32,673 bases of DNA, taken from positions 1 to 32,673 of the forward strand of contig DATKQS010000015.1 of assembly GCA_035532555.1 (NCBI GenBank), given 5' to 3'. Position 1 is the first letter of the stretch. Each line of letters begins with the position of its first letter. Of this stretch, positions 1 to 32,673 are shown one piece after another. Under the pieces are notes generated by a model. That model worked only from the letters and a program-made list of their open reading frames with translations. It was not told the origin of the DNA and ran no database searches. Position numbers and translations under genes: made by a program. This stretch comes from Thermoplasmata archaeon. Lineage in GTDB: Archaea; Thermoplasmatota; Thermoplasmata; Lutacidiplasmatales; UBA184.

Positions 1-16
1 GACGCGGTGGGTCATG

Positions 17-36
17 GCATACGTAGATACGTATGC
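17..36. repeat. Perfect inverted repeat upstream of transposase
   Basis: Two 9-base arms (GCATACGTA and TACGTATGC) are exact reverse complements separated by 2 bases. The site lies about 150 bases before the transposase reading frame in GC-rich sequence. It may be an operator or part of the insertion-sequence end; the sequence alone does not decide. A short frame starting at the ATG at 14 reads through it and stops at 58. Confidence 0.6.
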
Positions 37-183
37 TGATACAAGAACCTGCCGGTAGACGGGCGCGTCGATCTACGAGAGAGAAACGGGCGTTGGGTAG
101 GCACCTGCTACCCAAGAGGCCGGGAGGTCAGGTCTGAGAGCCACTACGTTAGCCGACTGACCCGGACTACCCGTGACGCCACC

Positions 184-1164
184 GTGCGAACCCGGGCGAT
201 GATCGTGCTGCATTCAATGCAGGGCTTCTCCCCACCCAAGATCGCTCGCATGGTCTACTGGTCCCCGGCATGGGTCCGACGGGTCATCCGCGACTTCAAT
301 CGAATCGGGACCGCCGCCCTCTACCCTACCCGAGCCGGAGGTCGTCCTCCCGAGTTCACGAAGCCGATCCGTCAGAAACTCGTCGACCTCGCCCTCTCTC
401 GCCCGAGAGACCACGGAATGCTGTTGCAGACCTGGTCGCTCGAGCGTCTGAAGACCGCCGCCATTCGTGAGGGGATCGTCGAGTCGATCAGCGAGGAGCG
501 ACTACGGGAAATCCTCCACGCGGAGGCCGTCTCCTTCCAGGCCGTGAAGACCTGGAAGAAGTCCAACGACCCGGAGTTCGACTCCAAGGTCCGACGCCTC
601 CGCACGCTCACGAATCGTGAGCACAACCCTCCCATCGTGGTCGCGGCGGACGAGATGGGTCCGATCGCTCTCCGACCCTATGGGGGCCGCACTTGGGCTC
701 GGTCGGGTCACCCCGACCGAGTTCGAGCGACCTACAAGAAAACGTTCGGGGTCCGGTACCTGTTCGGCATCTACGACTACTATCGCGACCAGATGGACGG
801 GTTTCTCTCCCCGTCCAAGCACACCCGGGTGTGGCGACGGCCGTTACGATTCGTTCGGGCGCACTACCCGGGGGGAGATCGGATCTACCCGATCAACGAC
901 AACCTCTCGACACATTGGACGCCCTCGGCGCGGGCGCTGGCCCGCGCCCTGAACATCGTGATGGTTCCCACGCCGACCAACGCCTCGGAGTACAACCTCG
1001 TCGAGGCACACTTCGGAGAGGTCAAGGATCTCGCACTGACCGGGTCGGACTATTCAGACCGGTGGCACCTATCGCGGGCGATCCACGACGGGATCCAGCA
1101 TCGGAACGAGAACGCCGAACCGAAGGTCCACAAAGTCAAACGACGTTTGTGGATTCGGCACTAG
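184..1164 (+). CDS. IS630-family DDE transposase, N-terminal start unresolved
   Basis: This is a cut-and-paste transposase of the IS630/Tc1-mariner superfamily. An N-terminal helix-turn-helix region (residues about 1-55) is followed by a linker and a DDE catalytic domain. The catalytic residues appear to be Asp156 (in AADEMGP), Asp239 (in INDN) and Glu274 (in LVEAHF), which gives the DD34E spacing typical of IS630. The C-terminus looks complete. The start is doubtful. GTG 184 falls inside the conserved first helical segment, and the same frame is open back to position 40, where it encodes residues that look homologous (RLTRTTRDATVRTRAM), yet it holds no ATG, GTG or TTG. The gene may therefore be N-terminally damaged or frameshifted; an ATG in another frame at 14 is a possible original start. 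Element ends and target duplication were not found. Confidence 0.85.
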   Translation: MRTRAMIVLHSMQGFSPPKIARMVYWSPAWVRRVIRDFNRIGTAALYPTRAGGRPPEFTKPIRQKLVDLALSRPRDHGMLLQTWSLERLKTAAIREGIVESISEERLREILHAEAVSFQAVKTWKKSNDPEFDSKVRRLRTLTNREHNPPIVVAADEMGPIALRPYGGRTWARSGHPDRVRATYKKTFGVRYLFGIYDYYRDQMDGFLSPSKHTRVWRRPLRFVRAHYPGGDRIYPINDNLSTHWTPSARALARALNIVMVPTPTNASEYNLVEAHFGEVKDLALTGSDYSDRWHLSRAIHDGIQHRNENAEPKVHKVKRRLWIRH

Positions 1165-1640
1165 GTAGGTCGATTCCTCTCAGCGTTTTCCCACGACGAA
1201 CGGATCGGAACCGGCCCGGAACGGCGGAATCCATGGGCGGGTCGAATATAGTCGCCAACTTGCACCAGCCCGGAGAGGTGGAGCGGTGTCCAGATCGACT
1301 GAGTCGCGGGTCCCGTCCGAGCCCACCAAGCTCGCCGGAACGAGCTGGTACCTCATCGCGCTCGTGGTTGGTCAGGGGCCTCTCGGCGGATTCCGGCAGC
1401 TACCGGCCCTCTCTCCGGGCCACGGTCCCCAAGAGACGGTGGATCGGTACGGGCGCGATCAGAGACGTGCTTCGAGGGGCCGAGCTTCATCTCGGGATGT
1501 GCTGGGCCTGTAGTGTCGCGTTGCTCGAAACCCGAGAGGCACATGGTTCGAGTTTCTCCATGCAGTATGGACTGCTAGGAGAGAGTTGGCTTCTCGGGAA
1601 TCGACGGTACATGTCCGGAGGCAGGCCCATCATTAGAGGT
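1165..1640. other. Intergenic, no convincing gene
   Basis: This stretch holds no recognisable coding region. A 75-residue frame starting at GTG 1286 has an AT-rich box (AATATA, 1245-1250) 36-41 bases upstream and a purine-rich stretch before it, but its protein resembles nothing I know and turns Arg-rich at the end. The right end of the IS630 element should lie somewhere here. The five bases before ATG 1641 (GAGGT) touch the start codon and are too close for a normal ribosome-binding site. Confidence 0.4.
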
Positions 1641-2291
1641 ATGTCGACTGTAACGTTGAGTCGCCGACAGGAACGGGAGAATAGGGAACGGGAGGCACCA
1701 AACGGAGGTTCCCCCGCGCGACACCGGAGATTCGTGACCGCGGCACTCGTCCTCACCGTGGTGTCCTTGATGGCACTAGCGTCGTTCTCGGTGGCTCTCT
1801 ATGCCCTCCCGGTTCACGCCGCAACGAATCCCCCGGCCGGGGCAACGAGCTACGTCAACATCACGATCTCCTACGATCCGGCGACCGGGACATCCTGGTT
1901 TACCCCGGCGAACTTCGTGGTCCCGGCGCACACGAAGGTTGTATTTACCATACGAAATTACGACCCCGTGGACTCCGCGCTCCTCGTTCCCTGGGACAAC
2001 CGGGTCATCGGTACGCTCGGAGGGATCGAAATGGTGGGTACGGGTAACACGACCCCCGAGGCGGACATGACGGGCTTGGCTCCTGGCGCGATAAGTCACA
2101 CGTTCACGATGTTCGATGCGTACTACAACTTGAGCGTACCGATCCCACCGGCCTCGACCGGCTCCACCCCGGCCTTGGTCACGTTCGGGGCCGAATTCAA
2201 TACGACCGGGGCGTTCGCGTGGGGGTGCATGTGCCGTTGCGAGGATATGAGCGATCCCGGAATGATGTATGGCACCGTGGACGTGATCTGA
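1641..2291 (+). CDS. Membrane-anchored cupredoxin-like protein
   Basis: The protein has 216 residues. A charged N-terminus (1-30) is followed by one hydrophobic segment (about 31-58), which is a signal anchor or signal peptide. The remainder is rich in beta-strand, Thr, Val and Asn-X-Thr sequons and is probably exported. The C-terminal strand and loop (FAWGC...PGMMYGTVDVI) resemble the copper loop of sulfocyanin/plastocyanin-like cupredoxins, where Cys, His and Met ligands are followed by G-T-V/L-x-V. Here the loop has three alternating cysteines (C196, C198, C200) and methionines (M203, M208, M209) but no His. The only downstream-type His is H153 in SHTF. Copper or another metal is likely but the site is not a standard type 1 centre. 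Such proteins carry electrons outside the membrane; the multi-helix protein at 4248 is a possible partner. Confidence 0.65.
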   Translation: MSTVTLSRRQERENREREAPNGGSPARHRRFVTAALVLTVVSLMALASFSVALYALPVHAATNPPAGATSYVNITISYDPATGTSWFTPANFVVPAHTKVVFTIRNYDPVDSALLVPWDNRVIGTLGGIEMVGTGNTTPEADMTGLAPGAISHTFTMFDAYYNLSVPIPPASTGSTPALVTFGAEFNTTGAFAWGCMCRCEDMSDPGMMYGTVDVI

Positions 2292-2594
2292 GGGGACTTC
2301 GGCGCCCCCCCCCGCCGGCGTCGAGGTCCATCGTGGGGCCCGCCGGGGTGAAGGGAACGGCGTACCGACGTTTGGCATGCTCCCGCTCTCCGCGACACGC
2401 GCAGTAGGTGTGTCGTCCGAGGGTTCTCCTACCGGATCGCCTACCGAGGCAGCTGTCTGCCGCGGTCCTCAGCGGTGCAATAGAGGTGGAGAGCCACCGA
2501 CGCGAGACCGCGCCGGCACCCGGGCCGCCGCTGCCGACACCCCCACGGTTCGAGGCGACCCGGCGTCGGATCGAGGGGCGGGGTCCTGACTCTT
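2292..2594. other. Intergenic between convergent genes
   Basis: The stretch lies between the ends of the cupredoxin-like gene and the phoU-like gene. It contains a run of nine C (2305-2313). The small open frames in it are Arg/Pro-rich and look like by-products of high GC content. I see no RNA gene or clear terminator. Confidence 0.4.
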
Positions 2595-3764
2595 CTAGTC
2601 CGGCTCAGGGACTATGATCGGAGCGGATGACCCGGGCAGAGACCCGGCGACCTCCGAAGAGATCATAATGGAGTTACGGGACGTGGACCGAAGGATAGTC
2701 TCCGGCTCGAGATAGCGGTTGATCGTGATCTCGTTGATCTCGACCAGCATCTCGACCGCCATGACGAGGTCCCAAGCGATGCGCTGGGCCGGGGCTGGCC
2801 CCTCCTTCGTGCGGACGAGGCGGCCCTTTCGGTCCTCCAGTCCGTACTGGTGGGAAAGCCATCGATTGATGTCGTTCAATGTCGAGTTCGCCCCGAGCAC
2901 GGATAGGCCGAGAAAGGCCTCCATCGTCCGCTTGAGGAAGGAATCGAAATCGGCCAGCATTCGGTCCATGCTGTCCGCCGCCTTCAACAGATGGGCGCGG
3001 TCGGTTCCCAGCCACGACCCAAGCTCATGGCCGATGTCGGCCAGCAGGTCGCCGTTCACCTCTAGGACCTTGGCCACGAGGCGGCTACCGATCTGGAAAT
3101 GATGGCTCGTCACTCCGATCTCGACAGCGATGTGAAAGTCATCCGAGGCGAGAAGCAGCTGACGCACCATCAAGAGATAGAATCGATCGATCTCGTCTTC
3201 GACCAGCGGCAGCCGGTCCAGGACCGAAGGGTCCCCCTCCCGCAAACTGCGTCGGCACAGCTCGACGGCCTGGTCGAGTAGGCGGACGGTTCTCTGGAGG
3301 AGGCGCGCGAATTCATACTTTCCCGGGTCGACGGAGATCTGGACCTCGACTTGGTTCGCGGACTCCTCAACCAGGCTCATCCCGAGAATCTTCTTGGTGA
3401 TGTAGTCGATATCCGCGTGCTGCGCCTCGGTCAGGGGTGAGCTTCCCACGATTTGGACACGGTCGTGTCCGGTGATGTAGGCGCCGACCAGGAGCCGCGC
3501 GAAGAGGTTCGGGTCCGAGACTTGGGTTTCGATCCGCAGGGTCTTCTGCCGCCCTGACGGTGCCCGGACGACGTGGGAAACGGAGAGCTCGAGACGCCCT
3601 CCGGCGAGCTCCTTGAACTCCAAGACATCGCCGGGGCGAATACTGGCGGAATGGATCCAAGACCTCGGCAATGTCACAAAGAGCGAGGAGTGGCCGGTCT
3701 TCTGGACCCGGCGCAATAGGCGGAGCTCATCGCGCCGATCCTTCGCGGCCATATCGTAGGGCAT
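2595..3764 (-). CDS. AbrB-PhoU phosphate-uptake type regulator
   Basis: The protein has 389 residues. Residues about 14-66 form a SpoVT/AbrB-like DNA-binding domain (GHSSLFVTLPRSW, then GDVLEF). Residues about 150-340 are helical with the acidic pattern of PhoU domains, including a EDEIDRFY segment near 190. Archaeal proteins with this architecture are annotated as phosphate uptake regulators; whether this one controls phosphate genes cannot be seen, since no pst transporter lies nearby. The start at 3764 is followed four codons later by a second ATG that would also serve. A GAAGGGG stretch precedes the start and a hairpin lies about 36 bases upstream. Codons about 77-136 are duplicated almost exactly at 5865-6045. 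Confidence 0.85.
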   Translation of the reverse strand: MPYDMAAKDRRDELRLLRRVQKTGHSSLFVTLPRSWIHSASIRPGDVLEFKELAGGRLELSVSHVVRAPSGRQKTLRIETQVSDPNLFARLLVGAYITGHDRVQIVGSSPLTEAQHADIDYITKKILGMSLVEESANQVEVQISVDPGKYEFARLLQRTVRLLDQAVELCRRSLREGDPSVLDRLPLVEDEIDRFYLLMVRQLLLASDDFHIAVEIGVTSHHFQIGSRLVAKVLEVNGDLLADIGHELGSWLGTDRAHLLKAADSMDRMLADFDSFLKRTMEAFLGLSVLGANSTLNDINRWLSHQYGLEDRKGRLVRTKEGPAPAQRIAWDLVMAVEMLVEINEITINRYLEPETILRSTSRNSIMISSEVAGSLPGSSAPIIVPEPD

Positions 3765-4247
3765 CTCTTCCCCTTCGAGGTCACTCGGAAAACTTTCCCT
3801 CCGACGCTCCGCGTCGGATGGCCGCCCGTATCATATGTACTCTCCGTGCAACGCCGTTGACGTCTCGGGGAGAACTCGCACGGATGACACGGATGGTCCC
3901 GGTGAGTCTTCTTTCCGTTTGACAGTACGGTACATTCCATCCCATCCGAGTAGACTTTCCCTCCCAACGATCGTTCGGTGGGCTGACGGTGAAGTCCGGC
4001 GGGTGACAGAGACGACGCGAGTAGCCTCAGTCTTGGCATCGGTACCCGGGGAGAGGCTGACGCTCGCGGCCACGGCAGGATCCGAGGACCCCCCTCCACA
4101 GGATGCCGGTGTTTGCGCCGCCGCATCGGACCGATGCGCAGTGACGGTCCCGGTCGACGCGTGGGCCCTCTTCCGTGATCCCCCAGTGGTTGAGGGCGTT
4201 TGGAAGAGATTCCTCCATGCCTCACACCAAACGCGAGGTCTCGAGCG
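3765..4247. other. Divergent intergenic region
   Basis: It separates the phoU-like gene (-) from the multi-helix membrane protein (+) and holds a hairpin at 3800-3818. A 138-codon frame from 3835 ends in the ATGA that overlaps the next start (4248), but its codon usage is not as GC3-rich as the neighbours and its product is unrecognisable, so I treat it as chance. No strong TATA box is apparent before 4248. Confidence 0.4.
3800..3818. repeat. 8-bp stem, 3-base loop hairpin 5' of phoU-like gene
   Basis: TCCGACGC and GCGTCGGA are perfect complements around the loop TCC. The site is 36-54 bases before the phoU-like start, in its leader or promoter region. It could be an operator or an RNA hairpin. 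Confidence 0.5.
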
Positions 4248-5666
4248 ATGAGTGAAAAGATCGTGGAAGCAGATCCTACCCCCTTCCTCGACGGAGGGGG
4301 AGTGAAGTTGATTCCGCGAATGCCCTGGTTGAACTCCCGACGCCTGGCGTTCTTCCTCATCTTCTGGGCTACGATCTTCTTCGCAGGAAGCGTCTTCGTC
4401 AACAACCCCTTCACGGGCTTCGGCGACGCCTCGAATTGGGACGTCGGGGCCGGGTCGCCCAACTACTACTGGGTCGTGATGTATCTCCATGGGCTCAACG
4501 CCGGGCTCGTGGGGATCGCCGCCCTCGTGGCGTGCGACTTCTTCGAGCTGCCCTCCATTCACGTTCGACGCGGGATCTTCGTCGGCGTGCTCATCGCCGG
4601 CGTCCTCTCTCCGATCGGCGCCGTGTTCAACACTTCGGCTCCGTGGACAACCCCCGGCCTGTGGATCCAGGTCACGGCGTTCCTTGCCCTCGACGAGGTC
4701 GTGATCCTCCTCCTGTGGGGGATGCTCACGGTATGGAGGGAGGGCGCTCCCCGGAGCCGGACCTTTCCCTTCATCACAGCCTCGCTGGTCGGGGCCGTCA
4801 TGTTGGTCGCGGCCCTGATGGGGCACCTCGCCGGAGTGATCCTGGGGTTCGGGGACAACCCCTCCCTGCTCGGACAGTACGCCGCTCAAGAGATGGGCCT
4901 GTCGCTGGACGCCTGGGCCGCGAGCCTCATCGGCTCGCACTCGTATCTCATGATCACTGCCGTTGCCGCGGGGGTCATGGCGCTCGCCGCGGTCCGCTTC
5001 GGGTACTACCGGCTCGTGGGGGCGACGAAGCTGCTGGCCCAGGTGGGGTTCGCCCTGGTGTGCATCGATCTCGTGTTACAGACGGGGATGGGGCTCCTCC
5101 TCGGATTCTCGAGCTGGCCGGGCAACCTTCCTCCCCCGATTCTGGCCCTGCCGGGAATCCCCAGCTTCGTTGCCCTGAACGACGCGAGCAACTTCGTCTT
5201 CTTGGTTCTCGGGGGCATCCTGCTGCTCAGCGCGCTGGTGATCGGTACTGGCCGGCTTAAGGGATGGACGAGTCAGGCGGGCCTGCCGATCCGGGTCCTT
5301 CCGCTCTTGATGCTGGTCGTCTTCACCGTCCTCACGGCGGTCGTTGAGCCGACCAACGGCACGATAATCGGCACCCCTCCCCAGGCTTGGATTCGGTTGT
5401 TCATCGCCTTCTATCTCACAATGATGGTGGTGCTCGTGGTCTTCCTCGCGGAGCGCCTATTGAGCGAGCGGCAGAGCCTCAGGGTCGGCTGGACGGCCAC
5501 CGTAGGTGCGGTCACCACCTTCGCCGGCGTGTTGGTCTACGTGTCCAGTGGCCTCTACGCCGGAGGGTACATCGCGGCCGCCGGAGTCATCATCATTGGG
5601 CTCTCGTTCGTGTTCACTTCGTGGTGGGGCCTTTCCTCAGGATCCCGAAGACTGCACGGCGAGTAG
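4248..5666 (+). CDS. 12-helix membrane protein, possible haem or metal site
   Basis: The 472-residue protein has about 12 hydrophobic helices (roughly 33-51, 74-97, 109-129, 138-164, 175-199, 225-248, 262-288, 312-333, 349-366, 380-402, 415-433, 439-460). Three histidines sit inside or at the edge of helices: H81 (MYLHGLN, helix 2), H193 (MGHLAG, helix 5) and H231 (GSHSYL, helix 6). Helix 2 recalls the first haem-ligand helix of haem-copper oxidase subunit I, and 12 helices is the right number. However, the paired His of helix 7 and the two His of helix 10 are missing, so it is not a normal oxidase. I do not recognise the family. A redox role with the cupredoxin-like protein at 1641 is only inference. 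ATG 4248 was chosen over TTG 4200 because the extra 16 residues look non-conserved and polar. Confidence 0.6.
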   Translation: MSEKIVEADPTPFLDGGGVKLIPRMPWLNSRRLAFFLIFWATIFFAGSVFVNNPFTGFGDASNWDVGAGSPNYYWVVMYLHGLNAGLVGIAALVACDFFELPSIHVRRGIFVGVLIAGVLSPIGAVFNTSAPWTTPGLWIQVTAFLALDEVVILLLWGMLTVWREGAPRSRTFPFITASLVGAVMLVAALMGHLAGVILGFGDNPSLLGQYAAQEMGLSLDAWAASLIGSHSYLMITAVAAGVMALAAVRFGYYRLVGATKLLAQVGFALVCIDLVLQTGMGLLLGFSSWPGNLPPPILALPGIPSFVALNDASNFVFLVLGGILLLSALVIGTGRLKGWTSQAGLPIRVLPLLMLVVFTVLTAVVEPTNGTIIGTPPQAWIRLFIAFYLTMMVVLVVFLAERLLSERQSLRVGWTATVGAVTTFAGVLVYVSSGLYAGGYIAAAGVIIIGLSFVFTSWWGLSSGSRRLHGE

Positions 5667-5864
5667 ATCCGCGGGAGGCGGCCGGTGCCGCTCACGAGGG
5701 CCGTAGAGTCGAGTTGACGCAAAGCTGATGGTGGTCGAGGCACGGGATTACCCCACATTCAGCATGATTCCCGCCGGGAGCACCATCTCCCCGGCCCGAA
5801 ACGGATCCTTTTCGGGACGCCTTCCTCCAGGTTACGACGGCGGCGTCGGCGGAGGAGTGGAGAC

Positions 5865-6045
5865 CGCGGACTCCTCAACCGGGCTCATCCCGAGAATCTT
5901 CTTGGTGATGTAGTCGATATCCGCGTGCTGCGCCTCGGTCAGGGGTGAGCTTCCCACGATTTGAACACGGTCGTGTCCGGTGATGTAGGCGCCGACCAGG
6001 AGCCGCGCGAAGAGGTTCGGGTCCGAGACTTGAGTTTCGATCCGC
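5865..6045 (-). pseudogene. Partial duplicate of the AbrB-PhoU gene
   Basis: These 181 bases match 3357-3537 in the same orientation with three differences (at 3373/5881, at the GGACAC/GAACAC site, and at the TGGGTTT/TGAGTTT site), all transitions. The segment encodes residues about 77-136 of the regulator; two changes are silent and one turns Leu into Pro. The similarity stops sharply at both ends, and neither an AbrB domain nor a PhoU domain end is present. It is a broken gene copy, left by a segmental duplication with a spacing of 2508 bases. Confidence 0.85.
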
Positions 6046-6267
6046 GAGTTGACGATTGCGCGCTCGGAGCATGCCGGATTAGCGCGGGAACCGCCCCAGC
6101 TCTCGTCAGTCCGCGTGTTCTACGACGAGCCGGCCTCCTAAACCCGGAGCTGCGCGATCCGACGCCGGGTCCACCGCGCCGCTGCCCCCGTTGCAGCATC
6201 CAGTCGATCGGGCCTAGTTCGTCCGACGTCGCTCCTCCCTCCGCGCCGGGTCCCCGCCATCGGGAGG

Positions 6268-6305
6268 TTTAAGGTCCGAAGCAATCTCCGACGGCATATA
6301 GGAGC
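6268..6305 (+). promoter_or_regulatory. Promoter and RBS of thiolase-like gene
   Basis: A TATA-like box TTTAAG (6268-6273) lies 42-47 bases before GTG 6315, and AGGAGC (6300-6305) sits 9 bases before it as a plausible ribosome-binding site. Together they support GTG 6315 as the start. Confidence 0.45.
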
Positions 6306-6314
6306 GGGCAATTC

Positions 6315-7448
6315 GTGAGCGTCCACGTCGCCTCGATCGGTATGGGTCGGTACGGGAAGCGTCCGGAGGGCCTGATCGATCTCGCCGTGGAGGCCTCCAC
6401 GCTCGCCCTCGAGGGGATCGGGCGTAAGCCGGTTGACCTCCTCGTAGTCGGGACGATGTTCGCCCAAGGAGCCCAGGGTCGCGAACCCCTTCTCCCACAT
6501 CTCGCCGGGCGCCTCGGTCTCGAATCGAGCTCGGGTTTTCGCGTGGACTCCTCGAGTGGCACGGGGGGAATGGCCGTCCACGCGGCGGTCCTCGCGCTCG
6601 AATCCGGGCGGTTCGACCGCGCGCTCGTCGTTGGTGCCGAGAAGATGACCAACCGGCCCACGGCCGACAACACCAAGGATCTGTCGTCGTCGCTCCATCC
6701 GAGCGAGGCCGCGGCCGGAGCGACCATGCCTGCGCTCGCGGCGATCGCGACCCAGCGCTATATCGAGCGATTTCAACTGACCCCCGCAATCTGCGACGCC
6801 GCCACGGTCCATGCGAGGGCGATGGCGGCCAGCAACCCGAGCGCGCATTTTCAGAAGGCGGTCACCGTTGAGGAGGTCGCCGCGAGCCGCCCGGTGGCCC
6901 TTCCCCTTCGACTCCTGCACTGCTCCGCCATCTCCGACGGAGCGACCGCGCTCGTACTCGAGCGAGGAGAGGGTCCGGCGACGGTCCTCGGGCTCGGCCA
7001 AGGCTTCGACACCCTGAGGCTCGTGGACCGGAAGGACCTCTATTCGTTCGCGGCGACACGTCGCGCCGCTCAACGCGCCTACGACTCTGCCGGCATCACA
7101 CCGAAGACCATCGATGTCGCGGAGGTGCACGACGCTTTCTCTCCTTTTGCGATGGTTCACATCGAGGACCTCGGCATCTGCGGGCCGGGAGAGGCCCCGA
7201 CATGGTTCGAGCGCGGGTGGGTCCGTCCCGACGGGCGAGTTCCGGTGAACCCCAGTGGAGGGGTGATCGGGCGGGGCCACCCCGTCGGTGCCTCGGGCGT
7301 GGCCGAGGTGGCCGAGGTCGCTCTGCAGCTGCGAGGCGAGGCCGGTCGCCATGCGACGGCGAAGCGACCGAGGGTCGGCTTGGCTCAAGCGATGAGCGGG
7401 ATCGGCTCCCACAACTACGTCACGATCATGGGGAGCACGGGACGATGA
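6315..7448 (+). CDS. Thiolase-like protein with Ser in place of catalytic Cys
   Basis: This 377-residue protein has the thiolase fold of the archaeal acetyl-CoA acetyltransferase/SCP2 type, which condenses or cleaves acyl-CoA. The two later catalytic blocks are present: EVHDAF (His272) and GRGHPVGASG (His322). The first block, normally V-E-A-A-C-A-S-G-G, reads V77-D-S-S-S-G-T-G-G, so the acyl-accepting Cys is Ser81. No Cys occurs in the final block (QAMSGIGSHN) either. True thiolase activity is therefore doubtful; a CoA-binding scaffold, hydrolase or Ser-dependent variant is possible. It overlaps the DUF35 gene by ATGA (7445-7448). Archaeal thiolases normally form complexes with a DUF35 protein that shapes the CoA-binding site, and the mevalonate-pathway HMG-CoA synthase that often joins them is absent here. 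Confidence 0.85.
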   Translation: MSVHVASIGMGRYGKRPEGLIDLAVEASTLALEGIGRKPVDLLVVGTMFAQGAQGREPLLPHLAGRLGLESSSGFRVDSSSGTGGMAVHAAVLALESGRFDRALVVGAEKMTNRPTADNTKDLSSSLHPSEAAAGATMPALAAIATQRYIERFQLTPAICDAATVHARAMAASNPSAHFQKAVTVEEVAASRPVALPLRLLHCSAISDGATALVLERGEGPATVLGLGQGFDTLRLVDRKDLYSFAATRRAAQRAYDSAGITPKTIDVAEVHDAFSPFAMVHIEDLGICGPGEAPTWFERGWVRPDGRVPVNPSGGVIGRGHPVGASGVAEVAEVALQLRGEAGRHATAKRPRVGLAQAMSGIGSHNYVTIMGSTGR

Positions 7449-7783
7449 ATCTTCGACCGGACGATCTCGAGCTTTCGCGTTGCTCGGCATGCCAGGCAGC
7501 GTTCCTCCCCAGCGACGGGCCGTGCCCGCGGTGCGGTGGATTGCCGCGCGCTTCCCTCACCGTTCCGTCGACGGGCACGGTGCTCGCATCTACGGTGGTA
7601 GTGTACCCCGCCACCGGCTGGGAGAGCCCGCACCGCCTGGCCCTCGTGGAGGTCTCCGAGGGGGTTCGCGTGCTCGCGATCGTCGAGGGGGACCTTCCCT
7701 CAAGAGGCTCGAAGATGAACGTGCGCGCGGACGGCGCGACCTACCGAGCTCGTATCGCTCCCGAAGGCGCTCGAGGGGACTGA
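7445..7783 (+). CDS. DUF35 OB-fold protein with zinc ribbon
   Basis: The protein has 112 residues. An N-terminal rubredoxin-like zinc ribbon (C13-x2-C16 and C27-x2-C30) is followed by a small OB-fold (STGTVLASTVV through the LALVEV and AIVEGDL strands). This is the standard layout of DUF35 proteins, which bind CoA and bridge thiolase and HMG-CoA synthase in archaea. The start codon overlaps the thiolase stop (ATGA), so the two are probably translated together in a fixed ratio. Confidence 0.9.
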   Translation: MNLRPDDLELSRCSACQAAFLPSDGPCPRCGGLPRASLTVPSTGTVLASTVVVYPATGWESPHRLALVEVSEGVRVLAIVEGDLPSRGSKMNVRADGATYRARIAPEGARGD

Positions 7784-8090
7784 CGCTCGAGGCGTCCGAG
7801 GCACGGCTAACGACGGCCACCGGTGCTGCCGGGCGCGCGGAGGGACCCAGCGTGCGGTTGCCGGCGAGGATCGGCGCGCTCGTCGCCGCGGGGCCGCTCA
7901 CGGGTCCCTGCGTGCAACTGACCGATCCGGAGCTGGTGGAGATCAGCTGGCCCCTCGTTCCATTGATGGTTGCGTTGAAGTCCTGGCCGGTTCCGGAAGT
8001 CTGGTCGATCCGACAGGTCGTGTACGTAACATCCCAGGTCGGTGCCAGATGGAACGCGGCGGCCCCTCCGACGAGAGCGAGCTCCATGGA
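7784..8090 (-). pseudogene. Possible remnant of an exported protein gene
   Basis: A minus-strand frame from the ATG at 8090 encodes a Thr/Ser/Gly-rich stretch with the segments WDVTYTTC, FNATINGT and GSVSCTQG, two Asn-X-Thr sequons and two cysteines, and with mainly G/C third codon positions. The frame does not stop before the convergent DUF35 gene and continues through it to 7590, which is implausible for an intact gene. I read it as a truncated or frameshifted piece of a secreted protein; it may also be chance. No other gene is seen in this 351-base gap. Confidence 0.25.
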
Positions 8091-8134
8091 ATCCTTAACC
8101 CCACTTCGGGATAGCCCCCTACGAGAACCAATCG

Positions 8135-8722
8135 ATGAGGGTGTCGACGGAGCCCGCAGACCTCGAGCTGGACTCCCCCACCGCGGGGGGGGGACACTAT
8201 GGGTCCTGGGCGTCATACTCCTATGCGGTCATCGGCACGTACATCATTCTGCTCCTCCTCGCCTTCTTCACGGTGCCCGCGAGCCTCATCTCCGGCGGGT
8301 GGTGGGTGCCCTACCTTCTCTATGCGCTCATCCTGTTCTTCCTGGTCCGCTACCTTTCCACGCACTACTCGATGGACGCCGACCGGCTGCACGCCTCCCG
8401 GATCCTCGGCTCCCGCCACGTGAACCTGCACGAGGTGCGGAAGATCGAGTTCGTCAATCTGAGCGATCTCTCGCCGGGCGGGTTCTTCGGATCCTGGGGG
8501 TGGCGCGGCCGGATGTGGACGCCTTCGCTCGGACCCATCGATGCGATCTACACCTCGCCGAAAGGGCTCCTGATCACGGCCGATTCGGTGCCGCTGTTCA
8601 TCTCCCCTCGCGACCCGCCGGCGTTCGCGCGGGAACTCTCCCGGCGCGTGCGCTCGTATCGTGCTCCCCTCGCGATCGATGACGGAGCTCCGGCGGGCGC
8701 GCGCGCCCCGGGGTCGATGTAA
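8135..8722 (+). CDS. Two-helix membrane protein with bacterial PH-like domain
   Basis: The protein has 195 residues. Two hydrophobic helices (about 29-52 and 56-76) are followed by a segment starting YSMDADRLHASRILGSRHVNL and ending near 175. This matches the layout of YdbT/bPH_2 proteins: a membrane hairpin, then a PH-like beta-barrel that reads 'I-s-d-r-l-h-i-r-x-G-l-f-x-r-r'-type sequence. The function of these proteins is not well known. Residues 18-20 are coded by part of a run of nine G (8185-8193). The ATG at 8135 gives the only N-terminus with both helices. Confidence 0.65.
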   Translation: MRVSTEPADLELDSPTAGGGHYGSWASYSYAVIGTYIILLLLAFFTVPASLISGGWWVPYLLYALILFFLVRYLSTHYSMDADRLHASRILGSRHVNLHEVRKIEFVNLSDLSPGGFFGSWGWRGRMWTPSLGPIDAIYTSPKGLLITADSVPLFISPRDPPAFARELSRRVRSYRAPLAIDDGAPAGARAPGSM

Positions 8723-8729
8723 CTTTCGT

Positions 8730-10223
8730 TCAGTATCGCGGCATCGAGGGGTCGACCTGCTTCGCCCAGGCGTCGATCCCTCCGCGTAGGTTGCGCACTC
8801 CGGAGAAGCCGAGCCCGAGGAGAAGCTTCGCGGCGGCGCTCGAACGGACCCCGCTCTTGCAGTACACCACGACGCGCCGAGCATCCGTCACCTCGTTGAG
8901 GCGGTCGGGCAGCTCGAGGCGTGGGATCAAGTGGGCGCCGGGAAGACGAACGATCTCCCACTCCTCCGGCTCGCGAACATCGAGCAGGAACGGCGGTTCG
9001 GCGGAGCTCAGTTCCTCCGCGAGCGCCTTCGCGCTCACCTCGGGCACCCCCGACGGGGCCGGGGCCGAGCCGACGGCCGGGACACCGCAGAACTCTAGGT
9101 AGTCGATGAGTCCCTTCTGCGTCGCGTGGGGACCGCAGAGGTCGCAGTCCGGGTTCTTGCGCAGCGCGAGCTCCCGGAACGACATCGCAAGTGCATCGAA
9201 CAAGAGCAGGCGTCCGACGAGGGGTTCACCGGCTCCGAGGATGATCTTGATCGCCTCGGTCGCCTGGATGACCCCCACGATCCCCGGCAGCACCCCGAGC
9301 ACACCGGCCTCGGCGCACGACGGAACGAGGCCCGGAGGCGGAGGTTCCGGATACAGGCAGCGGTAGCAGGGGCCCGCCCGGGCGTCGAAGACGCTCGCCT
9401 GCCCTTCGAACCGATAGATCGACCCATAGACGTTCGGCTTGCCGAGCAGAACGCAGGCGTCGTTGACGAGGTAGCGCGTGGCGAAGTTGTCCGTCCCGTC
9501 GATCACGATGTCGTATCCCCGAATCACGTCCATCGCGTTCGCTGAGGTGAGCGGCTCGGAGAACGCGGTCACACGGACCCCGGGGTTCATCGCCTGGAGC
9601 CGGTCACGGGCCGCGTCCACTTTCGCATGACCCACATCCGCCGTCGTGTACAGGATCTGGCGCTGCAGGTTCGAGACCTCGACCCGGTCGAAATCCACGA
9701 GGCCGATCTCTCCCACACCGACGGCGGCGAGATACAGCGCGGTGGGAGAGCCGAGCCCACCAGCGCCCACGATCAGAACCTTCGCGTCACGCAACTTCTT
9801 CTGACCTTCGACTCCGACCTCGCTGAGGAGGAGGTGGCGGCTGTACCGCAGCATCTCCTCGTTGGACAAGGCCCGCGCGCGGCTTCCGGCCGGAACGCTG
9901 CGCTCGGAGACGACGAGCGGGATTGGGGTCCTCGGTTCGACACCGCCCCCTCCGGCGATCGCGGGGACGATGGACACCACGTCGCCGTCCTTCACGGGCG
10001 TGGAGTCCCGTTCCAGGTAGCGAATGTCCTCGTCGTTACGATAGACCGTGACGAAACTGCGGAGCTTCCCCTCCGGGGTGAACAGGTGGCGACCGAGCCC
10101 GGAGTGGATGGTGGTGATCCGCCGGAGCACCTCGCCGACCGTGGCGCCCTCGACAGGGATCGTGGCCGCGCCGCCGGCGAACGAGCGTAGTGGCGTGGGG
10201 ATCTTGACCGAGACTTGTGCCAT
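8730..10223 (-). CDS. Sulfur carrier-E1-rhodanese fusion (CysO/MoaD-MoeB/MoeZ type)
   Basis: The 497-residue protein has three parts. Residues 1-94 are a beta-grasp ThiS/MoaD/CysO-like sulfur carrier ending VPAIAGGGG (glycines 91-94). Residues about 118-385 are an E1-like adenylyltransferase of the MoeB/ThiF family, with ATP loop GAGGLGS (153-159), DFDRVEVSNLQRQ, zinc cysteines C286/C289 and C360/C363, and C303 in the SCAEAGVLG loop. Residues about 395-497 are a rhodanese domain with active loop CKSGVRS (C455). E1 enzymes adenylate the C-terminal Gly of the carrier and rhodanese supplies persulfide sulfur, giving a carrier thiocarboxylate. Here the Gly-Gly end is internal, so release by cleavage, probably by the adjacent JAMM protease, or translation of a free carrier elsewhere, would be needed. 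Last gene of the operon starting at 12306. Confidence 0.92.
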   Translation of the reverse strand: MAQVSVKIPTPLRSFAGGAATIPVEGATVGEVLRRITTIHSGLGRHLFTPEGKLRSFVTVYRNDEDIRYLERDSTPVKDGDVVSIVPAIAGGGGVEPRTPIPLVVSERSVPAGSRARALSNEEMLRYSRHLLLSEVGVEGQKKLRDAKVLIVGAGGLGSPTALYLAAVGVGEIGLVDFDRVEVSNLQRQILYTTADVGHAKVDAARDRLQAMNPGVRVTAFSEPLTSANAMDVIRGYDIVIDGTDNFATRYLVNDACVLLGKPNVYGSIYRFEGQASVFDARAGPCYRCLYPEPPPPGLVPSCAEAGVLGVLPGIVGVIQATEAIKIILGAGEPLVGRLLLFDALAMSFRELALRKNPDCDLCGPHATQKGLIDYLEFCGVPAVGSAPAPSGVPEVSAKALAEELSSAEPPFLLDVREPEEWEIVRLPGAHLIPRLELPDRLNEVTDARRVVVYCKSGVRSSAAAKLLLGLGFSGVRNLRGGIDAWAKQVDPSMPRY

Positions 10224-10271
10224 CGCTGGTACCTGGGTTCGTCCGTTCTTGAGCTCTCGGTATCGTTCGAT

Positions 10272-10718
10272 TCAGACGGTGGCGTGGAGGGGTGAAGCCG
10301 GTCGGAGCGGGATTGCACGGAACTCTCGGGCCTCCGCCTCGAGCTCGAACGCGCCGATCTCGCCGGCACGACCTCGTTCGACGTTCTGGACGAGGTACAC
10401 GTACCAGGGCCAGGCGTGGTCCTGGTCGAACGTGGAGGGCCGTGCCGGGTGGTCCGGGTGGGAGTGGTAGAAGCCGAGGACGAGCAGCGAAGTGCCTTCG
10501 AGCCCCTCCTCGATCCGCCGCAGCTCCTCCGGGCGGATCACGAAGCGCCGCCGCCGCTCTCCCTCGTATTCGTTCGTCGCGCGCTCGATGCGCATCACGT
10601 GCCGCTCCTCGTCGCGGGCGGTGCCGACGAGGAACCCGCAGCACTCGTCCGGGTAGGTTTCCTCCCCGTGGCGGGCGATCTCTTCGATGAGCCCGGGAGC
10701 GAGGTTCGCTACCGCCAT
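10272..10718 (-). CDS. JAMM/MPN+ zinc metalloprotease (Mec-like)
   Basis: The 148-residue protein carries a full JAMM motif: Glu25 in the PDECCGF block, then H85-S-H87 followed by ten residues and Asp98. Prokaryotic stand-alone JAMM proteases remove groups attached to the Gly-Gly end of beta-grasp proteins; mycobacterial Mec releases cysteine from the CysO-cysteine adduct. The position between a cysteine synthase and a CysO-like carrier fits that job, and cutting the fused carrier behind Gly-Gly would be a second one. The ATG at 10718 overlaps the end of the cysteine synthase gene by 10 bases, which suggests coupled translation. The gap to the fusion gene is 48 bases. Confidence 0.9.
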   Translation of the reverse strand: MAVANLAPGLIEEIARHGEETYPDECCGFLVGTARDEERHVMRIERATNEYEGERRRRFVIRPEELRRIEEGLEGTSLLVLGFYHSHPDHPARPSTFDQDHAWPWYVYLVQNVERGRAGEIGAFELEAEAREFRAIPLRPASPLHATV

Positions 10719-11686
10719 CGGTCGGTCTCCTGCACCGTGGGATCCGCGGCGTCCGGCAGGATCGTCACGATGAACGCATCCGGATTCGCCGCACCGAGCG
10801 CGAGGGAGGCTGCGACGGCGGCGCCCGCCGACCGACCCACCGAGATCCCCTCTTCCCGGGCGAGCTCGCCTTGGACCTCGATCGCCACCTCGGTCTCGAT
10901 CCGCATCGTCGCATCCACCCACCGCTCCTGGTACGTCGATGGGCGCAAGGCCGACGGGAGGTGCTTGAGCCCCTCGATCCCGTGCATGGGGCCGGTCGGC
11001 TCGACGCCCACGACCCGGATCGTCGGCTGTTGTTCCTTCAGGTACCGCGCCACCCCAGAGATGGTCCCCCCGGTGCCCACGCCCGCGACGAAGTGGGTGA
11101 GTTTTCCGCTCGTCTGATGCCAGATCTCCGGGCCCGTGCCCGCATAGTGGGCCTCGGGATTGGCGGGGTTGTTGTACTGATCTGGATAGTAGTACTTCTC
11201 CGGCTGGACTTGCGAGATGCGCAGGGCCTCTCGCTGGGCGCCGTCGCTTCCCTCCATCGGGTCGGTCAGGACGATCTCCGCGCCCAGCGCTCGCATCCGA
11301 CGCAGGCGCTCGGGATGCGCGTTGCGGGGGACGCAGAGCCGTACTGGGAAGCCGAGGCGGGCCCCGAGCATCGCGTAGGCGACCGCGGTGTTGCCGCTGG
11401 AGGCGTCCACGAGCGTTCTCCCGTTCCGGAGCTCGCCCGCTTCGATGGCCTCTTCGACAATGAATAGCGCCGCGCGGTCCTTGACCGACCCTGTCGGATT
11501 GAGGAATTCGGCCTTTCCGAAAAGGCGGAACCCGCCACCGTGCCGTGCAACGATCCGATCGAGCGGGAGGAGGGGCGTGTTGCCGATCGCTCGGAGCAGA
11601 GGATCTCGGAGGGCCGTGTGTTCCGAGCCCTGGGTCCGCTCGATCGTGCGGTTCGCCCCTACCGCAGATGGATCAGATGCGAACAT
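10709..11686 (-). CDS. Cysteine synthase (CysM/CysK-type, PLP-dependent)
   Basis: From ATG 11686 the protein has 325 residues. It shows the fold-type II PLP signature: NPTGSVKDR with Schiff-base Lys69, SSGNTA substrate loop, and GVGTGGTISG phosphate-binding loop. The enzyme replaces the leaving group of O-acetyl- or O-phosphoserine with sulfur. The neighbouring carrier, E1-rhodanese and JAMM genes suggest it takes sulfur from a protein thiocarboxylate like mycobacterial CysM rather than free sulfide; this is inference from context. ATG 11686 lies 28 bases inside the end of the regulator gene, and an upstream extension in the same frame (to 11776) is Arg/Asp-rich and unlikely. Confidence 0.92.
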   Translation of the reverse strand: MFASDPSAVGANRTIERTQGSEHTALRDPLLRAIGNTPLLPLDRIVARHGGGFRLFGKAEFLNPTGSVKDRAALFIVEEAIEAGELRNGRTLVDASSGNTAVAYAMLGARLGFPVRLCVPRNAHPERLRRMRALGAEIVLTDPMEGSDGAQREALRISQVQPEKYYYPDQYNNPANPEAHYAGTGPEIWHQTSGKLTHFVAGVGTGGTISGVARYLKEQQPTIRVVGVEPTGPMHGIEGLKHLPSALRPSTYQERWVDATMRIETEVAIEVQGELAREEGISVGRSAGAAVAASLALGAANPDAFIVTILPDAADPTVQETDRWR

Positions 11687-12306
11687 CGCATCCCCCCACG
11701 GCCGATCGTGTCCTGCAGATCGACGTCCACTTGACCGATCAGGGTCTCCGTCAGGCGCTGGTCGAACACGTTGCACATCAGGCGGGTGTGAGACAGTGCG
11801 TTCCGTCGGAAAACGCAGTTCGAGCGAACGATCCGGAACCCCCCGTCCGTCATCTTCTCCATGGTGCAGTTGAATCCGAAGGCGTTGAGCGAATCGATGA
11901 GGTGGCGGGTGCGTTCCTCGAGCGAACCGTCCTTCGGGATTCCCTGGGCGATCCCATGTGCAACGCGCGCCGCCGCGCTCGCGAAGAGCTCGTTGGCGAA
12001 CTCCTCCCCCTGCCGAGCGAGGATCTCGTCCATCAGCGCATCGAGGAGGAGATCGTACCTCTTCGGGAAGAGCTCCTGACCCTCGGGGGTGAGGGCGTAG
12101 CGCTTGCGCGGGCGGCCGACTCCTTCACGACGGAACGTCGGGATCACGTATCCCCGCTCGCGCAGGCGCTCGAGATGCCCTCGAGCTGCGCTCTCTTGGA
12201 TGCCGAGGGTGTTCGCGATGTTGCGGGCCGTGCATGGGGCCTGAGCGAGTTGATCGAGAATGCGCCCCCGAGTTCCTTCGTGAGGGGCCAGATCTGCTGC
12301 GCTCAT
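11659..12306 (-). CDS. SufR-like winged-helix regulator with Fe-S-type cysteines
   Basis: The 215-residue protein starts with a winged helix-turn-helix domain (about 12-75; TARNIANTLGIQESAARGHLERL then RPRKRYALTPEG). Its C-terminal half has cysteines C147, C164, C178 and C208 in the context SNC...RLMC...MRCSHLI, as in SufR-family regulators, where such cysteines hold an iron-sulfur cluster. SufR proteins repress suf genes when clusters are plentiful. This gene is divergent from sufC and heads the cysteine operon (it overlaps the cysteine synthase by 28 bases), so it may control both. The spacing C-x16-C-x13-C-x29-C differs from the cyanobacterial type, so which residues bind the cluster is open. 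Confidence 0.8.
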   Translation of the reverse strand: MSAADLAPHEGTRGRILDQLAQAPCTARNIANTLGIQESAARGHLERLRERGYVIPTFRREGVGRPRKRYALTPEGQELFPKRYDLLLDALMDEILARQGEEFANELFASAAARVAHGIAQGIPKDGSLEERTRHLIDSLNAFGFNCTMEKMTDGGFRIVRSNCVFRRNALSHTRLMCNVFDQRLTETLIGQVDVDLQDTIGRGGMRCSHLIHLR

Positions 12307-12408
12307 CCCGTCCTACGAGCGTAACAGACGGCGGCCAAGCTTAAAGGGATTTAGGCACCGCGCTATGCTTAAATAAAGCGACCGACTCGTATCCGCCGAG
12401 GGCAATCG
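12307..12408. promoter_or_regulatory. Divergent promoter region, sufR-like / sufC
   Basis: On the plus strand TTAAATAA (12369-12376) lies 33-40 bases before sufC ATG 12409. On the minus strand CTTTAAGC (12339-12346) lies 33-40 bases before the regulator ATG 12306. GCTTAAA occurs as a direct repeat at 12339-12345 and 12367-12373. The two boxes are 30 bases apart, so one bound regulator could act on both directions. Confidence 0.65.
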
Positions 12409-13179
12409 ATGGCGGAAAAGCCCCTTCATACGCTGGTCATCAAGGGCCTCCGGGTCGAGGTCGCGGGCAAGGAGATCCTCAAGGGGGTCGATCTTTCCCT
12501 GCGGACCGGCGAACTCGTCGCCCTCATGGGTCCGAACGGCTCCGGCAAGAGCACCCTCGCCTATGCGCTGATGGGCCACCCGAAGTACAAGGTCACCTCG
12601 GGCGAGGCACTCCTCGATGGTGTGGACCTTCTCAAGATGCCGGTCGATCAACGCTCCCGCGCCGGCCTCTTTCTCGGATTCCAATACCCCCAGGAGGTCT
12701 CGGGGCTCTCGGTGTCGAAGTTCCTGTGGACCGCCTACATGCAGCGCCACACCGCCGAGACGGCGGACACCGTGGCGTTCGACAAGGACCTCAAGACCAA
12801 CCTCGGACACCTCGAAATGGAGGAATCGATGCTGAAGCGGTCCCTCAACGAGGGATTCTCCGGTGGCGAGAAGAAGCGCAACGAGGTCCTCCAGATGGCG
12901 ATGCTCCACCCCTTGTTCTCGATCCTGGACGAGCCCGACTCCGGCCTCGACATCGACGCCGTGCGCGCCGTCGGAGAGACGGTCGCCAAGCTCCACGGTC
13001 CCCAGGAAGGAATCCTGCTCATCACGCACTACCAGCGGATCCTGAAGTACGTCAACCCGGACCGCGTCTATGTCATGGTCGATGGCGTCATCGCCATGTC
13101 GGGTGGACGGGAATTGGTCGACGAACTCGAAGCGAAAGGGTACGACTGGGTCAAGGTCGGCGCCACGACGCAGAACTAG
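12409..13179 (+). CDS. sufC: SufC, ATPase of the Fe-S assembly complex
   Basis: The 256-residue protein is an ABC-type ATPase that works with SufB and SufD as the SUF scaffold in the cytoplasm; ATP binding changes the SufB-SufD interface for cluster formation. It shows Walker A GPNGSGKST (41-49), a Q-loop near FQYP (91-94), the SufC-type signature EGFSGGEKKRNE (148-159), Walker B with SILDEPDSGLD (171-181) and the switch His207 (ITHYQR). Length is normal for the family. It starts the plus-strand suf run, with sufS 42 bases downstream. Confidence 0.97.
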   Translation: MAEKPLHTLVIKGLRVEVAGKEILKGVDLSLRTGELVALMGPNGSGKSTLAYALMGHPKYKVTSGEALLDGVDLLKMPVDQRSRAGLFLGFQYPQEVSGLSVSKFLWTAYMQRHTAETADTVAFDKDLKTNLGHLEMEESMLKRSLNEGFSGGEKKRNEVLQMAMLHPLFSILDEPDSGLDIDAVRAVGETVAKLHGPQEGILLITHYQRILKYVNPDRVYVMVDGVIAMSGGRELVDELEAKGYDWVKVGATTQN

Positions 13180-13221
13180 AGGCGAGTCCCGACCGGTCTC
13201 GTACCAACCCCACGGGCGACC

Positions 13222-14448
13222 ATGGACGTCCAGAAGATCCGCGAACAGTTTCCCATCCTCTCCCGCGGTGTGCGCGGCAAGCCGCTCGTGTACCTCGACT
13301 CTGCCGCGACGTCGCAGAAGCCGCGTGTCGTCATCGACGCTGAGTCCAATTTCTACCGCGAGACGAACTCCAACGTCCACCGTGGGATCTACCTGCTCAG
13401 CGAGGAGGCCACCGACGCCTACGAGGGCGCCCGGGCGCGCGTCGGCCGGTTCCTGCGGGCACCGGATCCATCCGAGATCGTGTTCGTCCGGGGAGCGACC
13501 GAGGCGCTCAACCTGCTCGCCCACGGTCTCGGCCGGAGCCGATTGAAGCAGGGCGACCGGGTCGTCGCTACCGTGAGCGACCATCACGCCAACGTGGTCC
13601 CCTGGCACATGCTGCGGGAAGAGCGAGGAACGACCCTCGAGTTCGTCAACGTGGATGATACCGGGCACCTGCGTCTAGACGAGTACGACCGATGGTTCGA
13701 TGGTAAGACGAAGGTCGTTACCCTTCCCCATGTCTCCAACGTCCTCGGCACCGTCAACCCGGTCCGCGCGATTGCGGACCGAGCCCACGCCGCCGGGGCG
13801 GTCGTGGTCGTGGACGCGGCGCAGTCGGCCCCGCACATCCCCATCGACGTCGTCGCGCTCGGGGCCGACGCCGTCGCGTTCTCAGGGCACAAGACCCTCG
13901 GGCCGACCGGCATCGGGGTGTTGTGGGCCCGGAAGGAGCTCCTAGAGGAGATGCCTCCCTGGATGGGAGGTGGCTCCATGATCGAGGAGGTGCATGCCGG
14001 TCGGATCTCGTATCGCGAGCCTCCGGCGAAGTTCGAGGCCGGCACTCCGAACATCGCCGGCGCGATCGGGCTCTCTGTCGCGCTCGACTACCTCGAAGCG
14101 ATCGGGTGGGAGGACCTCGCCCGACACGAACGATCGATGCAGGCCCGCTTGTTCCAGAACGCGGACGAACGCCTCGGGAAGAAGATCCGGATTTTTGGGT
14201 CCCGGGACGTACGTGAACGCGAGGCCGTGTTCTCTTTCGCGCTCGAAGGGATCCACCCCCACGACATCGCTTCGATCCTCGACGCGGAAGGGATCGCGAT
14301 CCGGGCGGGCCGCCAGTGCTCCCAGCCGCTCATGGATCGCTATGGCGTCGGAGCCATGGCGCGGGCGAGCCCCTATCTGTACAACACCCTCGAAGAGATC
14401 GACCTGCTCTACGACGCACTCGACAAGGTTGTCAAGATATTCGCATAA
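13222..14448 (+). CDS. sufS: SufS-type cysteine desulfurase
   Basis: This 408-residue PLP enzyme takes sulfur from L-cysteine and holds it as an enzyme persulfide for Fe-S assembly. PLP Lys224 is in SGHKTLGPTG, His121/His122 and Asp198 fit the cofactor pocket, and the active-site Cys366 is in RAGRQCSQPL. The group II pattern and the length match SufS/CsdA. It lies between sufC and sufB; the IscU-like scaffold at 17633 is the probable acceptor, since no SufE gene is seen. Cysteine made by the minus-strand operon would be its substrate. Confidence 0.96.
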   Translation: MDVQKIREQFPILSRGVRGKPLVYLDSAATSQKPRVVIDAESNFYRETNSNVHRGIYLLSEEATDAYEGARARVGRFLRAPDPSEIVFVRGATEALNLLAHGLGRSRLKQGDRVVATVSDHHANVVPWHMLREERGTTLEFVNVDDTGHLRLDEYDRWFDGKTKVVTLPHVSNVLGTVNPVRAIADRAHAAGAVVVVDAAQSAPHIPIDVVALGADAVAFSGHKTLGPTGIGVLWARKELLEEMPPWMGGGSMIEEVHAGRISYREPPAKFEAGTPNIAGAIGLSVALDYLEAIGWEDLARHERSMQARLFQNADERLGKKIRIFGSRDVREREAVFSFALEGIHPHDIASILDAEGIAIRAGRQCSQPLMDRYGVGAMARASPYLYNTLEEIDLLYDALDKVVKIFA

Positions 14449-14461
14449 GCGGCATGCGAAG

Positions 14462-14482
14462 GTGTAGCACCCAACGCTACAC
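14462..14482. repeat. Hairpin or operator between sufS and sufB
   Basis: GTGTAGC and GCTACAC are exact complements around a 7-base loop, starting 13 bases after the sufS stop. No T-rich tract follows, so it is not a typical archaeal terminator. It could be an RNA hairpin or a binding site upstream of the separate sufB promoter. Confidence 0.5.
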
Positions 14483-14543
14483 GATGGCAAATCGAGAGCC
14501 GTCCCCGATAGAGGGATGGACAAGCGACTCGGGCGACATTTCA

Positions 14544-14551
14544 TTTAAATA
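14544..14551 (+). promoter_or_regulatory. TATA box of sufB
   Basis: TTTAAATA lies 31-38 bases before sufB ATG 14582 in otherwise GC-rich sequence. It indicates that sufB has its own promoter rather than depending only on read-through from sufC-sufS. Confidence 0.7.
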
Positions 14552-14581
14552 CCATCTGGTGCTTGAATTGACGGGACCACC

Positions 14582-15994
14582 ATGGCGCAGGGAGCTCAGG
14601 AGTTCATTCCGCTCGACTATACTCGCTACGACTTCAAGGACCCGGAGACGTACAAACTCCGCTCCGGGAAGGGCCTCTCGGTCGAAACGATCCACCAGAT
14701 CTCCGATTGGAAGAAGGAGCCGGACTGGCTCCGGGAGTACCGCCTGCGCGCCTACGAGCATTTCGTCAAGCGCCCGATGCCCGACTGGGGTCCCAAGCTC
14801 GACGAGCTCGATTTCGACTCCTATACGTTCTACGCCGCCCCGATGGGCGAGGACGAGCCCAAGCGCAAGTGGGAGGACCTGCCCGCGGACATCAGGAACA
14901 CGTTCGACAAGCTTGGGATCCCCAAAGCCGAGCGCGACTTCTTCGGGGGCGTCGGGGCCCAATACGACAGCGGTACCGTCTACCACAAGCTCCGCGAAGA
15001 CCTCGAGAAGAAGGGGATCATCTTCTGCGACACGGATACGGCGGTGCGGGAGCACCCCGACATCGTCCGGAAGTACTTCGGCAAGATCGTTCCGTACAAC
15101 GACAACAAGTTCTCCGCGCTCAACAGCGCCGTCTGGTCCGGAGGCAGCTTCGTGTACATACCGCCCGGGGTCGACTGCGGCATCCCGCTGCAGGCCTACT
15201 TCCGCATCAACGCGAAGAACGTCGGGCAGTTCGAACGCACGCTGATCATCGCCGACAAGGGCGCCAAGATCCACTACATCGAGGGCTGCACCGCTCCGAT
15301 CTACTCGACGGACTCGCTGCACGCGGCCGTCGTCGAGGTCGTCGCCGAACCGTACGCCAAGGTGCGCTACACGACCGTGCAGAACTGGTCGAAGAACGTG
15401 TACAACCTGGTGACGAAGCGGGCCGTGGCGTACGAGAACTCGCTCGTCGAGTGGGTCGATGGCAATATGGGCTCGAAGATCACGATGAAGTACCCCTCCG
15501 TCTACCTCAAGGGTCGCGGCGCGCGCGCCGATATTCTCTCGGTCGCCTTCGCGAGCGCCGGTCAGATCATCGACAGCGGGGCGAAGGCGGTGCACTCGGC
15601 ACCGGACACCTCGAGCAAGATCATTTCGAAGTCGATCGCGATCCGGGGCGGCCAGACGAGCTACCGCGGCCTCCTCCACGTCGCGAAGGGAGCCACCGGG
15701 GTCAAGGCCGCCGTCCGCTGCGACGCCCTGCTCCCCGACGACATGAGCCGGTCGGACACGTACCCGTACAACGAGATCCACGAAGAGGACGCGACGATCA
15801 CGCACGAGGCCGTGGTCGGCAAGATCGGCGAGGAGCAGATCTTCTACCTCATGAGCCGCGGGCTCACGGAGTCGGACGCGATCCACCTGATCCTGATGGG
15901 ATTCCTCGCCGAGTTCTCCAAGGAGCTGCCCGTCGACTACGCGCTCGAGCTCAACCGTCTCATCCAGCTCGAGATGATCGGCGCGGTCGGTTAG
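14582..15994 (+). CDS. sufB: SufB, Fe-S cluster scaffold
   Basis: The 470-residue protein is the core scaffold of the SufBC(2)D complex, on which clusters are built from persulfide sulfur and iron. The central right-handed beta-helix is flanked by helical ends. Cys380 in AAVRCDALL corresponds to the essential Cys of E. coli SufB, Cys236 (IEGCTAP) to the internal sulfur-accepting Cys, and Glu409 (HEAVVGKI) to a conserved acidic residue near the SufD interface. Residues 194-199 (PPGVDC) are also a family hallmark. It is convergent with sufD, their stops separated by 72 bases. Confidence 0.97.
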   Translation: MAQGAQEFIPLDYTRYDFKDPETYKLRSGKGLSVETIHQISDWKKEPDWLREYRLRAYEHFVKRPMPDWGPKLDELDFDSYTFYAAPMGEDEPKRKWEDLPADIRNTFDKLGIPKAERDFFGGVGAQYDSGTVYHKLREDLEKKGIIFCDTDTAVREHPDIVRKYFGKIVPYNDNKFSALNSAVWSGGSFVYIPPGVDCGIPLQAYFRINAKNVGQFERTLIIADKGAKIHYIEGCTAPIYSTDSLHAAVVEVVAEPYAKVRYTTVQNWSKNVYNLVTKRAVAYENSLVEWVDGNMGSKITMKYPSVYLKGRGARADILSVAFASAGQIIDSGAKAVHSAPDTSSKIISKSIAIRGGQTSYRGLLHVAKGATGVKAAVRCDALLPDDMSRSDTYPYNEIHEEDATITHEAVVGKIGEEQIFYLMSRGLTESDAIHLILMGFLAEFSKELPVDYALELNRLIQLEMIGAVG

Positions 15995-16066
15995 ATCCGA
16001 TACGCCCCCACCGGAGATCCGAGCGGGCCCCCGCGCGATCGGTGCGGCCGACCGTGCGCACGCCCG

Positions 16067-17458
16067 CTACCGGAGCTTCGCGTCGAAGCGCCAATCGGGA
16101 GCCGCGGCCGTGCCCGCCACCTCGAGTTCGGGGAGCGGAGGGTACGCCGGGTCTCCCCAGTCGATCTCCTTTCCCTCCCAGCGGGCGGCGAGGAGGGGAT
16201 ACAGGGTCTCCCGCAGGCCGGCGATCGGCGCGCGGTCGAGCACGTAGGATAGGAAACCCTCCCCGATCGCCCGCACGGACTCCGACGGACTGATCCCTCG
16301 GGATTCTAGGTAGAAGATCTTCTCCGGGTCCACCGGAGCGACGCTGGTGGAGTGCGTCGCCTTGACGTCGGGGCAAAGGATCTCGAGGATCGGGATCGTG
16401 TCCGAGCGCGCCCCTCGCGAGAGGAGCATCGCATGTTCGGAGATGTAGCTCAGCGTCTTGCGCGCCAGCGGCTCGATCCGGACGAGGCCGCGGCTCATCC
16501 CGCGCGATTCGTCTCGGAAGACCCCCCGCGTGATCGACTGGCCGTGCGTGTCCTCGCCACGGTGCGTGATGTGCACATCGCTGTCGTAGGATTGGTGATC
16601 CCTTCCGTAGAAGGTCTGTAGATCGTCGACGCTCGATCCATTCCCGATCAGCGTCGTCTGGTTGCGTCCGCGCGTCGAGAACCCTCCGAGACCGGCCCAG
16701 ATCCACGCGAGGCGGCTGCGGCGCTCGGTCGTCGCCGAGCGACGGTAGAACGAGACGGTCCGACCATCCGGAGCGTGCACCGAGAGGTGGACGACCTTCG
16801 CCTCGGCCGCGAGATCGTAGTCGACCGACGAGCCGTAGAAGCGCTGCTCGGTGGGGACCGGCCCGTGGCAATAGAGTTCCTCGGTAATGAGGACCTGCGC
16901 GCGCTCGCCGATCCGGATCGATCGGCGGATCGACTGGGCCTCGTGCGCCTGCGAGAGCACGGTGATGTCCTGGACCCGGATCGGTGTCGGGCATCGGTCC
17001 GGGATCTCGAGCCGGTACCCACGGTTCAGGAGCGCGATGCTGAGCGCCGAGAGACGATCCGCGGGGGTCTCCGAGCCGCGCATCAGTGTGGGGAGCGCCG
17101 TCGCGCCGGCCTTCCAGGAGTCGATCAAAGCGTTCGCGCTTACGCCGAGTTCGCGCAGCGCGGGAGGGATCTCGATGCGGGTCCCCGACCCATCATGGAC
17201 GATGCGGACTGCGTCGGGCAGCGCCGGCGGGAGCGCCACGGACGCTCCATGGGCGACCGGATCGATGCCGCTCAGGTCGACCCCCGAGAAGTACCCATAG
17301 TGGCGGTACAGCGGGTTGGGTTCCATGGGGAGCTCGAGGAAGAGCCGATAGGCCTCGGCTCGGTGCTGAGCCACCGCCTCCGGGTCGGCGAGCGATTCGG
17401 AGAGATCCCGAACCTCTTCCTCCCGGAGCCATGGTCGCTGCGTCGTCGCCGTCGCCAT
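16067..17458 (-). CDS. sufD: SufD, partner subunit of the SUF scaffold
   Basis: The 463-residue protein belongs to the SufB/SufD family. The C-terminal block (KATHSTSVAPVDPEKIFYL, then SRGIS) matches SufD; His369 corresponds to the His of E. coli SufD at the cluster-forming interface, while the Cys usual two positions before it is absent. It forms a heterodimer with SufB, and the complex binds SufC. Unusually for the complex, it is on the strand opposite to sufB and sufC, with its own promoter. ATG 17458 lies 23 bases after a TATA box, so the transcript is probably leaderless; a longer upstream frame (to 17671) is not coding. Confidence 0.93.
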   Translation of the reverse strand: MATATTQRPWLREEEVRDLSESLADPEAVAQHRAEAYRLFLELPMEPNPLYRHYGYFSGVDLSGIDPVAHGASVALPPALPDAVRIVHDGSGTRIEIPPALRELGVSANALIDSWKAGATALPTLMRGSETPADRLSALSIALLNRGYRLEIPDRCPTPIRVQDITVLSQAHEAQSIRRSIRIGERAQVLITEELYCHGPVPTEQRFYGSSVDYDLAAEAKVVHLSVHAPDGRTVSFYRRSATTERRSRLAWIWAGLGGFSTRGRNQTTLIGNGSSVDDLQTFYGRDHQSYDSDVHITHRGEDTHGQSITRGVFRDESRGMSRGLVRIEPLARKTLSYISEHAMLLSRGARSDTIPILEILCPDVKATHSTSVAPVDPEKIFYLESRGISPSESVRAIGEGFLSYVLDRAPIAGLRETLYPLLAARWEGKEIDWGDPAYPPLPELEVAGTAAAPDWRFDAKLR

Positions 17459-17467
17459 TGGATTTAG

Positions 17468-17488
17468 ACACTCAGGAGTGTTTATAAA
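17468..17488 (-). promoter_or_regulatory. sufD TATA box overlapping an inverted repeat
   Basis: TTTATAAA (17481-17488) is 23-30 bases upstream of the sufD start. Between the box and the start lies ACACTC-AG-GAGTGT (17468-17481), a 6-base inverted repeat that touches the TATA box. A protein bound there would block transcription, so it is a candidate operator. Confidence 0.65.
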
Positions 17489-17594
17489 CTCCCGGGGTGG
17501 ATGGTCGGATCCGGCCCAGATTCGCATGTTTGGGTGGGCGATTCTCTGACGGTAAACGCACCGGAAACCTTCCCGCTCTCCGCGGGGACTGCGC

Positions 17595-17600
17595 TTTATA
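17595..17600 (+). promoter_or_regulatory. TATA box of iscU/sufU-like gene
   Basis: TTTATA lies 33-38 bases before ATG 17633, and a purine-rich AGAGGAGCAGG (17616-17626) lies between them as a possible ribosome-binding site. Confidence 0.55.
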
Positions 17601-17632
17601 GCTCGACGAGGCTCAGAGGAGCAGGGATCCCG

Positions 17633-18043
17633 ATGGCGTACGACCTGTATCAGGAGATGATCTTGCTTCACTACCGGAACCCGAAGAACTTCGGCCCCCT
17701 ACCCTCCGCGGACCTGGAGGGCGCTGAATCCAACCCTACCTGCGGGGACCATATCGAGGTGCGACTCAAGCTCGACCCCGACCACCGCAAGGTCGAGGAG
17801 ATCCGCTTCACCGGCGACGGATGTGCGATCAGTGTCGCGAGCACCTCCCTCCTGACGGTCCAGGTCGCGGGAAAGTCGCTGGAGGAGGTCCGAGCCATCA
17901 CCCGAGACGACGTCCTCAAGCTGCTCGGGATCCCCCTCTCCCCCGTGCGCTTGAAGTGCGCTCTGACGGGATTCGCGGCGCTCGGCAAGGCGCTGCACTC
18001 CTCCGGCCCATCCACGATCCGTCCCACCGCCCAGGGAGCGTAA
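17633..18043 (+). CDS. sufU: IscU/SufU-type Fe-S scaffold
   Basis: The 136-residue protein contains the three conserved cysteines of the IscU/SufU fold: C37 in TCGDHIEV (with Asp39), C64 in GDGCAISVAS and C109 in RLKCALTGF. It either builds a cluster or, as in Gram-positive SufU, accepts sulfur from SufS. Position next to the suf genes and the lack of SufE favour the latter. ATG 17633 was chosen over the upstream frame start because the first residues (MAYDLYQEMI) match the family N-terminus. The symbol sufU is inferred from context. Confidence 0.92.
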   Translation: MAYDLYQEMILLHYRNPKNFGPLPSADLEGAESNPTCGDHIEVRLKLDPDHRKVEEIRFTGDGCAISVASTSLLTVQVAGKSLEEVRAITRDDVLKLLGIPLSPVRLKCALTGFAALGKALHSSGPSTIRPTAQGA

Positions 18044-18073
18044 GCGGCGTCCACCGCCTGGCCGTCCCGAACC

Positions 18074-18274
18074 ATGGTGACGATCGATTCGGACACCTGC
18101 GTGCTCTGCGGGCTGTGCACGGGGGTTTGCCCGCCCAATGCGATGGAGCTCACCCCGACCCGCCTCGAGGTCCTCTCCCACTGCACGGAGTGCGGGTGGT
18201 GTGTCGCATACTGCCCCGTCGGAGCCATCTCGGGGGGTCGCCCGGTTCCCCGCGGGAGGCGGACGCGTGCCTAG
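18074..18274 (+). CDS. 2[4Fe-4S] ferredoxin
   Basis: The 66-residue protein has two complete cluster motifs: C9-x2-C12-x2-C15-x3-C19-P and C37-x2-C40-x2-C43-x3-C47-P. It carries low-potential electrons in the cytoplasm. It follows the scaffold gene by 30 bases, and its last 8 bases overlap the radical SAM gene, so it may supply that enzyme with electrons; this is inference. The basic tail after residue 52 lies partly in the overlap region. Confidence 0.95.
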   Translation: MVTIDSDTCVLCGLCTGVCPPNAMELTPTRLEVLSHCTECGWCVAYCPVGAISGGRPVPRGRRTRA

Positions 18275-19784
18275 CGCAAAGTCCACGGGCACCCGCTCCC
18301 CCGCGACGAGCCCTCCCCGGGTCCTGCTCGTCGATCCGTACCTCGCGCGCGAGGACCCGATGGAGCGCAAGTTCGTGGAACTGTATCCTTCGCTCGGCCT
18401 TCTGACGTTGGGAGCGTACCTCCGGTCGCACGACTGCGCGGTCTCCATGGTCGACCTCACGTTCGCCCGTGACGTCCGCCCGGTCGAGGCGGGGATCCGC
18501 TCGTTTCGGCCCGATATCGTCGGGGTCCACACGAAGACGCTCACGCACGACCGGGCGGCCGAGATCGCGCGGCTGGCGCGTGCCGCGGGGGTCCATTCGG
18601 TAGCCGGGGGTCCGGACTCGGCGAGCCGGCCGGAGTTCTACCTCGATGCCGGGTTCGACTTCGTCGTGACCGGCGAAGGCGAAGCGACCTCGGTCGCGCT
18701 CGCCCAGGGGCTGGCCACGGGTGCCGAGATCGCCGGGATGCCCGGCGTCGTTCTGCGCAGGGCCGGCCGCACCGTGCACGGTCCTTCCCGGCCGGTGATC
18801 CGGGAGCTGGACGATCTTCCGCTCCCCGCTTGGGACCTGATTGATATGGACGGCTACCTCGAGCGCTGGCAGCGCCGAACGGGCGAGCGGCGTTCCGCCG
18901 TGCTCACCTCGCGCGGATGTCCGTTCGACTGCTCCTGGTGCTCGAAGCCGACGTTCGGCCGGACCTTCCGCCAGCAATCGCCTCAACGCGTGGTCCGCGA
19001 GCTCCAGGCACTCCACCAGCGGTACGGCGTCGACTATGTCCGGTTCTGCGACGATGTCTTTGGCATCTCTCGAGCGTGGCTCGACGAGCTCTTGGACCGC
19101 ATGGAGGCCGCGGACCTCCACCTCAAGTTCGAGTGCCTCGCCCGCGTCGATCTCCTGAAGCCGGACCTCCTGAAGCGCATGCGCGAGGCCGGCCTCGAGC
19201 GGGTCTACGTCGGGGTCGAATCCGGAAGCCAGAAGATGCTCGACCTGATGAACCGCGGGACGCGCCTCGCCCAGGTCGAGCGCGCGGCCGAGGCGCTTCG
19301 CGCGGAAGGGATCCGACAGTTCTGGTTCCTGATGCTCGGGTACCCGGGGGAGTCCCTCGCGGATATCGAAGCGACGCTCCAGCTCTTCCGACGATTCAGT
19401 CCGGAAGAGTACTCGGTATCGATCGCGGTGCCAGTCCCGGGAACGCGATTTCATGAGGCCGTGAAGGACCGATTGACCGGGCATTCGACCCCGAGCCGGA
19501 GATCCGGGGGCAGCACCCTGCTGTACGAGGCCACCTACCCGGAGCACCTCTACCGGTGGGAGCAGGCCCGCTTCGGGCTGGAGGCTGCTCTCGGGAAGGC
19601 CCGCGGGAAGCTTTCGGACCGGGTTGTCGATCGGATCGGGCATGTCGCCGACCGCTTCCACGAACGGGTAGCCACGCCGTTGCTCATGGGCGACGGAACC
19701 TCGGGGGAACCCGAGCCGCCTCCGGTAGAGCTCCCGCTCCTGCCCCCTCCCCGCCGGCGCTCGTCGAGCGGGTCGAAACCGTAG
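18267..19784 (+). CDS. B12-binding-type radical SAM protein
   Basis: From GTG 18267 the protein has 505 residues. An N-terminal Rossmann-like B12-binding domain (about 18-175; RVLLVDPYL, DIVGVHTKT, VAGGPD, FVVTGEGE) precedes a radical SAM domain with C218-x3-C222-x2-C225 (RGCPFDCSWC) that binds a [4Fe-4S] cluster, and a C-terminal region with a Pro-rich tail. The usual DxHxxG ligand of cobalamin is not obvious. Such proteins carry out methyl transfer or other radical chemistry; the substrate is unknown. GTG 18267 overlaps the ferredoxin stop, so co-expression is likely. Confidence 0.88.
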   Translation: MPSAKSTGTRSPATSPPRVLLVDPYLAREDPMERKFVELYPSLGLLTLGAYLRSHDCAVSMVDLTFARDVRPVEAGIRSFRPDIVGVHTKTLTHDRAAEIARLARAAGVHSVAGGPDSASRPEFYLDAGFDFVVTGEGEATSVALAQGLATGAEIAGMPGVVLRRAGRTVHGPSRPVIRELDDLPLPAWDLIDMDGYLERWQRRTGERRSAVLTSRGCPFDCSWCSKPTFGRTFRQQSPQRVVRELQALHQRYGVDYVRFCDDVFGISRAWLDELLDRMEAADLHLKFECLARVDLLKPDLLKRMREAGLERVYVGVESGSQKMLDLMNRGTRLAQVERAAEALRAEGIRQFWFLMLGYPGESLADIEATLQLFRRFSPEEYSVSIAVPVPGTRFHEAVKDRLTGHSTPSRRSGGSTLLYEATYPEHLYRWEQARFGLEAALGKARGKLSDRVVDRIGHVADRFHERVATPLLMGDGTSGEPEPPPVELPLLPPPRRRSSSGSKP

Positions 19785-19847
19785 AATCGCGCGAGCTCGG
19801 TACCGGCCGGGTACATGGCCGGAACCCTGGTCAGGGTCCAGCCCAAG

Positions 19848-19856
19848 ATTTACAAG
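19848..19856 (+). promoter_or_regulatory. TATA box of gene at 19879
   Basis: ATTTACAAG lies 23-31 bases before ATG 19879, the spacing seen for other apparently leaderless genes in this window (sufD, purB, prefoldin). Confidence 0.5.
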
Positions 19857-19878
19857 GGGAAGCCCGCTTCCTCCGCCA

Positions 19879-20706
19879 ATGGCGCGGACCGGACCGACGC
19901 GCTCACGTCCACCGCGTCTCGTGCGGCTCACCAAGATCCTCAAGAGGGCGTCGCTGGTCGTCTTCGTCCTGTTCATCCTCTACCTCGCGACGGTGGCGTA
20001 CTCCTTCGGGAACGTCGCGAAGGACCTGCAGCCGAGCGGCGGTTCGAACAAGGGCACGTTCGGGTTCGTCGGCTCCTCGACCATCAGGGCGACCCAGACG
20101 CTCAACGTGTCGAACTCCGGCCTCTACCCGCTCACGCTCGGCGCGGGCGTGGTCATCTACACAGCCTCGGGAATCATCTTGGGTCAAGGCTCGACCCCAT
20201 CCACGGGGATCCCCTCGCGAGGATCGGGCCAGCTCGGGCTCGGCGTCTCGGTATCGGTCGCTCCGGGTTCGCCCGGCCAGGCCCTGCTGACGAATTCCGA
20301 GACCCTCGAGTTCGGGATCTGGGTGAACGCAACGGTGGGCTGGATCCTGCTCGTACCCGTTTCGGTTCACTTCGTCCAGAATCAATCCTGGGGCGCGCCG
20401 TTCATGAACGCCGTCGTGACCGCGAGCGTCGCCGGGGGCGAGGCGAGTGTGACGCTCGCGTTCCAGAACCACGCCTCGTTCTCGCTCGCTGGGCTCCTCG
20501 CCTTCCAGGTGCTCACGCCCGGGGGCGTCTCGTGCGGCACCGGTTCCTTCGGGGTCTCCACTCCGAGCGGTCAGCCCTTTGGCCAGACGGCCCAGGTCCC
20601 GACCCCCTGCGCGAGCTTGACCGGAGATTCCTTCGTGGCCACGCTGAGCGGCGGGGTCGGTTCTCCGTTTAGCGTGCAGCTCCCCCCGATCCCCGTGGAG
20701 GCCTAG
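19879..20706 (+). CDS. Membrane-anchored beta-rich protein, unknown family
   Basis: The 275-residue protein has one hydrophobic N-terminal helix (about 25-46) with positive charge before it, then about 220 residues of Ser/Gly/Val/Thr-rich beta sequence outside the membrane. The repeated pattern of short strands (TLNVSNSGLYPLTL, then TLAFQNHASFSLAGLLAFQV) recalls two Late Embryogenesis Abundant type-2-like (LEA-14) domains, but I cannot assign this firmly. Two base pairs separate it from the next gene, so the two form one operon. Confidence 0.7.
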   Translation: MARTGPTRSRPPRLVRLTKILKRASLVVFVLFILYLATVAYSFGNVAKDLQPSGGSNKGTFGFVGSSTIRATQTLNVSNSGLYPLTLGAGVVIYTASGIILGQGSTPSTGIPSRGSGQLGLGVSVSVAPGSPGQALLTNSETLEFGIWVNATVGWILLVPVSVHFVQNQSWGAPFMNAVVTASVAGGEASVTLAFQNHASFSLAGLLAFQVLTPGGVSCGTGSFGVSTPSGQPFGQTAQVPTPCASLTGDSFVATLSGGVGSPFSVQLPPIPVEA

Positions 20707-20708
20707 CC

Positions 20709-21665
20709 ATGGCCGAGCCCGACCCCGGCTCGAGCACCCCCGCGAACGCGCCGACCCCGGCTCCGGCCCCCGAGTGGCCGAAACACGTCGCCATCGGACT
20801 CGGTATCGCCGTGTCGATCTTCATCATCCTCGACGGACTGTTTTGGTTCCTGCTGCGGGCCTTCGGTCTCCTCCCGTCCAACTCTCCGATCACGGGATGG
20901 AACTCGACGATGTACGCGATCTGGATCGTCGTGGCGGCGTTCGCTGGGGCCGGCTACGCCCTCGCTCCCCTGCGCCCGGACTCCCCCGCCGGATGGGCCT
21001 GGCGGGCTGCGGGAGGCGTAGCTCTCGCGCTCGTCCTCTACCTCCTGATCGACACCCAGCTCTGGTACTACCTCAACCGGGTCCTGCCCTCCAGCACTCC
21101 CGTATCGAACTGGCCGACGCCTCTCTACGAATTCTGGCTCGTCCTGGCCGCACTTCTTGGAACGCGGTTCGTGCTGGCTCGCTCTCGGCAGTTCAGCGTG
21201 CCGTGGTGGATGTGGAGGATCATCGGAGGGGTAGCGCTCGGTCTGGGGACGTACTTCGCCGTGGTCTGGCTCCCGCTGTATCTTGTGTCGATGTTGCAAT
21301 CGAACGGGATCCCCGTCGCAAGCTTCCCCTCCTCCCTTGCATGGGTCGGTTCCCTGTTCGCGCTATTGGCCGGGGCCGCGTACGCCGCGCATCCCACCCG
21401 GTACTACGGCCCGATCGAGATCGGAGCCGCGGTGCTCGAGATCTTCTACTTCGTGGTCGTGGTAGGCATCGCTCCGAACACGGTCGAGTACCAATCGATC
21501 GCCGTCTCGGTCGGCACCCTCGCGATCCTTCTCGGGCTCATCGTGGTCATTCTGATCTCCTTGGCCGGAGATGCCGTCACCACCATCGAGGATTTCGCTC
21601 GGCCGGGGGAGCGCCGGGCCTGGCAGTACCCGGCCCCCGCGGAACCCGCGGGCGCTCGGCGGTGA
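20709..21665 (+). CDS. Multi-helix membrane protein with internal repeats
   Basis: The 318-residue protein begins with a Pro-rich cytoplasmic tail (1-25) and has about 8 hydrophobic helices. It shows a helical-hairpin repeat: units at about 27-86, 99-157 and 169-227, each with a first helix, a polar loop containing Pro/Ser/Asn (SNSPITGW, SSTPVSNW, SNGIPVASF) and a second helix that ends A-G/T-x-x-A/V-L/A; residues 236-290 look like a fourth, degenerate unit. The family is not known to me. It is cotranscribed with the gene at 19879. Confidence 0.7.
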   Translation: MAEPDPGSSTPANAPTPAPAPEWPKHVAIGLGIAVSIFIILDGLFWFLLRAFGLLPSNSPITGWNSTMYAIWIVVAAFAGAGYALAPLRPDSPAGWAWRAAGGVALALVLYLLIDTQLWYYLNRVLPSSTPVSNWPTPLYEFWLVLAALLGTRFVLARSRQFSVPWWMWRIIGGVALGLGTYFAVVWLPLYLVSMLQSNGIPVASFPSSLAWVGSLFALLAGAAYAAHPTRYYGPIEIGAAVLEIFYFVVVVGIAPNTVEYQSIAVSVGTLAILLGLIVVILISLAGDAVTTIEDFARPGERRAWQYPAPAEPAGARR

Positions 21666-21855
21666 AGGGCCAGTAGCCGGGCTACATGCACTTCCTCGAC
21701 TCCGATGGATACGTGGACCGAGCCACGATGAATGCCGCGTCGTCCTCGGGCGGATTCCAGCCGCCGGCACCCTAGGACCTCCCGCGAGCGGGCCTCGACG
21801 CGTTCTCGGGCCTCGGTCACCGCGCTCCCAGCGACTGCCCTCCCGGACGCACGTC

Positions 21856-21862
21856 TATTATA
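21856..21862 (+). promoter_or_regulatory. TATA box of purB
   Basis: TATTATA is 23-29 bases before GTG 21885. This is the base of the start choice for purB and implies a leaderless transcript. The remaining sequence from 21666 to here shows no gene. Confidence 0.6.
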
Positions 21863-21884
21863 CGACGAGCCGGCTCTCCGGAGC

Positions 21885-23252
21885 GTGTCGGAGGATGCGG
21901 AGAGCCTGTTCTGTCCCCTCGAGTTCCGGTACGGCCGGGCCGAGGTTCGGCAGATCTTCTCCCGAGGCGCGCGCCTCGATCGCGCACTCCGCGTCGAGGC
22001 CGCCCTCGCCCTCGCCGAAGCGGAGCTCGGACTGGTCCCGAAGGCCGACGCCGACGCGATCGATCGCGCGGTCCGCGAACACCGCGTGACCCTCGCCCGG
22101 GCCGACGCGCTCGAGCGGGAGCTGCGCCACGACGTCATGGCGCTCGTGCGTTCGCTCGCTGAGGCCGCCGGCCCGTCCGGTCGTTGGGTGCACTATGGGG
22201 CGACCTCCGCCGACATCACGGACACCGCGCTCGCGCTCGAACTCAAGGAGAGCGTCGCGATCCTGCGGGAGGACCTCCGAGAGCTCGCGCTCGCGCTCGT
22301 GGCCCTCGCGCGCAAACATCGTGCCACGCCCGAGATCGGTCGCACGCATGGCCAACACGCGGTCCCGATCAGCTTTGGGTACAAGATGGCGTCCGCGGCT
22401 GCCGAGATCGCCCGCCATCACCGACGCTTGGAGGAGCTCACGCCGCGCCTCTTGGTCGGGAAGATGGCCGGGGCGGTCGGCACCGGCGCCGGCTTCGGCG
22501 CGCACGCGCCGGAGGTGGAGGCCGGCGTGATGCGCCGGCTCGGGATCGGAGTGGCCGAGGCACCGACGCAGATCGTCGGCCGCGATCGGATCGCCGAGTT
22601 CGCGAACTTCATGGCTCTCGTGGCGGCGAGCACGGAACGGCTCGCCACGGAGGTCCGCAACCTGCAGCGGACGGAGATCGGGGAGGTGATGGAGGCGTTC
22701 GACGAGTCGAAGCAGGTCGGAAGCTCGACCATGGCGCAGAAGCGTAACCCGATGCTCTCCGAGAACGTCGCGAGCCTCGCCCGCCTCGTCCGCGCCTTCC
22801 AGCTCCCCGCGCTCGAGAACATGATCCAGTGGCACGAGCGCGACCTCGCCAACTCGGCGAACGAGCGGATCGCGCTGCCGCACTCCATCGTGTTGACCGA
22901 CGACATCCTGCGCAAGATGGCGGAGGTGTTCCGGACCCTTCGGGTGGACACCGATCGCATGGCGGAGCATCTGAAGCGTTCGCAGGGCAACGCGATGACC
23001 GAGAACCTCATGCTCGCCCTGACCGCGCGCGGAATGGCCCGCGCCGACGCCCACGAGCGGCTCCGCACGCTCACGCGAGACGCGGCTCACGGCGCCGGAC
23101 TCGCCGACCGCGCCGCCGCCGATCCCGCCATCGCCACGCTCCTGACGCCGGAGGAGATCGGGGAGCTACTGGATCCGGGGGCCTACGTCCGCGCCGCGGC
23201 CGCGAAGACCGACCGAGTGGTCGATCGGATCGAGTCGGAACTCCACCGATGA
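21885..23252 (+). CDS. purB: Adenylosuccinate lyase
   Basis: The 455-residue protein is the fumarase/aspartase-fold lyase that splits SAICAR and adenylosuccinate in purine synthesis. Visible blocks are YGATSADITDTA, GRTHGQHAVP (catalytic His) and the signature GSSTMAQKRNP, where Ala replaces the usual Pro. The C-terminal domain is helical and complete. GTG 21885 gives the N-terminus VSEDAESLFCPLEFRYG, which fits the family, and lies just after a TATA box; the frame open further upstream (to 21732) is Arg-rich. It overlaps the next gene by ATGA. Confidence 0.93.
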   Translation: MSEDAESLFCPLEFRYGRAEVRQIFSRGARLDRALRVEAALALAEAELGLVPKADADAIDRAVREHRVTLARADALERELRHDVMALVRSLAEAAGPSGRWVHYGATSADITDTALALELKESVAILREDLRELALALVALARKHRATPEIGRTHGQHAVPISFGYKMASAAAEIARHHRRLEELTPRLLVGKMAGAVGTGAGFGAHAPEVEAGVMRRLGIGVAEAPTQIVGRDRIAEFANFMALVAASTERLATEVRNLQRTEIGEVMEAFDESKQVGSSTMAQKRNPMLSENVASLARLVRAFQLPALENMIQWHERDLANSANERIALPHSIVLTDDILRKMAEVFRTLRVDTDRMAEHLKRSQGNAMTENLMLALTARGMARADAHERLRTLTRDAAHGAGLADRAAADPAIATLLTPEEIGELLDPGAYVRAAAAKTDRVVDRIESELHR

Positions 23253-23545
23253 GCCCAGAGCCGCCGTGGACCGCGACGATCTCGATCCGCCTCGAAGAGG
23301 CCGAGGTCGCGGACTGGCTTGCGCGCGCGCTCGCTCCCGAGGCCGCACGCGAGGTGCCTCGGGCCACTGCGTCGATCGATCACTCCGTTCCGAAGATCGT
23401 CCGGATCTCGCTCGAGGCGCGGGACACCGGCGCCGCGCGGGCGGCCCTAAACACGTACCTCGGCTGGGTCCACCTGACGCTGGAGACGGTGAGAGCCGCG
23501 CGCGCTCCGCGCGCCGGTGGCGTCCCTCCGCTCTCCCGATCCTAG
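23249..23545 (+). CDS. Pcc1-like subunit of the KEOPS complex
   Basis: The 98-residue protein matches the small alpha/beta fold of Pcc1: a first strand TATISIRL, an ALAPEAAREVP segment, then VRISLEARDTGAARAALNTYLGWV, the hallmark block that ends in N-[TS]-Y-L. Pcc1 is the dimerisation subunit of KEOPS, which makes the t6A modification of tRNA. Its start overlaps the purB stop (ATGA), and prefoldin beta follows, an order common in archaea, which supports the call. Confidence 0.85.
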   Translation: MSPEPPWTATISIRLEEAEVADWLARALAPEAAREVPRATASIDHSVPKIVRISLEARDTGAARAALNTYLGWVHLTLETVRAARAPRAGGVPPLSRS

Positions 23546-23581
23546 CCCCGCCCCTCAAGGACATACGCACGGCCGAAGCGC

Positions 23582-23589
23582 TTATCTAA
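23582..23589 (+). promoter_or_regulatory. TATA box of prefoldin beta
   Basis: TTATCTAA lies 22-29 bases before GTG 23611, so the transcript is probably leaderless and GTG is the true start. Confidence 0.55.
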
Positions 23590-23610
23590 CGCGTTCGGTC
23601 CGGAACCCTC

Positions 23611-23985
23611 GTGGCGATACCCGCGAAGATCCAGAACGATCTCCGACAGTTCCAGCGCCTCCAGCAGGAGCTCCAATCGACTTCCCAACAGCGCCTGCAG
23701 ATGGACCTGAAGCTGCGGGAAGTGACGCATACACTCGAGGAGCTCAAGTCCCTCCCCGAGGACGCGACGATCTACCGGCCCATCGGCAGCCTGATCGTGA
23801 AGGCGAAGAGCCGCAAGGAGGTCGAGGAGCTACTCACGGAAGAGAAGGAGACCCTCGAGATCCGGCACAAGGCGCTCGAGCGGCAGGAGAACCATCTCAA
23901 AGAGCGCTACACGACGATGCAGAAGGAGATCTCCGAGGCGCTCCAGGCCGCCGGGGTCCCCGTGTCGGGCGGCTCCCAAGGCTGA
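23611..23985 (+). CDS. pfdB: Prefoldin beta subunit
   Basis: The 124-residue protein consists of two coiled-coil helices joined by a beta hairpin (DATIYRPIGSLIVKA), the typical beta-prefoldin pattern. Prefoldin is a hexameric holdase that hands unfolded proteins to the thermosome. The length is normal. It lies next to the Pcc1-like gene as in many archaea and is convergent with the isoprenyl diphosphate synthase. Confidence 0.96.
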   Translation: MAIPAKIQNDLRQFQRLQQELQSTSQQRLQMDLKLREVTHTLEELKSLPEDATIYRPIGSLIVKAKSRKEVEELLTEEKETLEIRHKALERQENHLKERYTTMQKEISEALQAAGVPVSGGSQG

Positions 23986-23999
23986 ACCGGTCTCGGCGC

Positions 24000-25088
24000 C
24001 TACGTCGAGCGCTGGACCAGGCGATCGCCGATCTCTCGGAGCAGCGGCTTTCCCGCCGGGCGGATCGTCCGGCTCCGCGCCAGCCGAGCGTACGCCCGCT
24101 GGGCGAGGCGCGCGATCCGCTGCTCGGAATACTCGAGACTCCCCGTCGACCGGATGAGGTCGCGAGCGCGTTCTACGTCCTCCGTGGCGGCGTGGGGGTT
24201 GCCGAGGACCCGGCGAAGGCGGTCCCGGCCCGCCTCGTCCGTGGCGCTCCACGCGCGCACGATGAGCAAAGTGCGCTTCCCTTCGACGATATCGTTCGAG
24301 CTCTTCCCGCTCGCTCCGGCGTCGAAGCCCGCACCCAGGACGTCGTCCCGCAGCTGAAAGGCGATCCCGAGATCGGTTCCGATCGCCGTGAGGTCCTCGA
24401 GGCGACGGGCTGGAACGCCGCCGAGGAGGGCCCCGATGCGCAGCGGGGAGACGACGGTGTACACGGCCGACTTCAACTCGTGCACGAGCAACACGTCCTT
24501 CTCGGTGACCCGACTCGGTTCGAGCGTTCCGTTGCGGACGTCCAGGAGCTGGCCGTACGCGGTAAGGCGCGTCATCTCGACGTACTCGGCGAGGGCCGCG
24601 AGACGGGCGGCCGGGGGAGCCGGCGTGGAGAGAAGGGCGTCGACCGTGAACGGCTCTTCGAGATCGCCGACCGTGATGCCAATCCCCGTGCCGTAGTCCT
24701 CCGCCGAGCCCTCGGCCTTCGACTCGGCGTGTTCCCATGCGAGGCGACGGTGGACGGTGGGGCCGCCTCGGCGCTCCTCGCCGTGATCGATGATGTCGTC
24801 GTGGATCAGCATCCAGCTCTGGAAGTGCTCCATCGCGGCGGCGGCGGGCACCACCACCTTCGGATCTCGACCCGTGGCGATGTGGTATCCGGCGAGGAGA
24901 CAGATCGCCCGGAATCGCTTTCCCCCGCGAAGCGTGAACTCTTCCAGAATATCGAGGTACGGACGCACGGTGGGGGTGGCCCTTCGTCGCTCCGCCGCGT
25001 ACTGTCGGGCAATCTCCCTCTCGATCGATCGCCGGTACTTCGCGAGCTCGGAGAACTCCACGGTTCGCCCCGCCGGCGGGATTGGCAT
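24000..25088 (-). CDS. Short-chain isoprenyl diphosphate synthase
   Basis: The enzyme condenses isopentenyl diphosphate with allylic diphosphates to make the C20/C25 chains of archaeal lipids. It shows RGGKRFR (54-60), the first Asp-rich motif DDIID (97-101), the GQLLD-like block (179-183) and the second motif DDVLG (248-252) followed by GKSSNDIVEGKRT. Length is about normal. ATG 25088 gives 362 residues, but the TATA box on this strand (25099-25092) is only 4 bases from it; GTG 25061 (nine codons in) would suit a leaderless transcript. Chain length cannot be read from the sequence, so no symbol is given. Confidence 0.92.
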   Translation of the reverse strand: MPIPPAGRTVEFSELAKYRRSIEREIARQYAAERRRATPTVRPYLDILEEFTLRGGKRFRAICLLAGYHIATGRDPKVVVPAAAAMEHFQSWMLIHDDIIDHGEERRGGPTVHRRLAWEHAESKAEGSAEDYGTGIGITVGDLEEPFTVDALLSTPAPPAARLAALAEYVEMTRLTAYGQLLDVRNGTLEPSRVTEKDVLLVHELKSAVYTVVSPLRIGALLGGVPARRLEDLTAIGTDLGIAFQLRDDVLGAGFDAGASGKSSNDIVEGKRTLLIVRAWSATDEAGRDRLRRVLGNPHAATEDVERARDLIRSTGSLEYSEQRIARLAQRAYARLARSRTIRPAGKPLLREIGDRLVQRST

Positions 25089-25090
25089 TC

Positions 25091-25100
25091 GTATTTAAGC
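25091..25100. promoter_or_regulatory. Shared TATA box, lyase-independent divergent promoter
   Basis: GTATTTAAGC reads as a TATA box on both strands. It is 22-29 bases before the TPR gene (ATG 25121) and 30-38 bases before GTG 25061 of the prenyl synthase. One TBP-binding site may serve both directions. Confidence 0.6.
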
Positions 25101-25120
25101 GCTCGACCCTGCCGGGAGCG

Positions 25121-26203
25121 ATGGAGACCCGGGCGTTTGTCCGTCTCGTCGGCGAGATGCTCGAAGCGATGGACCAGCACCTCGCGGCCGCGCGGCCAGT
25201 GCGGGACGGGTTTGTCGTCCTCAGCACGGACGGGTTCCTCTTCGTGTTCGCCCCCCGCGCAGATCGGGTGAGCCCGGCATCGGTCCACCACTGGCTCGAG
25301 ACAAATGGGGCCCCTGCGGAGCGGCTCGTGCTGTTCTCGCCCGATCCCGTGTCCGGCGCCGTCCGCGGGGAGGTGGGAGACGGCGGCGGGACCGTGGTCG
25401 ATGGCCCCGCGTTCGTGAATCTCGTCCAGCAGCTGGGAATCGAGTCACCGCTCCTCCCCCCCTCTCCCCCGGTCAGCGGCGCTCCGCGCGGGCACTACCT
25501 CCCGACGGTCGAGCGGTTGGAGGCCATCCTGGGCCGGGCCCGGAGTTGGGAGGACTCGGGCGTTCCGGCGCTATCGCTCCGGTTCTATCGGCAGGCGGCC
25601 GCCCTCAAGCCGGAGTATCTACCCGCCCTCATCGGCGTGGCACGTTCGCTCGCGATCCTCGGACAGTGGAAGGAAGCAGATGCGGCCTGGAAAGAAGTGC
25701 AGGCGCTCCATCCGGATAACCCGGACGCTCGGCTCGGCCGTGCGGTCGTGCTCGGGGCGCTCGGTCGAACCGACCGGGAGATCCGTGCGTACCGGGGACT
25801 CGTGCGCGATTTCCCGGACCTCACTGCGGCGCATGCCGGCCTCCTCGGAGCGCTGATCGAGTCCGAGCAGTGGGTCGAAGCACGGGGCGAAGTCGAAACG
25901 ATGCTCCGGGCTTCACCCTCGGACGCCCATCTACGCCTGCTCTCCGCTCTTGCCTGCGAACGCACCGGCGACGCCGCGGGAGCGCGCCTCGAGCTGAACA
26001 CCGCGCGAGCCCTGGGCCTGACCACGGAGGCCGAGGCCACGGCACGGCAGAGCGTGGAGGCGTCCATCCGGGTCGCTCGGCAGAGGGCCTCCGCCTCACC
26101 CCCGCCGATGTCGAAGCCCCCGGCCCACGCCCGGCGAAGTTCCGCCGCTCCCTCCAGGCGGCTCCGGTCCGGGCGAAAAGGTAAGCTATCCTCTTCGACG
26201 TAG
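25121..26203 (+). CDS. TPR-containing protein
   Basis: The protein has 360 residues. Residues 1-110 are mixed alpha/beta without a recognised family. Residues about 150-310 form tetratricopeptide helices of the type YRQAAALKPEYLPALIGVARSLAILGQW, followed by an Arg/Pro/Ser-rich, probably disordered tail. The role is unknown; TPR proteins usually mediate protein contacts. It has no signal peptide. It starts the plus-strand run that continues to the MFS gene. Confidence 0.75.
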   Translation: METRAFVRLVGEMLEAMDQHLAAARPVRDGFVVLSTDGFLFVFAPRADRVSPASVHHWLETNGAPAERLVLFSPDPVSGAVRGEVGDGGGTVVDGPAFVNLVQQLGIESPLLPPSPPVSGAPRGHYLPTVERLEAILGRARSWEDSGVPALSLRFYRQAAALKPEYLPALIGVARSLAILGQWKEADAAWKEVQALHPDNPDARLGRAVVLGALGRTDREIRAYRGLVRDFPDLTAAHAGLLGALIESEQWVEARGEVETMLRASPSDAHLRLLSALACERTGDAAGARLELNTARALGLTTEAEATARQSVEASIRVARQRASASPPPMSKPPAHARRSSAAPSRRLRSGRKGKLSSST

Positions 26204-26224
26204 TCGAGCGATTGGAAGGGCCGC

Positions 26225-27130
26225 ATGCGCATCGTCTCCGTTCTACCGAGTGCCACCGAGATCGTCTGCGCTCTCGGCCACGCGTCGGATCTAGTCGGTC
26301 GGAGCGAGGAGTGCGACTACCCACCCGCCGTGCGATCCCGGCCGGCGGTCATGCGACCGAAGCACAGGGACGGCCATCTCTCCTCGGAGGAGATCGATGC
26401 GCGAGTGCGCGAGGTTCGGGGCCGGGGGGAAAGCCTGTACACATTGGACATCCCCCTGCTCACGAAGCTCGCGCCCCAGCTGCTCCTCACCCAGGACCTA
26501 TGCGGCGTCTGTTCGGTAACGGAGGAGGAGGTCGTCGCCGCGTGCCGTGAGGCCGGGATCGCTCCGACGATCGTTTCGCTGACCCCCCGGACGCTCTCCG
26601 ACGTGTGGGACACGGTCGGGGCGGTGGCACGTGCGATCGGGGACGAGGCCGCGGGCGATCGGATCGAAGCCGAGCTGAGGGCCCGGTCGACCGCACCCCC
26701 TCTGTCCGGCCGTGTCCCACTGGTGGCCATCGTGGAATGGCTGGATCCCCCTATCCTCGCCGGCCTGTGGACGCCGGATATCGTGCGCGCGGCCGGCGGA
26801 GACGCGATCGGTCCGTGCTCCGGTGAGCCCGGCATTCGGACGACGTGGGAGGAGATCGATCGGTACGCTCCCGATCTCGTCGTGCTCAGCCCGTGCAGCT
26901 TTTCCGTGGAGCGAACGCAGTCGGAACTGGAACGCCCTTCGCTGCACGCCGGCATGGACCGCCTCACTCCCCGCCTCGGGATCTACATCGCCGACGAGGC
27001 CTACTTCAGCCGGCCGGGCCCCCGGCTCGCGGACGGGATCGATATGGTTCGGGGGCTCCTGACGGGTCGTGAGGATGCGCATCCGATGCCTGTGCGGCGG
27101 TGGGCGTCCTCCACGAGGAAGATCGAATGA
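26225..27130 (+). CDS. BtuF-like periplasmic-binding-fold protein without signal
   Basis: The 301-residue protein begins directly with RIVSVLPSATEIVCALG and has the helical-backbone metal-receptor fold of cobalamin/iron-complex binding proteins (LLLTQDLCGVCSV block; EWLDPPILAGLWTPDIVRAAGG block). No signal peptide or lipobox is present, so it is either cytoplasmic or attached in another way. Proteins of this subgroup are commonly annotated as cobalamin-binding. No BtuCD transporter lies in the window. GGAAGGG (26214-26220) is a good ribosome-binding site for ATG 26225. Confidence 0.85.
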   Translation: MRIVSVLPSATEIVCALGHASDLVGRSEECDYPPAVRSRPAVMRPKHRDGHLSSEEIDARVREVRGRGESLYTLDIPLLTKLAPQLLLTQDLCGVCSVTEEEVVAACREAGIAPTIVSLTPRTLSDVWDTVGAVARAIGDEAAGDRIEAELRARSTAPPLSGRVPLVAIVEWLDPPILAGLWTPDIVRAAGGDAIGPCSGEPGIRTTWEEIDRYAPDLVVLSPCSFSVERTQSELERPSLHAGMDRLTPRLGIYIADEAYFSRPGPRLADGIDMVRGLLTGREDAHPMPVRRWASSTRKIE

Positions 27131-27831
27131 CCGGTCCGAATACAAGCTACTACTACACGACGACGGCCTATCCCGCCGCTCCCGCGCGCTACGCGACCTC
27201 TCCCATCGAGATCCGCGACCTCCTGATCGCGTTCATCGTGCTGACGTTCGACTTGATGTTGATCATCGGGAGCCTGAGCCTGTTCGCCGGCGTGTCGAGC
27301 CTGGCCGGGTTCCTCTCGCTCTCGACGTTTGCCATCGCCGCGACGGCGGCGGTCACCGGATTCCTGGCCCACGAGCTCGCCCACAAGTTCGTCGCCCAGC
27401 GCCACCACGCCTGGGCCGAGTTCCGGATGTCTCCCTCCGGGCTCGCCTTCAGCGTCCTGACGGCCAGCTTCGGGTTCCTCTTCGCGGCCCCCGGCGCGAC
27501 GGTGGTCGGGGGAATGAACGACCTCCGGGAGTGGGGACGAACGAGCCTCGCCGGGCCGATGACCAACCTCGCCTTCTCCGCGGTCTTTTTTGCCGGCGCA
27601 GTCGCGACCTCGGTGTCTCATCTCTCTGCGGCGGTGGTCGGAGCCTTCCTGTGGCTGACGTTCTTCAACGGGTGGTTCGCCACGTTCAACCTGCTCCCGT
27701 TCGGCCCGCTCGACGGGGCGAAGGTGATGCGGTGGAGCCGGACGACCTGGATCGGCGCGATCGTGATCTGCGGGGCCATGACGATCGTGGGGGCGCTCGC
27801 GCTCTACGGTCAGATTTCGGTGCCCACATGA
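27127..27831 (+). CDS. M50-family (site-2 protease-like) membrane metalloprotease
   Basis: The 234-residue protein has several membrane helices (first at about 31-52). The zinc site is His82-Glu83-x2-His86 (HELAH) and the second metal motif is N188-x2-P-x3-L-D196-G (NLLPFGPLDG). M50 proteases cleave within membranes, often to release regulators. A Tyr/Thr-rich N-terminus precedes the first helix. The start overlaps the preceding stop by ATGA. No substrate is evident from the context. Confidence 0.9.
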   Translation: MTGPNTSYYYTTTAYPAAPARYATSPIEIRDLLIAFIVLTFDLMLIIGSLSLFAGVSSLAGFLSLSTFAIAATAAVTGFLAHELAHKFVAQRHHAWAEFRMSPSGLAFSVLTASFGFLFAAPGATVVGGMNDLREWGRTSLAGPMTNLAFSAVFFAGAVATSVSHLSAAVVGAFLWLTFFNGWFATFNLLPFGPLDGAKVMRWSRTTWIGAIVICGAMTIVGALALYGQISVPT

Positions 27832-27838
27832 GGGAGCC

Positions 27839-28789
27839 ATGAGCGCCCCGACGGTCCTCGAGCTCGGGAAGAACCGCCGGATGATCGACCTCGACTTCCG
27901 GGACACCGAGGGACTGGTGGCCGCCTACCTGTTGCCTCAGGAAGGCGGCTGGACCCTGGTCGAGACCGGACCGACCACCTGCCGCGAGTTCCTGCTGAAG
28001 GGGCTCGCAGCGGCCGGGGTCGAGCCGGGCGAGGTGCGCCGGGTGTTCGTCACGCACATTCACCTCGATCACGCCGGAGGGGTGGGCGCGCTCGTGGACA
28101 AGCTGCCCGGCGCTACCTTCTACGCGCACGAGCTCGGCGTCCCGCATCTCGTCGACCCGACCCGCCTCATCGCGAGCGCGCGGCGGGCCTGGGGGGTCGC
28201 GGCGGATCCGCTGTGGGGTCCCATCGTCCCCGTTGCGCCGGGCCGGATCGTGGCCCTCCGCGGCGGGGAGTCGTTTCCGGTGACCGGGGGGGAGTTCCGG
28301 ATTATTGCCACTCCAGGCCACGCCCGCCACCACCTCGCATTCTTCGACTCGGGGACTCGGGCGGTCTTTACCGGTGACGGCGCCGGGGTCCGACTCGAAG
28401 GGAGTTGGCGTGCACGCCCCGCGATCCCTCCGCCGGACCTCGATCTCGACCAGCTCTATTCGAGCGTCGAGGAGATGCGCCGGCTCGATCCGGCGATCGT
28501 GCTCTACAGCCACTTCGGTCCCGCTCCGGGGGGCCCGAAGGACCTCGCCGAGTACCGAGGCATCGTCCAGGAGTGGCGGGACGTGGCCCTGGAGGCCGCG
28601 CGCGAGAGCCCGGACGCGGAGTTCGTCGCAGCGCGTCTGCGGGCGCACGAGGAAGCCCGTCTCGCGTCGTCCGGGTCCGCCGCGGGCGCGAACGGGCACT
28701 CCGATCTGGTCTCGGGCTACTCGCTCGCCGCCCTCGGCCTGCTGCGCTACTTCGAGGTGCACGGGGAGATCGGGAGGCGGGGGGCCTGA
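27839..28789 (+). CDS. Metallo-beta-lactamase-fold hydrolase
   Basis: The 316-residue protein has the metal ligands H73-x-H75-x-D77-H78 (THIHLDHAG), His161 (TPGHARHH), Asp180 (FTGDG) and the late His in LYSHFG. This is the layout of MBL-fold hydrolases such as glyoxalase II or lactonases; the substrate is unknown. It is spaced 7 bases after the M50 gene, and its stop overlaps the MFS gene. Confidence 0.9.
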   Translation: MSAPTVLELGKNRRMIDLDFRDTEGLVAAYLLPQEGGWTLVETGPTTCREFLLKGLAAAGVEPGEVRRVFVTHIHLDHAGGVGALVDKLPGATFYAHELGVPHLVDPTRLIASARRAWGVAADPLWGPIVPVAPGRIVALRGGESFPVTGGEFRIIATPGHARHHLAFFDSGTRAVFTGDGAGVRLEGSWRARPAIPPPDLDLDQLYSSVEEMRRLDPAIVLYSHFGPAPGGPKDLAEYRGIVQEWRDVALEAARESPDAEFVAARLRAHEEARLASSGSAAGANGHSDLVSGYSLAALGLLRYFEVHGEIGRRGA

Positions 28790-30012
28790 CCGCGGCGCTC
28801 GCTCCGCTCGATCGAAGGAACGCTGCAGCGGCCCTGTTCATCGCCCGAGTCGTCTACGCGTTCAACTGGTACAACATCGGCGCCGTCCTCCCGCTCATCG
28901 GCGTGGGCCTCAACGCCAGCACCTCGCAGCTGGGGCTCGTTCTCGGAATCTACCTGCTCGGGGTTGGCCTGTTCCAGATCCCGGGTGGAATGGCGGCCCT
29001 CCGTTGGGGGGCGAGGCCGGTGGCCCTTGCGGGGCTGTGCGTGATGGGGATCTTCGGCACGCTCAGCGCGCTCTCACCGGACTGGCAGATCCTCGCGGCG
29101 GCTCGTTTTGCGACCGGAGCCGGAGCGGCGTTCTTCTTCGCGCCGGGGCTCAGCCTCGTCGCGTCGTACTATCCGCACGAACAGCGCGCCCCGATCATCG
29201 GGCTGTACAACGGGGGTTTCAGCCTCGGGGGCGCGATCGGACTCTTCGGGGGGGCGCTTCTGGGAACCGTGATCGGTTGGCAATGGACGCTCGGCGTGGG
29301 AGGCATGGTCCTTCTGGGCTTCGCCGGGTTCGCGGCGTGGATCCTTCCCCTCGAACCGGTCCGACGGGTCGTGGGTACGTTCTCCGAGATCCAGCGCGCC
29401 GCCGTCCGGGTGTTCCGGTCCCGTTCGCTCTGGGCGATATCGCTGGCCCTGGCCGGTCTGTGGGCCTCGATGTACATCATCGCTCAGTACTTCGTACAGT
29501 ACGGCGCCGAGGTCCATCCCGACTGGGGGATCGGGATCACTGCGGCCGTCGCCGCACTCGTGGTCGTGGCCGCCTTCCCTGGAGGGATCGCGGGAGGATG
29601 GCTCGCGAAGGGCAGCCGACGACATCGTTTCCTCCTGGTCCTGTTCAGCGCAACGATCGGGGTCGTGATCGCGACGATCCCGTTCCTGCCCCTCTATGCC
29701 GTCGCGGCGCTGTTCATCTACGTGGGTTTTGCCGATGGCGTGGCGGTCGCCGTGCTGTACTTCATCCCGACGTACATGCCGGACACGGGCGGCGAGCATC
29801 TCGTGCTCGGGATCGCCTCGCTGAACACGATCCAGGTGTTCGTGGGGAGCGGTCTCGCGATCGCGTTCGGGTACCTCGCGGAGTACGGGGGCTACGTCCT
29901 CGCCTGGATCTTCGCCGGAGCGATCACTATCGGGTTTCTCCCCCTGCTGTTCTACGCCTACCTGGGGACGGCGCACCACGCCCATCTCGACGCGACGGCG
30001 CCGCGCGCGTAG
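28786..30012 (+). CDS. Major facilitator superfamily transporter, probable CTG start
   Basis: The 408-residue protein has about 12 helices with the MFS gene-duplication layout. Motif A-like PGGMAALRWGARPVAL lies near the first loop and a second half starts after about residue 200. The start is unusual: no ATG, GTG or TTG occurs in frame between the preceding gene and helix 1 (FIARVVYAFNWYN). CTG 28786 overlaps the upstream stop as CTGA, exactly where other genes here use ATGA, and gives an 18-residue N-terminal tail of normal length. The substrate is unknown. Its end overlaps the pyruvate kinase gene by 86 bases. Confidence 0.85.
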   Translation: MTAALAPLDRRNAAAALFIARVVYAFNWYNIGAVLPLIGVGLNASTSQLGLVLGIYLLGVGLFQIPGGMAALRWGARPVALAGLCVMGIFGTLSALSPDWQILAAARFATGAGAAFFFAPGLSLVASYYPHEQRAPIIGLYNGGFSLGGAIGLFGGALLGTVIGWQWTLGVGGMVLLGFAGFAAWILPLEPVRRVVGTFSEIQRAAVRVFRSRSLWAISLALAGLWASMYIIAQYFVQYGAEVHPDWGIGITAAVAALVVVAAFPGGIAGGWLAKGSRRHRFLLVLFSATIGVVIATIPFLPLYAVAALFIYVGFADGVAVAVLYFIPTYMPDTGGEHLVLGIASLNTIQVFVGSGLAIAFGYLAEYGGYVLAWIFAGAITIGFLPLLFYAYLGTAHHAHLDATAPRA

Positions 30013-31462
30013 GGCCGGTGGCGGGATCGACGATCGTCACGAGGTTCGTCGGTCGGCCCTCGACCGGATAGCCGGCCGTCAAGACCACGCGGCCGGCGGG
30101 ACCCGGGCCGAGCTCGCGCGCGATCGCAAGGGCACGACCCCGGAGCGCGGTGAGCAACTGGCGCGCGGGGACCGCACGACTCTCAACGCCCCAGACGAGG
30201 CCGAGGCGACGGCGCGTTTCGGGGACCGCCGAGAGCGCGACGATCGGCACCCGGGGTCGGAACGAAGAGATGAGCGTCGCGGTCCGACCGGAGTGGGTCG
30301 GGGTGAGGATGGCTCGGGCGTCGACTGCGTGGGCGAGCTCTACGGCGGCCAACGCCACCGCCCGCTCGGGCGTAGGTTCCGTGGGCGCGGATCCCGAGGC
30401 GTCCGAGCGAACGCCCATCGGAATGTGACCCTCGGTCGCCGAGGCGATCCGGGCGAGCCAGCGAACGGAGTCCTCGGGATACTCTCCGATCGCACTTTCC
30501 TCGGAGAGCATGACGGCGTCCGCTCCATCGAGGACGGCGTTGGCGACGTCGGTCGCTTCGGCCCGCGTGGGCCGGGGCGCGTGGACCATGCTCAGGAGCA
30601 TCTGCGTGGCCACGATCACCGGACGAGCCGCGAGATTGGCCTTGCGCACCAGCATCTTCTGCGCGAGGGCGAGGCGCTCGAGAGGGACCTCGACCCCGAG
30701 ATCGCCTCTCGCGACCATGATCCCATCGCACGCGAGCAGGATCTCATCGATCGCATCGAGCGCCTCCGCGCGTTCGATCTTGGCGATGAGACCTACTCGA
30801 TTTCCCCCCGGCCGGCGGTCCAGGGCCGAGCGGGCGAGGCGCAGATCCTCGGCGTTCCTCACGAACGACACGGCGAGGAAATCGATCCCGCCCGCGACAC
30901 CGATCCCGATGTCGTGCACGTCCTTCGGCCCGAGGACGCGCGTGCGCAGGTGGGCCCGGGGGAGGAAGAGCCCCGCGTGGCTGCGCACCGGTCCTCCGTG
31001 GACTACGCGGGCCCGGATCCCCCTTCGATCGGCCCGGGTGACCCTCAGCTCCACCCCGCCGTCGCCGAGAAGAATCGGGTCACCGACGCGGGCCGAGCGG
31101 GTCCATCCCGGTACGTGCGCACCCACACGATGCGCATCGCCCGGTCGGTCCGACTCATCGAGCGTCCAGAATGCGCCCTCGACCAGTCGCACCGGCTCCG
31201 AAGCGAGCGCGCCGATGCGCATCTTGGGACCCTGAACGTCCCCGACGATCGGGAGCTCGCGACCGAGATGTTCCCGAACCGAACGCATTCGAGCAAGCCA
31301 TGAGCTGTGTTCGGCGTCGGTCCCGTGCGAAAAGTTGAGACGAAAGGAGTCCGCGCCGGCCCGCACGAGCCCCGCGAGCTGGGCTGTGGAGCACGAGGCC
31401 GGTCCAATCGTGACCAAGATCTTCGTCCGCCGCACGGCCGGGAGTAGGCCGGAGGAGTACAA
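29927..31462 (-). CDS. pyk: Pyruvate kinase
   Basis: The enzyme makes pyruvate and ATP from phosphoenolpyruvate and ADP. Visible motifs are KILVTIGPAS, RLNFSHG, DVQGPKMRIG, the Lys block IAKIERAEA, the metal-binding Glu/Asp block MVARGDLGVE and ATQMLLSM. The C-terminal domain is present. The frame from TTG 31462 gives 511 residues; GTG 31435 (nine codons in, at RRTKILVTIG) is the alternative start. The core ends near NLVTIVDP; about the last 30 residues are Arg/Pro-rich and lie antisense to the end of the MFS gene. Confidence 0.95.
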   Translation of the reverse strand: MYSSGLLPAVRRTKILVTIGPASCSTAQLAGLVRAGADSFRLNFSHGTDAEHSSWLARMRSVREHLGRELPIVGDVQGPKMRIGALASEPVRLVEGAFWTLDESDRPGDAHRVGAHVPGWTRSARVGDPILLGDGGVELRVTRADRRGIRARVVHGGPVRSHAGLFLPRAHLRTRVLGPKDVHDIGIGVAGGIDFLAVSFVRNAEDLRLARSALDRRPGGNRVGLIAKIERAEALDAIDEILLACDGIMVARGDLGVEVPLERLALAQKMLVRKANLAARPVIVATQMLLSMVHAPRPTRAEATDVANAVLDGADAVMLSEESAIGEYPEDSVRWLARIASATEGHIPMGVRSDASGSAPTEPTPERAVALAAVELAHAVDARAILTPTHSGRTATLISSFRPRVPIVALSAVPETRRRLGLVWGVESRAVPARQLLTALRGRALAIARELGPGPAGRVVLTAGYPVEGRPTNLVTIVDPATGPTRAAPSRRDGRGAPSPGRRRTAGGETR

Positions 31463-31518
31463 AGGTCGCGGGTCGCCGGCACGTACGGCGGTTTGGGACG
31501 GCGCTCGCGCCGCATCAG

Positions 31519-31527
31519 CTTATTATC
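31519..31527 (+). promoter_or_regulatory. TATA box of tRNA-Gln
   Basis: CTTATTATC is 25-33 bases upstream of the tRNA. Its complement may serve the pyruvate kinase gene in the other direction, about 55-65 bases before TTG 31462. Confidence 0.5.
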
Positions 31528-31551
31528 GCACGCCATCGCTGGGCCGGTCGC

Positions 31552-31624
31552 AGCCCCGTGGTGTAGTGGCCAAGCATGCTGGCCTTTGGAGCCGGCGACG
31601 GCGGTTCGAATCCGCCCGGGGCTA
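31552..31624 (+). tRNA. trnQ: tRNA-Gln (anticodon UUG)
   Basis: A 73-base cloverleaf: acceptor AGCCCCG pairs with CGGGGCT, followed by discriminator A and no encoded CCA. The D stem GTGT/GCAT has two G-U pairs. The anticodon stem CTGGC/GCCGG has loop CTTTGGA, so the anticodon is TTG at 31586-31588. The T stem is GGCGG/CCGCC with loop TTCGAAT. The gene's 3' end lies next to a tyrosine recombinase gene, the usual place for an attachment site. Confidence 0.95.
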
Positions 31625-31650
31625 CTTACAGTTACAGCGTTAAGGGATAC

Positions 31651-31657
31651 ATATATA
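31651..31657 (+). promoter_or_regulatory. TATA box of the integrase gene
   Basis: ATATATA lies 35-41 bases upstream of ATG 31692. It is one of the strongest AT-rich boxes in the window and marks a promoter inside the sequence between the tRNA and the recombinase. Confidence 0.6.
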
Positions 31658-31691
31658 GGGGAGACGCCCTGACCCTACCTGGGAACCCGTC

Positions 31692-32673
31692 ATGCCAAAG
31701 TGGCCCTCCAAGAGCGCTCGGCAAAAGCGCGATCGCCTGCTCAGCGAGCCCGAGGTCGTGCGATGGCGGAGGCGGCTTGAGAAATCGAGTCCATCAACCT
31801 CGGACGTTTGGCCCCGCCGCCTCGGTACGTTCTGCCTCCGCGTCGGGTCGTCACCTAGCGAGCTGCTTGGCCTCGGGCCGAAACGGATCGTGGACCTGTT
31901 GGACAGCTTCGAGGAGGACGAACGACGGCGCGGACGCAAGGGGAGTTACGTCGCCTACACGGTGAAAGTCGTCCGTTCTTGGCTCCGGTTCGGCGGGGTC
32001 GAGCTGCCGCGAGGAGCGGTTAAGGTCCGCGACGCGGACCGCGTGTTTGAGGAGACCGCTCTATCTCCCGACCGGCTCCGGGCCGTCCTCAATGCAGCGT
32101 CCGCCCGAGAGAAGGTCGCCGTCTCCCTGATGGTAATGAGCGGAGTCCGGCCGATGGTCCTCGGGAATTACCTCGGGCTTGATGGTCTGCAGGTCCGGGA
32201 CCTTCCCGACGTGCGAATCGAAAAGCGAGAGGTACGGTTTGACAAGCTGCCCCTCCGAATCGTCGTGCGGCGGGACTTGTCAAAGGGGGGCCACTCTTAC
32301 GCGACGTTCATCGGATCGGAGGGGGCAGGCTATCTGAAAACCTACCTTGAGACCCGGCTTCGCGGCGGAGAGAAAGTCGGCCCCGAGTCTCCTATCATCG
32401 TACCGGAGCGGGCAAAGCGGACGTTCATTCGAACCATGAATATCGGCGACCTAGTTCGACACGCGATCCGAGCCGCGCAGCTAGAAGACCGGCCGTACGT
32501 CTTGCGGACTACCTTCGCCACCCGCCTCCTCACCTGCGAGAGTCAGGGGCTAGTCTCCCACGCTCACGCTCAATTTTGGATGGGCCACCGGGGAGACATG
32601 ACCGCTCGATACAACCTCAACCGGGGCCAGCTCACGGAGGAGACGGTAGAGGAGATGCGGGAGGCGTACAAGC
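31692..32673 (+). CDS. Tyrosine recombinase/integrase, 3' end outside window
   Basis: At least 327 codons are present without a stop; the gene runs off the window. The N-terminal half (1-about 130) looks like a helical core-binding domain. The catalytic half shows the first Arg in MSGVRPMVL, a Lys in LSKGGH, the box-II block PYVLRTTFATRLL with Arg (Tyr instead of the usual His before it), the His in WMGHRGDM and the tyrosine nucleophile in TARYNLNR. Position 67 bases after a tRNA-Gln gene implies an element integrated into that gene. Codon use differs from the neighbours, with more CTT, CTA, GTA and AAA, as expected for acquired DNA. Confidence 0.92.
   Translation, partial: MPKWPSKSARQKRDRLLSEPEVVRWRRRLEKSSPSTSDVWPRRLGTFCLRVGSSPSELLGLGPKRIVDLLDSFEEDERRRGRKGSYVAYTVKVVRSWLRFGGVELPRGAVKVRDADRVFEETALSPDRLRAVLNAASAREKVAVSLMVMSGVRPMVLGNYLGLDGLQVRDLPDVRIEKREVRFDKLPLRIVVRRDLSKGGHSYATFIGSEGAGYLKTYLETRLRGGEKVGPESPIIVPERAKRTFIRTMNIGDLVRHAIRAAQLEDRPYVLRTTFATRLLTCESQGLVSHAHAQFWMGHRGDMTARYNLNRGQLTEETVEEMREAYK

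Follow-up and report, generated by a model that had tools for sequence, protein, structure and literature searches.

In bacteria, expression of the suf genes for Fe-S cluster assembly is kept in check by SufR, whose cluster-bound form represses and whose loss of the cluster releases the promoter (PMC8593673, PMC10848736). In Synechocystis, SufR (sll0088) is encoded divergently from suf, and its holo form represses both suf and its own gene (PMC8593673, PMC7058544). The Mycobacterium tuberculosis protein (Rv1460) requires C203, C216 and C244 (PMC6034842), and its apo form derepresses suf (PMC10848736). The bacterial SufR site is an inverted repeat, CAAC-N6-GTTG, with a 6-base spacer (PMC8593673, PMC11995493); in Streptomyces avermitilis and Corynebacterium glutamicum SufR is a repressor acting at this palindrome over the -10 region (PMC11995493). 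IscR, too, responds to Fe-S clusters and represses both its own gene and genes for Fe-S assembly (PMC8593673). A search of the open-access literature, including SufR with Thermoplasma, COG2345 and suf with archaea, found no archaeal SufR-type regulator.

The window analysed here, 32,673 nucleotides long, is contig 15 of an assembly of 1.6 Mb, 96% complete, from a Thermoplasmata archaeon of an acid environment. Its nearest named relatives are metagenome-assembled genomes of Thermoplasmata. The window encodes a regulator of 215 amino acids, R1 (11659-12306, minus strand), in which one of these relatives, 'Candidatus Lutacidiplasma silvani', is about 61% identical. Like Synechocystis SufR, R1 has a winged helix and C-terminal cysteines and is divergent from suf; unlike it, R1 does not reach the family cut-off, spaces its cysteines more widely, has another putative half-site, lies at a promoter where the site overlaps archaeal TATA boxes, and is linked to an operon of cysteine and E1 genes.

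The regulator, its neighbours and a second homologue

R1 is the first gene of a compact minus-strand operon. It is followed by a cysM-type PLP cysteine synthase (10709-11686, ATG at 11686), which overlaps R1 by 28 bp, then by a JAMM/JAB metalloprotease of Mec- or desampylase-like type (10272-10718, ATG at 10718), which overlaps cysM by 10 bp, and by a MoaD-MoeB(E1)-rhodanese fusion (8730-10223). The original prediction had placed the regulator at the head of a cysteine operon, and these overlapping frames with the fusion gene downstream bear it out. The predicted separation from sufC also agrees, with 102 bases (12307-12408) between R1 and the sufC ATG at 12409. On the plus strand, divergent from the R1 operon, follow sufC (12409-13179; TIGR01978, 316.6 bits), sufS (13222-14448; TIGR01979) and sufB (14582-15994; TIGR01980), all three above the cut-offs of their models; sufD (16067-17458) is on the minus strand and sufU (17633-18043) again on the plus strand. 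The sufB of the window is uninterrupted; in several congeners (L037, L050, L051 and L057) sufB is split at a single position by roughly 1 kb of extra sequence, probably an intein. Comparative genomics of the divergent pair, proposed with the original prediction as a check, was run on 66 archaeal loci drawn from a species-level collection, and in all of these Thermoplasmata loci (66/66) R1 is divergent from an adjoining sufC.

The N-terminal half of R1 is an ArsR-type winged helix (residues 11-78; Pfam HTH_5, 33.8 bits, above cut-off) and the C-terminal half a putative sensor domain with C164, C178 and C208, the combination of winged helix and three-cysteine set that SufR requires. The match to the SufR_cyano model TIGR02702 is full-length but weak (residues 16-212 on model positions 6-208), at about 44.4-44.8 bits against a curated equivalog cut-off of 178.8 bits, a value passed in none of 390 genomes of the phylum. 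Among R1 orthologues of the Thermoplasmata set, where the position is covered, C164 and C178 are each kept in 65/65 and C208 in 63/63; in a wider set of 56 diverse sequences the first two are invariant and C208 nearly so. Four cysteines had originally been proposed as cluster ligands. All are present in R1, but C147 is kept in only 45 of the 65 orthologues and is otherwise A, S or T, and the four-cysteine set (C147, C164, C178, C208) was dropped for this reason. C25 is variable among the 66 archaeal orthologues. R1 is thus likely, from its sequence, to be a three-cysteine protein of SufR type. Its spacing, C164-X13-C178-X29-C208, departs from the C-X12-C-X27-C of bacterial SufR, including Rv1460, by one or two extra residues between cysteines; Rv1460 further differs in being the first gene of its suf operon, not divergent from it, and in having an operon free of cysteine genes. 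Neither half-site of the bacterial operator CAAC-N6-GTTG was found in the R1/sufC gap. Because its model score and its exact cysteine spacing both place R1 outside SufR as defined by sequence, and because the bacterial operator is lacking, R1 seems best termed SufR-like.

Structure prediction bears on what these cysteines might sense. The AlphaFold2 model of R1 is a confident one (mean pLDDT 87). Its best fold matches, all at TM values below 0.45 on the query, are to Bet3/BcsD/PoxR-type (phenol-sensor) domains and to winged helices of PadR/ArsR type. No solved SufR was seen among the structure-search matches, a search of viral structures returned mostly winged helices, and in a Pfam scan of all members none of the leading families was a named domain for the C-terminal half. 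The three cysteines could accordingly respond to zinc, to a thiol or persulfide state or to a sulfur metabolite: the modelled C-terminal domain resembles Bet3 and the phenol sensors PoxR/MopR and not known Fe-S regulator structures, sequence does not reveal a cluster, and the genes downstream of R1 concern sulfur supply. We nevertheless consider a non-Fe-S signal unlikely, since the cysteines align with those of the SufR family, whose members bind a [4Fe-4S] cluster (PMC6034842, PMC8593673), and relatives of R1 in family f9, described below, sit with Fe-S proteins.

The original prediction spoke of one SufR-like regulator, but the genome encodes two homologues of SufR. The second one, R2, is encoded away from suf (contig C9, 64682-65272; L069:8659-9318, minus strand) and is the better match to TIGR02702, at 99.8 bits, with the canonical C-X12-C-X27-C spacing. 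In a tree that took in one bacterial suf-adjacent relative and no characterised SufR, R1 and the other suf-adjacent archaeal proteins lie on the opposite side of a 99/96 branch from the R2-type proteins, with which the bacterial relative, from Chloroflexota (L138, Anaerolineae), groups. This split suggests that suf is guarded here by the diverged homologue and not by the canonically spaced R2. High-scoring R2-type matches occur in only some congeners. At the R2 promoter congeners have kept a motif, TTTGTnAAy...GTGTATAAA, which shares one half-site with the dyad upstream of R1 described below, hinting at a possible cross-talk between R1 and R2.

A conserved dyad over the suf promoters

Alignment of the R1/sufC gaps revealed a single conserved block in sequences that are otherwise unalignable. 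This block is a dyad, TTTAGGCACCGCGCTATGCTTAAA (12350-12373, arms 12350-12357 and 12366-12373), which fits the consensus TTTAnnCA-N8-TGnnTAAA with 0 mismatches and which we propose as the R1 operator. Its right arm overlaps the conserved sufC TATA box CTTAAATAAA (12368-12377, plus strand), and its left arm, with TAAA at 12350-12353, is the conserved part of the TATA-like region of the regulator/cys operon (12340-12356, minus strand). A TATA box for each direction, 30 bases apart, had been predicted. Both are present, and the minus-strand box CTTTAAG (12340-12347) lies about 28 bases from the plus-strand box; the regulator-side box is weak, however, and was dropped as a conserved element, not being kept in relatives. 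The first account of the locus holds as an observation but had overlooked the dyad, its copy at sufD and R2. A second conserved block, ACGGTATCGGCTCG (12376-12391, plus strand), is found in most congeners between the TATA box and the sufC ATG, perhaps as an initiator or an element of the leader. As with SufR of S. avermitilis and C. glutamicum, the palindrome proposed for R1 overlaps a core promoter; theirs is a bacterial promoter, and the regulon described is the suf operon.

The perfect dyad occurs once in the whole 1.6-Mb genome, in the R1/sufC gap. Allowing one mismatch adds a single site genome-wide, a putative second operator copy in the sufD promoter (17463-17486), where a minus-strand TATAAA lies 23-28 nt upstream of the sufD ATG. 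This copy has the form ACAC-N6-GTGT, with the same 6-base inner spacing as the Synechocystis operator. With up to two mismatches five sites are found genome-wide, three of them inside the 5-kb suf cluster; against these three in the window, 0.01 were expected from shuffling. The three two-mismatch sites lie in the sufS-sufB gap, in the R2 promoter and within an ORF on contig C19. The last was rejected as an operator and taken as chance. The first, a degenerate dyad at the sufB TATA (14544-14567) restricted to this species and its nearest relatives, two of them near-identical, was retained in the regulon only as a weak member.

The same pattern recurs across 101 relatives searched, in which the perfect dyad is found essentially once per congener genome, at the R1/sufC gap. 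With up to one mismatch, the 34 congener genomes typically have two sites each, R1/sufC and a sufD-like one, against three control matches in all. Counted by locus, the dyad is present in 65 of 67 R1/sufC gaps and upstream of sufD in 28/34, with its left arm forming the sufD TATA box at a mostly near-fixed distance; in the other six of the 34 loci it was not found upstream of sufD. Since both arms coincide with TATA-like sequence, the block might be read as nothing but two core promoters (BRE/TATA), with no operator. We give this reading hardly any credence: TATA alone would give many matches in a genome where one or two are found, and the CA/TG positions and the symmetry of the arms persist across families whose spacers differ. 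Such is the case in families f11, f19, f24 and f27, in which the arms are conserved in the R1-suf gap and the spacer has diverged; in the last three R1 adjoins suf without cys genes.

In family f9 (L062, L223; G045, G450) the R1-like gene is not near suf, and the dyad is still present upstream of it. Here the gene is followed in its operon by a 4Fe-4S ferredoxin-domain gene, and a carbon monoxide dehydrogenase-like gene lies close by, these identities being as read directly from the sequence. The f9 loci L062 and L223 may represent a second Fe-S-related use of this type of regulator and operator. In the window's own family, genera g27 and g28 retain the gene order but gave no match to the dyad, and none was found near the Chloroflexota SufR-like gene, which stands beside sufC/sufB.

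The dyad therefore accompanies the regulator in other families as well, also where no suf genes are near, and this is the best available argument that R1 binds it. Another factor, be it R2 or a general iron or redox regulator, might instead occupy the dyad and leave R1 some other role, an idea that draws on the better SufR score and canonical cysteines of R2 and on the related half-site GTGTATAAA conserved at its promoter. Such an arrangement appears highly improbable to us, given that high-scoring R2-type matches are patchy among congeners, nearly all of which have R1 and the dyad, and that the dyad goes with R1-like genes also where suf is absent from the neighbourhood.

The sulfur-carrier and cysteine operon

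In the mec-cysO-cysM route of M. tuberculosis, a cysteine synthase, a JAMM protease and a sulfur carrier are encoded together and cysE is unneeded. The R1 operon brings together the cysteine synthase, JAMM protease, sulfur carrier and E1 that such a CysO/CysM/Mec pathway requires; it differs from the mycobacterial genes in that the carrier is fused to the E1 and a rhodanese and that a SufR-like regulator heads the operon. Among the 34 genomes of the genus set a cysE gene was found in a single one, which is not the present genome; this absence fits a candidate CysO-type cysteine route. The VPAIAGG motif of the carrier lies at the MoaD-MoeB junction, and the fusion is open in 37/43 loci, so the GG is internal and not a free C-terminus. 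A free GG would need cleavage, and the adjacent JAMM protease might be the releasing enzyme.

The content of the operon varies among relatives. In the 39 loci with at least 4.5 kb of sequence downstream of R1, 17 have cysM, JAMM, MoaD and MoeB, 10 lack cysM, seven have MoaD and MoeB only, two MoeB only and three none of these; a MoeB-type E1 is thus retained near R1 in 36/39. Among 34 congener genomes of better quality, about 14 have the operon-type cysM, and most others have nothing closer than a distant paralogue at another place in the genome. Roughly one congener in two has lost cysM and none the suf linkage, so the cysteine part is facultative. Outside the genus, the full cys operon follows R1 in genera g27 and g28 (L212, L219), and in family f11 (G047, G058, G456) R1 is divergent from a merged operon, sufC-sufU-cysM-moaD-moeB-sufB-sufD-sufS, with JAMM at its end in two of the three.

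These counts invite the view that R1 controls only itself and the suf side, the cys and E1 genes being downstream passengers with no physiological coupling. The suf linkage is invariant and that of cysM is not (17/39 loci, with three of 39 having none of the four genes), and most other Thermoplasmatota families have R1 and suf without cys genes. We regard the passenger role as distinctly improbable all the same: the overlap of frames makes it likely that these genes are transcribed together with an autoregulated gene, the E1 is kept in nearly all of the loci, the operon also stands behind R1 in g27 and g28, and the placing of cysM-moaD-moeB inside the suf operon of f11 means that the association exists in two arrangements.

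A candidate switch for cluster assembly and sulfur supply

Our preferred reading, to which we assign a probability of roughly 0.74, is that R1, an archaeal protein of SufR-like type, senses Fe-S clusters, represses its own gene and closes the suf and sulfur-carrier/cysteine operons jointly through the dyad. An R1 dimer would bind at 12350-12373, covering both the TATA box of sufC and its own operon's TATA region, and would block TBP/TFB on both sides at once; it would act likewise at the sufD promoter through the second dyad copy. When Fe-S clusters are sufficient, R1 would carry a cluster on C164, C178 and C208 and repress. On cluster loss, by iron or sulfur limitation, oxidants or NO, apo-R1 would leave the DNA, and sufCSB, sufD and the cysM/JAMM/MoaD-MoeB-rhodanese operon would rise together, the latter supplying cysteine and protein-bound sulfur. 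What is seen directly in sequence is the order of the genes, the conserved cysteines, and a dyad that is nearly unique and inherited together with R1. From them we infer DNA binding, repression and cluster binding by R1, as well as read-through from the regulator promoter into the cys operon.

A repressor that excludes TBP/TFB fits this archaeon because the dyad lies over TATA boxes, and a shared switch would account most simply for a single near-unique dyad that overlaps the promoters on both sides. The idea of one switch joining sulfur supply to cluster demand was already part of the original prediction and appears strengthened by this conserved candidate operator, by the divergence kept in every locus and by the merged operon of f11; it needs amending in that cysM is facultative and that sufD is included too. 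IscR, a member of the Rrf2 family, would resemble R1 as an autorepressor of Fe-S assembly genes, the latter by prediction, and is unrelated to it in sequence and operator.

At the scale of the phylum, we lean, by a little over even odds, towards an archaeal SufR-like branch with its own operator, TTTAnnCA-N8-TGnnTAAA over TATA boxes, as the general suf switch of Thermoplasmatota, into which at least two families drew sulfur-carrier and cysteine genes as one control unit. Work on R1 would start from a specific protein, a 24-bp candidate operator and a small regulon, all testable in vitro, and the locus would offer a concrete example of sulfur supply coupled to Fe-S cluster demand at one dyad.
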